This document shows, in pieces, positions 1-64,000 of a stretch of DNA of 64,000 nucleotides; position 1 is the first letter of the stretch, and each line of letters begins with the position of its first letter. The stretch is taken from positions 4,287,001 through 4,351,000 of the forward strand of contig NC_010571.1 in NCBI RefSeq assembly GCF_000019965.1, given 5' to 3'. The notes beneath the pieces were generated by a model that ran no database searches, was not told the origin of the DNA, and was given only the letters and a program-made list of their open reading frames with translations. Source of the stretch: Opitutus terrae PB90-1 (GTDB lineage Bacteria > Verrucomicrobiota > Verrucomicrobiia > Opitutales > Opitutaceae). A program made the translations under genes and the position numbers.

Positions 1-1
1 C

Positions 2-772
2 GCAACGGTCAGCATCGGGGAAAACCTTTTCCGCGTCACCCGCGTGCAGGCGGGGCGGAACGGCCGGCCCGCCGTGGTGCGGTTGGAGAATCCCGGCCGC
101 AGCAACGCGCCGCCGGGCACGCGGATCGCGGCGGGAGCGAAGGTCGGCAAGGCGCGCTCGATCGTGAAGCTCACGCGCACGGTGCGAAATTTCCGTTGCG
201 AAAACCTGCAGATCGTCGGCCGGCGGAAGGCGCTCGTCGTTTCCAACAGCTACGAGGTCGCGTTCGCCGACTGCACGTTCCTGCGTGATCTGCGCGACGG
301 CGGCTTCAAGGGCGGGCTCACCATCGACGGCGACGGTGGCCGGTTCGCGCGCTTCGACCGCTGCCGGATCGTGGCGCGCCCCGCCGCGGGGATGCAGTTC
401 GCGCGGTCCTTCGGCGGCGTCGTGTTCGCCGGCTGCAGCTTCGTCGACGCAAACGTCGCCTTCACCGAATTCAATTTCGACTGCGAGGTCACGCGCTGCA
501 CGTTCGAGATCACCGGCGGACGCGAACTCGCGAACGTCATCATCGCCGGCAAATCCTGCGGCGACCTGCGATTCCTGGAGAACCGGATCCGCGCGCGCGG
601 CGTCGCGGTCGTGCTCGACACGCACTCGGACATCCAGTCGCAGAAGCACGGAAGCGAGGGCGAGATCGTCGTTCGCGGCAACGTGATCGAGACGGAAAAC
701 GTGCCGGACGTGTTCACGCGGCCGCGCTTCGACCGGCTCGCGCTCGACGACAATCGCATCACCGCACGTTGA
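2..772 (+). CDS. Right-handed beta-helix-like protein, 3' part only
   Basis: The reading frame is open from the first bases of the window to a stop at 770-772, so the gene begins upstream and only about 256 C-terminal residues are visible. A GTG at 44 could be read as a start, but the frame stays open before it. The visible part has short repeating strand-turn units with regularly spaced Asn, Cys and Phe (for example ENLQIVG, FADCTF, FAGCSF, FLENRI), the pattern of a parallel beta-helix of the pectate-lyase or surface-polysaccharide type. No catalytic residues can be assigned. Secretion cannot be judged because the N-terminus is missing. The family call is inference from repeat texture only. 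Confidence 0.55.
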   Translation, partial: ATVSIGENLFRVTRVQAGRNGRPAVVRLENPGRSNAPPGTRIAAGAKVGKARSIVKLTRTVRNFRCENLQIVGRRKALVVSNSYEVAFADCTFLRDLRDGGFKGGLTIDGDGGRFARFDRCRIVARPAAGMQFARSFGGVVFAGCSFVDANVAFTEFNFDCEVTRCTFEITGGRELANVIIAGKSCGDLRFLENRIRARGVAVVLDTHSDIQSQKHGSEGEIVVRGNVIETENVPDVFTRPRFDRLALDDNRITAR

Positions 773-796
773 TCTGCCGCGGACGTGCCGCGTGGG

Positions 797-892
797 GCGC
801 GTTGCCCTCAACGCGCGCTTGCTGCGATCAGTAACGGCAGGCGTCCCTGCCTGCCTAAGGAACGGCCCGCCGGCAGGCACAGAGGCCTGCCG
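797..892. repeat. Palindrome cluster (GCGCGTTG hairpin plus GGCAGG/CCTGCC elements)
   Basis: Three adjacent perfect palindromes occupy the gap between the beta-helix gene and the fructokinase. GCGCGTTG (797-804) pairs with CAACGCGC (809-816), GGCAGG (836-841) with CCTGCC (846-851), and CGGCAGGC (871-878) with GCCTGCCG (885-892). The first one recurs almost exactly at 56503-56522. They lie between convergent genes and look like REP-type elements or weak terminators. Confidence 0.6.
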
Positions 893-920
893 CTACATCG
901 CGCACGTCCGAGTGCACGCT

Positions 921-1883
921 TTACCGATCCGCCGCATCGGAGCGCCCTCGCAGCGGCCGCCCCGCCGCATCGACGCGGTAATCCGGCGTCGCGCCGTCGC
1001 AGCCCGCCACAAACTCCCCCACCCGCGCAGCCGTCGCCAAGGCGCGTTCGGGCGACGCGCCGCGCCCGAGCCATGCGCCGAGAAACCCGCCGAGAAACGC
1101 GTCGCCCGCGCCGACCGTGTCGCGCACCTGCACCGGCCGCGCGTCCTCCCAGAACCAGGCGCCTTCCCACCAGAGCCCCGCGCCGCGACTGCCCGCGGTC
1201 ACGCAGACTCGCGGGATCTCGTGGTGCTCCGCGAATGCGCGCGCGCGCCGTGCCAGCGCGGCCGGGTCGTGCCCGCGCCCCGGCGTCAGCCGCACGAGCT
1301 CTTCGTCGTTGAGCTTCACGAATTGCGCGTGCCGTAATGCAAACGCGCTCAGGGCCGCGGTATCGAACGGCGACCGGAAGTTCAGATCCACCACCCGCCA
1401 CGCGTCAGGCCACGTCCGCCACAGCGTCGCGAGCGCGAGCCGGTTCGGCGGCTCCCGCAGCGCGAGCGTGCCATGCACGATCGCGGCCGGCGCGGGCGAC
1501 ACGCGCCGCAGCCGGCCCGAGGCCTCGATCCGGTCCCACGCGACGTGACGCGCGATCTCGTAGTGCGCCTGGCCCGCGGCATCGAGCACCGCGCTCACCG
1601 TGCCGGTCGGCCGCTGGCGGTCCACGCCCACGAAAGTCACATCCAGGCCCCACGCAGCGATGCGCCGCCGCGCTTCCTCGCCGAGGAAATCGTTGCCGAC
1701 GGTGGTCACCGGCAATGCCCGGAGCCCCTGGCGCGAGAGGTGATACGCCGCGTTGATCGGCGCCCCGCCGAGAAACAACCCGCGCGGCAGGCAGTCCCAC
1801 AGCACCTCGCCGAAGCAGACCACCGCGGGTGCCTTGCTCGCGGCGCCGGGGCGAGCGGCGCTTTTTTTGCGTGCGTCAGTCAT
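921..1883 (-). CDS. PfkB-family sugar kinase, probable fructokinase
   Basis: A 320-residue ribokinase/PfkB-fold kinase, expected to phosphorylate free fructose (or a related hexose) with ATP in the cytoplasm. The N-terminal substrate-binding motif GGAPINAA lies at about 39-46 and the C-terminal signature DTVGAGDAF at 255-263, with the catalytic base expected at Asp261. The first 18 residues are a Lys/Ala/Pro-rich extension before the first strand. Its start overlaps the stop of the upstream HAD-glycosidase gene by 8 bases, so the two are probably translationally coupled. With the GT4 and HAD genes upstream, a role in recycling fructose released from sucrose or mannosylfructose is plausible. 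Substrate choice is inferred from context; the kinase family is clear. Confidence 0.85.
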   Translation of the reverse strand: MTDARKKSAARPGAASKAPAVVCFGEVLWDCLPRGLFLGGAPINAAYHLSRQGLRALPVTTVGNDFLGEEARRRIAAWGLDVTFVGVDRQRPTGTVSAVLDAAGQAHYEIARHVAWDRIEASGRLRRVSPAPAAIVHGTLALREPPNRLALATLWRTWPDAWRVVDLNFRSPFDTAALSAFALRHAQFVKLNDEELVRLTPGRGHDPAALARRARAFAEHHEIPRVCVTAGSRGAGLWWEGAWFWEDARPVQVRDTVGAGDAFLGGFLGAWLGRGASPERALATAARVGEFVAGCDGATPDYRVDAAGRPLRGRSDAADR

Positions 1884-3972
1884 CGGTCAAAGCCCCGGCG
1901 CCGAGGTGCAGCTCCTGGCACGCGCGCAGATAGGCCGCCGCCGACCACGCTTGATAGGCCTTGCCCATCGGCCGGCCGGTCGTGCCGTGCACCCATTCGT
2001 TGAATTCCCAGGGCTCGATTTTCCCGAGCTGGTTCACGCGCGCGAGCTTCACGAGTTCCGTGCGCGCGATGTCCTGCAACCCGAGCCGATGAATGAACCG
2101 CACCCACATGCCGCCGATGAACGGCCAGATGCCGCCGTTGTGGTAGTGATGCGGCAGGTTCAGCAGATTCACCGTGTAATACGGCCGCCAGTCGGGATCG
2201 CCCGACTGGACCGCCGGATAGAGGTTGGCCACCGGATAGGGATCGTTCACGCCCACGCCCCACATGAAGCGAAACGCCGTGCGCGCGCGCTCGATGTCGA
2301 TCACGTTGGTGAGAAACGCGAGGATGTTGCCCAGCACGTCGCAGCGCCAGTTGAAGCTGAACGGCGTGATCTCGGCCAGGAGGTACTGCGAGTCGCCCAG
2401 CGAGGTTTGCCGATCCGCGAACGTGATCCGCTGCGCGTGCTCCGCGCCAGTGCTCGGCCAGAAGGAGAGCTTGATCTTTCCCGCGATGTGCTGCGACCAG
2501 CGCAGATAATCCGCCGCCCGGTCGAAATCCCGCCGGTATTCCAGCAGCCGGCCAAAGCAGACATTCGCGCGATACCACAGCACCTCGTCGTAGAGCACGT
2601 GATAGCTGCGGCCGAACAGATCCGTCCAGTCGCCCGCCTCGGGCACCTCGATGAGTCCGTCGGTGTTCGAGTCCTGTGCCGACAGCCAGTCCATCACCCG
2701 TTGCAACCGCGGCTGGTATTCCTCCAGCAGCGCGAGATCACCGGTGACGGTGACGTAATGGTAAACCGCATTGATGAGCCACAGTCCGCTGTCCACCGAG
2801 CAGATGCCGCCGATGCCCGCATACTCCGGCTCCCTCGTCTCGATGCGGACGTTGGCCGGCACCTGACCGGCCGGGCTGATCGCGTCAAGCAGCGTGCGCA
2901 GCGTCTGCAGCTGCGCCTCGCGGATCTCCGGTTCATCCATGTCGATCGTCTGCACGACCGTGAAACAGCCGTCGCGCGCCCAGATGCTGCGATAGTTCAC
3001 GTCGGTGCCGGTGACCGCGTTGTCGGTCAGCGAACACGCGGAGAATCCGAGCGGGGTGATGTTCTTGTGGAGCGCCACCAGCGCTTTCTCGTAGCCGATG
3101 GCGATCAGCTCGCGATCCTCGCTGCTCAGGCTGCGGAGCGATTCCGGGCCGAAGAGCATCCCCTTCCACACCCCCCGCTGCCGTTCGCGCGCGGGCAGGC
3201 TGCGCGGCCGCGGCACCTCCGGAATGATCCCGAAGTGCTTCAACCCTTCCAACACGCCGTCGGCCATGATCTGATGCGTGACGAACGCGGGCAGCTTTAC
3301 CACCGCTTCGAACAACTCCGGCTGCGCGTTCTCCACCACGATGCCCTGCACGCCCGGAATGAGGAACATGCTCGAGTCGTTGCCGGTATCGCCGGCCACC
3401 AGCACCTGCTCGAGGGGAATCTGCAATCGCTCGCACAACCAGACGAGCGCGTTGCCCTTCGTCGCCCGGCTTGGGAGCACGTCGAGATCGCGCAGGCTCG
3501 AATACACCACCGCCGCCTTCAGCCCCGCCGCGGCCAGCTTCTCCTGCAGCGCGCGGATTTTTTCGCGATCCACGCGGTGCCAATACCAGCTCGACTTGTA
3601 GGGATGCAGGAACTCCGGCGGCTGGCGCTCAATGCCCGGCATGGAACCAACGATCTCCTCGACCTTCGCGAGATCCCAGCCTTCGCCGAACTGGGCGCCG
3701 AAATCCGCCAGCTCGGGACGGTTCTTGGGATCGAACAACTCGGTGCCCACGCCGCCGATGATGAAGTCCGGCTCCGGCAGTTTGCGCGCGTGGACCAACG
3801 CGCGGGTGTCCTTCACGGTTCGCCCGCTGTTGAAGATCAGCAGCGGACGGTTCCCCGCCGGGAGCGCCTCCCAGGTTTGCTTGAAACGCTGCGTTGACTC
3901 GGGATTGCCGAGCAAGGTGCCGTCGAGATCCGAAGAGAAGATCCGGATCGGCGGGGGGGTGGTTGAGGCCAT
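1876..3972 (-). CDS. HAD phosphatase (sucrose-phosphatase-like) fused to a six-hairpin glycosidase
   Basis: A 698-residue two-domain protein. Residues about 10-250 form a HAD-IIB phosphatase with DLDGT (nucleophile Asp15, Asp17), Lys172 and GDTGND (194-199), closest in character to sucrose- or mannosylfructose-phosphate phosphatases. Residues about 280-690 resemble (alpha/alpha)6 glycosidases of the amylo-alpha-1,6-glucosidase/GH100 type, with WARDGCF near 331, EAGDWTD, and HYHNGGIWPF near the C-terminus. The ATG at 3972 (MASTT) is preferred because the longer frame adds only 19 low-complexity residues. The product could dephosphorylate the disaccharide phosphate made by the upstream GT4 enzyme and hydrolyse a related glycoside. 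Domain assignment is good; the exact substrate is unknown. It lies in one operon with the flanking genes. Confidence 0.8.
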   Translation of the reverse strand: MASTTPPPIRIFSSDLDGTLLGNPESTQRFKQTWEALPAGNRPLLIFNSGRTVKDTRALVHARKLPEPDFIIGGVGTELFDPKNRPELADFGAQFGEGWDLAKVEEIVGSMPGIERQPPEFLHPYKSSWYWHRVDREKIRALQEKLAAAGLKAAVVYSSLRDLDVLPSRATKGNALVWLCERLQIPLEQVLVAGDTGNDSSMFLIPGVQGIVVENAQPELFEAVVKLPAFVTHQIMADGVLEGLKHFGIIPEVPRPRSLPARERQRGVWKGMLFGPESLRSLSSEDRELIAIGYEKALVALHKNITPLGFSACSLTDNAVTGTDVNYRSIWARDGCFTVVQTIDMDEPEIREAQLQTLRTLLDAISPAGQVPANVRIETREPEYAGIGGICSVDSGLWLINAVYHYVTVTGDLALLEEYQPRLQRVMDWLSAQDSNTDGLIEVPEAGDWTDLFGRSYHVLYDEVLWYRANVCFGRLLEYRRDFDRAADYLRWSQHIAGKIKLSFWPSTGAEHAQRITFADRQTSLGDSQYLLAEITPFSFNWRCDVLGNILAFLTNVIDIERARTAFRFMWGVGVNDPYPVANLYPAVQSGDPDWRPYYTVNLLNLPHHYHNGGIWPFIGGMWVRFIHRLGLQDIARTELVKLARVNQLGKIEPWEFNEWVHGTTGRPMGKAYQAWSAAAYLRACQELHLGAGALTDD

Positions 3973-4100
3973 GATGAGGACGTCAGTAGATGCCGGAGCG
4001 CCGCGCGCGCAAGTCGCACCGCCCGGCACTCAGGGTTCAGGCATCGATTCCGGCGGGCGTATCGGCGGCGCGTCGCCGCCCAAGTGTTCCAGCGGTGTGG

Positions 4101-4124
4101 CGCGGCCCGGACGCCCGGGCCGCG
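4101..4124. repeat. Strong GC hairpin between GT4 and HAD genes
   Basis: CGCGGCCCGG (4101-4110) and CCGGGCCGCG (4115-4124) form a perfect 10-bp stem with a 4-base loop in the 178-base gap between the glycosyltransferase stop and the HAD-glycosidase start. There is no U-tract, so it is more likely an mRNA-stabilising or attenuating hairpin, or a degenerate REP, than a terminator. Confidence 0.5.
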
Positions 4125-4150
4125 TTCGCGGCGCCAGTTGGCTCGCCGCC

Positions 4151-5497
4151 TCAATCGTTGTCATTCCACGGCTCGTCCCACTCCTTGTCGTCGAGGGTCA
4201 CCGTGGTCGAGGGACGATGTTCGACCGCGGCCACGAGCTGCTGCGCGATGCCGGTCCACGTGAACAGACTCCGCGCCTTGTGCGCGCCCATGCGGGACAA
4301 ACGCCCGCGCAGTCGCGGATGGCGGAAGATTTTCGCCATGGTGATGCCGAGATCCTCGCGATCGAACGGATCCGCGAACAGCGCGTGCCGCCCGAAGGAG
4401 AGCGCGCGATACAGTCCGCCGTGCACCGTCACCACCGTCGGCGTGCCTGAAGCCATCGCCTCGATCGCCGTCATGCCGAACGGTTCGTAGCGGCTCGACA
4501 ACACGAACATGTCCGCCGCGCGATAATAGTCGGGCAATTCCTCTTCGGTGATGAACGAACCGAACTTGATCCGGTCCGCCGCGGGTGATTGCGCCGCGAG
4601 CGCCTGGTATTCCGCGAGCAGCTTCGTCTCGAACTCGTTCAGGTCCTCGCCGCCGATGGCGAGATGGAGGTTCGCTGTCGGCTCCCGCTGCGCGACCAGG
4701 CTGAACGCGTCGATCAGCAGATCGTAGCCCTTGTTGCGGGCGAGCCGGCCGAGCGCGAGCACGACCGAGCCGCTGAAGCCCAGCCGGTTTCGAATCGCCT
4801 GCCGGGTGGCGTCGCCGACCGCGTAGAAGCGATTGTCGTCGTACCCGGGCGGCACCATGCGCACCTTCTCCGCCGGCACGCCATAATCGTTGATCAGGAA
4901 GTCGAGCTGCGGCGGCGTGGTCGCGACCACCAGATGGCAGTCGAGATAAAGCTTCCGCTCCTCGTGCACGCGCCGGCGAAAGTTGTATTGTTTCTCGAAC
5001 TTGCCGCTGTCGTCGGGATAGTCGCGCTCCATCTGCCGCTGTTTCCACAGCCCGAGCGAATGCGGCGTGTGCACGTGCGGGACGTCGAGCACCTCGCTGA
5101 GGTGCTGGCCGGCGACGCCAGCGTCCCAATAGTGGCTGTTGATGAAACTGTAGTTGAGCTTGTGCCGCTGGATGAAGCGCAGCGCATGCTCGTTCCACTC
5201 CGGCAGGTGCTCGACCAGGTATTCCTTCGGGATGAACTCCCGGCCGCCGCAACGCGCCCGGATCACGCGCACGCGCTCGTTCACGACGTCATATTCCGGC
5301 TGGTCCTCGAACCGCCGCGTCCAGATGTCGACCTCGTAGCCGAGCTGCGCCAGCTTTTTCGCCAGTTCCAGCACGTAGACGACCTGCCCGCCCGTATCGG
5401 CCGCGCCGAGGGGCGGCACAGCGGCCACATAACCGTGGGTGGAAATCATCGCGATACGCGGGAGCGGGCTGTCGGCTTGCAGGATCGATTGGGTCAT
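4151..5497 (-). CDS. GT4 glycosyltransferase, sucrose-/mannosylfructose-phosphate synthase-like
   Basis: A 448-residue GT-B fold glycosyltransferase. The N-terminal half carries an ADTGGQVVYVLEL motif (33-45) typical of sucrose-phosphate and mannosylfructose-phosphate synthases. The C-terminal half carries the GT4 nucleotide-sugar motif EPFGMTAIE (E338 and E346, the E-x7-E pair) and the phosphate-binding region RLARNKGYDL (251-260). It should transfer a hexose from a nucleotide sugar to fructose-6-phosphate, giving a non-reducing disaccharide phosphate. The ATG at 5497 is chosen because the upstream 40 codons are basic low-complexity sequence. The phosphatase domain downstream and the fructokinase fit one pathway. 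The STHGY opening and PPGYDD segment make mannosylfructose-phosphate synthase (MfpsA) as likely as sucrose-phosphate synthase. Confidence 0.82.
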   Translation of the reverse strand: MTQSILQADSPLPRIAMISTHGYVAAVPPLGAADTGGQVVYVLELAKKLAQLGYEVDIWTRRFEDQPEYDVVNERVRVIRARCGGREFIPKEYLVEHLPEWNEHALRFIQRHKLNYSFINSHYWDAGVAGQHLSEVLDVPHVHTPHSLGLWKQRQMERDYPDDSGKFEKQYNFRRRVHEERKLYLDCHLVVATTPPQLDFLINDYGVPAEKVRMVPPGYDDNRFYAVGDATRQAIRNRLGFSGSVVLALGRLARNKGYDLLIDAFSLVAQREPTANLHLAIGGEDLNEFETKLLAEYQALAAQSPAADRIKFGSFITEEELPDYYRAADMFVLSSRYEPFGMTAIEAMASGTPTVVTVHGGLYRALSFGRHALFADPFDREDLGITMAKIFRHPRLRGRLSRMGAHKARSLFTWTGIAQQLVAAVEHRPSTTVTLDDKEWDEPWNDND

Positions 5498-5773
5498 TAA
5501 GTTTGGCTGGTTTAAATCCGGGTGAGCCCCGGCGAATCGACGACGGCGGGGGTGCGCGCCACGGCGCTGAAGGCTGAACGAAGCCCGCAGATTAGCGCGG
5601 GTCCGGCGACCACGCAACGCTCACCTCGGATTTTCCCGGAAAAACTTCCTCCGAGCTTACCGCCGTGCGCCGCGGGAGCGCCGACGCTCTCCAAAACGGG
5701 GAACTCAGCGGCCGGCCGCCGCGCGCGCTCCTTTACATCTCGGGCCCAACCCACGAGAGTTGCGGGCTCCATC
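5498..5773. promoter_or_regulatory. Divergent promoter region between GT4 operon and malQ
   Basis: 276 bases separate the divergent starts at 5497 (minus) and 5774 (plus), so both promoters must lie here. I can see no convincing -35/-10 pair, operator palindrome or riboswitch. Confidence 0.35.
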
Positions 5774-7381
5774 ATGGCCCGCTCCGCCTCCCAAGCCCTC
5801 CCTGCCCCCGCCGACCGCCGCGTGCCCGCGCCGCTTTTCCACTGGCTCAACGACCGGCTGGCGGGCGTGCTACTCCACCCCACCGCGCTGCCGAGCGCGT
5901 TCGGCGTCGGCGCCTTCGACGACGAAGCGCGCAAGCTGATCGACTTTTTCGCCGAGGCCGGGATCGGTGCGTGGCAAATCTGTCCGCTCGGTCCGACCGG
6001 CTATGGCGACTCGCCCTACCAGTGCTTCTCCGCCTTCGCCGGCAATCCGTATCTCGTCGACCCGGCCGCGCTCGTCACCGCCGGGCTCGTCACCGAGGAA
6101 GCCGTTCGCCCCCTGCGTCAGCTCGATCCCGACCACGTCGATTTCGGCGCGCTCTTTCATCAGAAGCTCCCGTTGTTGTTCTCCGCCTACGACACGTGGC
6201 GCCGCGATCGCCAGCGCGCGCTGCCGTATGGCGATTTCGCGGAGTTTCGCCAGCGACACGCGTCGTGGCTCAGCAGTTACGGATTGTTCTCGGCCTTGAA
6301 GGAACACTTCGGCGGCCGTGCGTGGTGGGACTGGCCCGTCGAGGCGCGCACGCTCGCAGCAGCACGGAAGTCGCCGCACGCCGCGCAGGTCGCGGATCGT
6401 GCCGAGGCCTACGAGTTCATCCAATATTTGTTCTTCGGCCAATGGGCGCTGATTCGGGAACACGCGCGCGACCGCGGCGTGCTGATCATCGGCGACGCGC
6501 CGATCTTCGCCGCGCTCGATAGCGCCGACGTCTGGGCCCACCCGGAACTCTTCCAACTCGATCCGAAAACGAGCCGGCCGACGGCGGTCGCCGGCGTGCC
6601 GCCCGATTATTTCTCCGCCGACGGGCAGCTCTGGGGCAATCCGCTCTACGACTGGCCGGCGCACGCCGACGACGACTATGCCTGGTGGCTCGCGCGGCTG
6701 CGCGCCAATTTCGAACTCTACGACGTGGTGCGGATCGATCATTTCCGCGGCTTCGACACCTACTGGTCGATTCCGGCCGGCGCGCCGAACGCCCGCACGG
6801 GCCGCTGGGAGAACGGCCCCGGGCTCGCGTTTTTCGAGGCGCTGCGGGCGACGCTGCCGGACGCGAAGCTCATCGCCGAGGATCTCGGCGAACTCGTACC
6901 CTCGGTCATCGCGCTGCGCGAAGCCACCGGTCTGCCGGGCATGGTGATCCTGCAGTTCGCGTTCGGTTCGGGACCGGACAACCTTTACCTGCCGCACAAC
7001 CACCGCGCGAACAGCGTGGTGTACCCAGGTACGCACGACAACGACACCACGCTGGGCTGGTACGCGACGCTCGGCGAGGGCGCACAGGATCACGTCCGCC
7101 GCTATCTGCGCGTGAGCGGCCGCGAGATCGGGTGGGACTTCGTTCGCGCGGCTTACGCTTCGGTTTGCCGGCTGGCGATCATTCCGCTGCAGGATCTCTT
7201 CACGCTGGGCAGTGAGGCACGGTTCAACACGCCCGGCACCTCGCAAGGCAACTGGGCGTGGCGCTATCGTCGCGAGCAACTCAACGCGCTGCGCAACGGC
7301 GCCACCAGCTACCTGCGCGAACTCGCGCTCCTTTACGGCCGCGAGCCGCAGAAGCCGAAACCCGCCGAGCCCGGCGAATAA
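5774..7381 (+). CDS. malQ: 4-alpha-glucanotransferase (amylomaltase)
   Basis: A 535-residue GH77 amylomaltase that disproportionates alpha-1,4-glucans in the cytoplasm. Family landmarks are LLHPTALPS near the N-terminus, CPLGPTGYGDSPYQ, the nucleophile region VVRIDHFRGFDTYW, the acid/base region IAEDLG, and YPGTHDNDT with the stabilising Asp. The ATG at 5774 is chosen; the frame is open for another 84 codons upstream, but those are repetitive Arg/Ala/Pro codons and standard MalQ proteins begin near HWLNDRLAGVLLHP. It is divergent from the sucrose-type operon, suggesting local clustering of storage-glucan and disaccharide metabolism. Confidence 0.93.
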   Translation: MARSASQALPAPADRRVPAPLFHWLNDRLAGVLLHPTALPSAFGVGAFDDEARKLIDFFAEAGIGAWQICPLGPTGYGDSPYQCFSAFAGNPYLVDPAALVTAGLVTEEAVRPLRQLDPDHVDFGALFHQKLPLLFSAYDTWRRDRQRALPYGDFAEFRQRHASWLSSYGLFSALKEHFGGRAWWDWPVEARTLAAARKSPHAAQVADRAEAYEFIQYLFFGQWALIREHARDRGVLIIGDAPIFAALDSADVWAHPELFQLDPKTSRPTAVAGVPPDYFSADGQLWGNPLYDWPAHADDDYAWWLARLRANFELYDVVRIDHFRGFDTYWSIPAGAPNARTGRWENGPGLAFFEALRATLPDAKLIAEDLGELVPSVIALREATGLPGMVILQFAFGSGPDNLYLPHNHRANSVVYPGTHDNDTTLGWYATLGEGAQDHVRRYLRVSGREIGWDFVRAAYASVCRLAIIPLQDLFTLGSEARFNTPGTSQGNWAWRYRREQLNALRNGATSYLRELALLYGREPQKPKPAEPGE

Positions 7382-7491
7382 TCCGGATACTCACATCCGC
7401 GCGACTTGCGGCGTACGCTTCGAGTTGTAAGAGCAGCTTTATGCCGCGAACTCCACGTCAGCGAGGCCGGCTACGGTGATTTCTGCGCCGC

Positions 7492-8382
7492 TTAGTCGCG
7501 GCCGCGGAAAAACGTCGTGATCTGCGGTATGACTTCTTCCCGCGCGTCTTCGAGCACGTAGTGCCCCGCGTCGGCGATCCGCTGGACCTCGGCCGCCGGC
7601 AGCAGCTCGCGCCAGCGCGCGAGAAAGTGATCGTTGAAACAGAAATCCTGTCCGCCCCACAGGATCAGCGCCGGTCGGTCGCGAAAGTGCGGCAGCGCGT
7701 TTTCGATTTCGGTCAAGGTCGCCCAGCTCCGACAGGCCGGCGACATCGGGATGTCGCGCACGAACGCGCTCACCGCGACCCGGTTCGCCCACGAGGAATA
7801 CGGCCACAGATATCCGCGCTTCTCATCGGGGGTAAGCGCCCGCCGGTGCATTGCCATCCAGGTCGCCGGGCCGGCGAATCCATTGAGCCCTCGCACCAGC
7901 AGCGGGCCGATCACCGGCACCTTGCACAGCGCGATTCGCCGCGGAATGTGCCGCGAGGCGAATGCGGCCGTGTTGAGGATGACGAGTTTCCCTATCAGTG
8001 CCGGATGTCGGGCCGCAAAACCGAAACCGATCGCACCGCCCCAATCGTGCACGACCAGATGCACGCGCGTAAGCCCGAGTTGCGCCACGAGCGCCGCGAC
8101 ATCGTCGATCCGCGTCGCGAGCGAGTAGTCGTAGCCGGCAGGTTTGTCCGACAGCCCCATACCGACGTGATCGGGCGCGATGCAGCGAAGCGTCGGGACG
8201 AGCGCGGTGATGAGTTCGCGATAGTAGAACGACCACGTGGGATTGCCGTGCAGCATCAGCACGGCCTCCGCGCTGCGCGGACCCTCGTCCACATAACTCA
8301 TGCGCGCGCCACGCGGCGTCGTGAATGACCGCGGCGTGAACGGATAGAGCCGCGCAAGCCAGCCTGGAAGCGAAGAGGTCAT
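7492..8382 (-). CDS. oleB: OleB-like alpha/beta hydrolase (beta-lactone decarboxylase)
   Basis: A 296-residue alpha/beta hydrolase of the haloalkane-dehalogenase superfamily. It has the oxyanion motif HGNPTWSFYYR, nucleophile elbow HDWGGAIG (Asp nucleophile), acid region WGGQDF and catalytic His in DAGHYVLEDA. The wording matches OleB, which decarboxylates beta-lactones to cis-olefins in head-to-head hydrocarbon synthesis; the oleA-like gene immediately upstream supports this. The ATG at 8382 (MTSSLPGWLARLYPF) is preferred over a longer frame reaching into the repeat-bearing gap. No OleC or OleD lies in the window, so the lactone synthetase and reductase must be elsewhere or the pathway differs. 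Confidence 0.82.
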   Translation of the reverse strand: MTSSLPGWLARLYPFTPRSFTTPRGARMSYVDEGPRSAEAVLMLHGNPTWSFYYRELITALVPTLRCIAPDHVGMGLSDKPAGYDYSLATRIDDVAALVAQLGLTRVHLVVHDWGGAIGFGFAARHPALIGKLVILNTAAFASRHIPRRIALCKVPVIGPLLVRGLNGFAGPATWMAMHRRALTPDEKRGYLWPYSSWANRVAVSAFVRDIPMSPACRSWATLTEIENALPHFRDRPALILWGGQDFCFNDHFLARWRELLPAAEVQRIADAGHYVLEDAREEVIPQITTFFRGRD

Positions 8383-8402
8383 CGCCGGATCACCCGATCT
8401 CC

Positions 8403-8576
8403 CACCACAGATGGACAGAGATGAACACCGATGATCCGAGGCCCACCGCTCCCGCACCACCCGCCGCAAAATCCAAGTTGGCCCTACGCGCACCGCGACG
8501 ATCGGGACTCAGTCCCGCACCTGCCCGCGCCGGCTGCGGCCCATGGTAGTTGTATCCATCTGTGTCCATCTGTGGT
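8403..8576. repeat. Inverted pair of CACAGATGGACA repeats between oleB and oleA
   Basis: CACCACAGATGGACAGAGATG (starting at 8403) is matched in opposite orientation by CCATCTGTGTCCATCTGTGG (8555-8574), so the 204-base gap is flanked by imperfect inverted copies of an ACCACAGATGGACA-rich repeat. The unit GATGGACA/CAGATGGA also repeats tandemly within each arm. The two arms could pair over about 20 bases and may affect transcription from oleA into oleB. Confidence 0.65.
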
Positions 8577-8586
8577 TGCATTTGCG

Positions 8587-9612
8587 TCACCATTCGAGGG
8601 CCAGCATGAGGCAGTTGAGTCCGCTGCCGATCCCCAGCAGGCCAACCCGCATGCCCTCGGTCACCGCGCCCGCTTCCGCGGCCAGCGCCAGCGCCGAAGG
8701 CAGCGCCGCCGAGCCGGTGTTACCCAATCGATCGAACGTCGAGTAGTCGCGCGCGAGATCGAGCCCGAGGGTTTCGTACAGCTTGCGCCGGTGCACGCTA
8801 CCGACCTGATGGCACACAAAACGGTCAAAGTCGGTCCCCTGCTCCGTCGTGAAATCCCGCCACGTCTCCTGTGCGAGCGCGACGCCGGCGAGGAGCAGTT
8901 GCTCCGAGTCCGTCTGCATCACGAGCGATTCCGCAGCGTAGTTGTCGCCCTGGCAGAGATCGCTGTGCTGCGTCGCCGCGCGGGCCGTGCCACCCAAAAG
9001 CCGGTGCGGCCGTCCCGTCACCAGGGACTTGTGACACACGATTGCCGCCACCGCCGCCGAGCCGATCGTGAGGTTCGCGAAGAAGGGTTTGATCTGGTTC
9101 CGCGTCAACGGCTGCTCCACCAGCGTGCGCAGCGTTTGTTCGAGCAGCGGCCGGCCGTTCTCGCCTGAGACAATCATCGCGCAGCGGATCTGCCCGCTCT
9201 CGATCAACCCGGCCGCGAGCGTCAACGCGTTGAGGAAACCGAGGCACGCGTTCGACACGTCGAGAATCTGCGCCGTGCCCGGCAGTCCGATCTTGCGGTG
9301 CGCGAACGAAGCCGTTGCCGGTTCGAGCATGTCGCGGCTGACCGCCGCATGAATAAACAACTCCACGTCTGCCGCGCGCAGTTGGGATTTCTGCAGGACC
9401 GCGCGGCCCGCGGCGGCGCTGGCGTCGGATGCCCGCGTGCCCGCCGGCCACATTCGCCGCTCGCGGATGCCCGTCATGAGTTCCAACCGGCCCGCGGATA
9501 GCCGCAACCGGTCGTAGAGCGGCTGCAGTCGCGCCTCGATCTGGGCGGAGGTCCATACCTCCTCCGGGAGCGCGACGGCGATCGACTCGAGACAGACGTT
9601 TTCGAAACGCAT
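8587..9612 (-). CDS. oleA: OleA-like thiolase-fold enzyme (head-to-head acyl condensation)
   Basis: A 341-residue FabH/OleA-type thiolase-fold enzyme. OleA condenses two fatty acyl-CoA chains to a beta-keto acid, the first step of long-chain olefin synthesis. Diagnostic features are LQPLYDRL near 29-36, VSRDMLEP with the OleA-specific Glu97, active-site Cys123 in SNACLGF, His268 in VCHQVG, Asn298 in GNTG, and a C-terminal LLGIGSGLNC loop. All catalytic positions of characterised OleA are present. It lies 29 bases downstream of the FabI-like gene in a CrtI-FabZ-FabI-OleA-OleB order. The start is the ATG at 9612. Assignment to OleA rather than FabH is strong; the acyl substrate is unknown. Confidence 0.87.
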   Translation of the reverse strand: MRFENVCLESIAVALPEEVWTSAQIEARLQPLYDRLRLSAGRLELMTGIRERRMWPAGTRASDASAAAGRAVLQKSQLRAADVELFIHAAVSRDMLEPATASFAHRKIGLPGTAQILDVSNACLGFLNALTLAAGLIESGQIRCAMIVSGENGRPLLEQTLRTLVEQPLTRNQIKPFFANLTIGSAAVAAIVCHKSLVTGRPHRLLGGTARAATQHSDLCQGDNYAAESLVMQTDSEQLLLAGVALAQETWRDFTTEQGTDFDRFVCHQVGSVHRRKLYETLGLDLARDYSTFDRLGNTGSAALPSALALAAEAGAVTEGMRVGLLGIGSGLNCLMLALEW

Positions 9613-9620
9613 CTTTGGCA

Positions 9621-9674
9621 GCGCGGGTGTCTCGCCCGCCTTCAGGGTTCCTGCGGGCGGGACGCCCGCGCTCC
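9621..9674. repeat. REPIN-like element overlapping the 3' end of the FabI-like gene
   Basis: Two hairpins in opposite orientation, GCGGGTGTCTCGCCCGC (9623-9639) and GCGGGCGGGACGCCCGC (9653-9669), match the REP consensus GGGC-NTCYY-GCCC on opposite strands. The second lies inside the FabI-like coding sequence and encodes its last residues. Confidence 0.7.
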
Positions 9675-10484
9675 CGGGTCCGGCCGCATCGCGAGCCGAA
9701 TAATTTCCTGGTCGAAGGTGTTCGAGCCGAGCCCGGCGTCCACCACCAGCGTCGCACCGTTGATCCCGCTGCTGCGTTCGCTGAGCAAAAACAGCGCGGT
9801 GTTGGCGACCTCCTGCGTCGCCAACCCGCGTTTCCGGAAGGTCATCTTTTCCGCGTAGAGATAGCTCTCGAGGTAACCCGGAATGCCGGCCGACGCGCTG
9901 GTTTTCAACGGCCCCGCGCCCACCACGTTGAACCGCACCTCGCTTTCGGCGCTGAACGATTTCGCGAGGAAACGCGCCGCGGATTCGAGCGCCGCCTTGA
10001 TTGGCCCCATGTAGCCGTAATTGTCCGGCGTGACGCGCAGCGACGATATCCCCATCGTCACGACCGAGGCGTTCTTCGCCAGGTGTGGTCGGAATGCGCT
10101 AGCCATCTCCACCAGCGAAAACGCCGAAATCGCCGTCGCCTGCAGGAAGTCAGCGCGCTTGGTCTCGTGAAAAGGCTTCAGGCCCTCGGCGTAGTTCGCG
10201 AACGCGATCGAATGCACGATGCCGTGCAGCGGGGCGTGTCCCGCGGCGGCCACCTCGGCCGCCAGCCGCCCGGCGGCGCCGTCCTGCTCCACGTCGCAGA
10301 CGAAAACCGGCCGATCCTTCAGGAGACCGGCCAGCGAAGCGCGGCGCGCGTCCGAACGCACGCTGTAGATCACCGTGGCGCCTTCGTCTTCGAGCGACTT
10401 GGCGATGGCGCACGCGACGCTTTTCCGGTTCGCCACCCCGAGCACCAGGAACCGCTTGCCGGTGAGTTGAAGAAAGTCGGACAT
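9642..10484 (-). CDS. FabI-like enoyl-ACP reductase homologue (SDR family)
   Basis: A 280-residue classical-FabI-type short-chain dehydrogenase. The cofactor loop GVANRKSVACAIAK (16-29) is typical of enoyl-ACP reductases, and Tyr156-x6-Lys163 occupy the same numbers as in E. coli FabI. The residue equivalent to E. coli Tyr146 is Ile here, and the substrate loop differs, so a specialised enoyl or keto substrate is possible. The ATG at 10484 (MSDFLQLTGK) aligns with FabI N-termini. The C-terminus (PGARASRPQEP) is encoded by a REPIN element and is probably a late extension. It sits between the FabZ-like and OleA-like genes on the same strand. It may be a housekeeping FabI or a pathway enzyme; I favour the latter from context. 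Confidence 0.8.
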   Translation of the reverse strand: MSDFLQLTGKRFLVLGVANRKSVACAIAKSLEDEGATVIYSVRSDARRASLAGLLKDRPVFVCDVEQDGAAGRLAAEVAAAGHAPLHGIVHSIAFANYAEGLKPFHETKRADFLQATAISAFSLVEMASAFRPHLAKNASVVTMGISSLRVTPDNYGYMGPIKAALESAARFLAKSFSAESEVRFNVVGAGPLKTSASAGIPGYLESYLYAEKMTFRKRGLATQEVANTALFLLSERSSGINGATLVVDAGLGSNTFDQEIIRLAMRPDPGARASRPQEP

Positions 10485-10493
10485 CGGGGAGAA

Positions 10494-10521
10494 GTAGCGA
10501 GTAGTGGGTAGCGAGTAGCGA
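10494..10521. repeat. GTAGCGA heptamer tandem repeat
   Basis: Four tandem heptamers (GTAGCGA, GTAGTGG, GTAGCGA, GTAGCGA) sit just upstream of the FabI-like start. An inverted fragment (TCGCTACTAC) occurs at 10591-10600, at the 3' end of the FabZ-like gene. The element fills most of the 112-base gap between the two genes. Confidence 0.65.
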
Positions 10522-10596
10522 GTAGAAATACAGGCAGAAATTGCGGTGCCGCCGGCCAGCGACGGATGCGCACGACTCACTCCTCGATGCTCGCTA

Positions 10597-11034
10597 CTAC
10601 TCCGGTTTCTTCCACGCCACGGCAAATTCCACGGTGAGCACGCGCTTCTCGCCGGATTTCACGCTGCCGCTCATCATGATGAACCCGCTCATCTGCTCCT
10701 TCCGCTTGACCTCGATCGTGACGGTCTCGCCCGGATAGACCGGATTGCGAAAACGCACGCTGTCGATCTTGGCCAGCAATGGCACTCCGTCCGTCGTCTC
10801 GACTCCGGACTGCCTGGCCTGCCGCGCGATGTAGAGCGCGCCCGTCTGGAACACCGCCTCGCACAACAGCACGCCCGGCGTGATCGGCGCGCCCGGGTAG
10901 TGCCCCTTGTAAAAGTCCTCCTCCGCGCGCCAAGTGCGGCGCGCCACGAGCCCGTCAGCGGACTCGCTGACGATCTCATCGACGAAGAGGAACGGCGGAC
11001 GATGCGGGATAAGCTCAGTGACGGGAACGGACAT
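10597..11034 (-). CDS. FabZ-like 3-hydroxyacyl-ACP dehydratase (hotdog fold)
   Basis: A 145-residue single hotdog-domain dehydratase. LIPHRPPFLFVDEI (8-21) and GHYPGAPITPGVLLCEA (44-60) contain the catalytic pair His45 and Glu59 expected of FabZ. It would dehydrate 3-hydroxyacyl-ACP to enoyl-ACP for the FabI-like reductase next door. The ATG at 11034 (MSVPVTELIP) is chosen; the frame extends upstream only as antisense-like sequence of the CrtI-like gene. The gap to that gene is 38 bases, consistent with co-transcription. It could be specialised rather than the housekeeping FabZ, because it sits with oleA and CrtI-like genes. Confidence 0.85.
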   Translation of the reverse strand: MSVPVTELIPHRPPFLFVDEIVSESADGLVARRTWRAEEDFYKGHYPGAPITPGVLLCEAVFQTGALYIARQARQSGVETTDGVPLLAKIDSVRFRNPVYPGETVTIEVKRKEQMSGFIMMSGSVKSGEKRVLTVEFAVAWKKPE

Positions 11035-11072
11035 CGCCTCCGATCCACGCAAGATTTTCACGGCGCGAAAAC

Positions 11073-12512
11073 CTAAATCTTCAAGTTTTTGCGCGGCAAA
11101 ACCCGGTCGATCTTGTTCGCCACGATCACGCCGTAATTGATCGTGCCCAGCCAGCCTGACATGATGATGCCCACCGAACCGGCGTGGTAGAGCCCGGGCA
11201 GATTGTCCGGCAGATCCAGCGAGACCTTGAGCCCCTCGAACTTCGTCCCGAACGACGTGCCGCCCGGATGCGTGGTGTAGCGCTCGATCGTGTGCGGCGT
11301 CGCCGCTTCGGTCCAATCGATCTTCGCGCGCACGTCGGGGATGAACTTTTCAAGCGCCGCGATCGATTCCTCGATGAGCCGCGCCTTTTCGCGTTCGTAC
11401 TCCTCTTCGCTCAGCTTCTGCCAATCCTCGTAGCGGCTGTTCAGCGACACGACCACGGTGTAACGGTCCGAACCCGGGCGGGTCTGCGGATAATAAACCG
11501 AGAACGTCCGGCTCGTGGTGCGGAACGACGTGAGCTCCTCGCTGTTGAAGTGCGGATTGGCCGAGGTGAACACCAGGTCGCCGATGTGCGGAATGCTTTC
11601 GCCCTTGCGGATCCCGAGATACACCTGGCACGAGCTCGAGTTGATCCGGACCGCCCGCGCCGCCGCGACATACTCCGGCGGAAAATTCTCCGCGCCCGCG
11701 AGCCGGAAGATCGTGCCCTTGATGTTCGCATTCGACAGCACCGCCTTGGCGCGCACGACGCGACCGCTTCTCGCCACGATGCCGCACGCGACTTTCCGGC
11801 CGTCGCGCTCCTCGACGAGGATCCTATCCACCAGCACCTTTTTGCGGAGCTCCACGCCGTTGCGCTTCAGCTCCGCGACCATCTTTTCGATCAACAAATC
11901 CGAGCCGCCGCGGAACGTGTAGACGCCCGACCCCATGAAGTTCGAGAACACGATCCCGTAGGTGATCGCCGGATCATCGAGCGTGGACCCGTTCGCGTAG
12001 GCGATCGGTTCCATCAGCAACCGCTTGACGTCGTCGCGGCCGGGGAAAAACCGCTCGAGCATCTCGCCCGTTGTCTCGCGGTTGTCGTCGTAGAAATTCA
12101 TCCCGCGCAGGTGCTCGTAGAACCGCTCGATCTGCGCGCGCTCGAGCTTGAACTGCTCAACCAGCACGCGGGTGTAGTCTTCGCGCGTGAAGGTCGTCCA
12201 CACGTCCATCTGCGGATTCACGAAACGGATATCCTTCAACTGGACGATCGAATCGGCGATCTCCTTGGACCAGTATTTCCGGCACGACTTGATCATGCCG
12301 ACGGGGAAACCGTGCAGGGAGATGTCGAAGATGTGCCCGCCCTTGCGCGTGAACCAGGTGGCCAGTCCGCCGAACTGGTAATGGTGCTCGAGCAGCAGCA
12401 CGCGATGGCCGGCCTTGGCCAGCACGTTCGCGCCGGTCAGCCCGCCCAATCCGCTGCCGATCACGATTACGTCGTACTCGTCGGCGACTCCTTTCAGCCA
12501 GTCGTAAGCCAT
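11073..12512 (-). CDS. CrtI/phytoene-desaturase-like FAD oxidoreductase (copy 1)
   Basis: A 479-residue FAD/NAD(P)-binding amine-oxidase superfamily protein. The Rossmann motif [20 protein letters not shown] lies at about 13-32, followed by [15 protein letters not shown], and the C-terminal FAD-binding stretch reads [14 protein letters not shown]. Family members include phytoene desaturases, carotenoid isomerases, and desaturase-like proteins in lipid clusters such as those proposed for ladderanes. No phytoene synthase or other carotenoid gene is nearby, so an acyl-chain or polyene substrate is more likely than phytoene. It is the first gene of the CrtI-FabZ-FabI-OleA-OleB series, starting at the ATG at 12512. 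It is a distant paralogue of the 16632-18098 gene. Confidence 0.78.
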
Positions 12513-12560
12513 GAAGGGCCACGAGTGAAGGACCGCCACGCCCGGGAGCAAGAATGGAAA

Positions 12561-12592
12561 GCGCCCGGCCGCACTTGGGCCGGGCGCATTTC
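12561..12592 (-). terminator. Probable rho-independent terminator after the DUF4242 lipoprotein gene
   Basis: On the minus strand GCGCCCGGCC (12587-12578) pairs with GGCCGGGCGC (12570-12561) across a 7-base loop, followed by TTTCC. The 10-bp GC stem lies between the minus-strand lipoprotein gene and the CrtI-like gene. It would separate the DUF4242 unit from the lipid-type operon downstream. Confidence 0.6.
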
Positions 12593-12673
12593 ATAACATC
12601 ACAGCAAACGCCGGTGGCTCCGCGCGGGCGCAGGGCGCCCGGGGGGCCGCAGGCGGCTTCGGCACCGCCCGGG

Positions 12674-13291
12674 CTACCTGCCGTCGGTCACCGGCACGAT
12701 CGTCGTCGGCAGCAGGCCGTGCGCCTGACGGTGGGTGGCGCGAACGGCCTCCGCGTTGGGCGCTTCGGCCAGGCAAAACACCTTGCCCTCACGCTCGTCG
12801 ACCCAGTAGTCGACGAAGCGCACGCCAAACTGCGCCTGCACGGCGAGATCCTTCTCGTGCGCGCCGGCCACCGCGTCGGCCTTCACCTGGCCCGGGCCGA
12901 AATCGTGTTCGTCGAGAAAGAGCGGATGCTCCGGCGACGGCGTCGGCAGCGCCGCGTGGGTGGCGGAAACGGCATGGATCTGCGCAGGCAGCAGCCCGTG
13001 CGCTTCCCGGTGAGTGGCGATCACGCTCGCGGCGTTCTTCGCCTCGGACAGGCAGTAGACGCGGCCGTGTTCCGCATCGACCCAGTAGTCGACAAAACGC
13101 ACGTCATGCCGCCCCTGCGTCGCGAGATCGGCCTTGTGCGCCTTCGCCACGTCGGCCGCGGTGACCTTGCCCGGACCGAATTCGTGCACGTCGATGAAGG
13201 TGGCGTAGCCGGGCTTGAGCGCCGTGTGATCGCAGCCGGCGCCAAACAACACCAGGGCCGCCAACGGAAGAAGAAGGGAAATGGTTTTCAT
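12674..13291 (-). CDS. Lipoprotein with two DUF4242 (nickel-binding SCO4226-like) domains
   Basis: A 205-residue exported protein. The signal peptide MKTISLLLPLAALVLFGAG is followed by a Cys, a lipobox-like LFGAGC, so it is probably a lipoprotein. Two tandem repeats of about 75 residues follow, each with an FIDVHEFGPG or FLDEHDFGPG opening, a VRFVDYWVD segment, a (V/R)xYCL/FCLAEA strand and a final HxEAHGLLP or HRQAHGLLP. This is the DUF4242 ferredoxin-like fold known from the nickel-binding SCO4226. The paired His and Asp residues could bind metal. A single-domain relative lies just upstream on the same strand (13319-13609). Function is unknown. Confidence 0.7.
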   Translation of the reverse strand: MKTISLLLPLAALVLFGAGCDHTALKPGYATFIDVHEFGPGKVTAADVAKAHKADLATQGRHDVRFVDYWVDAEHGRVYCLSEAKNAASVIATHREAHGLLPAQIHAVSATHAALPTPSPEHPLFLDEHDFGPGQVKADAVAGAHEKDLAVQAQFGVRFVDYWVDEREGKVFCLAEAPNAEAVRATHRQAHGLLPTTIVPVTDGR

Positions 13292-13318
13292 GGAGAATGG
13301 GTGAAAAGGGGAAACGCC

Positions 13319-13609
13319 TCAGGCTTGCGCAGGGTCGGGCCGGATGATGACGGTGTCCGTAATTTCCGTGACGGCATCCGCCGGCATGCCGACGCGGCGC
13401 GCGTGCTCACGCACCGCCTCGGGGCTCGTCGCTTGGTAAACGCAGACGGTGCCGAGGCGGCCGCCTTCGTGCCGCGTCACGTAGGAACGGATCCAGCGGA
13501 CGCGGTCGGACATCTCTTCATTGCCAATGCGCGCGGAGACCGCAGCCGCGGCGTCCAGCTCGGCGGCGGAACCCCAGCCGTTGGCCCGGGTGATGACATA
13601 GGTTTTCAT
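13319..13609 (-). CDS. DUF4242 protein, single domain, cytoplasmic
   Basis: A 96-residue protein with one DUF4242 domain: MKTYVITRANGWGS start, VRWIRSYVTRHEGGRLGTVCVYQA core and a REHARRVGMPADAVTEI end. These match SCO4226-type small nickel-binding proteins more closely than the two-domain lipoprotein beside it. The ATG at 13609 gives the family-typical N-terminus; an ATG at 13639 would add ten residues. No signal peptide is present from this start. It is 27 bases upstream of the lipoprotein gene on the same strand and divergent from the winged-helix TPR regulator, so that regulator may control the pair. Confidence 0.7.
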   Translation of the reverse strand: MKTYVITRANGWGSAAELDAAAAVSARIGNEEMSDRVRWIRSYVTRHEGGRLGTVCVYQATSPEAVREHARRVGMPADAVTEITDTVIIRPDPAQA

Positions 13610-13777
13610 GGGAACAGTGGATTTCTGGGTGGTTTTCATGGAAGGGTTGCGCGACGGATTGCCCGGCAACGCGTTGATCCTAGCGTGTGACGCCGCGGAA
13701 GTCCTTTCCGCCACCTTACCGTTTTCTTATCTGCCTTGCCTCCCCTCTCCCGGCGCGCGCGCCCGCGCTCCCTCTCG

Positions 13778-15532
13778 ATGATCTTTCGTTTCGGCCGATT
13801 CGAGCTCGATGAAGCCCGGCGTGAGCTGCGGCTCGGACCGCGCCGGCTGGAACTGCAGCCGCGCACCTTCGACCTGCTCGTGTATCTTGTGCGGCATCAC
13901 GAGCGGGTCGTGTCCAAGGACGAGTTGCTCCAGGCGCTGTGGCCGGGCGTCATCGTCACCGACTCCTCGGTGATGCGAGCGATGAGCCTGGTGCGGTCGG
14001 CGCTGCGCGCAGGCGGCGCGGCCAACCTGATCGATACGTTCTCGCGCCAGGGCTACCGCTTCACCGGAGAACTGCTGGACGGCGTCCCGGCTCCGCGCCG
14101 GAACCAGCATTTGGCACGGGCCCAGGCGGCCTGCGCGCGCGGCCGGTGGGAGCAGGCGTTGCAGGCTTACCGTCGCGCGCACGACGACCGCGGACTGCCG
14201 GCGGCCGATTTCGAACAGTGGGCGCAGGCCGCGTTGTGCGTGGGCCAGCCCGACGCCGCCGTCGCGCCGCTCGAGCGGGCCGTGGCGGCGTATATCCAGA
14301 ATGCGGATCGGGCGGGTGCGGCCCGGGCCGCGCTGACGCTGGCCAACGTGCACCTTGAGGCGCGCGCGCCCGCCGTGGCCAAGGGCTGGCATCGACGCGC
14401 CGGCGGCTTTCTCCGCGATGAGCCCAGCGAGACGCGGGAGCACGGGCTGCATGCCTGGCTGACCGCGCGGATCGCCCTGTTCGAGGGCGAGCTCGCGGAA
14501 GCGCTCCGCTGCGCCGAACGGGCCGAAGCGCTCGCGCGACGCGTCGGCGATGCCGATGTCGAGGTGCTGGGACTCGTTTACCGCGGATATATCGAGCTGG
14601 CCACCGGTCAGATCCGCGCCGGTTTGGTGTGTCTGGACGAGGCCGGCGCCGCCATCCTGGCGGGCACGGTGGGGCCCTGGGCCTCCGGCATCGTCTTCTG
14701 CTGCATCATCTGGGCAAATCTGGATCGCGGCGACCTCAGCCGCGCGGCGCAGTGGAGCGAACAGTTCACGCGCTGGGTCCAGCGGCACACCGGTTACGGC
14801 GCGCCCGGGCTCTGCCGGCTGCACCACGGCGAAGTGTTGTGCAACCAGGGCCGGCTTGCCGCTGCGGAAGCCGAGATCCGGCGCGCGCGAACGCTGCTCG
14901 CCGCGAGCGCGCGTTACGCCGAGGGCGACGCTTGCCGCGTGCTCGGGGAGATCCGACTGCTGCGCGGCGATCTCGCCGGGGCCGAGGAGGCGTTTCGCCA
15001 AGCGCACGAGCTCGGCTGGCATCCGCTGCCCGGCTGGGCGCTGCTGCAGGCGGAAAAAGGTCAGCTGGCGGCGGCGATCCAATCCCTGCAACGCGGCCTC
15101 CGTTCACCTGGTTGGGCGGAGGGGCAGCGTCGCGGCATCCTGCTGGCGCATCTGGTCCGGCTCGCCGCGCGCGCGGGTAACCGGACGCTGGCGCGGAAAA
15201 CGTTGTACCAGCTCGAACGGTCCACCGAGCTCCGGAGCCCCGTCGGTTCCCAGGCCCTGTTTCGTCGCGCGCGAGCCGCACTGGCCGCCGTCGAGGGGCG
15301 CCGCGCCGCGGCTATCGAGGATCTGCGGGCGGCGCTCGCGCTCTGGCTCGGCGCCGAATCGGCGATCAACGCGGCTCACACCCGGCTGGAACTCGCCGAG
15401 TTGCTCGCCCGCGGCGGCGACCACGATGAAGCCGGGTTGGAACTCGCCGCGGCCCGGAAGGCGTTCAAGCAAATGGATGCGCCGGCGATGGTCGCCCGCT
15501 GCGCCGCGGCGCGCCAAGCGCCGCGCGCGTAA
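13778..15532 (+). CDS. Winged-helix (OmpR/CadC-type) regulator with TPR-like repeats
   Basis: A 584-residue protein. Residues about 1-100 are a Trans_reg_C winged helix: FGRFELDEARRELRLG, then ELQPRTFDLLVYLVRH, VVSKDELLQALWPG and FSRQGYRF, the standard layout. Residues about 105-580 are Ala/Arg-rich helical repeats with TPR or MalT-like spacing. There is no receiver domain and no clear membrane segment, so it resembles CadC/SARP-type one-component regulators that sense through helical repeats. It is divergent from the DUF4242 pair and sits between the two lipid-type gene blocks, making it a candidate regulator of either. The ATG at 13778 is chosen; an upstream start would add a basic tail. 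Confidence 0.8.
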   Translation: MIFRFGRFELDEARRELRLGPRRLELQPRTFDLLVYLVRHHERVVSKDELLQALWPGVIVTDSSVMRAMSLVRSALRAGGAANLIDTFSRQGYRFTGELLDGVPAPRRNQHLARAQAACARGRWEQALQAYRRAHDDRGLPAADFEQWAQAALCVGQPDAAVAPLERAVAAYIQNADRAGAARAALTLANVHLEARAPAVAKGWHRRAGGFLRDEPSETREHGLHAWLTARIALFEGELAEALRCAERAEALARRVGDADVEVLGLVYRGYIELATGQIRAGLVCLDEAGAAILAGTVGPWASGIVFCCIIWANLDRGDLSRAAQWSEQFTRWVQRHTGYGAPGLCRLHHGEVLCNQGRLAAAEAEIRRARTLLAASARYAEGDACRVLGEIRLLRGDLAGAEEAFRQAHELGWHPLPGWALLQAEKGQLAAAIQSLQRGLRSPGWAEGQRRGILLAHLVRLAARAGNRTLARKTLYQLERSTELRSPVGSQALFRRARAALAAVEGRRAAAIEDLRAALALWLGAESAINAAHTRLELAELLARGGDHDEAGLELAAARKAFKQMDAPAMVARCAAARQAPRA

Positions 15533-15539
15533 ACCTCTT

Positions 15540-15618
15540 CGGCAAGCTGAGCTTTCGGAGAGGCTCCAGACTCTCAGCTCGGGAGTTTCAGTGCCAGACG
15601 CTCAGCTGGGCTCTCAGC
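15540..15618. repeat. Degenerate CTCAGC-rich repeat between convergent genes
   Basis: The short gap between convergent genes is filled with variants of CTCAGC and AGCTGAG (for example ACTCTCAGCTCGGG and CGCTCAGCTGGGCTCTCAGC). A similar CTCAGC-rich stretch lies at 60077-60093 before the ABC permease. It is probably a low-complexity intergenic repeat. Confidence 0.4.
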
Positions 15619-15621
15619 CCG

Positions 15622-16485
15622 TCACAGCTTCAGCCCACGCAGATAAGTCAGGCTCTGCGGAATGCACTCCAGCGGCGTCGGGGTCTCGTCCTCGAGAAAA
15701 TAGTGCTGCACCCCCGCCTGCTGCGCCGCGCCGAGCACTTGCTTCCAATCGATCTGCCCGGAACCCACCGCGACGTTGTCCGTGTCGGGCGCACCGCCGG
15801 TGGAAAAGCCCGTCGGCGCACCTTTGCGCATGTCTTTCACGTGAATCAGCTCCCAGCGGGAGCCGTACTTCTTGAACAGCGCCACGGGATCCTGACCGGC
15901 GTGCACCGCCCAGAACACGTCCATCTCCAAGCACAGGTTCTCGGGCTTCGTGAGTCGCGCGACCAGATCGAACCGCGTCTCGCCGTTGCCCGCGTTCGAC
16001 GGCACGAATTCGAAACCGTGCGGGTGCCAGCCGAGCTTCAGCCCGGCTTCGCGAATCGCCTGGCCCCACTGGTTGAAGTTGGCTGCGACCTCCTGCGCGA
16101 GTTCCTCGGTGAAGCCCTTCTCCTTGTCGTGCGGAATCCAGGGCACGACGATGTACGTTGCGCCGAGCGCCTTCGCCGTGGCGATTTCGCCCGCGAGATT
16201 TTTCTGCAGTGCCTCGTAGCCCGCATGCGTGGCGATCGCCTGCAAGCCGCGCGCCTTCAGCTCGGCCGCATACTGCTCCAGCGTCAGCTCGCCGAGTCCG
16301 GCGGTCTCGACTTCCTTCAAGCCGTATTGCTTCACGAGATCCATCGCCTTGGGCGTGCTTTCCTTGGCGGTGGCCCGCAGGCTCCACATTTGGATCCCGA
16401 GGTGTTGGTGAAAATCAGGTCCGGGCGCAGCGAACGAGGTCATGGCGACAGCAGCAAAGCTGAGACAGAGCAGTTTCGTTTTCAT
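15622..16485 (-). CDS. Secreted sugar phosphate isomerase/epimerase-like TIM-barrel protein
   Basis: A 287-residue protein of the xylose-isomerase-like AP-endonuclease-2 superfamily. A signal peptide (MKTKLLCLSFAAVAMTSFAAPG) suggests export. The barrel is marked by HLGIQMWSLR, VETAGLG, TYIVVPWIP, LGWHPHGFEF, CLEMDVFWAVHAG and ELIHVKDM, whose Glu, Asp and His residues fit the metal site of the family. Such secreted isomerase-like proteins are common in Verrucomicrobiota and Planctomycetota, where they are linked to sugar or inositol-derivative metabolism. It follows the CrtI-like gene (copy 2) on the same strand with a REPIN between them, so co-transcription is uncertain. Substrate unknown. 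Confidence 0.78.
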   Translation of the reverse strand: MKTKLLCLSFAAVAMTSFAAPGPDFHQHLGIQMWSLRATAKESTPKAMDLVKQYGLKEVETAGLGELTLEQYAAELKARGLQAIATHAGYEALQKNLAGEIATAKALGATYIVVPWIPHDKEKGFTEELAQEVAANFNQWGQAIREAGLKLGWHPHGFEFVPSNAGNGETRFDLVARLTKPENLCLEMDVFWAVHAGQDPVALFKKYGSRWELIHVKDMRKGAPTGFSTGGAPDTDNVAVGSGQIDWKQVLGAAQQAGVQHYFLEDETPTPLECIPQSLTYLRGLKL

Positions 16486-16577
16486 GGGGTGTTGCGTCTG
16501 ACGTTTGAACTTGCGCGAAGTTTTGCAAGACCGCCGCCGTGCGGCCGCGCCGGCCTGGGCGTAGCTCATTCGTCCTG

Positions 16578-16625
16578 ACATGGGCGGGACGCCCATGCCA
16601 CGTGGCACGGCCGTCTCGCCCGTGG
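16578..16625. repeat. REPIN-like doublet
   Basis: CATGGGC-GGGAC-GCCCATG (16579-16597) and an imperfect partner, CACGG-CCGTCTCG-CCCGTG (16606-16624), face each other just after the stop of the second CrtI-like gene. Arms differ between the two hairpins but are largely self-complementary within each. Confidence 0.65.
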
Positions 16626-16631
16626 TTCGCC

Positions 16632-18098
16632 CTACGTTGCTGCGAGCACGTGGTAGTTTGCCATCGAGATCCCGCTGAGCATCGCGCCGGTGATCCCCAA
16701 AAAGCCCTGGTCCGTGCCGCAGAGATGGAGATTTGCGAGCGACGTTCTCCCCTGCCGGTTCTTTACGGGCGAGCCATAGATCGCGCCGCCGAAATGCCCG
16801 GTGTATCTCTCGACCGTGCGCGGAGTGAACATGTCGGTCGCCACGGTGTGCGCGCTCAGCGCCCCGGCCGACTCGAGCGGCGGCAGAAACCGCTGCGCGC
16901 TGCGCACCACTGCTGCAAACCAGCGCTGCTTGTCGGCCCGATAAACGTCCTCGGACAGCCCGCGCCAGCGCTCGTAGTTCGCCAGACAGGTGACCCGCAG
17001 CAATCCCTCCGGCAGTCGTCGCCCGGCCCCGAACTCGAAATTGTTGGGAAAACAGATCACGCCGCTGCGCAGGTCCACCTGCTCGTCCGGCCGGGCGTAA
17101 TCGAAGGCCTCCGAGTTGTTGAAAAACACGATGGTGTCGCGTCCCCAGCCCATTTCGTCCGGCTGCTGGTCCAGCACGCTGATGGTCTCGACAAACGACA
17201 GCCGGCCCACTTCTGCCGCCTCCATTGCAGTCGAAGCCGTGGCGGCGTTGGCGGGTCGCGCGGGCGAGTCGGCTCGCACGAGCGCGGCCGTTTCCGGCGC
17301 ACCGATGGATGAGAGCACGTGATCGGCGGTGATCTCCGCGCCATCGTCGAGAATCAGCGCCGCGGCGCGGCCTTCGCGCGCGACGATTTCCTTCACGCCG
17401 CACTTCATGCGGCGCTCACCACCCGCCGCGCGATACTTCTCGAGCAGCACGCGCAGCACCCGCCGCACTCCTTCGAACGGCCGCGCGAAGCCCTCGAAGA
17501 AGAGCGCTTTGAACATGATCACGAACTGCCCGAACTCCATGTCGCGCTCCTGCGCGCTGCCGTAGTACATCACCGGACAAAACAGCATATCCTCCAACAG
17601 CGGCTCAGTGATGTGTCGCCGGACGATTTCCCGTGCCGACACGGCCGGAGCGTCCAGCGCAACGTCGTCGTAGCTCCGGATGGATTCAACCAGCCGGCGG
17701 AAGCCGTCGATCTGCCGCGGGAACTGCGCGGCGACTTCGCTCTCAAACAGTGCGAACTCGTTGCTGAACCGCAGCGCGGTTTCGCCCCGCGGGCCGAAAG
17801 CGATCCGCGACTCCCGCTGCGGGCAAAGGTCGAATTCCTCGCGCTGAATCCGCAGCTGGCGCAGCAGCTTGGTCAACGGCGTGCCTTTCACGCCGGGCGG
17901 CACGTAGTTGGTCATCGCATGCAGCCCGACGTCGAACTTCCGGCCCGCGATGCTGTAGAAACTGTTCAGTCCGCCGGGAGCGTTGTGCCGCTCAAAGATG
18001 CACACGCGCCGGCCGAAATGCGCCAGCCGGATGCCTGCGGCGAGTCCCGACATCCCCGCGCCAATGATCGCGACGTCATAGTGCGAACGGGTGTTCAT
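16632..18098 (-). CDS. CrtI/phytoene-desaturase-like FAD oxidoreductase (copy 2)
   Basis: A 488-residue FAD-dependent amine-oxidase superfamily protein. The dinucleotide-binding motif YDVAIIGAGMSGLAAGIRLA is at about 7-26 with RRVCIFERHNAPGG just after, and the C-terminal part ends LHLCGTDQGFLGITGAMLSG, the FAD-binding signature of CrtI relatives. It is related to the 11073-12512 gene but clearly diverged. It sits 136 bases downstream of the acyl carrier protein gene, in the order ketosynthase-ACP-CrtI, so its substrate may be an ACP-bound chain. The ATG at 18098 (MNTRSHYDVAI) is chosen because the longer frame enters a REPIN. Desaturation, isomerisation or saturation are all possible. Confidence 0.77.
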   Translation of the reverse strand: MNTRSHYDVAIIGAGMSGLAAGIRLAHFGRRVCIFERHNAPGGLNSFYSIAGRKFDVGLHAMTNYVPPGVKGTPLTKLLRQLRIQREEFDLCPQRESRIAFGPRGETALRFSNEFALFESEVAAQFPRQIDGFRRLVESIRSYDDVALDAPAVSAREIVRRHITEPLLEDMLFCPVMYYGSAQERDMEFGQFVIMFKALFFEGFARPFEGVRRVLRVLLEKYRAAGGERRMKCGVKEIVAREGRAAALILDDGAEITADHVLSSIGAPETAALVRADSPARPANAATASTAMEAAEVGRLSFVETISVLDQQPDEMGWGRDTIVFFNNSEAFDYARPDEQVDLRSGVICFPNNFEFGAGRRLPEGLLRVTCLANYERWRGLSEDVYRADKQRWFAAVVRSAQRFLPPLESAGALSAHTVATDMFTPRTVERYTGHFGGAIYGSPVKNRQGRTSLANLHLCGTDQGFLGITGAMLSGISMANYHVLAAT

Positions 18099-18170
18099 CC
18101 GGATTGTTCGCGTGGGAGATTTAGCCAATGGCCCCAGATGAACCCGCCCTCTCCGCCAGCTGCCATGAAA

Positions 18171-18213
18171 GCGCGGGCGTCTCGCCCGCATCGGCTCGGA
18201 GCGGGCAAGAGGC
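18171..18213. repeat. REPIN-like doublet between ACP and CrtI-like genes
   Basis: GCGGGC-GTCTC-GCCCGC (18173-18189) faces GCGGGC-AAGAG-GCCCGC (18201-18217); the second is the reverse-strand form of the same hairpin. The doublet separates the ACP gene from the second CrtI-like gene. Confidence 0.7.
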
Positions 18214-18234
18214 CCGCGCTCCCCTCCCTCATGC

Positions 18235-18498
<264 letters not shown>

Positions 18499-18516
18499 GT
18501 TCGCGTAAGGGCGGAA

Positions 18517-19755
18517 TTAGGGGAGAAAGCGTTTAACAATCAACGTGGAATTTATCCCGAGCATCCCGAAGGAGTTGTTCAGGATCGTGTCGACCTTCGC
18601 CACTTTCCGCGGCTGGTTCAGCACCAGTCCCGGCAGTGCGCAGGCGGGGTCGAGATCGTCGACGTTGATCGTCGGATGCACGGTGAGGTCGTCGAACGAC
18701 GGCAGGTTGCCCGCCAGTTCGAGCGCGCCCGCCGCGCCCATGCAGTGGCCGATGTAGCTTTTCGTGTTGTTGATGTAGGTGTCGGGACAATCGGCGCCGA
18801 ATACGGCGCGTACCGCCTCGCACTCCTGCACGTCGCCCATCGGCGTCGCCGTGGCGTGCGTGTTCACGATGTGAATGTCGCGCGGTTCCATCGCCGCGCG
18901 CTGGATCGCCGCGCGGATGCACTCGGCCTGCCGCGTCGGATTGGGCAGCACGTAGTCGCTCGCGTCAGAGTTCACGTGATAACCGGCGATCTCGCCGTAG
19001 ATCTTGGCGCCGCGCGCCTGCGCGTCCTCGAGCCGTTCGAGCGTGAACAGCCCGCCGCCTTCGCTGATCACGATGCCGTTGCGCGCCTTGTCGAACGGCC
19101 GCGACGCCTTGTGCGGATCCTCGTGCGTCGCGAGCGCGTTCTGCGATTTGAACCCGGCGAAAATCCCGAAAGTCTGCGTGCTCTCGCTCACGCCGCCGCA
19201 GATCGTAAAATCCACTTCGCCAAGCCGCAGCATCTGCGTCGCGTGGATCAAGCCCATGTTGCCCGCCGCACAGGCCGCGCCGATCGTGTAGGAAGGACCG
19301 GTCACACCGAGATGCAGGGATGTCTCGCCCGCGGGGTTGTTGGCGACTGTCCGCGGGTTGTGGTAGTGCGACCAGAACTTGGTGTCGTAGTTGAATTTCG
19401 AGATGTTGAAGATCTCGTTCTCCGTCTCGACGTTGCCGTGCTCCGTGCAACCGATGTAAATGCCGACACGGTCCTTCGGCACGCGGTCCCACGCCACACC
19501 GCTGTCCGCCAGCGCCTCGCGGGCGCAGTAGATCGCGATGCTGCCCGCGCGCGTGCCGACGCGCAGTTCCTTTTTCTTCTGATAGCGAAGCGGATCGAAA
19601 TCGCACAGCCCCGCCAGTTGCGTGCCCATGTAGCGGACTTCCGTCCGCTTGATCCCGGCGATGCCGTTCAGGAGGTTGCGCCGAAAATCGGCCAGGGAAT
19701 TTCCGTTCGGAGCGGTCAGACCCACACCGGTGATGACGATACGCGCGGACTTCAT
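18517..19755 (-). CDS. FabF/KAS II-like beta-ketoacyl-ACP synthase
   Basis: A 412-residue thiolase-fold ketosynthase. Catalytic residues are Cys162 in IGAACAAGNMG, His300 in NTHATATPMGD and His337 in NNTKSYIGHCMGAAG, with Lys332, the full FabF Cys-His-His set. It elongates acyl-ACP with malonyl-ACP. The sequence around the active site (AACAAG rather than TACATG) and the specialised neighbours (ACP 18 bases downstream, then a CrtI-like oxidoreductase) suggest a secondary-metabolism or polyunsaturated-chain ketosynthase rather than the primary FabF. No acyltransferase or chain-length factor is adjacent. Start ATG at 19755; the 300-base gap to the divergent galE should hold its promoter. Confidence 0.88.
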   Translation of the reverse strand: MKSARIVITGVGLTAPNGNSLADFRRNLLNGIAGIKRTEVRYMGTQLAGLCDFDPLRYQKKKELRVGTRAGSIAIYCAREALADSGVAWDRVPKDRVGIYIGCTEHGNVETENEIFNISKFNYDTKFWSHYHNPRTVANNPAGETSLHLGVTGPSYTIGAACAAGNMGLIHATQMLRLGEVDFTICGGVSESTQTFGIFAGFKSQNALATHEDPHKASRPFDKARNGIVISEGGGLFTLERLEDAQARGAKIYGEIAGYHVNSDASDYVLPNPTRQAECIRAAIQRAAMEPRDIHIVNTHATATPMGDVQECEAVRAVFGADCPDTYINNTKSYIGHCMGAAGALELAGNLPSFDDLTVHPTINVDDLDPACALPGLVLNQPRKVAKVDTILNNSFGMLGINSTLIVKRFLP

Positions 19756-20055
19756 TGATTGGACGAAACGGAAATCGCTACCGAAGCGGCGGTCGAAAGC
19801 AATCCCGCGGTGGCCCGGCTGGACATTTCACGCCGTTTTCCATCGCACGCCTGCAGGTGGAGCCCCCCGGGCCCGGCGGCATGGCTGTCGGTTTGCACTC
19901 GCGTGCCCGCCCCCAGCCTGGCGGGACGCCGGGCTCCGCCTCACGGCCGAGACCGCGGCTCTCCTTTCCTTTTTGCGGCATCTGCGCGAACGTTTCCCGC
20001 CCGGGTTTGTCATTGCCCGCGGCCCAGCAATCCTTCTGGTTTCCACTCTCTTATC
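19756..20055. promoter_or_regulatory. Divergent intergenic region between ketosynthase and galE
   Basis: These 300 bases separate two divergent starts. They contain GC-rich short palindromes (a partial REP-like GGCGGGACGCCGGG near 19919) but no recognisable riboswitch, tRNA or open frame of plausible composition. Promoters for both directions are expected here; none could be identified confidently. Confidence 0.3.
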
Positions 20056-21048
20056 ATGAACGTCCTCGTCGTCGGCGGCGCCGGCTACATCGGCAGCCAC
20101 TGCGTCCGCCAACTCCTTGCGGCCGGCCACCGGCCGGTCGTGCTCGACAATCTCGTCTACGGTCATCGTGCCGCGGTGGATCCTTCGATCCCGTTCCACG
20201 ACGTGAACCTGGGCGATGCGCCGGCCGTCGAGCGGATCCTGCGCGCGGAGCAGATCGACGTGGTCATGCACTTCGCCGCTTACTGCTACGTCGGCGAGTC
20301 GGTGACCGACCCGCTCAAATACTATTTCAACAACGTGGCCGCGACGCTGCACCTGCTGCAGGCGATGCTCGCCGCGAACGTGAAGAAGTTCGTCTTTTCC
20401 TCCACGTGCGCGACGTTCGGCATTCCCGCGACCCTCCCGATCCACGAAAACCTGCCGCAGGCGCCGATCAATCCCTACGGGCAGACCAAGCTCGACGTGG
20501 AAAACCTGCTGAAGGCGCTCGCCGGGGCCCATGGGCTGAGTTTCGCGGCATTTCGCTATTTCAACGCCGCCGGCGCCGCGGAGGACGGCCGCATCGGCGA
20601 GGATCACGATCCCGAAACCCATCTGATCCCGCTGGCCATCGATGTGGCGACCGGCAAGCGGCCTCAGCTGCAGCTTTTCGGCACCGATTATCCCACGCCC
20701 GACGGCACGTGCCTGCGCGACTACGTCCACGTCGACGATCTCAGCCGGGCGCATATCGCCGTGTTCGATCGTCTGGGCACTCCCGGCACTCAGCTCTTCT
20801 ACAATCTTGGGACGGGCGCGCCGACCTCCAATCGTGAGGTGATCCGTGCGGTCGAGAAGGTCGTCGGCCGCAAGGTCAACGTGGTCGAAAGCCCGCGGCG
20901 AGCCGGCGATCCGCCCGCGCTCTACGCGGATTCGGCCAGGGCGCAGCGCGAACTGGGCTGGCAGGTGAAGTTTTCCACCATCGAATCGATCGTCGCCACC
21001 GCCTGGAAGTGGCATGCGTCGCATCCGAACGGCTACGACGACCGCTGA
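20056..21048 (+). CDS. galE: UDP-glucose 4-epimerase
   Basis: A 330-residue extended SDR epimerase interconverting UDP-glucose and UDP-galactose. It has the NAD motif GGAGYIGSH at 7-15, the catalytic Ser region FSSTCATFG, the YGQTK catalytic Tyr/Lys and C-terminal substrate-binding strands such as RDYVHVDDL. The ATG at 20056 (MNVLVVGGAGYIGSH) matches GalE N-termini; an earlier in-frame start is not needed. It is followed by a REPIN cluster, so it is probably monocistronic. Related UDP-sugar epimerases cannot be excluded. Confidence 0.9.
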   Translation: MNVLVVGGAGYIGSHCVRQLLAAGHRPVVLDNLVYGHRAAVDPSIPFHDVNLGDAPAVERILRAEQIDVVMHFAAYCYVGESVTDPLKYYFNNVAATLHLLQAMLAANVKKFVFSSTCATFGIPATLPIHENLPQAPINPYGQTKLDVENLLKALAGAHGLSFAAFRYFNAAGAAEDGRIGEDHDPETHLIPLAIDVATGKRPQLQLFGTDYPTPDGTCLRDYVHVDDLSRAHIAVFDRLGTPGTQLFYNLGTGAPTSNREVIRAVEKVVGRKVNVVESPRRAGDPPALYADSARAQRELGWQVKFSTIESIVATAWKWHASHPNGYDDR

Positions 21049-21063
21049 GCTGCCGGCGCGCTT

Positions 21064-21207
21064 TGTAGCGCGGGGTCTCCCGACCCCGCCGCGAAAGCAC
21101 CGCGGCGCTGGGTGCACATCAGCTTTGGCAACGTGGCACGGGCATCCTGCCCGTGGACGGCGCTCCGCGCCGCAAGCATGGGCAAGACGCCCATGCCACA
21201 CCACGTG
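21064..21207. repeat. Palindrome plus REPIN-like doublet downstream of galE
   Basis: CGGGGTC-TCC-CGACCCCG (21071-21088) is followed by two opposed REP hairpins, CACGGGC-ATCCT-GCCCGTG (21138-21156) and CATGGGC-AAGAC-GCCCATG (21177-21195). Together they fill most of the gap after galE. Confidence 0.65.
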
Positions 21208-21296
21208 CAGCCGGAGGCCGCGGGCGTCACGTGTTTGTTACGCTTCATGCCAGATTTTCTCGGAACCGATTTTGGCCTGAAGGCGTCGCAAGCCGC

Positions 21297-21488
21297 ATGG
21301 ATTCTTCCGCATCCTTGCCCCCGCATGTCCTTGATGAGGATCTCCAGATCGTGCGCGCGACACTCGCGTCGATCTCCGACGAGGTGCACCGGCTCTCGCC
21401 CGTCGCGGGCGAAGCGGTCTCCGACGCGCTCGCGAAAATCGACGAGGCGCACGAGGAATTTCTCCGCCATTCCTTCGCCGCGGACTAG
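21297..21488 (+). CDS. Small hypothetical protein (63 aa)
   Basis: A 63-residue acidic frame starting at the ATG at 21297 (MDSSASLPPHVLDEDLQIV) and predicted largely helical (IVRATLASISDEVHRL, ALAKIDEAHEEFLRH). It resembles small helical four-helix-bundle fragments but I recognise no family. It sits alone between the galE-associated repeats and the MBL-fold gene. It may be a genuine small gene, because its codon composition and Glu/Asp content differ from antisense-type frames nearby; alternatively it is chance coding. Confidence 0.4.
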   Translation: MDSSASLPPHVLDEDLQIVRATLASISDEVHRLSPVAGEAVSDALAKIDEAHEEFLRHSFAAD

Positions 21489-21510
21489 AAGCTGTTCGAA
21501 AGCTTGATCC

Positions 21511-21535
21511 GTAGGGCCGGCGGCAGCCCTACAAC
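21511..21535. repeat. GTAGGGC/GCCCTAC short palindrome
   Basis: GTAGGGC (21511-21517) and GCCCTAC (21526-21532) flank an 8-base centre between the small hypothetical gene and the MBL-fold gene. The same GTAGGGC opening occurs at 50397-50403, where it starts another intergenic palindrome. Confidence 0.45.
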
Positions 21536-21632
21536 GCTCGGCAGCGGTTTTCAGATCGACTCTAGACTCCGCGCCGAGCTGTGCTCTGTTGCTTATCGCG
21601 CGCCGCGGCTCGTGGCGCGCTGACTCTGATCC

Positions 21633-22511
21633 ATGGGGCGTATTCGTTTTCTCCGACAAATGATTTTCGACGGTCGTGGTCGTCCGCTGCGGACGCGCGC
21701 GCGGCCTGAACCGTCGAGGTGGCGCTCCGACGCCGTGACCGGGAGTGTGCTCGGCCACTCGACCGTGCTGCTGAACCTGCGCGGCTTGATCGTGCTGACG
21801 GACCCGGTGTTCTCACGCCGCGTTGGGCTCGGCATTCCGCCTTTCATTCTCGGCCCGAAGCGGCACTACGCGCCCGCGCTCGCCGCGAAGGAACTGCCCG
21901 CCCCGCACGTGATCGTGCTCAGTCATGCGCATTTTGACCACCTGGATGTCTGGAGCCTGCGACGGTTTTCGCGCCAAACCCCGATCGTGACGGCCGATGC
22001 GACCGGCGACATTCTGCGGCGGCACGGTTTTCGAAGGATTCACGAACTCGGCTGGGGCCAGTCGGTCGAGGTGGTCACCGAAGCCGGTCCGGTGCGCGTG
22101 ACGGCGCTCGAAGTGGCACACTGGGGCGCGCGCCTCATGCGCGACGTCCACCGTGGCTACAATGGCTACCTGATCGAACGTGACGGCTGCCGCGTGTGTT
22201 TTGCGGGCGACACCGCTTACACGCCGGCGTTTCAACGGCTGCGCGATCCCGGCCGGCCGCTCGATCTCATGCTGATGCCGATCGGCGCGTATGATCCCTG
22301 GATCCACGCGCACTGCAGCCCGGAACAGGCGGTCGCGATGACCCGCCAATCCGGTGCACGCGCCCTCGTGCCGATTCACCATCTCACGTTCAAGCTCAGT
22401 TCCGAGCCGATGCACGAACCGGCCGAGCGGCTGCGCGCCGCGCTCGCTGAGCAGCCGCCGGCACTGCTCGCTTCGGACTTGGGGGAAACCTTTCGCGTGC
22501 CGCTGGGCTGA
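21633..22511 (+). CDS. MBL-fold metal-dependent hydrolase (NAPE-PLD/UlaG-like)
   Basis: A 292-residue metallo-beta-lactamase-fold hydrolase. The zinc motif SHAHFDHLD (HxHxDH), a downstream AHWGAR, GDTAYTP and LVPIHHLTF give the expected set of metal ligands. The beginning, GHSTVLLNLRGLIVLTDPVFSRRV, matches the NAPE-phospholipase D/RomA/UlaG group. No signal peptide is evident; the first 30 residues are an Arg-rich extension. Substrate unknown: lactonase, phosphodiesterase and phospholipase-D-like activities all occur in the family. It stands alone between repeats and a CBS-domain gene on the same strand. Confidence 0.82.
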   Translation: MGRIRFLRQMIFDGRGRPLRTRARPEPSRWRSDAVTGSVLGHSTVLLNLRGLIVLTDPVFSRRVGLGIPPFILGPKRHYAPALAAKELPAPHVIVLSHAHFDHLDVWSLRRFSRQTPIVTADATGDILRRHGFRRIHELGWGQSVEVVTEAGPVRVTALEVAHWGARLMRDVHRGYNGYLIERDGCRVCFAGDTAYTPAFQRLRDPGRPLDLMLMPIGAYDPWIHAHCSPEQAVAMTRQSGARALVPIHHLTFKLSSEPMHEPAERLRAALAEQPPALLASDLGETFRVPLG

Positions 22512-22754
22512 CGGCGTTCTCAAATCCCTGTTTTCGCGATTCCCTGCGCTCACACGCTGGGCCCGTGCAGCCGCCGCAGTCCGGCTCCGCGTCGAGCGGA
22601 ATGCATCTGCAGACATCCTGCTGGAGGTCCGTTCGACGCGAGACGTTGCGGCGACTCGGCGGGACGCGTCCCCGCGCTCGCTGCGCGCTCCGGTTCGCTC
22701 AACCGGTGTTCGCCCCATGGCAGCTCGTCACCGCCACGGGTATCGTGCCGGACG

Positions 22755-23183
22755 ATGAAAATCCGGGAAATGATGACGAAGGAAACGCGCTCGGTTTCGC
22801 CTGACACGCCCGTAATCGAAGTGGCGGGGTTGATGCGCCTGCACGACATCGGCGTCGTCCCCGTGGTCGAAGACGGCCGCATCGTGGGCATGCTGACCGA
22901 TCGCGATATCGTGCTGCAAGTGGTGGCCGACGGTGACGATCCGCGCAGCACGGTCGTGCGTGATGTGATGTCCACCGGCTCGATCTCGGTGAACGAAAAC
23001 CAGGAAGTCGACGAAGCCGTCGCGCTCATGGAAAAATACCAAGTCCGTCGGCTGCCCGTGCTCAATGCGGATTCCAAACTCGTCGGGATCGTGTCGCTCG
23101 GCGATATCGCCGTCGATGTTCACGCAGGCTTGTCGGGCAAGGTGCTGAAGGAAGTCTCCGAACCCGCGGCGCCACGGTTGTAG
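22755..23183 (+). CDS. CBS-pair domain protein
   Basis: A 142-residue protein consisting of two CBS domains: MMTKETRSVSPDTPVIEVAGLMRLHDIGVVPVVEDGRIVGMLTDRDIVL, then the second repeat ending VRRLPVLNADSKLVGIVSLGDIA. CBS pairs bind adenine nucleotides and can act as energy sensors or general regulators. No enzyme domain is attached, so its target is unknown. The gene lies between the MBL-fold gene and a convergent malic enzyme with only palindromes between. It is clearly a complete free-standing protein. Confidence 0.88.
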   Translation: MKIREMMTKETRSVSPDTPVIEVAGLMRLHDIGVVPVVEDGRIVGMLTDRDIVLQVVADGDDPRSTVVRDVMSTGSISVNENQEVDEAVALMEKYQVRRLPVLNADSKLVGIVSLGDIAVDVHAGLSGKVLKEVSEPAAPRL

Positions 23184-23214
23184 GGCGGCCGTTCCATTGG
23201 GACGCGTCCAAGTT

Positions 23215-23284
23215 GCAGCCGGGGTCGCCGACCCCGGCCCGATAACTGCGCCGACTGCGCTCACCGGGCTCAGCGAGCCCGGCG
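23215..23284. repeat. Two palindromes of the GTC-GCC-GAC and CTC-AGC-GAG type
   Basis: GCCGGGGTC-GCC-GACCCCGGC (23218-23238) and CCGGGCTC-AGC-GAGCCCGG (23264-23282) lie between the convergent CBS and malic enzyme genes. The second matches the family also present at 54459-54517 and 56425-56467. Confidence 0.65.
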
Positions 23285-23291
23285 ACAAAGC

Positions 23292-24959
23292 TCACGCGTA
23301 GCTCTGATACTCCGGCACGAACATCCGGGCCGCGATATCAGCCTTCAGGTCGGCGGGGCGTGCGCGTCGGGCCAGTCCCGACTTGAACGCTTCCTCCGCG
23401 ACGGCGGTCGCGATCTCCAGCGACACTTCGCGGATCTTTGTAAGCGACGGAAACACCCGACCCAGCGCGATGTCCTCCGCGGATACGAGGCTCGCGAGCG
23501 TGCGCGCACCGCGCAGGAACATCCGATCGGTCACCTGTGAGGCTTCGGCGACAAGCGCGCCGAGACCGACGCCCGGGAAGATGTAAACGTTGTTCCCCTG
23601 CCCCGGCACGAACTCCCGCTCGCCGAGCTTCACCGTCGGGAACGGGCTGCCGCTGGCGAAAATCGCGCGGCCGTCCGTCCACGTGTAAGCCTGCTCCGCG
23701 GTGCATTCCGCCTTGGAGGTCGGGTTCGACAGCGCGAACACGACGGGATGCCGGTTCAACGCCGCCATCTGTCGCACGATCGGCTCGGTGAACGCCTGCG
23801 CCTGACCCGACACGCCAATGAGCGCCGTCGGCTTGAGCGCGTTCACCGCTTCGGCGAGCGTCGCGACAAAAGCGTGGTCGTGCGCGTACGGGCGCTTGTG
23901 CTCGGCCAGCTTCGCGAGCCGGCTCTGCACCACGAGTCCTTGCGAGTCGACGAACCAGCACCGCTGGCGCGCCTCGGCTTCCGAAAGCCCCTCCTCCCGC
24001 ATCGCTGCGACCAGCAGGTCGGCGATGCCCGTGCCCGCTTCGCCGGCGCCGAGGAACAGTACCCGTTGATCGCGCAGTTTGGCGCCGGAAATCCGTAGGC
24101 TGCCCAGCAATCCCGCAAGCGCCACGCCCGCGGTGCCCTGGATGTCATCGTTAAAGCTGCAGATCCGCTCGCGATACTGGTGGAGCAGTCGGAAGGCGTT
24201 CGTGTTGCCGAAATCCTCCCACTGCAACAGCGCCTTCGGAAATGCGTGCGCCACTGCGGTCACGAACTCCTCGAGAAACGCGTCATACTCGGCCCCGCGC
24301 GCGCGACGCTGGTTCAACCCGATGTAGAGCGGATCGTGATGCAGCGTCGTGTTGTCCGTCCCCACGTCGAGCATGATGGGGAGCGTGTAGCCCGGATGCA
24401 CCCCCGCACACGCGGTGTACAGCGAGAGCTTGCCGATCGGAATGCCCATGCCCAAGGCGCCGAGATCGCCGAGCCCGAGGATCCGCTCGCCATCGGTCAC
24501 CACGATCATCCGCACGTCGTTGACCGGCCAGTGGGTCAGAATGTCGGCGATGCGGCCCCGATCCCGAATGCTGATATACAGACCGCGCGGGCGCCGGAAA
24601 ATCGCGCCGAATTCGAGGCAGGCCTGTCCCACCACCGGCGTGTAGATGATCGGGATCATCTCCTCGAGATTCTCCTGCACGAGCCGGTAGAACAGCGTCT
24701 CGTTGCGGTTCTGCAGCGAGGTCAGAAAAATGTATTTCTCCAGGGCGTCGGGCTTGCGGCGGAAGTTGCCCATCACGCGCTTCACCTGCTCCTCCATCGA
24801 GAAAACGTGCGGCGGCAGCAATCCCCGCAGCCCCAAGGCGTCGCGTTCGGCCTCGGTGAACGCCGTGCCTTTGTTCAACAACGGATCCAGCAACAGCGCA
24901 TGACCGCGCGGATAGCTCGGACCACCATGGGGCTGGAGACCAGTGTCTTTCGAGGCCAT
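23292..24959 (-). CDS. NAD-dependent malic enzyme
   Basis: A 555-residue malic enzyme that oxidatively decarboxylates malate to pyruvate and CO2. Family markers include YTPVVGQACLEFG, WPVNDVRMIVVTDGERILGLGDLG, QWEDFGNTNAFRLLHQY, FNDDIQGTAGVALAG and an NAD-binding FLGAGEAGTG. The length matches the large SfcA/MaeA-type enzyme rather than the short bacterial MaeB-phosphotransacetylase fusions. In the C4 to propionate metabolism of this locus it supplies pyruvate or replenishes C4 pools. Start ATG at 24959. It is divergent from the DUF2062 gene across a 332-base gap. Confidence 0.93.
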   Translation of the reverse strand: MASKDTGLQPHGGPSYPRGHALLLDPLLNKGTAFTEAERDALGLRGLLPPHVFSMEEQVKRVMGNFRRKPDALEKYIFLTSLQNRNETLFYRLVQENLEEMIPIIYTPVVGQACLEFGAIFRRPRGLYISIRDRGRIADILTHWPVNDVRMIVVTDGERILGLGDLGALGMGIPIGKLSLYTACAGVHPGYTLPIMLDVGTDNTTLHHDPLYIGLNQRRARGAEYDAFLEEFVTAVAHAFPKALLQWEDFGNTNAFRLLHQYRERICSFNDDIQGTAGVALAGLLGSLRISGAKLRDQRVLFLGAGEAGTGIADLLVAAMREEGLSEAEARQRCWFVDSQGLVVQSRLAKLAEHKRPYAHDHAFVATLAEAVNALKPTALIGVSGQAQAFTEPIVRQMAALNRHPVVFALSNPTSKAECTAEQAYTWTDGRAIFASGSPFPTVKLGEREFVPGQGNNVYIFPGVGLGALVAEASQVTDRMFLRGARTLASLVSAEDIALGRVFPSLTKIREVSLEIATAVAEEAFKSGLARRARPADLKADIAARMFVPEYQSYA

Positions 24960-25291
24960 ATGCCATCATCGTGCCATTCCGCTGCGGCGTTTCGCTCGGC
25001 AGTTTTTGCCAAAGTCTCCGCGTCTCCAGCCAACAGCCGGCAATCGCTGCGCAGTGCTCGACCCGCCGGCCCGGCCCGCGCCTCGGCCCAGCGAAAAAAC
25101 GCACGATTGGTTTGGCAAAACGCACCGGATGCCCATAGGAGACCTCTCAATCTTTTCTCTCCGCCCAGCCCGCGAATGAATCGCTCCTCCTCTTTCCACC
25201 ACAGCACGATCGCGCCGATCACCTCGCTCGATGGCCCCTCACGTCTCCATGCGACCGGTGGATGTGAAGGGTTCGCGCGTTATTCCGGCCT
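24960..25291. promoter_or_regulatory. Divergent intergenic region between malic enzyme and DUF2062 gene
   Basis: 332 bases with no recognisable open frame, REPIN or riboswitch. AT-richer runs (for example CAATCTTTTCTCT near 25147) may contain promoter elements but no matched -35/-10 pair stands out. I see nothing further in it. Confidence 0.3.
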
Positions 25292-25828
25292 GTGAGACTG
25301 CCTCGCTGGGTTTTGCGGTGGATGCATCAGCATCACCTTTCGCGCAAGCGGCTGCGCGGCGGCTTCCTGCATTCCTGGCTCGGTGACCGGCTCCTCGCCA
25401 AGGAACTCTGGCTGCCAACCCACAACTCGCTCGCCCGCGCGTGGCTCGTGGGGTTCATCATCACCGTCATCCCGTTCCTCCCGGGCCAGGTGCTCCTCGC
25501 CTGCATCGCATGCCTCCTCATCCGCGGCAATCTCCTCCTCGGCATCGCGCTGCAATTTCTATCCTCGCCGCTCACCGCGCCGGTGCATCTGCCCACCGCC
25601 TATTTCCTCGGCGAGCTCGTGCGCGGCCGCGATCCCGTTGAGGTGTGGCATCACATTTCGACCGCGCCGCGCGACCTCGCCACCGGCAGCGGCGTGGAGT
25701 CGCTCTATCTTGGCGCGTTGATCCTGGGAGTTGTCGGCGGATTGCTCGGCTACGCGATCATCCATCACACGTGGCGCATGCCGCACCGGAAACTCCGCCC
25801 GCCGGAGCCGAAGAACCCGGTCGTCTAG
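25292..25828 (+). CDS. DUF2062 integral membrane protein
   Basis: A 178-residue protein with a GTG start at 25292 (an in-frame ATG at 25322 would remove ten residues). It has about three hydrophobic segments (WLVGFIITVIPF, VLLACIACLLI, LGALILGVVGGLLGYAI) and basic termini, with the DUF2062 pattern LWLPTHNSLARAWLVGFIITVIPFLPGQ. DUF2062 proteins are small membrane proteins of unknown function, often near polysaccharide or lipid genes. The C-terminal tail is Pro- and Arg-rich. Confidence 0.72.
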   Translation: MRLPRWVLRWMHQHHLSRKRLRGGFLHSWLGDRLLAKELWLPTHNSLARAWLVGFIITVIPFLPGQVLLACIACLLIRGNLLLGIALQFLSSPLTAPVHLPTAYFLGELVRGRDPVEVWHHISTAPRDLATGSGVESLYLGALILGVVGGLLGYAIIHHTWRMPHRKLRPPEPKNPVV

Positions 25829-25976
25829 CAGCGATTCGAGAACCCAGTTTTCGAAGAGGCCGGGCAGGTAGCGCGACGCGTCCCCGGTGAGCCGCGGCCC
25901 ACGCGCCGGTGTGGCGGCGGGCGTTGCACGCGATCTGTCGCGCGCAGGGCCACCAAATCCCGACGCCACGTCACGC

Positions 25977-27716
25977 TCACCGCGGCGGCGTGGGCCGGAA
26001 CGGCGGCTCCCAGGCGTTCACTCCCCGCACCTTCATCTTGCGGCGATAAACCTGCTCGAAGCACGTCGCGTAAAGCGTGTCGAACTCGCTGCCGCCGAAT
26101 ACGAGATTGGTGATCTTCCCATTCGGCGTCGGAATGATCGCGGCCACGCGGCCCTCACGATCGCACACCTGGATTCCGAGCTTCGTCGCGACATACAACC
26201 GGCCTTCGCGATCGCATTTCAATCCGTCGGCATAGCTCTCGTCATCCGCGTCGCGCGTGTGCAGCCAGTGAAACCGCTGTTCGTGCGCCAGCGTTCCGTC
26301 GGGCTGTACGGCGTAACTATAAACCCAATGCGAGCGATAGTCCGCGACGTAGAGCAGCGTCTGATCCGGCGACAGCGCCACGCCGTTCGTGTAGCGCAGC
26401 GCGGTATCGAAGGACTGCTTCGTTCCGTCCGGCCGGATCAGCCAGAGGCGACTCGGCTCGCGACTCCCCGCACCCGCCGGCGCCGTCACGTAGAGATTGC
26501 CGTTGTGCGCCACGACCAGGTCGTTGCCGGCGATCCCTTCGGCGATCACCGCGGATTGTCCCGCCTGATCGTAAGCGAGGATCTGTTTCGTCGCCGTGGC
26601 CACGGCGTAAAGCCGTCCATCCGGCCCGAAGATCTGCCCGTTCGATCGTTGGGTGTCGGCAATAAACTCGGTCGCGCGCCCGTCCGCGCCGACGCGATAG
26701 CATTTGCTCGCGGGAATATCGTCAAAGAACACCTCGCCCGCGCGATTCACGGCGGGACCTTCCGTCAGCACATGCCCCTCGCTCACGAGTTGCCAGTCCT
26801 CGCCGGGAATCAGCACGCCGGCGAGCGTCGGGTTTTTCGTGAGCGCGCCGCGCACCGGCTGCGGCCAGTCGTGCCACAGCCAGCGCATCGCGTCGGCGAA
26901 CACGGCCGTCGCATCGTGATTGTCGTGCCCGCGCTCGCCCCAGGCGGAGCGCACCTCGTATCCGGCAAACGCGAGCGCGCGTTCCATCGTCTGGTTCATC
27001 ATCCACCAGTCACCGGCGAAATTGTTCAGGTCGTTCGCGCCGTCCTGCAGGAACACCCGGATCGGCTTCGGCTCCGTCTTGCGTACGAGCACCGGATAAG
27101 CATCGCCGCCGCGCAATCCGGCATAGCTGCCGATCGCGCTGAACACGCGCGTGAACGCATCGGGCCGCTCCCATGCCGCCGTGAACGCCGCGATGCCGCC
27201 ACTGCTCGCCCCGCCGATCGCCCGGTCGTTGCCCGAGCGCGACAACCGCAGCGCCCGACCATCGCCCGTCACTTTCGTTTCGACCGCGGGGAGCAGTTCC
27301 TCGAGCAGGAACCGGACATAGGCATCGCTGAGCGAATCGTATTCGAAGCTGCGGTTGATCCGGTCCAGCGCGGTCGCGGGATTCGCCGCCGGCAGCACGC
27401 CGGGCCGGACAAACACCCCAATGGTCACCGGCATCTCGCCCGCGGCAATGAGCTGGTCGAATACCGCGGGCGCGTTGAATTGCACGCCGTCCTGATTCAC
27501 ATAGACGCACGCCGGCCGGCTGGGATCGTAGCGCTGCGGCACGTAAACCGTCACCTCGCGCCGGGTGCCGGGAAAGATCTTCGATTGGGCAAACTCAAAC
27601 GTGATCAACTCGCCGCCCGGCACCGCCGCAGGTTCCGTGGCCGCGAGTGCCGCCGGTGCGGACAGGTTCGCCAACGTGACGAGGACACCAATCAAGCCGG
27701 CAACGCGGATCTTCAT
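25977..27716 (-). CDS. Secreted esterase (enterochelin-esterase-like) fused to SMP-30/gluconolactonase domain
   Basis: A 579-residue exported protein with the signal peptide MKIRVAGLIGVLVTLANLSAP. Residues about 45-290 form an alpha/beta-hydrolase esterase of the enterochelin-esterase/esterase-D type, with the nucleophile elbow IGGASSGG (Ser171) and a later GHDNHDA His. Residues about 305-579 form an SMP-30/gluconolactonase beta-propeller, seen in GHVLTEGPAVNRAGEVFFDD, NGQIFGPDGRLYA, LRYTNGVALSPDQTLLYVADY and ITNLVFGGSEFDTLYATC. Such fusions may de-esterify and open sugar lactones in carbohydrate scavenging; that is inference. The gene is isolated between convergent and divergent neighbours. 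Confidence 0.8.
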   Translation of the reverse strand: MKIRVAGLIGVLVTLANLSAPAALAATEPAAVPGGELITFEFAQSKIFPGTRREVTVYVPQRYDPSRPACVYVNQDGVQFNAPAVFDQLIAAGEMPVTIGVFVRPGVLPAANPATALDRINRSFEYDSLSDAYVRFLLEELLPAVETKVTGDGRALRLSRSGNDRAIGGASSGGIAAFTAAWERPDAFTRVFSAIGSYAGLRGGDAYPVLVRKTEPKPIRVFLQDGANDLNNFAGDWWMMNQTMERALAFAGYEVRSAWGERGHDNHDATAVFADAMRWLWHDWPQPVRGALTKNPTLAGVLIPGEDWQLVSEGHVLTEGPAVNRAGEVFFDDIPASKCYRVGADGRATEFIADTQRSNGQIFGPDGRLYAVATATKQILAYDQAGQSAVIAEGIAGNDLVVAHNGNLYVTAPAGAGSREPSRLWLIRPDGTKQSFDTALRYTNGVALSPDQTLLYVADYRSHWVYSYAVQPDGTLAHEQRFHWLHTRDADDESYADGLKCDREGRLYVATKLGIQVCDREGRVAAIIPTPNGKITNLVFGGSEFDTLYATCFEQVYRRKMKVRGVNAWEPPFRPTPPR

Positions 27717-27964
27717 ATCCCCGACCTGTCACATCCGCGCCGCGATGCCAACGCCGCCGTGCGGCATCGAACGCGTTGTAGACCCCGCGACGCTTCGCTC
27801 GTCAGCCGCCGTAAATGGACCGAAGGTAGCGCGGGACCGCTGGGCCCGCCGAAATTTCCCCGATGCTTGCATGTCCCTCCCGGCCCGCCCGGCGGTCGGG
27901 CCCTACCTTTCCCCACAAACGGCGAAAGCCCCGTGCGGGTCTGACGCGCCGCGCCCGCGCTGCC

Positions 27965-29425
<1,461 letters not shown>

Positions 29426-29530
29426 AGCGGCGAGCGAAACGAACGCGCCCCAGAAAGTAAATACCCAGGATGGGACGTGACGTGACACAGGCCGCCCCGC
29501 CCATGGTCCGTTTTGTTCGTAGCCGCAGCC

Positions 29531-29593
29531 GTGGCACGGGCGTCTCGCCCGTGATTCCGGGAGTAGCCCCACGGGCAAGATGCCCGTGCCACA
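29531..29593. repeat. REPIN-like doublet between the response regulator and the M50 protease
   Basis: GTGGCACGGGC-GTCTC-GCCCGTG begins at 29531 and its inverted partner CACGGGC-AAGAT-GCCCGTGCCAC ends at 29593. The outer GTGGCAC and GTGCCAC ends also pair, so the whole 63-base unit can fold into one hairpin with two REP loops. This is the clearest REPIN in the window. Confidence 0.75.
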
Positions 29594-29668
29594 TCCGGAC
29601 CACGCCGCCGCCGCGCTCTCCTCGCATTCCGCGCTGGCGGTTTCCTTCCAGGCGCATTGAGTGCGCCC

Positions 29669-30445
29669 ATGTTTGGCTGGTCGCTCAACCTTTTCCGGAT
29701 CCGCGGGATTCAACTCGCCCTCCACGGGAGCTTTTTCCTGCTGCTTGCGTGGATCGGGTACGAGGGCTGGCAGGAAGGCGGCTGGATCGGCGTGATGTGG
29801 TTTGTCGGCTCGCTGCTGGCGTTCTTCGCCTGCGTGGTGCTGCACGAGCTGGGACATTCCTTCACCGCGATGCATTTCGGCATCGGCGTGCGACGGATTC
29901 TGCTGATGCCGATCGGCGGCATGGCGGAGTTCGAGGCCATCCCCCGGGAGCCGATGCGCGAGTTCCTCATCACGCTCGCCGGCCCGGCGGTGAACTTTGC
30001 GATCGTCGGCGTGCTCGCGCTTTTCTTCGGCCTGCCGGCCGGATTCCCGATGGAGAGCGAATTTCTGGCCACGGCCGAGGGCTTCGCGCACCTGCTGCTC
30101 CAGGCCAACTTCATCATGGGCTGCTTCAACCTGTTGCCGGCTTTCCCGATGGATGGTGGCCGGATCCTCCGCGCCATCCTGGCCAATCGGATGCCCTACC
30201 TCCGCGCCACGCGTACGGCCGCGACGATCGGAAAGATCGTCTGCGCCGGCGGCATCGCCTATGCAATCTGGCAGTCGCAATTCCTGCTCGCGGTGCTGTT
30301 CGTCTTCATCTTCTTCGCCGGTGACGCCGAGTACCGCGCCGTGCGCCGTCGTGAGTTCGATGACGCGCGTTGGCGCGAAATGCTGGCGCGAATCTACGGG
30401 CCCGGCGCGGACACGATCGACGAGCCGCCGATGCTGTCACGGTAG
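29669..30445 (+). CDS. Site-2-type (M50) zinc metalloprotease
   Basis: A 258-residue integral-membrane metalloprotease with the zinc motif HELGH (His59, Glu60, His63) in VVLHELGHS and the second zinc ligand Asp162 in [10 protein letters not shown]. About five to six membrane segments surround them. Site-2 proteases cut within membranes to release regulators such as anti-sigma factors; the substrate here is unknown. No PDZ or CBS domain is attached, so it is the short rhomboid-neighbour-type M50 subgroup. Start ATG at 29669; a TTG four codons earlier is possible. It is divergent from the sigma-54 response regulator. Confidence 0.88.
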
Positions 30446-30655
30446 CGGTTAATTCAACCAAACTGTCGTCGCGTGCGCTCGCCCTGCCGGCCAGTTCGCG
30501 TGGCATGGACGCCTCGCCGGCGCGCTTGCCGGAGACGGTTCCGGGCGTTCCGCTGGGCCCCAAAAAAAACGAAAGACCCCCTCCAGTGTGTCATTGGCAA
30601 GATACGGCTTGAGTGTGATTTGCCGAGGGCTAGTACGAAAACGCCGCTCAGCCGC

Positions 30656-31039
30656 ATGCCGACTTTCCGCGAGAGCTTCTGCGCCCAACAACGCTGTCCG
30701 ACCGACCAGTTCGAGCGGCGCGTTTTTTGGCGCTGCCTCTATCCCCACGCCCGACTGGTGGCCTGGCTGATCCTTTGGATGGACTACGATTATTTTTCGG
30801 CGGATCGCCAGCTCATCTCTGGCGCAGGGGACGCGCCCTCCATGCGGCGGGTTCGCGACGAGGTGCGGGACTTTTTCTGGAGTTCCGACAACCGCGGCTG
30901 GTGGCGGCGCACGGCGAAGGTGCGGGTTTCCGGCCAGCGGCTGCGCAATCTTGCCGCGCGCTATCTGCAGGACGGCGATCCGTCCGCGGAAAAGAAGCTG
31001 CACGGCAGCGACGTTCCCTTCCCCGCCCCGCCTCCCTAA
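30656..31039 (+). CDS. Conserved-looking hypothetical protein (127 aa)
   Basis: A 127-residue basic protein starting MPTFRESFCAQQRC, with an internal hydrophobic stretch HARLVAWLILWMDYDYF and an Arg/Trp-rich remainder (SSDNRGWWRRTAKVRVSGQRLRNLAARYL). It is not a clear membrane protein (one short hydrophobic run). I do not recognise a family. It stands 141 bases upstream of the NhaD antiporter on the same strand, so the two may share a transcript; a connection to ion homeostasis is speculative. The ATG at 30656 is chosen over upstream Arg-rich sequence. Confidence 0.55.
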   Translation: MPTFRESFCAQQRCPTDQFERRVFWRCLYPHARLVAWLILWMDYDYFSADRQLISGAGDAPSMRRVRDEVRDFFWSSDNRGWWRRTAKVRVSGQRLRNLAARYLQDGDPSAEKKLHGSDVPFPAPPP

Positions 31040-31180
31040 GGATAAGTTTCTGACCGTCGACACCGCGGCCCTCGCCCTCTCCCGACGACGCAATCGGCGG
31101 CTAATGGTCGTTATGCGCAGCGACTCTGACCGTGCCACCGGTCCCTTTGGGCATTGAGCAGATGTCGCGTTTTTTCCTGA
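31040..31180 (+). promoter_or_regulatory. Possible structured leader of the NhaD antiporter gene
   Basis: The 141-base gap before the NhaD gene contains GACCG-TGCCAC-CGGTC (31128-31143), a 5-bp hairpin, preceded by two CTGACCG repeats (one at 31051, one at 31126) and a GGCATT-like segment. Antiporter genes of this type are preceded by the nhaA-I/nhaA-II lithium riboswitches in related phyla. I cannot match their consensus reliably, so this is only a candidate leader. Confidence 0.3.
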
Positions 31181-32539
31181 ATGGGCGCTTTTATGTTCCT
31201 GCCGGTCTTTCTTTCCACGGTCGCCTCCAGTGCGGCCAATATCCCTCTGTGGCTGGTCACGCCTTTCGCGCTGCTGCTGCTGCTGATCGCCGTCATGCCC
31301 CTCACGCCGCCGCGCGTGAAGCATTTCTGGGAGCACTACTATCCGCACGTGGCGATCGGACTCGGGCTAATGGTGATCGCTTACTACCTGCTGCAGGTGC
31401 CGAGCGGCGGGACCACGGTGGTGCACACGCTGCAGGAATACTTCTCGTTCATCTGTCTGATCGGCTCGCTGTTCGTCGTCGCCGGCGGCATCCACATCAA
31501 GGTAAAGGACGAAGCCACCCCGCTGGCCAACATCGTGTTCCTGGCCATCGGCGCCGTCGTCGCCAACGTGATTGGCACCACCGGCGCGTCAATGGTCATG
31601 ATCCGGCCATGGATCCGGATGAACAAGATCCGGATCAGTCCGTATCACGTCGTCTTTTTCATCTTCGTCGTCTCGAACGTCGGTGGCGCGCTCACGCCGA
31701 TCGGCGATCCGCCGTTGTTCCTCGGCTACCTCCGGGGCATCCCGTTTTTCTGGCTCGTCAGCCATGTCACTTTCCAGTGGCTGTTCACCGTCGCGTGCCT
31801 GCTCGCCGCCTTCTACCTGTTCGATCGCCGCAGCCTGAAGCACGCGCCACAGAAAATTCAGCAGGACATCAAGCGGCCATCCGAGGGCGTGCGCTTCGAG
31901 GGCAAGATCAACCTGCTCTTCCTTGGCGCCATCATCGGCGCCGTGTTCCTGCCGGATACGTACTTCCTCCGCGAGATCGTGATGCTCGCCGCGGCCGCCG
32001 CTTCCTACCGGCTGACGCCCAATCCCGTCCACGCGGAGAACCAGTTCAGCTTCGGCCCGATCAAGGAGGTCGCGTTCCTCTTCGCCGGCATCTTCGCGAC
32101 GATGATGCCTGCACTCGGCTACATCGATCAACACGGTCAGGAGTTCGGCGTGAAAAAGCCGTTCCAGTACTATGTCGCCGCCGGCAGCTTGTCTGCAGTG
32201 CTGGACAACGCGCCGACCTACGCGACTTTCCTCCGCCTCGCGGAAACGACCGCGCAGGCCGAGCACCCGCAGGATTTTCCGGCCAATCCGCAGAGCGAAG
32301 CGGAGGTCGTGGCCGTGCTCCGCGCCTGGCCCAAGGACGCGCGGCTGATCGTCGCCGTGAGTCTCGGCGCGGTGTTCTTCGGCGCGATGACCTACATCGG
32401 CAACGGCCCGAATTTCATGGTGAAGTCGATCGCTGACAGCATGGGCGTGCACACCCCGACGTTCTTCGGCTACATCCTCAAGTTCAGTCTGCCGATCTTG
32501 CTGCCAATCCTCCTGCTCGGTGGCGCGCTGTTCCTGTAG
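31181..32539 (+). CDS. nhaD: NhaD-type Na+/H+ antiporter (ion transporter superfamily)
   Basis: A 452-residue polytopic membrane protein of the NhaD/ArsB ion-transporter superfamily, with about 11-12 hydrophobic segments. Markers include the conserved NVGGALTPIGDPPLFLGYL segment and IGTTGASMVMIRP; a second conserved repeat region occurs near YIGNGPNFMVKSI. It is expected to exchange Na+ (or Li+) for protons at the inner membrane, fitting a cell that maintains a sodium gradient through decarboxylase pumps (44.6-50.4 kb). Start ATG at 31181 (an alternative at 31193). It is probably monocistronic, or transcribed with the 127-aa gene upstream. No regulatory partner is adjacent. Confidence 0.87.
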   Translation: MGAFMFLPVFLSTVASSAANIPLWLVTPFALLLLLIAVMPLTPPRVKHFWEHYYPHVAIGLGLMVIAYYLLQVPSGGTTVVHTLQEYFSFICLIGSLFVVAGGIHIKVKDEATPLANIVFLAIGAVVANVIGTTGASMVMIRPWIRMNKIRISPYHVVFFIFVVSNVGGALTPIGDPPLFLGYLRGIPFFWLVSHVTFQWLFTVACLLAAFYLFDRRSLKHAPQKIQQDIKRPSEGVRFEGKINLLFLGAIIGAVFLPDTYFLREIVMLAAAAASYRLTPNPVHAENQFSFGPIKEVAFLFAGIFATMMPALGYIDQHGQEFGVKKPFQYYVAAGSLSAVLDNAPTYATFLRLAETTAQAEHPQDFPANPQSEAEVVAVLRAWPKDARLIVAVSLGAVFFGAMTYIGNGPNFMVKSIADSMGVHTPTFFGYILKFSLPILLPILLLGGALFL

Positions 32540-32625
32540 CGCGAACGCTTCTCGTCCCTCCGGCGGCGTTCAGGTGCGGTAAGTCAGTCGACCCATGGGG
32601 CGCTGTGGTTACCGCGTTGCCGTGG

Positions 32626-32703
32626 TTGCCTGAGGCCACGTCCCGACATCAGACCAGGCCGTTGGCCCGGCTCCGCGTGGCCCCTGATGCCAAAATCAGG
32701 CAA
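32626..32703 (+). ncRNA. Candidate structured RNA with possible pseudoknot upstream of the hybrid kinase
   Basis: TTGCCTGA (32626-32633) pairs with TCAGGCAA (32696-32703), enclosing GGCCACG (32634-32640) paired with CGTGGCC (32676-32682). The loop holds GGCC-GTT-GGCC (32657-32667). CATCAG (32647-32652) in the loop can pair with CTGATG (32684-32689) in the 3' bulge, giving a pseudoknot. CCTGAT (32683-32688) can alternatively pair with ATCAGG (32695-32700), so two folds compete. It ends 79 bases before the GTG start of the kinase. I cannot assign it to a known family; it may also be an elaborate palindrome. Confidence 0.4.
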
Positions 32704-32782
32704 TGCATGATGCGATCTTATGACAAAAGAGGTCGACGCTGCGTAGGGTACCCGCTGACTTGGAGCCGGCTCCGGCAACCCC

Positions 32783-35113
32783 GTGCACGCGCGTCCAGAC
32801 GAATCCCCGCGTCCGAATTCCTACGCCCGCCCCGCCCCGCGTTCCGGCGCGACTTTCAGCCAGTTTGCTGTAGCCGTGCTGGCCGTCGGCGCCGCGGCGC
32901 TGGTCCGCGGAGCCGTCGCCCCGCTGCTGGATCCCGATGCGCTGCAGTTCGCGTTCTTCTTTCCCGCGATTGCTTGCGCCGCCTGGTATGGCCGCCTGCC
33001 CGCTGCGATTTTCGCCGCCGTGCTCAGCGGAGTCGTGGCGGCGATTGCCTTCGTCGCGCCGACTTCCGCCCCGCTGCCCCTCACCGCGCGCGACTGGATG
33101 GGCGTGTTCGCTTTCCTTGCGGCCGCCGCCCCAGTCATCGGCGCGATTGAGCTGATGCATCGGGCCAACGACCGCGCGCGCGCTGAGCTGCGGCGGCGCC
33201 TGCAGGTCGATGACACCTCGCGCGAGAGCGAGGAGCGCTTCCGCACGGTGGCGGACGGCCTGCCGCTCGTCGTCTGGGTGCACGATGCGGACGGGCGGCA
33301 GCAGTTCGTGAACCGCACGTTTTGCGAGTTCTTCGGCGTCAAGGCCGAGGAAATGAACGGCGCACGCTGGCGCGAACTCCTGCATCCGGACGACGCCGCC
33401 CGCTACGCCACGGAATTCCTCGCCTGCGTGCGCGACCGGCGTCCGTTTGCCGCCGAGGTTCGCGTTCGCCGACATGACGGCCAGTGGCGCTGGTGTGAAT
33501 CCTGGGCGCGCCCGCGCTGGTCAGCCTCGGGCGAGTTCTGCGGTTTCGTGGGCGCCAGTGCCGATATTACCGACCGCAAACGTAGCGAGGCCGCGCTCGC
33601 AGAGAGTCAACAGCGGCTGCAGCTCGCCCTCGCCGGCGCCGAGACGGGCGTGTGGTCGTGGGAGGTCGCCACGGGCCGAGTCCACTGGTCGCCCGAACTC
33701 TACCGCCTGTTCGGGATCTCGGAGTTTTCCGGCACGGTTGAGGCCGCGCGGCAATTGGTCCACCCCGAGGATCTCGCTCGCGTGTCGCACGCGATCACCG
33801 ACGCGCTGGAGAAGCGCGAGCCCTATGCCGTCGAGTTCCGCATCGTGCGGCCCGACGGCAGCACGCACTGGATGTCAGATCGCGGCCGCGCCGACTACGA
33901 TGCCAACGGCCGGCCGGGACGCTTGCTCGGCGTGATCACCGACGTCACCGCGCGCAAACGCGTGGAAGCGGAGTTGGAAGCCGCGCGGGACCAGGCGCTC
34001 GCCGCCAGCCGGGCGAAGGACCGTTTCCTCGCGATGCTGAGTCACGAACTGCGCACGCCCTTGACGCCGGCGCTAATGATCGCGGCCGAGTTCGAATGCT
34101 CGCCGTTGGTGCCGGCGGCGCTCCACGACGACCTCGCCGTCGTGCGGGCGAGCATCGAGCTCGAAGCCCGACTGATCGACGATCTCCTTGACGTCTCGCG
34201 GGTCACGCGCGGCAAGCTCCACCTGCAGTTCGCCCGGTGCGAGGGGCACGCCGTCCTGCGGCAGGCGGTCGAGACGGTGCAACCCGAGTTTGTGACCAAA
34301 CACATCACACTCGGGTGGGAGCTCGATCCCTCGGACGCGCCACTGTGGGGCGACTCCGTGCGGCTCCAGCAGGTGTTTTGGAACATCCTCCGCAACGCCG
34401 CCAAGTTCACGCCGTCGGGCGGATCGATTCGGCTGCGCAGCCAGGTCGCGGACGGCACGTGGCGACTCGAGGTAATCGATACCGGCATCGGCATTGCGCC
34501 GGACGACTTGGAACGGATCTTCGAAAGTTTCTACCAGAGTGGCCAAGGCGCGGAGCCTCGACTGGGGGGACTGGGGCTCGGTTTGACGATCTCGAGCTCG
34601 ATCGTGCGCGACCACGGCGGAAAAATCTGGGCGGAGAGCGCCGGACTCGATCGCGGTTCGACGGTGATCATCGAGCTGCCGCTGCAGCCAGGATCGATCC
34701 AGGCGGCGCCGATGAATTTGGTGGGCGAACCGCGGCCATCGCGCTCGCTCAAGATCCTGGTGGTCGAAGATCACGCGCCGACGCGCGCCGCGTTCGGCTC
34801 GTTGCTACGCCGCCGCGGTCACACGGTCACCACCGCCGAGGGCGTGGATTCGGCTCAGCGCGAAGCGGCGAACCAGTGTTTCGATCTCGTGATTTCCGAT
34901 CTCGGCTTGCTGGACGGCGATGGGCTGCAGTTGATGCGGCACTTGCGGCAGGTCTACGGACTGCGCGGGATCGCGCTCAGCGGACATGGCATGGAAATCG
35001 ACATCCAAAATGCTTATGATGCCGGCTTCTCCGTTCACCTGACCAAACCCGTCACGTTGCGGAAACTCGACGAAGCCCTCGCCCAGGTGATGGATACGTT
35101 GCCCGTCGCGTAA
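32783..35113 (+). CDS. Hybrid sensor histidine kinase with two PAS domains and a receiver
   Basis: A 776-residue signalling protein. An N-terminal membrane region (about 25-125, with LQFAFFFPAIACAAWYGRLPA, of DUF4118 type) is followed by PAS 1 (about 150-270), PAS 2 (about 275-400, with PAC-like KRVEAELEA), HisKA with phospho-His421 in LAMLSHELRTPL, HATPase with NAAKFTPSGG and GLGLGLTISSSI, and a C-terminal receiver with Asp706 in ISDLGLLDGDG. The start is the GTG at 32783; no Shine-Dalgarno stands out. It is a hybrid kinase and probably passes phosphate to a partner response regulator or acts through its own receiver. It lies between NhaD and kup, so ion or osmotic sensing is possible but unproven. 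Confidence 0.9.
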   Translation: MHARPDESPRPNSYARPAPRSGATFSQFAVAVLAVGAAALVRGAVAPLLDPDALQFAFFFPAIACAAWYGRLPAAIFAAVLSGVVAAIAFVAPTSAPLPLTARDWMGVFAFLAAAAPVIGAIELMHRANDRARAELRRRLQVDDTSRESEERFRTVADGLPLVVWVHDADGRQQFVNRTFCEFFGVKAEEMNGARWRELLHPDDAARYATEFLACVRDRRPFAAEVRVRRHDGQWRWCESWARPRWSASGEFCGFVGASADITDRKRSEAALAESQQRLQLALAGAETGVWSWEVATGRVHWSPELYRLFGISEFSGTVEAARQLVHPEDLARVSHAITDALEKREPYAVEFRIVRPDGSTHWMSDRGRADYDANGRPGRLLGVITDVTARKRVEAELEAARDQALAASRAKDRFLAMLSHELRTPLTPALMIAAEFECSPLVPAALHDDLAVVRASIELEARLIDDLLDVSRVTRGKLHLQFARCEGHAVLRQAVETVQPEFVTKHITLGWELDPSDAPLWGDSVRLQQVFWNILRNAAKFTPSGGSIRLRSQVADGTWRLEVIDTGIGIAPDDLERIFESFYQSGQGAEPRLGGLGLGLTISSSIVRDHGGKIWAESAGLDRGSTVIIELPLQPGSIQAAPMNLVGEPRPSRSLKILVVEDHAPTRAAFGSLLRRRGHTVTTAEGVDSAQREAANQCFDLVISDLGLLDGDGLQLMRHLRQVYGLRGIALSGHGMEIDIQNAYDAGFSVHLTKPVTLRKLDEALAQVMDTLPVA

Positions 35114-35257
35114 GTCGCCGAGGCGGCTCCAAACCGCGGGCCATGCCTGGCGAAAAAACCTGCTTCTGGAGCAGCCCCATCAAGTTGGGCGACCGCCACC
35201 AGGCGCCGCTTGAGAAGCCTCGCCCCCCATCTACCCTCTGCAGCGTTCTTTGGTAGC
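35114..35257. other. Intergenic stretch between the kinase and the kup leader
   Basis: The 144 bases between the kinase stop and the kup riboswitch contain no convincing gene or terminator. The kup promoter should lie here or just inside this stretch, but no clear -35/-10 pair is seen. Confidence 0.3.
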
Positions 35258-35410
35258 GAACGCCTAAGTCGCCGCAATTTCCTGTGCGGCGACGCGGGGG
35301 AACCACCGGCGACAGCGGCTCATCGCTGTTGCCCGGGGCGCACGCCGAAGCTCTCTTCGGCGGGGTCACTTCCTAGGACCTAGCCCGTCAGCTAACCTCG
35401 TCGGCATTGG
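35258..35410 (+). promoter_or_regulatory. c-di-AMP riboswitch (ydaO/yuaA class) upstream of kup
   Basis: The highly conserved ydaO signature CCCGTCAGCTAACCTCGT appears at 35384-35401, and the conserved GGGGGAACCACC at 35296-35307. P1 is formed by ACGCCTAA (35260-35267) with CGTCGGCAT-like bases near 35398-35407. The stem GTCGCCGCA/TGCGGCGAC (35268-35276 with 35285-35293) and hairpins ACAGCG/CGCTGT (35312-35317 with 35324-35329) and GCCGAAG/CTTCGGC (35344-35350 with 35355-35361) fit the class. It should turn off the K+ transporter at high c-di-AMP. The gap to the kup ATG at 35526 is 116 bases, which could hold an expression platform. Confidence 0.85.
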
Positions 35411-35525
35411 GAAGGGCGATACCACACACTCGCAATCCCGCGAAGTGTCCGCGGTCGCTCGTTGTGATCGCACGTCCTGGCCCCCGCTCCGGACTGGCTG
35501 TGGCTGTGCGTGCCCGGATACCTCC

Positions 35526-37502
35526 ATGCGACATTCCATACCCAACTCCGCCCCGGCCGAGACCGGCGCGGCCGCGCCGCCGCACCCCGCGCAGCGATGG
35601 CTTTTCCCTGCCCTCACCTCGCGAACGGACGCACCGCGTGAGCCACTCAACCGGGCGCTCGTACTCGGGGCCCTCGGTGTCGTGTTTGGCGACATCGGCA
35701 CCAGCCCACTCTACGCGCTCAAGGAGTGCATGGCCAACTTGCCGGCCGGCGTGTCGATCGAAGCGGGCGTGCTCGGCGCCGTCTCGCTGGTCTTCTGGGC
35801 GCTCGTCCTGATCGTCTGCGTCAAATACGTCACGTTCATCTGCCGCGCGGACAATCGCGGCGAGGGGGGTGTATTCGCGCTGATGGCGCTACTCCACGCC
35901 GGCAAGGACACCGGGGTACGCCGGCTCGGGCCGGTGGTTGTGATGCTCCTCGCCGGCGCTGCGCTGCTCTACGGCGACGGTGTCATCACTCCGGCCATTT
36001 CGGTGCTCGGCGCGGCCGAGGGCTTCACCGCGATCGACGCCCGACTCGAATCGGTGGTGGTGCCCGCGTCATGCCTGATTCTCCTCGGACTTTTCTGGTT
36101 CCAGCATCATGGCACGATGCGGATCGGCCGCGTGTTCGGACCGGTGATGGCCGCGTGGTTCGCCGTGATCGCGCTGCTCGGGCTGTCGCAGCTGATGCAG
36201 CACCCCGGCGTGCTGCGCGCGCTGAACCCACTCTACGCGCTCGCGATGTTGCGCCATCCTCCGGGCGAAATCGTCGCGCTGCTCGGTGCGGTCGTGCTCG
36301 CCTTCACCGGCACCGAGGCGCTCTACGCCGACATGGGGCACTTCGGCCGCCGCGCCATTCAATGGGCGTGGTATGGCGGCGTGTTTCCCGCACTGCTGCT
36401 GAGCTACTTCGGCCAGGGCGCTTACATTCTCGCGCACCCCGGCGATGTGACGAACTCGTTCTACGCGCTCGCGCCGCAAGGCTGGGCGCGGCTCGCGCTC
36501 ACCGGACTCGCCTTCGTCGCCGCGGTGATCGCGAGCCAGGCGCTGATTTCGGGCAGCTACTCGCTCACGCGCCAAGCGATCCAGCTTGGATATCTGCCGC
36601 GGTTGAAGATCACGCACACTCACGCCGAATTTTTCGGACAGATCTATCTGCCGCTCGTCAACGCCCTGCTCGCGTTCGGCTCGATTCTCGCTGTCGTGTC
36701 GTTCCGCTCGACCGCGCAGATCTCCGCTGCGTATGGCATCGCCGTGACCGGCACGATGGCGATCACCACCGTCGCTTACTTCCTCGTCGCCCGCCGGGTG
36801 TGGCGGCAACCACGCTGGGTGGCGTTCAGCCTGGGCGGATTGTTCCTGTTCCTCGATTTGGGCTTCTTCGGCGCCAATCTGCACAAGCTCGCCGGCGGCG
36901 GCTGGTTCCCCCTCGCCATCGGCGCAGGTGTGTTCGCGATCATGTGCACGTGGAAAATTGGCCGCGCCGAAACTCACCGCCGCGTCTACGGTCGCAGCGT
37001 CACCGAGGACGAACTCACCGAAATCGCGCGGAGCCCGCATCTGGTGCGCCCGTCCGGTGCCGCCGTGTATCTGGCCGGCTGGCCGGAGGGCACGCCCATC
37101 GCGCTCCTGCACCAGGTGAAATCGAGCCGCGCGCTGCACCAGACGGTCGTCCTCCTCAGCCTCATGACCGAGGAGGTGCCCACGATTGATGACGCCAGCC
37201 GGCTCGAGCTGCGGACAATCGGCGAAGGCATTTGGCGCGCGGTGGGCCGGTATGGTTTCATGGAATCCCCCGACGCCGCCGAGCTGATGGAACGCGTGCG
37301 TCAGCGCGGCGTGCCGATCAATCCGGCAACCGCCACCTACTACTTCAATCGTGAATCGATCCTGCCCGGCGGTGATGCGCGGATGGCGCGCTGGCAGATC
37401 CGGCTCTACGATTTTCTGCTGCGCAACGCCACGCCGGCGAAAGACTATTTCCACGTGCCGCCGGCGCAGATCGTCGAAATCGGCATGCCGCTACAGCTTT
37501 GA
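35526..37502 (+). CDS. kup: Kup-family K+ uptake transporter
   Basis: A 658-residue polytopic membrane protein with the Kup/HAK signature motifs GDIGTSPLYAL near 58 and GDGVITPAISVLGAAEG, about 12 membrane segments and a cytoplasmic C-terminal domain of about 170 residues (from GRAETHRRVYGRS to the end). It imports K+ by proton symport. The ATG at 35526 (MRHSIPN) is chosen; upstream codons belong to the leader. It follows a c-di-AMP riboswitch, which commonly represses Kup/Ktr K+ importers. The ending TATYYFNRESILPGG is typical of the family. Confidence 0.92.
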   Translation: MRHSIPNSAPAETGAAAPPHPAQRWLFPALTSRTDAPREPLNRALVLGALGVVFGDIGTSPLYALKECMANLPAGVSIEAGVLGAVSLVFWALVLIVCVKYVTFICRADNRGEGGVFALMALLHAGKDTGVRRLGPVVVMLLAGAALLYGDGVITPAISVLGAAEGFTAIDARLESVVVPASCLILLGLFWFQHHGTMRIGRVFGPVMAAWFAVIALLGLSQLMQHPGVLRALNPLYALAMLRHPPGEIVALLGAVVLAFTGTEALYADMGHFGRRAIQWAWYGGVFPALLLSYFGQGAYILAHPGDVTNSFYALAPQGWARLALTGLAFVAAVIASQALISGSYSLTRQAIQLGYLPRLKITHTHAEFFGQIYLPLVNALLAFGSILAVVSFRSTAQISAAYGIAVTGTMAITTVAYFLVARRVWRQPRWVAFSLGGLFLFLDLGFFGANLHKLAGGGWFPLAIGAGVFAIMCTWKIGRAETHRRVYGRSVTEDELTEIARSPHLVRPSGAAVYLAGWPEGTPIALLHQVKSSRALHQTVVLLSLMTEEVPTIDDASRLELRTIGEGIWRAVGRYGFMESPDAAELMERVRQRGVPINPATATYYFNRESILPGGDARMARWQIRLYDFLLRNATPAKDYFHVPPAQIVEIGMPLQL

Positions 37503-37535
37503 ACGCGTGGTCCTGCCACGCGAGCCGCGGGAGCT

Positions 37536-38660
37536 TCACCCGAGTTTTAGCAGCTCCATCGCCGCGGCGAGCGCGGGCTGCCGGCCATTGGCCACCGCTT
37601 CCTCGACGGCCGCGAGATGCGCCTTCACCCCCGGCGACGCGTAAAACCGCGCCCGCAGGCTCTCCATGACAAGCGCGTGCATCCACTCGACCGTCTGCTG
37701 CTGTCGCCGCTGCACGAGTACGCCGCTCCCGCGGGTGTTGTTGAAAAAATCCTCCGTCGCCTTCCACACCTCCGGCACGCCCGCGTGCGTGAGCGACGAC
37801 GCGAGCAGCGCCGGCGTATGCCAACCCTGCGTCGGCGGATGCAGGTAGTGCAGCACACGCTTCATCTCGGCCTGCGTCGCGGTGCAGCGCGGCAGGTTGT
37901 CGCCATCGGCTTTGTTGATCACGAGCGCATCGGCGAGCTCGATCACGCCTTTCTTGATGCCCTGCATCTCGTCGCCCGCGCCGGCAATCATCAGCACGAG
38001 AAAAAAATCCACCATCGAACGCACCGTCACCTCGTTCTGGCCGACGCCGACGGTTTCAACCAACACCACATCGAATCCCGCCGCCTCGCACACGAGAATC
38101 GCCTCGCGTGTTTTCCGTGCGACGCCGCCCAGCGAACCGCCCGACGGCGACGGACGAATGAATGCGCCCGCCTGCCGGCTGAGCTGCTCCATCCGGACCT
38201 TGTCGCCCAATATGCTGCCGCCGGTGAGCGTGCTGGACGGATCGATCGCGAGCACCGCGATCTCGTGCCCCTGCCCGGTGAGATACGTCCCGAACGCTTC
38301 GATGAACGTGCTCTTCCCCGCGCCCGGGATGCCCGTGATGCCGATCCGCTTCGACTTGCCCGTGTGCGGCAGCAGCCGCGCGAGCAACTGCTGCGCCTGC
38401 TCCTGATGCGCCGGCGCGTTGCTCTCGATCAGCGTGATCGCGCGGCCAAGCGTCGTCCGATCTCCCGCAAGCACGCCGCGCTCGTAATCCTCCACGCTCA
38501 GCTTCGTGCGCCGCGCCCCCACGCCGAACTTCGCCGTTACGACCGGCGTGGCGCCCTGCATCACGCGCGTGGCGAAGCCCGGTCCCGCGTTTTCCGGCAC
38601 CCAATCGGGCCGCGGCTGCGGACAGTGTTCGTGATGAGGATCGGCTGGCAGGTTCGGCAT
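37536..38660 (-). CDS. meaB: MeaB/ArgK-type GTPase, methylmalonyl-CoA mutase chaperone
   Basis: A 374-residue G3E GTPase with Walker A GIPGAGKS (110-117), DPSSTLTGGSILGDK, the FIRPSPSGGSLGGV segment and switch region ETVGVGQNE. MeaB protects and reactivates adenosylcobalamin-dependent methylmalonyl-CoA mutase. It has a 50-residue Pro/His-rich N-terminal extension beyond the usual start (MPNLPADPHHEHC), and the ATG at 38660 is the only one close to the gap. It is located about 1 kb from mutAB, separated by a carbonic anhydrase gene on the opposite strand, so it is not in their operon. Confidence 0.9.
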   Translation of the reverse strand: MPNLPADPHHEHCPQPRPDWVPENAGPGFATRVMQGATPVVTAKFGVGARRTKLSVEDYERGVLAGDRTTLGRAITLIESNAPAHQEQAQQLLARLLPHTGKSKRIGITGIPGAGKSTFIEAFGTYLTGQGHEIAVLAIDPSSTLTGGSILGDKVRMEQLSRQAGAFIRPSPSGGSLGGVARKTREAILVCEAAGFDVVLVETVGVGQNEVTVRSMVDFFLVLMIAGAGDEMQGIKKGVIELADALVINKADGDNLPRCTATQAEMKRVLHYLHPPTQGWHTPALLASSLTHAGVPEVWKATEDFFNNTRGSGVLVQRRQQQTVEWMHALVMESLRARFYASPGVKAHLAAVEEAVANGRQPALAAAMELLKLG

Positions 38661-38859
38661 GGCGACGTGGACGGATGATCAACAACGATCCGGCGCGGCT
38701 TTTCAAGCGAGCGCTCATCCCGAGAAGCCGAACCGCACGGCTCCGGGTTTTGCCGGCCACCACCGGGTTTGTCTCGCGACGCGCCGCCAACCGATGCACA
38801 ACGAGCCGACTGACCGGATTCACTCCGTCACGTCGTCCAAGCTTCAGCACTCACCCAAG

Positions 38860-39525
38860 ATGAAAACCGCCAGAGTCTGGCTCGGCCTGTCGCTGGGCCT
38901 GTTGCCGTGCACAAACCACTGGGCCGCCGATCACATGCCGCACGCTCACGCCGTCGTCAGCGCTGAAACGGCGCTCGCGCGCCTCAAGGCGGGAAACCAG
39001 CGCTATGTGGAAACGACAACCTCGGAGGTCCTGCTGACGGCGGCGCGGCGCGCCGAAATTGCGCAGGCTCAGCATCCGTTCGCTGTGATCATCGCCTGCG
39101 CGGATTCTCGGGTGTCACCGGAAATCGTGTTCAGTCAGAACTTGGGTGATCTCTTTGTGATCCGCTCCGCTGGAAACCTCCTGGACGAGCACGCGCTCGG
39201 CAGCGTCGAGTACGCGGTCGCGCATCTCGGCACGAAGCTCGTGGTGGTTCTGGGCCATGAGCGGTGCGGAGCCGTCGCCGCGGCAATCGATTCCGCGACG
39301 GCGCCGGGTCACATCGCTTCGCTGGTGCAGGCGATCCGCCCGGCGGTGGAGCGCTGCCGGACGGCGCCCGGACCTCTCGCCGACGCAGTCGTGGCGGAAA
39401 ACGCCCGCAGCGTGGCGGCACGCATTCGCGCCGAAGCCGTGTTCGGCGAAGCGGCCGGCGGCGTGAAGATCATCCACGCCCTCTACGATCTGGATACCGG
39501 CCTCATCGCCTGGCCGCCCGAGTGA
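38860..39525 (+). CDS. Beta-class carbonic anhydrase with export signal
   Basis: A 221-residue carbonic anhydrase. The zinc ligands are Cys80 (in IIACADSRV), His133 and Cys136 (in LGHERCGAV), with the Asp82-Arg84 dyad typical of the beta class. A hydrophobic N-terminus (MKTARVWLGLSLGLLPCTNHWAADH) looks like a signal peptide, so it is likely periplasmic and would convert CO2 leaving the cell to bicarbonate. The ATG at 38860 is favoured; the frame is open upstream but lacks a signal-type start. It stands between meaB and mutAB on the opposite strand, next to CO2-releasing decarboxylase genes. Confidence 0.83.
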   Translation: MKTARVWLGLSLGLLPCTNHWAADHMPHAHAVVSAETALARLKAGNQRYVETTTSEVLLTAARRAEIAQAQHPFAVIIACADSRVSPEIVFSQNLGDLFVIRSAGNLLDEHALGSVEYAVAHLGTKLVVVLGHERCGAVAAAIDSATAPGHIASLVQAIRPAVERCRTAPGPLADAVVAENARSVAARIRAEAVFGEAAGGVKIIHALYDLDTGLIAWPPE

Positions 39526-39600
39526 CGCTGCCCGCGAGGAGCGCTCTCTTGATCGCTCTGTCTGCCCTTCTCCAACGCGCCTCTGTTTCGGATTTCCGCG

Positions 39601-39636
39601 ATCATGAAAAAGGCCCACGTCTCGCGACGTGGGCCT
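39601..39636 (-). terminator. Rho-independent terminator of the mutAB operon
   Basis: On the minus strand the 11-bp perfect stem AGGCCCACGTC/GACGTGGGCCT (39636-39626 with 39621-39611) with a 4-base loop is followed by TTTTC. It lies 28 bases after the mutB stop. Confidence 0.85.
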
Positions 39637-39663
39637 CGAAGTGAGCTGTGTCTCGGTCGAAGT

Positions 39664-41823
39664 TTACGCGTTCGCCGGTTCGAGCCGCTCGAGCAGCAGG
39701 TCGAGCACGCGGTCGGTCGACTTCGGGATCACCGTGCCGGGCCCGAAGATCGCGCTGGCACCGTTCGCGAGCAGGAAGTCGTAATCCTGCGCGGGGATCA
39801 CGCCGCCGCACACGATCATGATGTCGTCGCGACCGGCCGCCTTCAGCGCGTCGCGCAGCGCCGGCAGCAGTGTCTTGTGACCCGCGGCGAGCGAGCTCAT
39901 CGCGACTACGTGCACGTCGTTCTCGACCGCCATCTTCGCCGCCTCTTCCGGCGTTTGGAAGAGCGGCCCAATGTCGACGTCGAAACCGAGGTCCGCCATC
40001 GCGGTCGACACCACCTTGGCACCGCGGTCGTGGCCGTCCTGCCCCAGCTTGGCGATCAGGATGCGCGGCCGGCGGCCCTCGCGTTGTTCGAACTGCGCGA
40101 CCTTGTCCTTGATCTTCTTCACGGCTTTGTCCTCCCCGAATTCCTGGCGGTACACGCCCGAGATCGAGCGAATCTGCGCCTGATAGCGTCCGAACACCGT
40201 CTCGAGCGCCGCGGAGATTTCGCCCAGCGTGGCCCGCGCCTGCGCGGCGGCGACGGCGAGTTCGAGCAGGTTGCCCTGTCCGCTCTTGGCCGACGTCGTC
40301 AACGCGCCGAGCGCCGCCTGGCACTTCTGCTCATCGCGCGTCGCGCGGAGTTCCTTCAACCGCTTGATCTGCGCCTCGCGGACCGCGGTGTTGTCGACTT
40401 CGAGAATGTCGAGCGGCGCTTCCTTCTCGAGCCGGTATTTGTTGAGTCCGACGATCGTCTCCTTGCCGGCATCGATCCGGGCCTGACGACGCGCCGCGGC
40501 CTCTTCGATGCGGAGCTTCGGAATGCCCGCTTCGATCGCCTTGGTCATGCCGCCGAGCTTCTCGACCTCGGCGAGATGCTCGCGGGCCTTCGTGAGCAGC
40601 TCGTGCGTGAGCGCCTCGACGTAGTAGCTGCCGCCCCACGGATCGACGACCTGACAGATGCCGGTTTCCTGCTGGAGGTGCAGCTGCGTGTTGCGCGCGA
40701 TGCGCGCGGAGAAATCGGTCGGCAGCGCGATCGCCTCGTCGAGCGCGTTGGTGTGCAGCGACTGCGTGTGACCGCAGGCGGCCGCCAGCGCCTCGAGGCA
40801 AGTGCGCGCGACGTTGTTGAACGGATCCTGCTCGGTCAGCGACCAGCCGGACGTCTGCGAATGCGTGCGCAGCGCGCGCGATTTCGGATTCTTCGGATTG
40901 AACTGGCCGACGATCTCCGACCAGAGCGTGCGCGCGGCGCGCATCTTCGCGACTTCCATGAAGAAGTTCTTGCCGATCGCCCAGAAGAACGAGAGCCGCG
41001 GCGCGAACGCGTCGATGCCCAGCCCCGCCTTCACCCCGGTACGCAGGTATTCGAGACCGTCGGCCAGCGTGTAGGCCAGCTCGAGGTCCGCCGTGGCTCC
41101 GGCCTCCTGCATGTGATAACCGGAGATCGAGATGGAGTTGAACTTCGGCATCTTCGTCGAGGTGTAGGCGAAGATGTCGGCGATGATCCTCATCGAGGGA
41201 GTCGGCGGATAGATGTAGGTGTTCCGCACCATGAACTCCTTCAGGATGTCGTTCTGGATCGTGCCTGCGAGTTCCTCGAGTTTCGCGCCCTGTTCGAGGG
41301 CGGCGCAGATGTAGAACGCCATCACCGGCAGCACCGCGCCGTTCATCGTCATCGACACCGAAACCTTGTTCAGCGGGATGTCCTTGAACAGCGTCTGCAT
41401 GTCGAGGATCGAGTCGATCGCCACGCCGGCCTTGCCGACGTCGCCGACGACACGCGGGTGATCGCTGTCATAGCCGCGGTGCGTCGCGAGATCGAACGCG
41501 ACGGACAAACCCGCCTGGCCGGCGGCGAGATTGCGCTTGTAGAAAGCGTTCGACTCCTCGGCGGTCGAGAACCCGGCGTACTGGCGCACGGTCCACGGCT
41601 TGCCGACATACATCGTCGCATACGGCCCGCGGGTGAACGGCGCGAGGCCAGGCATCGTGTCGAGTTCGCTCGTGGCGGGCAGATCCGCCGCGGTGTAGAC
41701 CGGTTTGACGGGAATATGCTCGTAGGTCATCGCCGGCTCGCCCTCCACCTTGGGGCCGCCCTTCGCGTCGAGCGACGCGAAGGAGTCGTAGGCGAGTTTG
41801 GTGAAATCAGGTAGGTTCTTCAT
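39664..41823 (-). CDS. mutB: Methylmalonyl-CoA mutase, large (catalytic) subunit
   Basis: A 719-residue adenosylcobalamin-dependent mutase subunit interconverting succinyl-CoA and (R)-methylmalonyl-CoA. The N-terminal TIM barrel includes the [24 protein letters not shown] region and [12 protein letters not shown]. The C-terminal cobalamin-binding domain has QDGHDRGAK with the lower-axial His598, the SSLAAGH serine loop and [10 protein letters not shown]. Start ATG at 41823 overlaps the stop of mutA by one base (TAATG), indicating coupling. A strong terminator follows. It is directed away from the divergent decarboxylase operon at 44142. Confidence 0.96.
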
Positions 41824-43943
41824 TACAGGGCTCCGATCTGCTTCTGAAACTTGGCCAGGAGTTCGTAGACGTTGGCGCGAATGTGGATGAACTCGTCGAC
41901 GCCCGCTTCGCGGAACGCGGCGACGACCGCCGCGTCGGCGGGCAGTCCGGCGAGCACCACGGTCGTCTTCGGCGCGGCGGCTTTCACCGCCTTGGCGAAC
42001 ACCGGCACGAGCGCCGGATACGTGTCATCGGTCGAGCATAGCACCGCGATCTTGGCGCCGGACGCCACCGCGGCCGCGGCCGCGCTTTCCGGCGTTTCGA
42101 AGCTTTGCTTGCCGATCGACTCGAAGCCGCCGACGGCAAAGAAGCCGGCCGAGAAATCGGCGCGGGCCTTGTGCTGCAGGACCGGCCCCATTTTCGCGAG
42201 GAAGACCTTCGGCCGCGCCCCGGTTTTCGCCGCGAACGCGGCGGAGGCCGCGCGGAGCTGTTCGAACGCCTCGGAGGCGCGGCGTGCGACCACCGGAGTG
42301 ATCGCGCCTTCGCCGGTCGCACTCGCCTGGGCCATCCGGCTCAATTCGCCCACGGTCGCGCCGTCGCGCGCCGCGGCCAGCGCGGCGTTGAACCGCGCAT
42401 TCCAATCGGAGATCGGCGCCGGCGACTGCGGCCCGCGGCGACGGGCCCGCACGCGCGCAACGAGCTCGGCGGCGCGTACGTTCGTATCCACGGAAACCGG
42501 CGCGAGCGGTTTCTCCTTCAGATTCGGGAACAGGTTCGTGCCCACCAACCCGAGCCGCCGTTTCGCGATCGCGTCCGCCTTTTCTCCGGCCGCTTTCGCG
42601 ACCAGTTGCTGCGGGTAGCCGGCGCGGAGCGCGGCGGTGAGCCCACCTTTGCTCTCGATGTCCTGGAACAGCGCCCACGCGTTGCGCGCGAGCGTGTCGG
42701 TGAGCTTTTCGACATACCATGAGCCGCCGGCGGGATCCGCGGTCTCGGCGAAGCTGAATTCCTCCGCGAGCAGCGTGTGCACGTTGCGCGCGATCCGGCG
42801 GGAAAACTCGTCCGAGCTTCCGGCCACCTCGTCGAACGGCGCGATGTGCAGGCTGTCGCAGCCGCCCAGCACCGCGGACAGCGCCTCGGTGGTGACTCGC
42901 AGCAGGTTGACGTGCGGGTCGAGCAGCGTCTTGTCCCAATGCCCGGTGACCGCGTGCACGCTCGCCCCGGCCGCCGTGTCGGCGGTCGCACCAAACGCCG
43001 TCACCACGCGCGTCCAGAGCGGACGGAAGGCGCGGAATTTCGCGATCTCGGTGAAGAACTGCGGCCCGATCGCGAACCGGAAGCTCATCCGCGTGGCGAC
43101 CGACTCGCTGCGCAAGCCATGCCGGTAAAGCGCGCGCAGGTACTCGGCCGCCGCGGCCAGCGCGAACGCCAGTTCCTGCGTCGCCGTGCCGCCGGCCTCG
43201 CCCCACATCGCCGCGTTGACTCCGATCGTGTGCAGCGCCGGCGCGTGATTGCCGGCCCACTTGGTCCACGCGGCCAGGTTGTCGTAGAGTTCCTCGAGCG
43301 TCGTCGGCAGTTCGCCGCGCGCGAGCCATTCGCCAAGCGGATCCGCACTCACGGCACCCGTCAGCCGGGTCCAGTCGACCCCGCGGATTTTGGCGTGCTG
43401 CAGATAGAGCGCCGCGATCGGCAGCGCGTCAGCTCCCGTCTGCACATTCACGGGCACAGCGGTGAGATCGACGTCCTTCAATGCCGTGTTGAGATCGTCC
43501 AGCGTGGCGAGCGAGACGCCGTCGACTCCGAGTTCCTCCGGCCGGGCGGCGTCGGGATCGCGACCGGCGCGGCTCGCCAGATCCGGTCGCAGCACGACCG
43601 CGTCCTGCCCGGCGGCCAAATCCTGCCGGATCGCGGTGTTGAACGCCTCAGCGTCCGAGGCGGTGGACTCCTGCGCGATACGCCAGATCTTGTCCTTGTA
43701 GCCTTGCTTCCGCGTGCCGCGCAGGAAGGGCGCGGCGCCCGGCGCGGTGCCCAGATGCGGCACTCCGGCGAGGTCTGCCCGCGTGTAGAGCGGCTGGAGG
43801 GAAATTCCCTCGAACGTCCGGGTGACGAACTTCTTCTCGAAGGACGCACCCTTCAGTTCGGCGTCCACGGTCGCACGCCAGCGCGCGAGCGCGGCCGCGA
43901 GGGGATCGGCAGAGACTTGGGATGACGTAGGTAGGTCAGGCAT
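41823..43943 (-). CDS. mutA: Methylmalonyl-CoA mutase, small (non-catalytic) subunit
   Basis: A 706-residue subunit homologous to MutB across the barrel ([66 protein letters not shown]) but with a C-terminal domain lacking the DxHxxG cobalamin motif, as expected for the non-catalytic subunit. It forms the alpha-beta heterodimer with MutB. The ATG at 43943 (MPDLPTSSQ) is chosen; an upstream in-frame start would add 44 unlikely residues. It is the first gene of the mutAB operon, with a 198-base divergent gap to the methylmalonyl-CoA epimerase gene. Confidence 0.93.
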
Positions 43944-44141
43944 GATGCTTGAGGATAAACAAAATCTTTCGGAGCCAGACACAGTAGAACTTCGAATGAC
44001 CCGCCGCTCCGCAGATATTGCCAAGGGATGCTTATTAATGGCCAATCCATGCGAGGTGCCAGCGGAGCGAACCAAGCATACTGGCCGCTCAATCCGAAAT
44101 CAGGTGCTCCCCGCGAGCATTCACTGACTCCTCCATCTCCC
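43944..44141. promoter_or_regulatory. Divergent promoter region of mutAB and the epimerase-decarboxylase operon
   Basis: 198 bases, noticeably AT-richer than surrounding coding DNA. They lie between the divergent starts of mutA (43943) and the epimerase gene (44142), so promoters for both methylmalonyl-CoA operons must be here. I found no cobalamin riboswitch signature (no B12-box GCCACTG). Confidence 0.45.
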
Positions 44142-44549
44142 ATGATCACCAAAATCGATCACCTCGGCATCGCCGTCCGGTCCTTGGACGAAACGATTCC
44201 GTATTACGAGAAATCTCTCGGGCTCAAGTGCGAGCACCGCGAAGAAGTGCCGTCGCAGAAGGTTCGCACGGCGTTCTTCACGGTCGGCGAAGTACACCTG
44301 GAACTGCTCGAGCCCACCTCGCCGGAAAGCCCGATTGCCAAGTTCATCGAGAAGAATGGCGAGGGCGTGCACCACGTCGCGTTCGCCACGACCGATATTC
44401 ACGCGCAGCTGAAGGGCGCGGCCGCCAACGGCGTCCGCCTCATCAACGAACAGCCTTTCGAAGGCGCCGCCGGCAAGCTCGTCGCCTTCCTTCACCCGAA
44501 ATCCACCCACGGCGTGCTGACCGAATTCTGCGCGCCGAAAACCAACTAA
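44142..44549 (+). CDS. mce: Methylmalonyl-CoA epimerase
   Basis: A 135-residue vicinal-oxygen-chelate-fold epimerase that converts (R)- and (S)-methylmalonyl-CoA. Metal ligands are suggested by DHLGIAVRSLD (His8), VHLELLEP, GVHHVAF and the Glu of GVLTEFC. It is complete and single-domain. The ATG at 44142 (MITKIDHLGIA) matches the family start. It heads the operon that continues with the carboxyltransferase 35 bases downstream, linking the mutase (R-isomer) to the decarboxylase/transcarboxylase (S-isomer). Confidence 0.93.
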   Translation: MITKIDHLGIAVRSLDETIPYYEKSLGLKCEHREEVPSQKVRTAFFTVGEVHLELLEPTSPESPIAKFIEKNGEGVHHVAFATTDIHAQLKGAAANGVRLINEQPFEGAAGKLVAFLHPKSTHGVLTEFCAPKTN

Positions 44550-44584
44550 GCGCCGCGCTGCGTCGCTTCCCTGTCTCTCCTCTC

Positions 44585-46138
44585 ATGGCCATCTCTCCCG
44601 CCCTCCTCAAACAGCTCGAGGAAAAACGCCAGGTCGCGTACGCGGCCGGCGGCGCCGCGAAGCTCGCGGAGCGCAAAAAGAAGGGCCTCCTGTCCGCTCG
44701 CGAGCGGCTCGAGGCGCTCTTCACGCCCGGCACGTTCATGGAATTCGGCCTGCATGCCCAGCATGCGTGCCACGATTTCGGTCTCGAAACCAAGTCCTTC
44801 CCCGGCGACGGCGTCATCACCGGCGTCGGCTATGTCGACGGCCGGCCCGTCGCGGCGTTTTCCCAGGACTTCACCGTCGGCGGCGGCGCGCTCGGCCGCA
44901 TCCATTCGAAGAAGATCAGCGATCTCTACGACTACGCGATGCAGTCCGGCATGCCCGTGATCGGCATCAACGACTCCGGTGGCGCGCGCATCCAAGAGGG
45001 CGATGAGTCGCTCTCCGGCTATGGCCAGGTGTTCTACCGCAACGTTCTCGCGTCCGGCGTCATTCCGCAGATTTCGATCATCGCGGGCTCCTGCGCCGGC
45101 GGCGCGGCGTATTCGCCCGCGCTGACCGACTTCCTCATCATGACCCGGAAGAACGCGCAGATGTTCATCTGCGGCCCCGAGGTCATCAAGGCGGCCACCG
45201 GGCAGGAAGCCTCGCTCAGCCAGTTCGCCACGGCGGAAGCGCATGCGAGCGTCAGCGGCAACGTGCATTTCATCGCCGAAAACGAAGGGGACGCGATTGC
45301 GATCACGAAAAAGCTCTTCTCGTTTCTGCCCTCGAACAACGTGATGGATCCGCCGCACCGGCCGACGCCGGTAATCTCGCTCGAGAGCGACGCGGCGATG
45401 AATGAGATCATCCCCGAGGATTCGAAAGCGCCGTTCGATGTACACCAGGTCATCGCCCGACTGGTGGACGACGCCGATTTCCTCGAGGTGCATCGCGACT
45501 TCGCCAAGAACCTCGTGGTCGGCTTCGCGCGCATCCAGGGTCTGGTCGCGGGTATCATCGCCAACAATCCCGCGGTGAAGGCCGGCACGCTCGACATCGA
45601 TTCGTCCGACAAGGGCGCGCGCTTCATCCGGTTCTGCAACGTCTTCAACATCCCGGTCGTCACGCTGGTCGACATTCCCGGCTTCATGCCCGGGCTCGCG
45701 CAGGAGCGCGGCGGCATCATCCGCCACGGCGCGAAGATGCTCTTCGCCTATGCCTCGGCCACGGTGCCGAAGATCACCGTGATCATGCGCAAGGCCTACG
45801 GTGGCGCCTACCTCGCCATGTGCAGCGCCGACATGGGCGCCGACATGGTGTTCGCCTGGCCTTCCGCCGAGATCGCCGTCATGGGCGCGGAAGGCGCGGT
45901 CAAGGTGCTCTTCAAAAAGGAAATTGCCGCCGCGTCCGACCCGAAGGCCAAGGAAAAGGAACTCGCCGCGGAATATCGGGAAAAGTTCGCCTCGCCCTAT
46001 GAAGCCGCCGCCAAGGCGATGGTCACCGATGTGATTGAACCCGCCCAAACCCGCGGCATGGTCGCGATGGCCCTGCGTAACACGCTCTCGAAGCGCGAAA
46101 CGCGCCCGCCGAAGAAGCACGGCAATATTCCTCTATGA
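44585..46138 (+). CDS. mmdA: Carboxyltransferase subunit: methylmalonyl-CoA decarboxylase alpha (MmdA)/transcarboxylase 12S type
   Basis: A 517-residue acyl-CoA carboxyltransferase of the MmdA/PccB/12S family. Two crotonase-like halves are present: MPVIGINDSGGARIQEGDESL with the SCAGGAAYSPALTDF oxyanion region, and IPVVTLVDIPGFMPGLAQERGGIIRHGAKML with AYGGAYLAMCS. It transfers CO2 between methylmalonyl-CoA and carboxybiotin. In the Na+-decarboxylase (Veillonella-type) it works with MmdB, C and D; in Propionibacterium transcarboxylase the homologous 12S subunit works with 5S and 1.3S. Here it is followed by both types of partner. Its stop overlaps the downstream OadG-like start by 4 bases. Confidence 0.9.
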   Translation: MAISPALLKQLEEKRQVAYAAGGAAKLAERKKKGLLSARERLEALFTPGTFMEFGLHAQHACHDFGLETKSFPGDGVITGVGYVDGRPVAAFSQDFTVGGGALGRIHSKKISDLYDYAMQSGMPVIGINDSGGARIQEGDESLSGYGQVFYRNVLASGVIPQISIIAGSCAGGAAYSPALTDFLIMTRKNAQMFICGPEVIKAATGQEASLSQFATAEAHASVSGNVHFIAENEGDAIAITKKLFSFLPSNNVMDPPHRPTPVISLESDAAMNEIIPEDSKAPFDVHQVIARLVDDADFLEVHRDFAKNLVVGFARIQGLVAGIIANNPAVKAGTLDIDSSDKGARFIRFCNVFNIPVVTLVDIPGFMPGLAQERGGIIRHGAKMLFAYASATVPKITVIMRKAYGGAYLAMCSADMGADMVFAWPSAEIAVMGAEGAVKVLFKKEIAAASDPKAKEKELAAEYREKFASPYEAAAKAMVTDVIEPAQTRGMVAMALRNTLSKRETRPPKKHGNIPL

Positions 46139-46509
46139 GTTCCCTCCTTCCCCTCTGCCTCGCGCAGGCTCACCGGCCGCTTTTCGGCAACCAGTGGCTC
46201 GCGCTGCTCGCCGTCCTCGCAGGTGTCGCGCTGCTGATGCTCGTGGTCGCACTGGTCGGCCGCTGGTTGGCCGCGACGCACCCCGATCCGGTTGTCGCGC
46301 CAAAGGCTGCCACGGTTTCCGCTCCGGCCGAAGCCGTCGAAACCACCCCGGAAACCCTCGCCATCATCGCCGCCGCGGTGGCGGCTCACCTCGGTGCGCA
46401 GGCGCGGATCACGTCGATCCGCACCGGCGGCCCGTCCGTCGAAACGCTCATGCAGCAATGGTCCCTCGAGGGCCGTCGCCAAATCTACTCCTCTCACCAA
46501 GTTCGCTAG
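46135..46509 (+). CDS. OadG/MmdD-like membrane anchor subunit (copy 1)
   Basis: A 124-residue protein with one N-terminal hydrophobic segment (about residues 18-45, WLALLAVLAGVALLMLVVAL), a Pro/Ala linker and the OadG-type end (LAIIAAAVAAHLG, RITSIRT and GRRQIYSSHQVR). This is the gamma/delta subunit that holds the carboxyltransferase and the beta pump together in OadG/MmdD-type decarboxylases. It overlaps mmdA by 4 bases and is followed by the biotin carrier. A second OadG-like gene occurs at 48746-49126. Confidence 0.87.
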   Translation: MSSLLPLCLAQAHRPLFGNQWLALLAVLAGVALLMLVVALVGRWLAATHPDPVVAPKAATVSAPAEAVETTPETLAIIAAAVAAHLGAQARITSIRTGGPSVETLMQQWSLEGRRQIYSSHQVR

Positions 46510-46524
46510 TTCCAGTTCGCTTCC

Positions 46525-46920
46525 ATGAAAAAGCTCCGCGTCACCATTGAAGGCAAAGTTTATGAAGTGCTCGTCGAGACGATCGACGATCCTTCCAAAC
46601 CTGCGCCGGCTCCCGTTTTTAGTTCCGCCGCTGCTCCTGCTCCGGCGCCCGTCAGCGCCGCTGCCACCGCTCCCGCGCCCGCCGCGCGTCCGGCAGCCGC
46701 GGGTGGCGCCGGCGATGTGCCCAGCCCGCTCGCCGGCAAAATCGTTTCCGTCGACGTCAAGGTCGGCGATTCTGTCCAGGAAGGCGCGCAGGTCGCGACG
46801 ATCGAAGCGATGAAGATGAACACCTACATCTTCGCGCCGAAAACCGGCAAAGTGGCCGAAATTCTCGTCACGCCGGGAGAAGGTGTCGAGGAAGGCACCG
46901 TCCTTCTGCGCATCGCCTGA
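46525..46920 (+). CDS. mmdC: Biotin carboxyl carrier protein (MmdC/1.3S-like)
   Basis: A 131-residue biotin carrier. An N-terminal segment (MKKLRVTIEGKVYEVLVE) and a long Ala/Pro hinge (about 24-62) precede the biotinyl domain with the biotinylated Lys97 in IEAMKMNT. This hinge layout is that of MmdC and of the 1.3S transcarboxylase subunit. It is the only free biotin carrier in the window, and the 5S-type gene at 51515 has no complete biotin domain, so it may serve both the Na+ pump and carboxyl transfer to pyruvate. It is encoded 15 bases after the first OadG-like gene. A biotin-protein ligase is encoded 3.8 kb downstream. Confidence 0.92.
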   Translation: MKKLRVTIEGKVYEVLVETIDDPSKPAPAPVFSSAAAPAPAPVSAAATAPAPAARPAAAGGAGDVPSPLAGKIVSVDVKVGDSVQEGAQVATIEAMKMNTYIFAPKTGKVAEILVTPGEGVEEGTVLLRIA

Positions 46921-46937
46921 TGTCCCGCCCACGTCGG

Positions 46938-46998
46938 GCGGCCGGCGTCTGCGTGGCCCGGGCATCCTGCCCACCACCACAGACGAGACGCCCGTGCC
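46938..46998. repeat. REPIN-like palindrome downstream of mmdC
   Basis: GGGC-ATCCT-GCCC (46960-46972) is followed by the opposed GAC-GAGAC-GCCC element (46983-46995) and preceded by CCGCCC/GGGCGG (46925-46930 with 46936-46941). The element sits in the gap between mmdC and the 42-aa small membrane gene. Confidence 0.5.
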
Positions 46999-47042
46999 AC
47001 TTCAGCCCATCGCCGCCCGCCTAAGGCTTACCCTCTTCGTTC

Positions 47043-47171
47043 ATGAAAACCGCCATTGTCAGTGCTCTCGTGATGTTCGGCGTCGCCATTGTTATTTCGA
47101 TGGGCGTCGCCGCGCTCATGAAGGTCCTCTTCCTTCTGATTCGCCGCATCAACGCGCCAAAAAAAGGCTGA
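47043..47171 (+). CDS. Small single-span membrane protein (42 aa) of the decarboxylase operon
   Basis: A 42-residue frame (MKTAIVSALVMFGVAIVI start; KVLFLLIRRINAPKKG end) with one long hydrophobic segment and a short basic tail, preceded by a gap of 122 bases after mmdC and followed by the first pump beta gene 36 bases later. The gene is too short for routine calling, but its composition (hydrophobic stretch plus positive C-terminal tail) is that of a small transmembrane subunit rather than a chance frame. It is not the MmdE epsilon subunit of Veillonella, which resembles the C-terminus of MmdD. A role as an accessory anchor of the Na+ pump is inferred from position. Confidence 0.55.
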   Translation: MKTAIVSALVMFGVAIVISMGVAALMKVLFLLIRRINAPKKG

Positions 47172-47207
47172 CGGCTTCGCGCCGATGCCTTCCTGCGTTT
47201 CCGCTCA

Positions 47208-48467
47208 ATGCATTTTCAAGATATCCTTAACATCTTTCAGGGGTTCACCTCCCTCTTTCAGTCTGATCTGCCCGTGCTGCTGGGCCGCGTCGGGCTGATG
47301 CTGCTCGGTATGCTTCTTGTCTATTTGGGCAAGAAAGGCGTGCTCGAGCCGCTGCTCATGATCCCGATGGGACTCGGCATGTGCGCGGTCAACGCCGGGG
47401 TGCTCTTCCTCGATCCGACCACGGCTGCGGCCGTGACGGAAGCGCCGGTCGCTTCCGGCGTACACACGACCGGTACGCTGATGATGGCGCCGCTGGTCCA
47501 GAACACCGACAACTTGATGTATATCCTGCAGGTGGATTTCCTGCAGCCGATCTACACGTTCGCGTTCAGCAACGGCCTGATCGCGTGCTTCGTCTTCATG
47601 GGCATCGGCGTGCTGCTCGACGTCGGCTTCGTGATCGCGCGGCCGTTCCTCAGCATGTTCCTCGCGCTTTGCGCCGAACTCGGCACGGTCGCGACTTTCC
47701 CGATCGCCGTGGCGATGGGGTTGAATTACGGCGAGGCCGCGTCGATCGCGATGGTCGGGGGCGCCGACGGTCCGATGGTGCTCTTCACCTCGCTCACGCT
47801 GGCGAAAGACCTCTTCGTTCCCATTACGGTAGTCGCCTACTTGTATCTCGGCTTGTGTTACGGCGGCTATCCTTACCTCATCCGCGCGCTCGTTCCCGCA
47901 AAGCTCCGCGGCCTCAAGATGCCGGCCAAAGCGCCCGCGAAGATCACCTCGGATGAGAAACTCGCGTTCGCGGTCATCGGCAGCACGGTGCTCTGCCTGC
48001 TGTTCCCTTCCGCCGCGCCGCTGTTCCTGTCGCTGTTCGTCGGCGTCGCCGTGCGCGAGGCCGGCCTGCAATACTTCATCAACTTCATCGATGGCCCGTT
48101 GCTCTACGGTTCCACGATGTTCCTCGGGCTGTTGCTCGGCGTGCTCTGCGAAGCCTCGACGATCCTAAACCCGAAGGTGCTGATCCTGCTCGTACTCGGC
48201 ATCCTCGCGCTGCTGCTGTCCGGCATCGGCGGGCTCATCGGCGGCTATCTCGCGTATTTCTTCAGCGGCCGGAAGATCAATCCAGTGATCGGCATCGCCG
48301 GCGTCAGCTGCGTGCCGTCCAACGCCAAGGTGGCGCAGAAGGAAGTGTTCAAGGCGCGTCCGGACTCGATCATCCTGCCCGAAGCGCTCGGCGCCAACAT
48401 CAGCGGTGTCATCACCACCGCGATTCTCACGGGCATCTACGTGACGCTCGTGCCGCTCATCAAGTGA
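47208..48467 (+). CDS. Na+-translocating decarboxylase beta subunit (copy 1, GcdB/GGADGPM type)
   Basis: A 419-residue polytopic membrane protein of the OadB/MmdB/GcdB family, with the pump motif GGADGPM (184-190, conserved Asp187) and about nine to eleven membrane segments. Residues SNGLIACFVFMGIGVLLDVGFV and AGVSCVPSN also belong to the family signature. OadB and MmdB normally read GGADGPT; the Met variant resembles glutaconyl-CoA decarboxylase GcdB-type subunits. It couples decarboxylation of carboxybiotin to Na+ export. A second, diverged beta subunit lies at 49138-50388. Start ATG at 47208. Translation coupling to the next gene: TGATG at 48465-48469. Confidence 0.88.
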   Translation: MHFQDILNIFQGFTSLFQSDLPVLLGRVGLMLLGMLLVYLGKKGVLEPLLMIPMGLGMCAVNAGVLFLDPTTAAAVTEAPVASGVHTTGTLMMAPLVQNTDNLMYILQVDFLQPIYTFAFSNGLIACFVFMGIGVLLDVGFVIARPFLSMFLALCAELGTVATFPIAVAMGLNYGEAASIAMVGGADGPMVLFTSLTLAKDLFVPITVVAYLYLGLCYGGYPYLIRALVPAKLRGLKMPAKAPAKITSDEKLAFAVIGSTVLCLLFPSAAPLFLSLFVGVAVREAGLQYFINFIDGPLLYGSTMFLGLLLGVLCEASTILNPKVLILLVLGILALLLSGIGGLIGGYLAYFFSGRKINPVIGIAGVSCVPSNAKVAQKEVFKARPDSIILPEALGANISGVITTAILTGIYVTLVPLIK

Positions 48468-48712
48468 TGAAAAACGTCGCCGCCAACCTGCGTCCCTGGA
48501 TCGCTGGTGTTCTCACCGCGTTCCTCGGCGTGGCGTTGGCGCGCGTCGTCGCCCCATCGTTCGAGGGCAATCTCCGGATTTACACCACGGTCGCTGGCCA
48601 GCTCCTGGCCCTGACCGGTCTTCTCATCCTCTGTCTCGGCATTCGCCGGCGGATCAAACACGCCGTCAGCGCAGGAGCCACTGACCACTCGAATTCGAAC
48701 CCAACTAACTAG
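48467..48712 (+). CDS. Small membrane protein (81 aa) between the two beta subunits
   Basis: An 81-residue protein with two hydrophobic segments (WIAGVLTAFLGVALARVV and VAGQLLALTGLLILCLGI) and a basic, then Ser/Asn-rich C-terminal tail. The ATG at 48467 shares bases with the stop of the preceding beta subunit (TGATG), so it is translationally coupled, and the second OadG-like gene follows 33 bases later. I recognise no family. Its strict embedding in the operon suggests an accessory subunit of the pump. Confidence 0.65.
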   Translation: MKNVAANLRPWIAGVLTAFLGVALARVVAPSFEGNLRIYTTVAGQLLALTGLLILCLGIRRRIKHAVSAGATDHSNSNPTN

Positions 48713-48745
48713 CCCCAACTGCTCATCGCCCCAACCCCTGCTCCA

Positions 48746-49126
48746 ATGGCCTTAGTCCCCCCGGCCCCGCAACTGGCCACGCTGCCCGAATACCCCTCAT
48801 TCGGTGACTCCGTGGCTTTTCAGTTCAACGGACTCATCGTCGTCTTCATCGCGCTCGGCACGATCTGGGCGCTGATGGAAATAACCGGACGCCTGTTCCG
48901 ACGCGGTCAGCAGACCGCGGTGCTCCCTCCGACCAGCCGCCTCGGAACCTCGCCCGTCGCCAACGACGGACGGTTGCCTGGCGAAATCGTCGCCGCCATC
49001 GTCGCCGCCGTCGCCGCGGAAGTCGAACGGCCGCATCGGATCGCCGCCATCATGCCCGTCGAACTCACTGCCGACTGGGCCCGCGAAGGCCGCCGCGAGA
49101 TCTTCGCTTCCCACAAAACCCGCTGA
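48746..49126 (+). CDS. OadG-like membrane anchor subunit (copy 2)
   Basis: A 126-residue protein with a hydrophobic segment at about 28-47 (GLIVVFIALGTIWALM), a linker, then IVAAIVAAVAAEVERPHRIAAI and a GRREIFASHKTR end, which parallels GRRQIYSSHQVR of the first OadG-like protein. Both ends share the OadG C-terminal pattern, so this is a true paralogue. It precedes the second beta subunit by 11 bases, giving a second anchor-beta pair. Confidence 0.83.
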   Translation: MALVPPAPQLATLPEYPSFGDSVAFQFNGLIVVFIALGTIWALMEITGRLFRRGQQTAVLPPTSRLGTSPVANDGRLPGEIVAAIVAAVAAEVERPHRIAAIMPVELTADWAREGRREIFASHKTR

Positions 49127-49137
49127 TTTTCCCCGCC

Positions 49138-50388
49138 ATGCTCGACGGACTCCTCAGCTTTTTCCAAACGACGGGTTTTCAGGCCATCACGTGGCAGATG
49201 CTGGTCATGTGGGCGATCGCCGCCGCGCTGCTCTACCTCGCGATTGCGAAAGGCTTCGAGCCGCTCCTGCTCGTCCCGATCGCCTTCGGCGCCTTGGTCG
49301 CGAATCTGCCCACCCGCGGCGTCATTACCACCGATCGCCTCGCCGACGGCACTAGCCAGTCAGCAGTGTTCCGGATCGAGGCGCAGGTATTGCCCGAACC
49401 CACCTCGCCTCCGGCGACAGATGAGTCTTCCGAGAAACTCAAGCTCCGCGTCGAACGCGTGGAGGGCGGCCTTTACGATTTCATCTCCCAAGGCGTGAAG
49501 CTCGAGCTCTTCCCGCCGCTCATCTTCCTCGGCGTCGGCGCGCTCACTGACTTCGGCCCGTTGATCGCGATGCCGCGCACGCTCCTGCTCGGTGCCGCCG
49601 CCCAGCTCGGCCTCTTCATCACCTTCATGGGCGCCAACCTGCTCGGGTTCACCTCCAAGCAGTCGGCGTCCATCGGCATCATCGGCGGCGCGGATGGACC
49701 GACCGCGATCTTCCTTTCGAACAAGCTCGCGCCGGAATTGCTCGGCGCCATCGCCGTCGCCGCCTACAGCTACATGTCGCTCGTCCCGTTGATTCAGCCG
49801 CCGATCATGCGGCTGCTCACCACGAAGAAGGAGCGCGTGATCCGGATGAAATCGCTGCGCAAGGTCTCGAAGCTCGAGAAGCTCGTCTTCGCGATCGTCG
49901 TCATGATCATCTGCATCCTCCTCGTGCCGGACGCCTCCGCGCTGATCGCGATGCTGATGCTCGGCAACTTTCTCCGCGAATGTGGCGCCACCGAGCGGCT
50001 GGTGAAATCGGCCCAAAACGAGATCATCAACGTGCTGACGATCTTCCTCGGCACGAGCGTGGGTCTGACCATGCAGGCGGAGACCTTCCTCGCTCCCGCC
50101 ACGATCAAGATCATCGTCTTGGGTGTGGTCGCGTTCGGGTTCTCCACCGCCGGCGGCATCCTCGGGGCCAAGATCATGAACTGGCTCTCGCCGCACAACC
50201 CGGTGAATCCGCTGATCGGCTCCGCCGGCGTCTCCGCCGTGCCCATGGCTGCCCGGGTCTCGCACAACGAAGGCCAGCGCTACGACTCCAGCAATTACCT
50301 GCTCATGCACGCCATGGGCCCGAACGTCGCCGGGGTGATTGGCACCGCCGTCGCCGCCGGCTACTTCATTTCCACGCTGGGGCACTGA
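49138..50388 (+). CDS. Na+-translocating decarboxylase beta subunit (copy 2, OadB/MmdB type)
   Basis: A 416-residue OadB/MmdB-family pump subunit with the classical GGADGPT motif (183-189; Asp186) and GSAGVSAVPMAARVSH near the C-terminal helix. Residues about 62-112 form a soluble insert (Glu/Pro/Ser-rich) not present in copy 1, between membrane segments I and II. About nine membrane segments are evident. It belongs with the OadG-like protein encoded 11 bases upstream. Two different beta subunits in one operon with a single carboxyltransferase gene are unusual. Confidence 0.9.
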   Translation: MLDGLLSFFQTTGFQAITWQMLVMWAIAAALLYLAIAKGFEPLLLVPIAFGALVANLPTRGVITTDRLADGTSQSAVFRIEAQVLPEPTSPPATDESSEKLKLRVERVEGGLYDFISQGVKLELFPPLIFLGVGALTDFGPLIAMPRTLLLGAAAQLGLFITFMGANLLGFTSKQSASIGIIGGADGPTAIFLSNKLAPELLGAIAVAAYSYMSLVPLIQPPIMRLLTTKKERVIRMKSLRKVSKLEKLVFAIVVMIICILLVPDASALIAMLMLGNFLRECGATERLVKSAQNEIINVLTIFLGTSVGLTMQAETFLAPATIKIIVLGVVAFGFSTAGGILGAKIMNWLSPHNPVNPLIGSAGVSAVPMAARVSHNEGQRYDSSNYLLMHAMGPNVAGVIGTAVAAGYFISTLGH

Positions 50389-50723
50389 TTGCGATGTAGG
50401 GCGGAGTCTCCCTACCCCGCCGGGCCGTGCGCACAACAACGGCATCAGGATCGCTGGATCAGGGATCCTGCCCTGCAGGAGCCGCGTTGAGTGTGCTCGC
50501 GTGTGCCAAAGTAGCGCTTTCGGGACACCGCGCTCCACCTGCGAGCGCAGGCAGCCACGGTCCGGACCGCGGTCCATCGTTTCGGCGCGCGAAACGAGCC
50601 CCGGCAAAGCGACGTGACTGGCGGCCTCCTCCGCGTTTCTTGCCGTGCTCGCCGATACCGCGCAGGAATTGCCAAATCCTGCGCAGCGCCCCCGATGCGC
50701 CACTGTTAGCCTAGTGCACTCCC
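50389..50723. other. Intergenic region between the Na+ pump operon and birA
   Basis: 335 bases without a credible gene. It begins with a GTAGGGC-type palindrome (50397-50424: GTAGGGCGGAGTC, CCTACCCCGCC) like those elsewhere. The rest shows no U-tract terminator, riboswitch or tRNA. The birA promoter may lie in its final 100 bases. Confidence 0.35.
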
Positions 50724-51494
50724 ATGAGCCCGCTTGCGTCCCATTCGCCCGAGCTGACGACCACGTCAGCCGACGGATGGACGCTGCATGTGGCCGACGA
50801 GATCGACTCCACGAACAACGCCGCCCGGCACCTGCCCGCGTGGCACGCGCTGCGCGCCCGGCTGCAAACCGCCGGCCGCGGCCGCACCGGACGCGCGTGG
50901 GTGTCGGATGACGGCGGCCTCTGGATCTCCGCCGTGCTGCCCTGTCCGGGCGATCGTGCGCCGTGGTCCATCCTTCCGCTGGCGGCAGGTTGGGCGATCA
51001 TCCAGGCGCTGCAGGAGTTCGGGGCGCGTGACCTCCGGTTGCGCTGGCCCAACGACATCATGGTGGGCGCGCGCAAGCTCGCCGGCATTCTCGTCGAACG
51101 CTATCACTCCGACACCGCCGTCATCGGGCTCGGGTTGAACGTGTTCAATCAACCCGCCACGGCGGATGCGACGCTCGCCGGCCAGACCGTGCAACTCGCC
51201 GACCTCGCGCCCGGCGCCTACACGCTCGACGACGTTGCGTCCTTGGTGCTGCGCTCGATCCGCACCGCGCACGCGCTCGTGCGCGACGGCCGCTTTTCCA
51301 GCATCGCCGATTCGCTGAATGCCGCCTGGTCGCACCCGCGTCCCGTCGAGATCACGCTGACCCAGCGCGCCGAACCGTTCACCGGCACCTTCCACGGCAT
51401 CGATGCCGCCGGCCGGCTGCGGCTCACCAGCGAGCGGCACGGCTCCGACTGCTACGACGCCGCCCAGGTTTCGCTGCTGCGCGAACTCGCGTAA
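50724..51494 (+). CDS. birA: Biotin--protein ligase
   Basis: A 256-residue BirA without the N-terminal DNA-binding domain (Class I type). It shows the biotin-binding GRGRTGRAW segment, RWPNDIMVGARKLAGILVE and a short SH3-like C-terminal domain. It attaches biotin to carrier lysines such as Lys97 of mmdC. The ATG at 50724 is chosen. It stands between the Na+ pump operon and the 5S-type carboxyltransferase gene (20 bases downstream), so biotinylation capacity is encoded exactly where a biotin carrier and its users are. No regulatory function is expected from this short form. Confidence 0.88.
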   Translation: MSPLASHSPELTTTSADGWTLHVADEIDSTNNAARHLPAWHALRARLQTAGRGRTGRAWVSDDGGLWISAVLPCPGDRAPWSILPLAAGWAIIQALQEFGARDLRLRWPNDIMVGARKLAGILVERYHSDTAVIGLGLNVFNQPATADATLAGQTVQLADLAPGAYTLDDVASLVLRSIRTAHALVRDGRFSSIADSLNAAWSHPRPVEITLTQRAEPFTGTFHGIDAAGRLRLTSERHGSDCYDAAQVSLLRELA

Positions 51495-51514
51495 CCCCTC
51501 CCCTCTTTACCCTC

Positions 51515-53023
51515 ATGTCGACCGTTCTGTTCAACAACACCGTCCTGCGCGACGGCCACCAATCGCTCGCGGCCACGCGTATGACGACCGCCCAAATGCT
51601 GCCCGCCGCGCCCATCCTCGACGAGATGGGCTTCGCCGGTCTCGAGACCTGGGGCGGAGCCACGATCGACTCGTGCCTGCGCTACCTGAACGAAAATCCG
51701 TTCGACCGGCTCCGCGCGCTGAAAAAGGCCGCGCCGAAGACCCCGCAGATCATGCTGCTGCGCGGGCAGAACATCGTCCAATACACCAGCTTCCCCGACG
51801 ACGTCGTCGAGGCGTTCGTCCGCGCCAACGCCGCTGCCGGCCAGGACATTTTCCGAATTTTCGACGCACTGAACGACGTGCGTAACCTGCGCACCGCGAT
51901 CAAGACCGTGCTCGCCTGTGGCAAGCACGCCCGCGGCGAGGTTTGCTACACGACGAGCCCGGTCCACACCGTCAAGGCCTTCGTCGAAATGGGCATCGAG
52001 CTGCGCGAGATGGGCTGCCACTCGATCGGCATCAAGGACATGTCCGGCGTCATCGCCCCGCGGGTCGCCTATGATATGGTGAAGGAGCTCAAGGCCCGCG
52101 TCGGGCTGCCCGTCACGCTGCACACCCACGATACCGCCGGGCTCGGCGCCGCCTCTTATCTCGCCGCGATCGACGCCGGGGTCGACGCCGTCGAGACGTC
52201 CATCGTGCCCTTCGCCAACGGCACGTCGCAGCCCGACACGCTGCGGATGCTCGCCTTGCTGGACGGTCACCCGCGCTGCCCGAAATTCGACACGAAGAAG
52301 CTGCAACAACTGCGTGAATACTTCACCGGCGTCTACAAGGAGCTCGAGAAGTTCACCTCGCCCGCCAACGAGCGCGTCGATTCCGACACGCTGATCTACC
52401 AGGTGCCCGGCGGCATGCTCTCCAATTTCCGGACGCAGCTCAAGGAGCAGAACATGTCCGACAAGTTCGAGCAGGTGATGGCCGAGATTCCCTACGTGCG
52501 CTCCTGCCTCGGCTGGATTCCGCTGGTCACACCGACGTCGCAGATCGTCGGCACGCAGGCGATGCTGAACGTGAAGTTCGGCCGCTGGACCAATTTCTCC
52601 CAGCCCGCGATGGACATCGCGCTGGGCAAATACGGCCGCACGCCCGGCCCGATCGACCCGTCGGTGCGCGAGCTCGCGATCAAGAAATCCGGCCAGCAGA
52701 CGGTCGAATGCCGCCCGGCCGATCTGCTCGCGCCGCGGATGTCGAAGCTGCGCGAGGAGCTCGCCGCCGGCGGTCTGCCGACCGACGATGAAGCCTGCGT
52801 GCTGCACGCGATGTTCCCGCGCGAGTTCGCCGCACTGCACAAGAAGTCCGCGGCTCCCGCCGCCGCTTCTGCGCCCGCCGCCGCTGCGGCCGCCCAGCCC
52901 GCGCCTGCCGCTGCTCCGGCCGTTGGCGCGCCGAGCGCACCGATGGCCCCCGGCCAGGTGCAGCACTTCGTGCTCACCGTCGGCGGCGTTCGCAAGACGG
53001 TGCAGGTGCAGGAAATTTCCTGA
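51515..53023 (+). CDS. OadA/transcarboxylase 5S-type carboxyltransferase lacking a biotin domain
   Basis: A 502-residue pyruvate/oxaloacetate carboxyltransferase. The TIM barrel has VLRDGHQSL (D13), the carbamylated Lys174 in IGIKDMSG, and HTHDTAG with metal ligands His203 and His205; the metal/CO2 site is complete. An OadA normally carries a C-terminal biotinyl domain with EAMKM, but this protein ends with an Ala/Pro linker (about 442-480) and QHFVLTVGGVRKTVQVQEIS, only the first strands of the biotinyl fold. Its length matches the Propionibacterium 5S subunit (about 505 aa). It would carboxylate pyruvate from the separate carrier (mmdC). A direct neighbour is birA. Confidence 0.86.
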   Translation: MSTVLFNNTVLRDGHQSLAATRMTTAQMLPAAPILDEMGFAGLETWGGATIDSCLRYLNENPFDRLRALKKAAPKTPQIMLLRGQNIVQYTSFPDDVVEAFVRANAAAGQDIFRIFDALNDVRNLRTAIKTVLACGKHARGEVCYTTSPVHTVKAFVEMGIELREMGCHSIGIKDMSGVIAPRVAYDMVKELKARVGLPVTLHTHDTAGLGAASYLAAIDAGVDAVETSIVPFANGTSQPDTLRMLALLDGHPRCPKFDTKKLQQLREYFTGVYKELEKFTSPANERVDSDTLIYQVPGGMLSNFRTQLKEQNMSDKFEQVMAEIPYVRSCLGWIPLVTPTSQIVGTQAMLNVKFGRWTNFSQPAMDIALGKYGRTPGPIDPSVRELAIKKSGQQTVECRPADLLAPRMSKLREELAAGGLPTDDEACVLHAMFPREFAALHKKSAAPAAASAPAAAAAAQPAPAAAPAVGAPSAPMAPGQVQHFVLTVGGVRKTVQVQEIS

Positions 53024-53257
53024 GTCTGATCGCAAGTTGATTCCGGCAGCGGCGTTTCTCGGCCGTCTGCTTTTCCGTAGCCATACGGCTTCGCCGTGCG
53101 GCACTCGGTTTCAGCGCTGCAACGGCGCGGACTCGTTTTCCGCGAATCCGAGAATTGGCGTCGACGGTGGATCAATCTAGTGTCCAGATTCCGTTCCTGC
53201 GGCGTACCTTTTCTGTCGCTCGTGCGACACGCCGTGTGCTTCAATCACACCCCCGAT

Positions 53258-54436
53258 ATGCGCTTCCCCATTCATTCTCGCTTAGGCGCCAGCCTCGTCG
53301 CTTGCGCGGTCATGCTCACCGGTCTCTCGCTTCCGCGCGCGTCCGCTGCCTCTTCCCACCCCATGAACCCGTCCGGATTCGCCATTCAACGCGGCACCAA
53401 TCTCAGCCACTGGCTTTCGCAGGATTTCGGGTGGGCGCCCCGCGCCACCTGGATCACGGAAAACGATCTCCGCTTCATCGCGAAGCAGGGCTTCGATCAC
53501 GTCCGCCTCCCGATCGACGAGAAGGAACTGTGGCGCGAGGACGGCACGCAGAACGCCGACGCTTTCGCTCTGATGCTGAAAGCCATCGGCTGGGCCCGCC
53601 AGTACGGACTGCGCGTGATTGTCGATCTCCACACCGTCCGCGCGCACCATTTCAACGCGGTCAACGAGGGCATGACGCCCAACACGCTGTTCACCGATCC
53701 GCAGCAACAGGAACATTTCCTCGATCTCTGGCGGCAGCTCTCGGCCGCGCTGAAGCCGCAGCCCGTCGACGCCGTCGCCTACGAGATCATGAACGAGCCG
53801 GTCGCGGACGATCCCGAGGACTGGAACAAGCTCGTCGCGAAGGCGCACGCGATGATCCGCGAGCTGGAACCCGGCCGCGTCATCGTCATTGGTTCGAACC
53901 GCTGGCAGATTCCGCAGACGCTGCCGCAGCTGAAGGTCCCGGCCGGTGACAAGAACATCATCCTCAGCACGCACACTTACTCGCCGCTGCTGTTCACGCA
54001 CTACACTGCCGAATGGACCGAGGCGAAGATCTACCAGGGCGCCGTGCACTACCCGGGCCCGGTCGTGTCTCGCGCCGATTACGATCAGCTGATGGTTGCG
54101 TTGAAGGGCAGCCAGAAGGACATGTTCGCCTCCTCCCTCGACAACTGGGGGCCGGCCCGCATCAAACAGGAACTCGAGCCCGCCATCCGCCGCGCGCAGG
54201 AGCTCGGGTTGCAGCTCTACTGCGGCGAATTCGGCTGTTTGCCGAGCGTTCCGCGCCAAGACCGGCTCGCCTACTATCGCGACATCATCGGCGTGTTCGA
54301 ATCCAACGGCATGGCGTGGGCGAATTGGGAATACAAAGGCGACTTCGGCATCTTCGAATGGCACGGCACCAAGGGTCTGATCGGCGCGCCGGACGACGAA
54401 TTCATCTCCACGCTTCTCGCGCACAAGCAGCGCTGA
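53258..54436 (+). CDS. Secreted GH5 glycosidase (cellulase-like)
   Basis: A 392-residue glycoside hydrolase family 5 enzyme with a signal peptide (MRFPIHSRLGASLVACAVMLTG). Catalytic acid/base Glu180 is in EIMNEPV and the nucleophile Glu324 in YCGEFGC; other landmarks are RGTNLSHWL, DHVRLPID and STHTYSPLLFTH. GH5 enzymes hydrolyse beta-glucans, mannans or related polysaccharides, consistent with a polysaccharide-fermenting bacterium. The start is the ATG at 53258; upstream codons are open but lack a signal sequence. It is followed by a palindrome pair and an isomerase-like gene. Confidence 0.9.
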   Translation: MRFPIHSRLGASLVACAVMLTGLSLPRASAASSHPMNPSGFAIQRGTNLSHWLSQDFGWAPRATWITENDLRFIAKQGFDHVRLPIDEKELWREDGTQNADAFALMLKAIGWARQYGLRVIVDLHTVRAHHFNAVNEGMTPNTLFTDPQQQEHFLDLWRQLSAALKPQPVDAVAYEIMNEPVADDPEDWNKLVAKAHAMIRELEPGRVIVIGSNRWQIPQTLPQLKVPAGDKNIILSTHTYSPLLFTHYTAEWTEAKIYQGAVHYPGPVVSRADYDQLMVALKGSQKDMFASSLDNWGPARIKQELEPAIRRAQELGLQLYCGEFGCLPSVPRQDRLAYYRDIIGVFESNGMAWANWEYKGDFGIFEWHGTKGLIGAPDDEFISTLLAHKQR

Positions 54437-54458
54437 GCAGGCGTCCGCCCCCGTCGCA

Positions 54459-54517
54459 GGCCACCTCGATGAGGTGGCGGCCTCGGCCCCATTGTAGGCC
54501 ACCTCGGTGAGGTGGTT
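54459..54517. repeat. Tandem pair of CCACCTC-NNN-GAGGTGG palindromes
   Basis: CCACCTCGATGAGGTGG (54461-54477) and CCACCTCGGTGAGGTGG (54499-54515) differ only in the centre and are separated by 21 bases. They lie between the GH5 gene and the isomerase-like gene. This is the CTC-NNN-GAG family. Confidence 0.75.
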
Positions 54518-54705
54518 CCCCTCCCGACCGGCCGGCAACCTGGCCTCCCAACCCCGACTTCGCTCTGACGGTCCACCGCCGCCAGGCGCGCGTCGCAGCC
54601 GGTTTGCGTGCTCGCTTGCCGTGGTCCAGCCGATCGGCTCATCCTGTGCCCGTGCGGCCCGTCCGTGTTCGCGCTGCGGTGAACGCGGTCCGCCCACCTA
54701 ACACC

Positions 54706-56325
54706 ATGCCAAAACGCACTGTTCTTCTCGTCGCCAGTGGCGACCTGCGCCTCTCCGCGAACCAGCAATGCTGGCCGGCGCAGGCCGCGATGGAAAAGCA
54801 ACTGACCGCGGCCGTCGCCCGCCTCGGCTTCGAACTGGTCCGCGCGCATCCTTACAAGCCGAAGGAGCGCCACGGTTTCATCGCCTCGCAGAAGGAGGGC
54901 ATGGAGGTTTTCGCCACCCTCGATCCCAAGGCGCCACTGATCGTCGCGGAGAGCGTCTGGCAATACTCGCATCACGTCCTCGCCGGATTGATCTCGCATC
55001 GCGGTCCGATCCTTACCGCGGCCAACTGGTCCGGCACGTGGCCGGGTCTCGTTGGCATGCTGAACCTCAACGGTTCCTTGACGAAGGCGGGTGTCGCTTA
55101 CTCGACGCTCTGGAGCGAGGACTTCACCGATGAGTTGTTTACGCACGGGCTCGCCACGTGGTTGAAAACCGGTCGCGTCGTGCACCCGACGACCCACGTT
55201 CGGCCGCTCGCGAAATGCACCGTGCCGGCAAAAGCGGCCACCGTCGCCCGCCGACTCGCACAGGAGCTGCGCACGCGCAAGGCGATCCTCGGCGTGTTCG
55301 ACGAGGGCTGCATGGGCATGTTCAACGCGATCATTCCCGACGAACTGCTTTTCTCCACCGGGGTGTTCAAGGAGCGGCTCTCCCAGTCCGCGCTCTACTA
55401 TGCCGCGACGCAGGTGCCCGAGGATGAAGCCCGTACCGTCTACGAATGGCTGCAGAAGAAGGGGCTGAAGTTTCACCTCGGCCATCGCGAGGCCACCGAG
55501 CTCACCGAGGATCAGGTGCTCTGGCAGTGCCGCACCTACATCGCCGCACTGCGGATCGCCGACGAGTTTGGCTGTGACGCCATCGGCATCCAATACCAGC
55601 AGGGATTGAAGGACCTCTTGCCCGCTTCCGACCTCGTCGAGGGCCTGTTGAACAATTCCGATCGTCCGCCCGTCCGCAACGCCGCGGGCCGCGTGATCCG
55701 CGCGGGCGAGCCGCTGCCGCATTTCAACGAGGTCGATGAATGCGCCGGACTCGACGGACTGCTCACACACCGCGTGCATCGCGCGCTGGGCCAGCCAGTC
55801 GAGAACACGCTCCACGACCTCCGCTGGGGCGACGTCGATCGCAGCGGTTCAATCCCGGATTACGTGTGGGTATTCCTGATTTCCGGGGCCACGCCGCCCG
55901 CGCATCATGTCGGCGGCTACAAGGGCAGCGACTCGCACCGCCAGCCGGCGATGTATTTCCGGCTCGGCGGCGGCACGCTGCGCGGAGTTGCCAAACCCGG
56001 CGAGATTGTGTGGAGCCGGATCTTCGTCGAAGCCGGCAAGCTCAAGATGGACCTCGGCCGCGCGAGGGCCGTCGCCCTGCCCCGCGAAGAAACCGAGCGC
56101 CGCTGGAAACTCACCACGCCGCAGTGGCCGATCATGCACGCGGTCACCTACGGCGTGTCGCGCGACCAGATGATGGCCCGGCACAAGGCGAACCACATCC
56201 AGGTCGCCTACGCCCGGAGCGCCCGCGAAGCCGATCTCGCACTCTACACCAAGGCCGCGCTCGCCCGCGAACTCGGGCTCGAAGTCGCGCTCTGCGGCAC
56301 CCGCGCCGACGGATCGAAGTTCTGA
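54706..56325 (+). CDS. L-fucose/arabinose isomerase family protein
   Basis: A 539-residue protein of the FucI/AraA-type isomerase superfamily. Stretches such as [54 protein letters not shown] and [13 protein letters not shown] match the family, and Glu/Asp/His metal ligands can be assigned around these. It probably interconverts an aldose and ketose (fucose or related deoxy or methyl sugar). Length is close to the 550-590 aa of FucI. It starts at the ATG at 54706. An aldolase and a ribose-type ABC importer follow, but no sugar kinase is in the window, so substrate is uncertain. Confidence 0.75.
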
Positions 56326-56420
56326 CCACGCGTTGTAGCGCAAGCCGTAGGGCTTTCGTCGCAACGCTGATGCGTGGACGCCCATCTGGAGCCGCGACGC
56401 CGTCGTCGCGGCTGCTTGGG

Positions 56421-56471
56421 TGTAGCCGGCCTCGCTGAGGCCGGCGGCCGGGCTCACCGAGCCCGGCTACA
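56421..56471. repeat. Two CTC-NNN-GAG palindromes enclosed by TGTAGCC/GGCTACA
   Basis: GCCGGCCTC-GCT-GAGGCCGGC (56425-56445) and GCCGGGCTC-ACC-GAGCCCGGC (56447-56467) form two near-contiguous hairpins inside TGTAGCC (56421-56427) and GGCTACA (56465-56471). The second shares its arms with the palindrome at 23264-23282. Confidence 0.75.
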
Positions 56472-56502
56472 ATCGTCCGCGAGCCCGCTTCATCGAGGTG
56501 GA

Positions 56503-56522
56503 GCGCGTTGTCCTCAACGCGC
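56503..56522. repeat. GCGCGTTG-TCCT-CAACGCGC hairpin
   Basis: A perfect 8-bp inverted repeat with a TCCT loop, identical in arms and near-identical in loop to the one at 797-816. The two copies are 55 kb apart in unrelated intergenic gaps. Confidence 0.7.
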
Positions 56523-56623
56523 TTCGCCGCGCTCAACGTGGCAGCGCGCGAACATTGTCTCGTCGCAATGACACGGTTTCGCGTGTTGGCCGCTCGCACG
56601 ATTCTCCACCCTGCATCCCGCCC

Positions 56624-57385
56624 ATGTCGCGCACGCCCCCGTCCCTCGCTTCACTCCTCTCGCTTTCGCACGAACTCGGCCGCCCTGATCGCAACCTCGC
56701 CATCCTCGGCGAAGGCAACACGTCCGCGCGACTCGACGCCTCCACCTTTCTGGTCAAGGCGAGTGGCAGCAATCTCGCTCAACTCGCCTCGCGCGAAGTG
56801 ACGGCCTGCCGTTTCGCGCCCTTGCTCGAGCTGCTCGACCGCCGTGCGGTGGCCGACGCCGCCGTCGAGGAGGCGCTGCTCGCGGCACGACTTGATCACG
56901 GTGCACGCAAGCCGTCCGTCGAGGCGATGTTTCACGCGTGGCTGCTCACGCTGCCGGGCATCGCTTTCGTGGGCCACACCCATCCGGTCGCGGTCAACAG
57001 CATCCTCGCCTCGCCGCAGGCCGCTCGCTTTGCGCAGCGCCGGCTGTTTCCCGACGAAATCGTCTGCTGTGGCGCCGAATCCGTGTTCGTACCCTACGTC
57101 GATCCGGGCCTGCGACTCGCGCAGGCGATCCGCACCGAAGTCACCGCGTTTCGTCGCCGCACCAACGCGATGCCGCGCGTGATCCTGCTGCAGAACCATG
57201 GCATGATTGCCCTCGGCGCCACGCCCGGCGCGGTGCTCGCCGCCACGCTGATGACCGCGAAGGCGGCGGCAATCACGCTGGGTGCCGCCGCGCTCGGCGG
57301 CGCGCGTCACCTGATGCCGCGCGACGTGGCGCGGATCGCCGCGCGCACCGACGAGCATTATCGCCAGAAGGTCCTTGGACTCTGA
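56624..57385 (+). CDS. Class II aldolase/adducin-family protein (fuculose-/rhamnulose-phosphate aldolase-like)
   Basis: A 253-residue zinc-dependent class II aldolase. Zn ligands are the paired His in FVGHTHPVAVNS and the His in NHGMIA, with the catalytic acid in the EALL/RKPSVEAMFHAWLLT helix region. FucA and RhaD relatives cleave ketose 1-phosphates such as fuculose-1-phosphate to dihydroxyacetone phosphate and lactaldehyde. ATG at 56624 (MSRTPPSLAS) gives the family start. It follows the isomerase-like gene and precedes a ribose-type ABC importer, which is consistent with a deoxysugar catabolic unit. Confidence 0.82.
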   Translation: MSRTPPSLASLLSLSHELGRPDRNLAILGEGNTSARLDASTFLVKASGSNLAQLASREVTACRFAPLLELLDRRAVADAAVEEALLAARLDHGARKPSVEAMFHAWLLTLPGIAFVGHTHPVAVNSILASPQAARFAQRRLFPDEIVCCGAESVFVPYVDPGLRLAQAIRTEVTAFRRRTNAMPRVILLQNHGMIALGATPGAVLAATLMTAKAAAITLGAAALGGARHLMPRDVARIAARTDEHYRQKVLGL

Positions 57386-57545
57386 CCTGCGACTCTCCGT
57401 GCTGCAGAGGCGCAGCCTGCTCGGCCCTCCTGATCGGCGGCAAAAACCGCTTGAGCCCGCATCGAAGAGCGTCGACAAACTCCTGCCGTTTCCCGCGGCG
57501 CGTTGCTTCCGCGGCGAAGCCGCGTTCCCCCAACGTTTCCCCTTC

Positions 57546-58481
57546 ATGAGAACTCCCCTTCTCCTCTGTGCCGCGCTCGCGATCGTTCCGCTCACCACCG
57601 CCGCCGAAAAAATCGCAATGATTCCGAAGGGTACCACGCACAACTTTTGGAAATCGGTCGAGGCGGGCGCGAAAAAGGCCGGCACTGAGCTCGGCGTGGA
57701 AATCATCTGGAAGGGTCCGCTGAAGGAAGACGATCGCGCCCAGCAGATCGGCGTCGTGCAGCAGTTCGTCGCCTCCGGGGTGTCCGGCATCGTGCTCGCG
57801 CCGCTCGACGACATCGCCCTGCGGGGCCCGGTGAAAAGCGCCGGCGAGCGCAACATCCCGGTGGTGATCTTCGACTCGGCGCTGCGGGGCGAACCCGGCA
57901 AGGACTTCGTGAGCTTCGTTGCGACCGACAACCGTCGCGGCGGCCGGCTCGGCGCGGAGGAGTTGGTGCGGCTGCTCGACGGCAAGGGCAAGGTCGTTCT
58001 CCTGCGCTACGCCGAAGGCTCCGCCAGCACGATCGAACGCGAGGCCGGCTTCCTCGAAGTCATCCAGCAGCACCCCGGCATCAACGTAATCGTCGACAAC
58101 CGCTATGGCGGCGCCACCACCTCATCAGCGCAGGACGCGGCGATGAACCTGATCGACAAGATCCGCGAAGCCGACGGAATTTTTTGCGTCAACGAATCCA
58201 CCACGCACGGCATGCTGCTCGCGCTCCGCCAGACCAATCTCGTCGGGAAAAAGAAGTTTGTCGGCTTCGACACCTCCCCCGTCCTGCTCGCCGCGCTGCA
58301 GAAGGGCGACATTCAGGGTCTGGTCGCGCAGAACCCGACCAAGATGGGCTACCTCGGCGTCGTGTCCGTCGTGAAACACCTGCGGGGCGAGAAAGTGGAT
58401 CCGGTGATCGACACCGGGTGCGTCCTCGTGACGCGGGAGAATATCTCCACCCCTGCCGTGAAAGAGGTCTTGGGAAAATGA
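57546..58481 (+). CDS. Sugar ABC transporter substrate-binding protein (ribose-type)
   Basis: A 311-residue periplasmic binding protein with an N-terminal signal peptide (MRTPLLLCAALAIVPLTTAAE). The type-I pattern of RbsB/XylF relatives is visible: IPKGTTHNFWKSVEAGAKKAG, GIVLAPLDD, VVIFDSAL, RGGRLGAEEL, DGIFCVNESTTHGML and FDTSPVLLAAL followed by VAQNPTKMGYLGV. It delivers a pentose or deoxyhexose to the importer encoded by the next two genes. ATG at 57546 (frame opens earlier). Gaps of 88 bases to the ATPase gene indicate an operon. Confidence 0.9.
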   Translation: MRTPLLLCAALAIVPLTTAAEKIAMIPKGTTHNFWKSVEAGAKKAGTELGVEIIWKGPLKEDDRAQQIGVVQQFVASGVSGIVLAPLDDIALRGPVKSAGERNIPVVIFDSALRGEPGKDFVSFVATDNRRGGRLGAEELVRLLDGKGKVVLLRYAEGSASTIEREAGFLEVIQQHPGINVIVDNRYGGATTSSAQDAAMNLIDKIREADGIFCVNESTTHGMLLALRQTNLVGKKKFVGFDTSPVLLAALQKGDIQGLVAQNPTKMGYLGVVSVVKHLRGEKVDPVIDTGCVLVTRENISTPAVKEVLGK

Positions 58482-58569
58482 GGCTCGATTCGCTTCTGCG
58501 TCGCCGCGACTGCTCGCCTGAGCGCGATCCCCCGCGGCGAAACCGCCGCCGCTAGCCTCCCAATCACCC

Positions 58570-60045
58570 GTGCCTGCTTCGCGTCTTCAGCTCACCGGTA
58601 TTTGCAAAGCCTTCGGCGCCACCCAGGCACTCGCCGGCGTGGATTTTTCCGCCGCGGCCGGCGAGGTGCACGCGCTCGTCGGCGAAAACGGCGCCGGCAA
58701 GAGCACGCTGATGAACGTGCTTTCCGGCGTAATCCCGCCCGACACCGGCGCGATGACGCTCGAGGGCGCGCCGTTTCGGCCGCGCAGCCCGCTCGAAGCC
58801 CGACGCGCCGGCGTGGTGATGGTGAATCAGGAACTCGCGATCGCGCCGCACCTCACCGTGCTCGAGAACATCGTCCTCGGCGCGGAACCCGCTCGGATTC
58901 TGCTGCGGCACGCCGAGGCGCGGCAGCGCGCAACCGAAGCGTTGCGCCAGCTCGGCCGCTCGGACATCCCGCTCGATGCGCCGGCGGCCTCGCTCGGCAT
59001 CGCCGCGCAGCAGTTCGTTGAGATCGCCCGTGCGCTCGCGCTCGGCTGCCGCGTGCTCGTCCTCGACGAGCCCACCAGCAGCTTATCGCAGGCGGACATC
59101 GAACATTTGTTCCGGCTCGTGCGCCGGCTCCGCGATCAGGGGCACGCGATCGTCTACATCTCGCATTTCCTCGAGGAAGTGCAGGCGCTGTCCGATCGCT
59201 ACACGGTCCTGCGCGATGGCGTCAGTGTGGCCACCGGCCGGACCAGCGAAACGAGCACCGCCGAGCTTGCCCGACTCATGGTCGGCCGCCAGGTGAGCGA
59301 ACTCTACACCCGCTCGCCCCGCCAGTCCGGCGACGTGATTCTCGAGGTGCGCGAACTCGGCGGAATCGCGAAACCCGTGTCCGCGTCGCTCGAACTCCGG
59401 CGCGGCGAGGTGCTCGGAATCGCCGGCCTGATCGGCGCCGGCCGCAGCGAGTTGCTGCGCGCGATTTTCGGACTCGATCCCGTCGTGCGCGGCCGCGTGC
59501 GGCTCGGCCTCGCGTTCGGCGCCGGCTCGCCAACCCGCCGCTGGGCCGAAGGCGCGGGACTCCTCAGCGAGGATCGCAAGACCGAAGGACTCGCGCTCGA
59601 TCTCTCGGTAGTCGACAATTTCACGTTGCCGCGGCTCGCGCCCTGGCTGCGACCGGCGGCGCTCGCGCGCGAGACCAGCCGCTGGATCGAACAGCTGGGC
59701 GTGCGTTGCGCCGGCCCGCGACAACGCGTCGGCGACCTTTCGGGCGGGAACCAGCAGAAAGTCGCGCTCGGCCGGCTGCTGCGCAACGGCGCCGACGTGC
59801 TGCTGCTCGACGAGCCCACGCGCGGCGTCGACATTGGCGCCAAGCAAAACATCTACCGGCTGATCGACGAACTCGCGAACCAGGGCAAGGCCGTGCTCAT
59901 GGTCAGCAGTTACCTTCCGGAGCTGCTCGGCACCTGCGATCGCATCGCCGTGATGTGTCGCGGCGTGCTCGGCCCCGCGCGGCCGGTCTCCACATGGACG
60001 GAGCACGGCATCATGCTCGCCGCCACCGGCGCCGCCGCGGCCTGA
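58570..60045 (+). CDS. Sugar ABC transporter ATP-binding protein (RbsA-type, two NBDs)
   Basis: A 491-residue twin-NBD ATPase. NBD1 has Walker A GENGAGKST and Walker B VLDEPTSSLS. NBD2 has a degenerate Walker A (GLIGAGRSE), the signature LSGGNQQKV and Walker B LLDEPTRGVD, all features of RbsA/XylG/AraG. It drives sugar import with the permease. The GTG at 58570 is used as start; the first residues (MPASRLQLTGICKAFG) match the family. It belongs to the transporter operon 57546-61082. Confidence 0.93.
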   Translation: MPASRLQLTGICKAFGATQALAGVDFSAAAGEVHALVGENGAGKSTLMNVLSGVIPPDTGAMTLEGAPFRPRSPLEARRAGVVMVNQELAIAPHLTVLENIVLGAEPARILLRHAEARQRATEALRQLGRSDIPLDAPAASLGIAAQQFVEIARALALGCRVLVLDEPTSSLSQADIEHLFRLVRRLRDQGHAIVYISHFLEEVQALSDRYTVLRDGVSVATGRTSETSTAELARLMVGRQVSELYTRSPRQSGDVILEVRELGGIAKPVSASLELRRGEVLGIAGLIGAGRSELLRAIFGLDPVVRGRVRLGLAFGAGSPTRRWAEGAGLLSEDRKTEGLALDLSVVDNFTLPRLAPWLRPAALARETSRWIEQLGVRCAGPRQRVGDLSGGNQQKVALGRLLRNGADVLLLDEPTRGVDIGAKQNIYRLIDELANQGKAVLMVSSYLPELLGTCDRIAVMCRGVLGPARPVSTWTEHGIMLAATGAAAA

Positions 60046-60098
60046 TCCTGTGTCTCGGCTCTAGATACTCAGCGCTCAGCCCGACGCCCAGCTCTTCG

Positions 60099-61082
60099 AT
60101 GTCCGCCCCTGCTGCCCAGCCCTCCACTTTTGCCACAGCCCTCGGCCGCGTGATCTCGACCGCCGGTCCGTTCCTCGGACTCGTCGCCGTCGTGGTTCTG
60201 TTCGCCGCGTTGCGGTTCGAGACGTTCGCCTCCCTGGACAACGCCGCGATCATCTTCCAGCAGACCGCTGTCATCGGCGTGGCTGCGCTCGGGATGACGC
60301 TGATCATCATCTCGGGCGGCATCGATCTTTCGGTCGGCTCGATCATCGCGCTTGGCACGGTGGTGATCGCGCTGCTGCTCCAGTCCGGCTGGCCCGCACT
60401 CGCCGCCGCGCTCGCTGGCATCGGCGTCTCCGCGCTCTGCGGTGGATTCTCCGGACTGCTGATCACCCGGCTGCACCTGCTGCCGTTCGTCGTCACGCTG
60501 GGCATGATGGGCGCGCTGCGCGGCGCCGCGAAAGGTCTCGCCGGCGAGCAGCCGATTTACCCTGATGAAACCTGGCTCGGTGGATTGATGCGGCTCGGCG
60601 AACGCGGTTCCCTGCCAGCCGGCGTGTGGCTGATGATCGGGTTTTCGGTTTTCGTCGCGCTCACGCTGCGGCAAACTCGCTTCGGCCGGCACGTCTTCGC
60701 CGTGGGTTCGAGCGAGCTGACCGCGCGGCTCTGCGGCGTCCCGGTCGAACGCGTGAAACTGCTCGTCTACGTGCTCGGCGGCGCCTTCGCCGGCATCGCC
60801 GCGGTGCTGCAGTTCGCCTATCTGACGGGCGGCGATCCGACCACTGCCGTGGGGCTCGAGCTCAACGTCATCGCCGCTGTGGTCATCGGTGGCGCCAGCC
60901 TCAACGGCGGCCAGGGCGGCGTGGTCGGCACGCTCGTTGGCGCGTTGATCATGAGCGTCGTCGCCAACGGCTGCACGAAGCTCGGCCTGCCCAACTGGGT
61001 CCAGGAAATCGTCACCGGCGCGATCATCGTCGCCGCCGTGCTGCTCGACTATCTCCGCCGCCGCGGCGCGCGCGGGGCGTGA
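60099..61082 (+). CDS. Sugar ABC transporter permease (RbsC-type)
   Basis: A 327-residue polytopic membrane permease with about eight to ten hydrophobic segments and the signature GGIDLSVGSIIALG and GVPVERVKLLVYVLGGAFAGIAA, as in RbsC. It forms the translocation pore of the importer whose binding protein and ATPase are encoded upstream. Start ATG at 60099, 53 bases after the ATPase stop, preceded by a CTCAGC-rich stretch. The likely cargo is a pentose or deoxysugar, from the catabolic genes upstream. Confidence 0.92.
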   Translation: MSAPAAQPSTFATALGRVISTAGPFLGLVAVVVLFAALRFETFASLDNAAIIFQQTAVIGVAALGMTLIIISGGIDLSVGSIIALGTVVIALLLQSGWPALAAALAGIGVSALCGGFSGLLITRLHLLPFVVTLGMMGALRGAAKGLAGEQPIYPDETWLGGLMRLGERGSLPAGVWLMIGFSVFVALTLRQTRFGRHVFAVGSSELTARLCGVPVERVKLLVYVLGGAFAGIAAVLQFAYLTGGDPTTAVGLELNVIAAVVIGGASLNGGQGGVVGTLVGALIMSVVANGCTKLGLPNWVQEIVTGAIIVAAVLLDYLRRRGARGA

Positions 61083-61116
61083 TCGCATGGGTCCTGTCTA
61101 GAAGTCCCATAGACCA

Positions 61117-61153
61117 AAGAAAAAACCGCCGTCCCTGTTGCCAGGAACGGCGG
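61117..61153 (-). terminator. Rho-independent terminator of tRNA-Ala
   Basis: On the minus strand a 12-bp stem with one mismatch (CCGCCGTTCCTG with CAGGGACGGCGG, positions 61153-61142 and 61137-61126) and a 4-base loop is followed by a TTTTTTC run. It is immediately downstream of the tRNA on the minus strand. Confidence 0.88.
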
Positions 61154-61159
61154 CCAAAG

Positions 61160-61235
61160 TGGTGGACCCTAGCGGGTTCGAACCGCTGACCTCCTCAATG
61201 CCATTGAGGCGCTCTACCAACTGAGCTAAGAGCCC
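61160..61235 (-). tRNA. tRNA-Ala (anticodon GGC)
   Basis: A 76-base tRNA on the minus strand with encoded CCA end. The acceptor stem starts GGGCTCT, the D-loop contains AGTTGGTA, the anticodon loop is ATGGCAT (anticodon GGC), and the T-arm is AGCGG-TTCGAAC-CCGCT. The acceptor stem has two G-T wobble pairs. It lies 55 bases after the TonB-like gene's stop and is followed by a strong terminator. Confidence 0.95.
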
Positions 61236-61290
61236 GTGAGGGGGCAGAAAAATCAACCTTCCCCGGCCGAACGCAAGGACTTTTTGACCG

Positions 61291-62211
61291 CTACTCGACG
61301 CCGCGAATCGGGAACCGTTGCAGCTCCGACAAGCCTTTGGGCCGGGGCGGCATTTGCATAGTGGCAAACGCCTCCCGCACGGCCTGATCAAACTCCTGGC
61401 TGCCCGACGAGTCGATGATCCGAAATCCGGTGAGCGTCCCGTCGGCGAGGATTCGCACTTCGACCTCGACGATGAGTCCGGCGCCGACGCCGGGTTTCTC
61501 GTCGAGCTCCGTCTTGATCTTCCGCGCGAGCAACGCGGTATAAGCGTCGATCGCATCGCCTTCGGCCCGCGTGAGTGCCGTGCCGCCGGCGCCGCCCACC
61601 TTGTTCGCGGTCGAGCCACCGATGACGCCTTTCGCAATTCCTTGCGCGTCGATCCGCGCCACCTTGACCGAGCTGCCGCCTTTCGCGCTCGGGCTGGGCT
61701 TGCTTTTGTTTTGGCGGTCGAAATCGGCCTTGGTCATCCGCTGGCTCTTCAACGCCTCTTCCTTCGCTTTCCGCTCCGCCGCTTCGCGGCGCTTTTTCTC
61801 CGCCGCCTCCAACCGCGCCTGCCGCTTGTTGGAAATGCGAGTCACGTCCTTCGAAAAATCCCGGATCTTCACCTCTTCCGGCGCTGGCGTCGCCTTGGCG
61901 ACCACCGGCGCCTTGCGCTCCGGCGCGCGCTGGATGACCGGCTCGGGCGGCGGTGGTGGCGCGAGCACCGGCTCGGGCGCCGCCTTCGCCGGCGGTAATT
62001 CCGGAATGGCCAACTTGATCCCGCTCGGCGTGCCGAGCGCCGGCGCTTCGGTCGCCATGTAGTTGTCGCCCTCGCCCGCGACCAATTCGAAGATCGTCGG
62101 GTTCTCCTTCATCCGGTCGCTCAGCCCGTAGGTGAAATACAGCACCAGCGCGGCGAGCACGCCGTGCAGCGTCGCCGAAAGCAAAAAGGCACTGGGAGAG
62201 GTCGCCCGCAT
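61291..62211 (-). CDS. TonB/TolA-like energy-transducing protein
   Basis: A 306-residue protein with an N-terminal membrane anchor (about 9-26, LLSATLHGVLAALVLYF), a Pro-rich and Lys/Ala/Glu-rich periplasmic region (about 70-200, AEKKRREAAERKAKEEAL), and a C-terminal TonB-like domain (about 220-306, IVEVEVRILADGTLTGFRIIDSSGSQEFDQAVREAF). It couples the inner-membrane proton motive force (with the TolQ/TolR-type partners encoded upstream) to outer-membrane processes. Its start overlaps the ExbD-like stop (TGATG at 62209-62213), so the three are coupled. Confidence 0.82.
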   Translation of the reverse strand: MRATSPSAFLLSATLHGVLAALVLYFTYGLSDRMKENPTIFELVAGEGDNYMATEAPALGTPSGIKLAIPELPPAKAAPEPVLAPPPPPEPVIQRAPERKAPVVAKATPAPEEVKIRDFSKDVTRISNKRQARLEAAEKKRREAAERKAKEEALKSQRMTKADFDRQNKSKPSPSAKGGSSVKVARIDAQGIAKGVIGGSTANKVGGAGGTALTRAEGDAIDAYTALLARKIKTELDEKPGVGAGLIVEVEVRILADGTLTGFRIIDSSGSQEFDQAVREAFATMQMPPRPKGLSELQRFPIRGVE

Positions 62212-62639
62212 CAATCCGCCGTCTGGGTATCGAACGTGATTTTGGTCAACTCGTGTTTCTTGATCTCGTCCATCAAGCGCACGACCTGCTGCCACTGCAG
62301 CGTCAGGTCCGCGCGAATCCGGATCACCGGCGGCTTCGGCCGCCGCGCCAGCTCCGCCAGCCGCGGGGCGAGTTCCTCAAAGGCCACGCGCGTCGAGCCG
62401 AAGAAATAGTTGCCGCGCCGATCGATCGCGATCGCTTGAAAGGTCTGCTCCTTGTCCGGCTTCTCCTGCGCGCGCTTGGACTCCGCCGGGAGGTTCACCG
62501 CGATCGACTGCTCCTGCTGCATCAGCGGCGTCGCAATCATGAAGATGATCAGCAGCATGAACCCGAGGTCGATCAGGTTCGTGACGTTGAGATCGGCGAT
62601 CGGATGCGCCGTGCGCTGTCGTCGGAAATTTCGCGCCAT
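62211..62639 (-). CDS. ExbD/TolR-family biopolymer transport protein
   Basis: A 142-residue ExbD/TolR protein with the single N-terminal transmembrane segment (DLGFMLLIIFMIATPLM) bearing the conserved Asp near its start (VTNLIDLGFMLL), and a periplasmic C-terminal domain. It forms the proton-conducting motor with the MotA/TolQ/ExbB protein encoded 13 bases upstream. Start ATG at 62639. Confidence 0.9.
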   Translation of the reverse strand: MARNFRRQRTAHPIADLNVTNLIDLGFMLLIIFMIATPLMQQEQSIAVNLPAESKRAQEKPDKEQTFQAIAIDRRGNYFFGSTRVAFEELAPRLAELARRPKPPVIRIRADLTLQWQQVVRLMDEIKKHELTKITFDTQTAD

Positions 62640-62652
62640 GGCCTGGGTCCGG

Positions 62653-63357
62653 TTACTTCGATTCGAGTTCGATCCGATCGGCGAGCGAGCTCGCGTAGTT
62701 TTCCAATTCGGTGACCATCGCGCGCGTGTTGCCGAGCAGCAGATTGTAGCCGAACACCGACGGAATCGCCACCACCAGACCCGCGATCGTCGCGAGCATC
62801 GCGCCGGACACGCCGGGCGCCAGCTGCTGGATGCCCGCGGTCTGCTGCGTCGCCACGGCGGCGAACGCCTCCATCACGCCCCACACCGTGCCGAGCAGTC
62901 CGATGAACGGCGCGCCCGAGACGATCGACGCGAGAAAGATCATGCTCGATTCGTAGCGCAGCGTCTGCCGGGCGATCGCGCGCTGGATCGCGTTCTCCGC
63001 GTGCTCGAGCCGCGCTCGCCCGCTCATCTGCCCCTGCTCCTTGCTGATCGCCGCCGCGCGCCAGTAGCTCTCCACCGCGTCGGCGAACAGGTCGGCATAC
63101 GGGATCACGCGTTTGTTTCGAAACGACTCCGGCAGGTCGAGGAGCGTGCGCTGGTCGCGGAGGTGCGTCTCGAAGCTGTAGTTCAGGAGCCGCAAACGTT
63201 TCAGCTCAAAATGCTTTCCGAGCATGACCGTCCACGCCGCCAGGCTCGCGAGTCCCAGCCCGAGCACGATGACCTTGTCGACCGTTCCACAGCGCTCGAA
63301 AATCTCGATGATGTTTGCCGACGCCAGGACGGGGTGAAACAGCGGAAAAGCGGCCAT
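62653..63357 (-). CDS. MotA/TolQ/ExbB proton channel family protein
   Basis: A 234-residue polytopic protein with three main hydrophobic segments: VIVLGLGLASLAAWTVML, SGAPFIGLLGTVWGVMEAF and APGVSGAMLATIAGLVVAIPSVFGYN. The conserved GLLGTVWG and GVSGAMLATIAGLVVAIP motifs are those of TolQ/ExbB. It is the first gene of the TolQ-TolR-TonB-like set. No TolB or Pal gene is seen downstream (a tRNA follows), so either Tol-Pal or TonB coupling is possible. Confidence 0.9.
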   Translation of the reverse strand: MAAFPLFHPVLASANIIEIFERCGTVDKVIVLGLGLASLAAWTVMLGKHFELKRLRLLNYSFETHLRDQRTLLDLPESFRNKRVIPYADLFADAVESYWRAAAISKEQGQMSGRARLEHAENAIQRAIARQTLRYESSMIFLASIVSGAPFIGLLGTVWGVMEAFAAVATQQTAGIQQLAPGVSGAMLATIAGLVVAIPSVFGYNLLLGNTRAMVTELENYASSLADRIELESK

Positions 63358-63482
63358 GATGTAAAAGCTCAGAGTTGGAGGCTTTGGGCGGCGCGTTCAA
63401 CGGAAATTCCCGCGCGGCAGCACGCGATTCTGTTTGCCGCTCGGGCGCCGCAGTTTTTGCTGAACCTCCCTTCCTCTTTCAC
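63358..63482. promoter_or_regulatory. Divergent promoter region of the TolQ-type operon and the PfkB gene
   Basis: 125 bases between two divergent starts (63357 minus and 63483 plus). It includes GGAAATTCCC-like (63400-63409) and GCGC-rich pieces but no assignable promoter pair. Confidence 0.3.
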
Positions 63483-64000
63483 ATGGAATTCAAAACCCGC
63501 ACCCTGCAGGAGCTCCGCGACCGCCGCAGCACGCTCTCCTCCAAGCAAGCGATTCTCGGGCTCGACGGTTTCGTCGACACCATCGTGACCCCCGTCGCGC
63601 TGCGGGCCGGCCAAGGCGAGAACTTCACCCCCATCTCCACCATCTCCGAGTTCGGCCAACGCATCGCCGCCGCCGCCGGCAAGAGCACGAACATCGAGTT
63701 CTATCCGCGGATGGACAAGCTCGGCGGCAACGGCCCGATCATGGCCAACGCGGTCCTCGCGCAGGGCGCACAGGTCACCTACCTCGGCGCACTCGGCACG
63801 CCGACAGTGCACCCGGTGTTCGCCGACCTCGCCAAGCGCGCGCACGCCGTCTCGCTCTGCGCCGCCGCATCGACCACGGCCGCCGAGTTCACCGACGGCA
63901 AGATCATGCTCGGCATGATGAAGAGCCTCGACGAGATCACGCCGCAGCGCATCGACGAGGTGATGGGCGCCGCCGCCTACCGCGCCGCCCTCGCCGCCTC
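63483..64000 (+). CDS. PfkB-family carbohydrate kinase, 5' part
   Basis: A frame opens at the ATG at 63483 (MEFKTRTLQELRDRRSTL) and runs off the window. The first 172 residues show the PfkB N-terminal fold, AILGLDGFVDTIVTPV and KLGGNGPIMANAVLAQGAQVTYLGALG, the ribokinase-type substrate-binding signature. The ATP-binding half and the GAGD motif are not visible, so the sugar substrate is unknown. It is divergent from the TolQ-type gene. Confidence 0.75.
   Translation, partial: MEFKTRTLQELRDRRSTLSSKQAILGLDGFVDTIVTPVALRAGQGENFTPISTISEFGQRIAAAAGKSTNIEFYPRMDKLGGNGPIMANAVLAQGAQVTYLGALGTPTVHPVFADLAKRAHAVSLCAAASTTAAEFTDGKIMLGMMKSLDEITPQRIDEVMGAAAYRAALAA

Follow-up and report, generated by a model that had tools for sequence, protein, structure and literature searches.

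Propionate pathways employ either a soluble transcarboxylase or a membrane-bound decarboxylase pump. The transcarboxylase of Propionibacterium is built from 12S, 1.3S and 5S subunits, and the methylmalonyl-CoA decarboxylase (Mmd) of Veillonella and Propionigenium is a Na+ pump with an MmdA, a carrier, a transmembrane gamma/delta subunit with a tail, and a beta subunit with Na+-site residues; the separate epsilon subunit of Veillonella Mmd is not universal. Related beta subunits belong to the glutaconyl-CoA and malonate decarboxylases (GcdB and MadB) and to the OadABG oxaloacetate decarboxylase. The tandem mmd locus of Phascolarctobacterium faecium, as given in the gene table of its description (PMC7568257), has two beta genes in one run, each accompanied by a separate set of carboxyltransferase, gamma-type and carrier genes. 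The locus reported here, from a stretch of 64,000 nucleotides of Opitutus terrae PB90-1 (contig NC_010571.1, positions 4,287,001 to 4,351,000; the window), also has two beta genes in one run but a single MmdA and a single carrier. Judging from its genes, the locus is likely to encode a core that works as a methylmalonyl-CoA:pyruvate transcarboxylase but can also deliver the carboxyl group of its carboxybiotin to one or the other of two Na+ pumps. Our searches of an open-access library gave no account of such an arrangement in Opitutaceae. The features of the region, in window coordinates, are as follows.

39664–41823, minus strand: putative mutB, methylmalonyl-CoA mutase large subunit, divergent (open reading frame and name read from the sequence)
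41823–43943, minus strand: putative mutA, methylmalonyl-CoA mutase small subunit, start chosen at MPDLPTSS (open reading frame and name read from the sequence)
44142–44549, plus strand: methylmalonyl-CoA epimerase (TIGR03081, 152 bits, cut-off 115)
44585–46138, plus strand: mmdA, 12S-type carboxyltransferase, 517 aa (PF01039, 592 bits)
46135–46509, plus strand: gamma1, OadG/MmdD-like, one transmembrane segment, tail WSLEGRRQIYSSHQVR (PF04277)
46525–46920, plus strand: biotin carrier, 131 aa, with EAMKM (PF00364)
47043–47171, plus strand: 42-aa reading frame with a single transmembrane segment, companion of betaM (conserved beside betaM)
47208–48467, plus strand: betaM, beta subunit of the GcdB/MadB class, GGADGPM (OAD_beta profile, TIGR03136, tree)
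48464–48712, plus strand: 82-aa hydrophobic reading frame, companion of betaM (conserved beside betaM)
48746–49126, plus strand: gamma2, OadG/MmdD-like, one transmembrane segment, tail WAREGRREIFASHKTR (PF04277)
49138–50388, plus strand: betaT, beta subunit of the OadB/MmdB class, GGADGPT (TIGR01109 over cut-off; aligned to 6iva)
50724–51494, plus strand: birA, biotin-protein ligase (TIGR00121 over cut-off)
51515–53023, plus strand: 5S-type carboxyltransferase without biotin domain, 502 aa (PF00682 and PF02436)

Every gene that an earlier note on this DNA had named between 44142 and 53023 on the plus strand is an intact open reading frame, and profile searches placed the epimerase, MmdA, both OadG-like proteins, the carrier, both betas, birA and the 5S protein in the families it had given them. 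Its gene list lacked the two small hydrophobic reading frames, of which the 42-aa one has no family match in the profile scans and the 82-aa one reaches no family's cut-off in the Pfam scan; among the other fetched stretches, 24 bear a betaM, and relatives of each frame turned up in 18 of these. The order of the cluster is beyond chance, because other genomes show it as well, and in relatives the place of mutA is conserved and homologues of mutB lie in a similar place. The gap of 335 bp between betaT and birA suggests that birA and the 5S gene may form a separate transcript; the predicted promoter-like sites (one, against a mean of 1.2 in shuffled sequences) and terminator-like sites (six, against 7.2) are no better than those in shuffles.

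The enzymatic core combines traits of both described systems. MmdA scores 723 bits with the mmdA model TIGR01117, below the cut-off of 998.8, and the 12S subunit 1on3 is among its best relatives of known structure. A PF01039 search of the genome (5,957,605 bp) found no other protein of its size class and no GcdA alpha subunit, the remaining matches being two partial ones that we read as probable AccD and AccA; the idea that betaM serves a GcdA was rejected on this ground. The 5S protein, which combines an HMGL-like domain (PF00682) with a PYC_OADA domain (PF02436), has no Biotin_lipoyl match, aligns with the 5S structure 1rqb over residues 8–500, has a conserved tail, and carries IGIKDMSG at 171 and LHTHDT at 202, which we take to be the lysine and metal-histidine motifs. 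Together with the free carrier these correspond to the parts of the Propionibacterium enzyme, to which the O. terrae cluster adds membrane-bound beta and gamma subunits. The genome holds one 12S-type carboxyltransferase, one 5S protein and two betas, and the biotinyl domains found in it are those of the locus carrier, of pyruvate carboxylase and of one AccB-like protein. The suggestion of a single carrier and a single 5S protein thus stands: a second carrier or a complete OadA elsewhere that would serve the 5S protein was sought across the genome and rejected, as the searches gave only the AccB-like domain and a full-length pyruvate carboxylase, which is the only other PF02436 protein and has its own biotin domain.

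The likeness to the Mmd pump extends to the 12S-type MmdA, to gammas with a transmembrane segment and a predicted cytoplasmic docking tail, and to betas with Na+-site residues; it differs in that a single MmdA and a single carrier are accompanied by betas of two classes, and in that a 5S gene and birA are linked to them. A separate epsilon gene was not seen among ten cluster proteins (the 82-aa frame not among them), in which the MmdE model NF047904 matches only the two gammas, below its cut-off. Both gammas are recognized by OAD_gamma (PF04277; 32.7 and 32.1 bits, cut-off 27). The betas fit different models: betaM is best matched by the MadB model TIGR03136 (479 bits, below the cut-off of 596.9), whereas betaT exceeds the cut-off of TIGR01109 (489 bits against 190.6) and aligns with Salmonella OadB (6iva, 399 bits). 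The two are identical at 122 of 388 aligned positions and are separated by a branch with full SH-aLRT support in a quick tree, calculated without bootstrap and with betas of 330 aa or less left out, which came with a warning of long branches meeting; the two beta classes that the earlier note had distinguished are therefore supported. The mmdA tree was likewise a quick one without bootstrap, from which mmdA fragments were left out. Both betas are open and under purifying selection: dN/dS ranges from 0.14 to 0.25 for betaM and from 0.10 to 0.23 for betaT when they are compared with their counterparts in five of the six further genomes that have the tandem.

In the work on Salmonella oxaloacetate decarboxylase (PMC7274780), D203, S382 and N412 of OadB are the proposed Na+ ligands, R304 and N311 are essential, and the gamma tail holds the alpha subunit. 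In the alignment columns betaM and betaT both retain E40, D203, Y229, S382 and N412. BetaM has a lysine at the position of R389, lacks an equivalent of R304 and usually one of N311, with an alignment gap close by; this suggests that its chemistry may differ. A tail of the form W..EGRR is present in all 16 gammas that lie upstream of a betaM, in 34 of the 37 that lie upstream of a betaT, and in all 18 gammas that have no beta in the fetched stretch. Going by this motif, the C-terminal tail that gamma1 and gamma2 share probably anchors each of them to one and the same MmdA.

The family survey covered 200 Opitutaceae genomes, with the draws for MmdA, 5S and beta treated as one set because their genome labels agree, although the labels of genomes without a match are listed only in part. 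MmdA is found in 69 genomes, single-copy in all 69 at E <= 1e-200, and 5S in 71; 65 genomes have both, four MmdA alone, six 5S alone and 125 neither. Six 5S genomes have no full MmdA match and eight beta genomes have no 5S, some of these being incomplete assemblies or weak beta matches. Genes in the fetched loci were labelled by phmmer with the window's own proteins, to which unrelated genes are invisible. In 10 of the 69 MmdA genomes 5S is present without any PF03977 match, and a carrier lies beside MmdA in seven of these ten and in G557, and also in G393, G531 and G609; in G623 the contig ends after mmdA. Thus relatives possess the 12S, 1.3S and 5S set without any beta. Moreover, in nine loci from five genera (L082, L098–L101 and L104–L107) the carrier or gamma leads straight into birA. 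From these beta-less genomes and loci we read the pump as a module that turns over on an MmdA–carrier–5S core, and relatives appear to retain the enzyme core while pumps are swapped, doubled or lost. Two further genomes, G488 and G636, have MmdA but neither beta nor 5S at the threshold used; they are 67% and 77% complete, and G636 carries a PF02436 fragment. The idea that the locus is unique did not survive this survey. The earlier note had called the layout non-standard; transcarboxylase subunits combined with decarboxylase parts are in fact common in Opitutaceae, and what holds is the rarity of the tandem betaM and betaT pair (7 of 200 genomes).

In the mechanism that we favor, MmdA would take the carboxyl group from (S)-methylmalonyl-CoA and load it onto the one biotin carrier, which, once carboxylated, would have more than one exit. 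Through the 5S protein, pyruvate would be carboxylated to oxaloacetate, as in a transcarboxylase; through a membrane beta, CO2 would be released and Na+ exported, as in a decarboxylase pump, with gamma1, the 42-aa protein, betaM and the 82-aa protein as one candidate cassette and gamma2 with betaT as the other. The physical sharing of the carrier, the use of both exits, the direction of flux and any regulation, such as the switch that the earlier note proposed, are inferred. One could instead assume two separate pumps, a methylmalonyl-CoA decarboxylase of MmdA, gamma1 and betaM, and an oxaloacetate decarboxylase of 5S, gamma2 and betaT that borrows the carrier. That betaT belongs to the OadB class and that the 5S protein also scores 557 bits on the oadA model TIGR01108 are in line with this; however, this score misses the cut-off of 756.5, and the cluster lacks the OadA with a fused biotin domain that characterizes OadABG. 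Gamma2 bears the MmdA-locus tail, whereas inspection by eye of four loci with a biotin-bearing OadA (L035, L037, L049 and L050) showed no such tail in the candidate gammas next to it, and this argues against a separate oxaloacetate decarboxylase. Furthermore, betaT, accompanied by gamma2, is the sole beta in loci where MmdA is the 12S protein (e.g., L022, L058–L060 and L066–L069), and 5S is retained in genomes with no beta found. A separate enzyme of 5S, gamma2 and betaT is thus disfavored, and we consider it unlikely.

Very unlikely, in our estimate, is a pure decarboxylase locus with the 5S gene merely nearby and its product relying on AccB or on pyruvate carboxylase's biotin domain as carrier, both of which have candidates in the genome. 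The 5S gene is sometimes unlinked, lying far from MmdA or on another contig in some genomes, including the tandem genomes G253 and G505, and G126. Nevertheless, 5S and MmdA agree in presence or absence in 190 of the 200 genomes, the two share 24 of 63 fetched stretches (each 20 kb long at most, with families elsewhere in the order contributing some of them and one locus counted twice), and genomes without 5S contain PF02436 frames of the size of pyruvate carboxylase (e.g., G114 and G066). The cluster might also run mainly in reverse, with propionyl-CoA carboxylated from oxaloacetate by way of 5S, or by Na+-driven carboxylation, for the use of propionate. The transcarboxylase reaction is reversible, but O. 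terrae is a propionate-forming fermenter. Geobacter bemidjiensis offers a precedent, in that a 5S-type enzyme has been proposed to run in reverse there during propionate oxidation (PMC2996986). The genes present are compatible with either direction, and we regard a mainly reversed cluster as quite improbable.

If, as we favor, one carrier serves both exits, ATP-free formation of oxaloacetate could be traded against Na+ export at a single step. A broader and more tentative proposal, which may well prove too broad, is that Opitutaceae possess a fixed MmdA–carrier–5S transcarboxylase with an operon slot that takes different cassettes pumping Na+ or another ion (the GcdB class, the OadB class, these two in tandem, a GACDGPT class linked to TerC, or no pump at all); the lone carrier of O. 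terrae would then divide carboxyl groups among three destinations, namely oxaloacetate and two pumps of differing ion or driving-force properties. Because members of the family combine an almost unchanged core with zero, one or two pumps, or with a pump of a third kind, they provide natural comparisons through which the roles of the gamma tail and the beta class become testable. In the table of beta slots betaT changes nine times, the change counts leaving out the contig-end loci L103, L108, L110, L112, L116, L117 and L122, which the table enters as having none. The third kind comprises seven GACDGPT-type betas and nine gammas, both counts taking the G620 locus twice (L077 and L124); the TerC gene was found by inspecting a gap, and the beta of L114 is one GACDGPT-type gene. 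A point against the favored mechanism comes from G580, in which a second carrier adjoins an unlinked betaT (L123). A scan of named genomes with betaM gave six loci, two from near relatives (L125 and L126, repeats of L054 and L038) and four distant; betaM is 61% identical to a Sinanaerobacter beta located near a GcdA-like protein (L129).

All of the genes that the earlier note had named between 44142 and 53023 on the plus strand (epimerase, mmdA, gamma1, biotin carrier, betaM, gamma2, betaT, birA and 5S) are present with open frames, and each of these parts belongs to a known family. Two short hydrophobic ORFs were absent from that note:

47043-47171, plus strand, 42-aa hydrophobic ORF with a single transmembrane (TM) segment
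48464-48712, plus strand, 82-aa hydrophobic ORF

The spacing within the cluster ranges from 4-bp overlaps up to 122 bp, with the exception of the 335 bp between betaT and birA (50389-50723), where inspection and scanning revealed no convincing gene, promoter or terminator. A tiny single-TM ORF resembling the 42-aa one is located directly 5' of betaM-type genes in three clostridial loci (L128-L130; weak scores, 16-20 bits), and because of this shared position the 42-aa ORF may represent an overlooked subunit. By eye, the C-termini of stand-alone 5S proteins (52960-53020 in the window) carry a conserved strand like RYALTVNGRRYEVTVEEL, which is preceded by an Ala/Pro linker and resembles the N-terminus of the biotin carrier; this strand may be left over from an OadA-like fusion or may serve in docking.

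A search of the whole genome (one contig of 5,957,605 bp, of which the window covers bases 4287001-4351000) fits the proposal that a single carrier is shared by the putative 5S transcarboxylase and two predicted Na+-pump betas. PF03977 (OAD_beta) matches only the two cluster betas, PF02436 matches 5S and a pyruvate carboxylase of full length, which has an EAMKM domain of its own, and PF01039 matches MmdA, the 12S-type carboxyltransferase, plus two partial hits that we read as AccD and AccA. Among the 11 PF00364 matches (E <= 0.01), three have biotinyl motifs (the cluster carrier, that of pyruvate carboxylase, and an AccB-like domain in a gene with only approximate boundaries), three have lipoyl-type motifs, and the remaining five, all weak (E 1.8e-4 or higher), have no biotin motif. 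Since only these three matches had biotinyl motifs, the cluster carrier is the only dedicated 5S carrier that the search found.

The top model for betaM (GcdB/MadB class, motif GGADGPM) is MadB TIGR03136, at 479 bits and under its cut-off; for betaT (OadB/MmdB class, GGADGPT) it is TIGR01109, at 489 bits. The two are identical at 122 of 388 aligned positions, and in a quick tree of 77 betas with long branches they are separated by a branch whose SH-aLRT support is full. Outside the Opitutaceae, a scan of named genomes placed kin of betaM (55-66% identity) in Fibrobacterota- and Clostridia-labelled MAGs as well as in Sinanaerobacter; the Sinanaerobacter gene has a GcdA-like protein nearby, along with genes that resemble etf and acyl-CoA dehydrogenase (names from our sequence reading). 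A study on Salmonella OadB gives E40, D203, R304, N311, S382 and N412 as essential (PMC7274780). When 42 betaT and 25 betaM were scored by alignment columns against the OadB positions of 6iva, D203, Y229, N373, G377 and S382 were kept in every member of both classes, and N412 in 42/42 betaT and 21/25 betaM. The R389 position is K in 25/25 betaM; close to an alignment gap, R304 is R in 42/42 betaT and 0/25 betaM, and N311 is N in 41/42 and 6/25. That the Na+-site residues are largely kept but R304 is absent and N311 mostly so, with K at R389, argues that betaM is a pump-like beta with predicted chemistry that is partly different. Between the window and the other tandem genomes except G579 (five of six compared), with dS mostly 0.7-1.8 and synonymous sites partly saturated, dN/dS is 0.14-0.25 for betaM, 0.10-0.23 for betaT, 0.13-0.24 for MmdA, 0.26-0.54 for gamma1, 0.31-0.51 for gamma2, 0.29-0.75 for the 82-aa ORF and, against four of the genomes, 0.31-0.39 for the 42-aa ORF (undefined against the fifth). 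Both betas look maintained.

In the proposed cycle the carrier would be charged by MmdA from methylmalonyl-CoA and discharged at 5S to yield oxaloacetate; alternatively, it could be discharged at a beta with CO2 release and Na+ export. The transcarboxylase exit would plausibly save the ATP cost of pyruvate carboxylase, and the pump exit would conserve decarboxylation energy when oxaloacetate has another source. Our guess is that the two pumps differ in Na+ affinity, ion or driving force. The figure of two Na+ per turnover in PMC7274780 refers to oxaloacetate decarboxylase, not to the O. terrae enzyme.

An oxaloacetate decarboxylase might instead be formed by 5S, gamma2 and betaT. The main evidence that bears on this lies in the gammas. 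In Salmonella, the alpha subunit is bound by the C-terminal tail of gamma (PMC7274780). The motif W..EGRR..(I)..SH..R is present in the tails of gammas upstream of betaM (16/16), betaT (34/37), the GACDGPT type (9/9, one locus counted twice) and a third type (1/1), and in those that are unassigned (3/3) or have no beta in the stretch (18/18). By eye, it is absent from the small candidate gammas adjoining biotin-bearing OadA at four loci with two beta classes (L035, L037, L049, L050). From its presence upstream of all beta classes and its absence beside OadA, we infer that the tail goes with MmdA and not with the beta class. The main argument against the decarboxylase is thus that gamma2 bears what appears to be an MmdA-linked tail.

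Related systems have been described: in P. faecium two mmd sets follow one another, and neither shares its carboxyltransferase or carrier gene with the other (PMC7568257); in G. bemidjiensis a 5S-type enzyme is proposed as transcarboxylase, and a separate OadA lacks pump subunits (PMC2996986); and the Gcd of C. symbiosum combines a single kind of beta with carriers of two kinds (PMC7145394). A search of the open-access literature turned up no account of a single MmdA and a single carrier combined with two beta classes and 5S.

Among 200 Opitutaceae genomes (thresholds E <= 1e-100 for 5S and E <= 1e-200 for MmdA), 71 have 5S and 69 have MmdA, the latter always in single copy; 65 have both, six 5S alone, four MmdA alone and 125 neither. 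PF03977 occurs in 67, including weak or partial matches in G516 and G566; beta and MmdA are found together in 57 and are discordant in 10 and 12. The betaM+betaT tandem, about 2 kb apart, is present in seven (the window genome, G483, G253, G606, G549, G579 and G505), all with the order gamma1, carrier, 42-aa ORF, betaM, 82-aa ORF, gamma2, betaT. birA comes next in six (none was recognised in G606), and 5S is in the cluster or nearby on the same contig in five; G253 and G505 carry it on a different contig. In G483, from the genus of the window genome, mmdA is split over two frames, perhaps through an assembly error. The mmd locus has betaM as its only beta in some genomes (e.g., L019, L054, L048) and betaT in others (L058-L060, L066-L069); in G091 the two betas are at different loci (L020, L021).

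Over the 55 rows counted on the MmdA tree, the tandem requires five changes, betaM presence eight and betaT presence nine. The slot holds M, MT or the TerC type in genus g6; MT, nothing or a third GGADGPM type in g4; and M, the TerC type or nothing in g8. The tandem may be either ancestral with losses or the product of repeated assembly. In G580, a gamma2-like gene follows the betaM cassette with no betaT there (L047), and betaT is located away from the mmd cluster with gamma2 and a second carrier gene (L123), which fits loss or relocation; in that species the second carrier is a counter-example to the single carrier. A further beta class of 376 aa with GGADGPM has A at the S382 position in 3/3 members; it is in the mmd slot in L061 (9581-10711), and L018 and L074 showed no further recognisable cluster gene. 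A third cassette combines a gamma with a membrane protein of the TerC family (PF03741; three tested) and a beta that has GACDGPT in place of GGADGPT, and occupies the same slot as the other pumps, or in L064 a position further downstream:

L109:8551-11309, TerC/GACDGPT cassette
L111:1351-4113, TerC/GACDGPT cassette
L113, TerC/GACDGPT cassette
L115, TerC/GACDGPT cassette
L124:5616-8337, TerC/GACDGPT cassette
L064:12217-15098, TerC/GACDGPT cassette

PF03977 is without a match in twelve of the MmdA genomes. Of these, ten that are 86-99% complete have 5S (G393, G491, G496, G520, G521, G531, G540, G587, G609, G623), with MmdA 73-80% identical to that of the window; G488 and G636, 67% and 77% complete, have no 5S at the threshold used. 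At nine loci (L082, L098, L099, L100, L101, L104, L105, L106, L107) from genera g253, g248, g264, g8 and g4, the carrier or gamma leads on to birA with no intervening beta; the contigs of L100 and L104 are short, and G557, the source of L104, is 73% complete. In g248, G571 has betaT at exactly this slot (L071). Persistence of the MmdA core in the absence of a pump, accompanied by 5S in 10/12, is the pattern expected of a transcarboxylase. The hydrophobic N-terminus of gamma is still there in beta-less g248 and G609. In four beta-less genomes (L105, L106, L082 and L103, the last with its slot cut by the contig end) the gamma has the tail and no TM segment, a likeness to the Veillonella epsilon subunit. 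Two consecutive gammas at L112:3755-4439, one of 134 aa with a TM segment and one of 85 aa lacking it, are similarly like Veillonella delta and epsilon.
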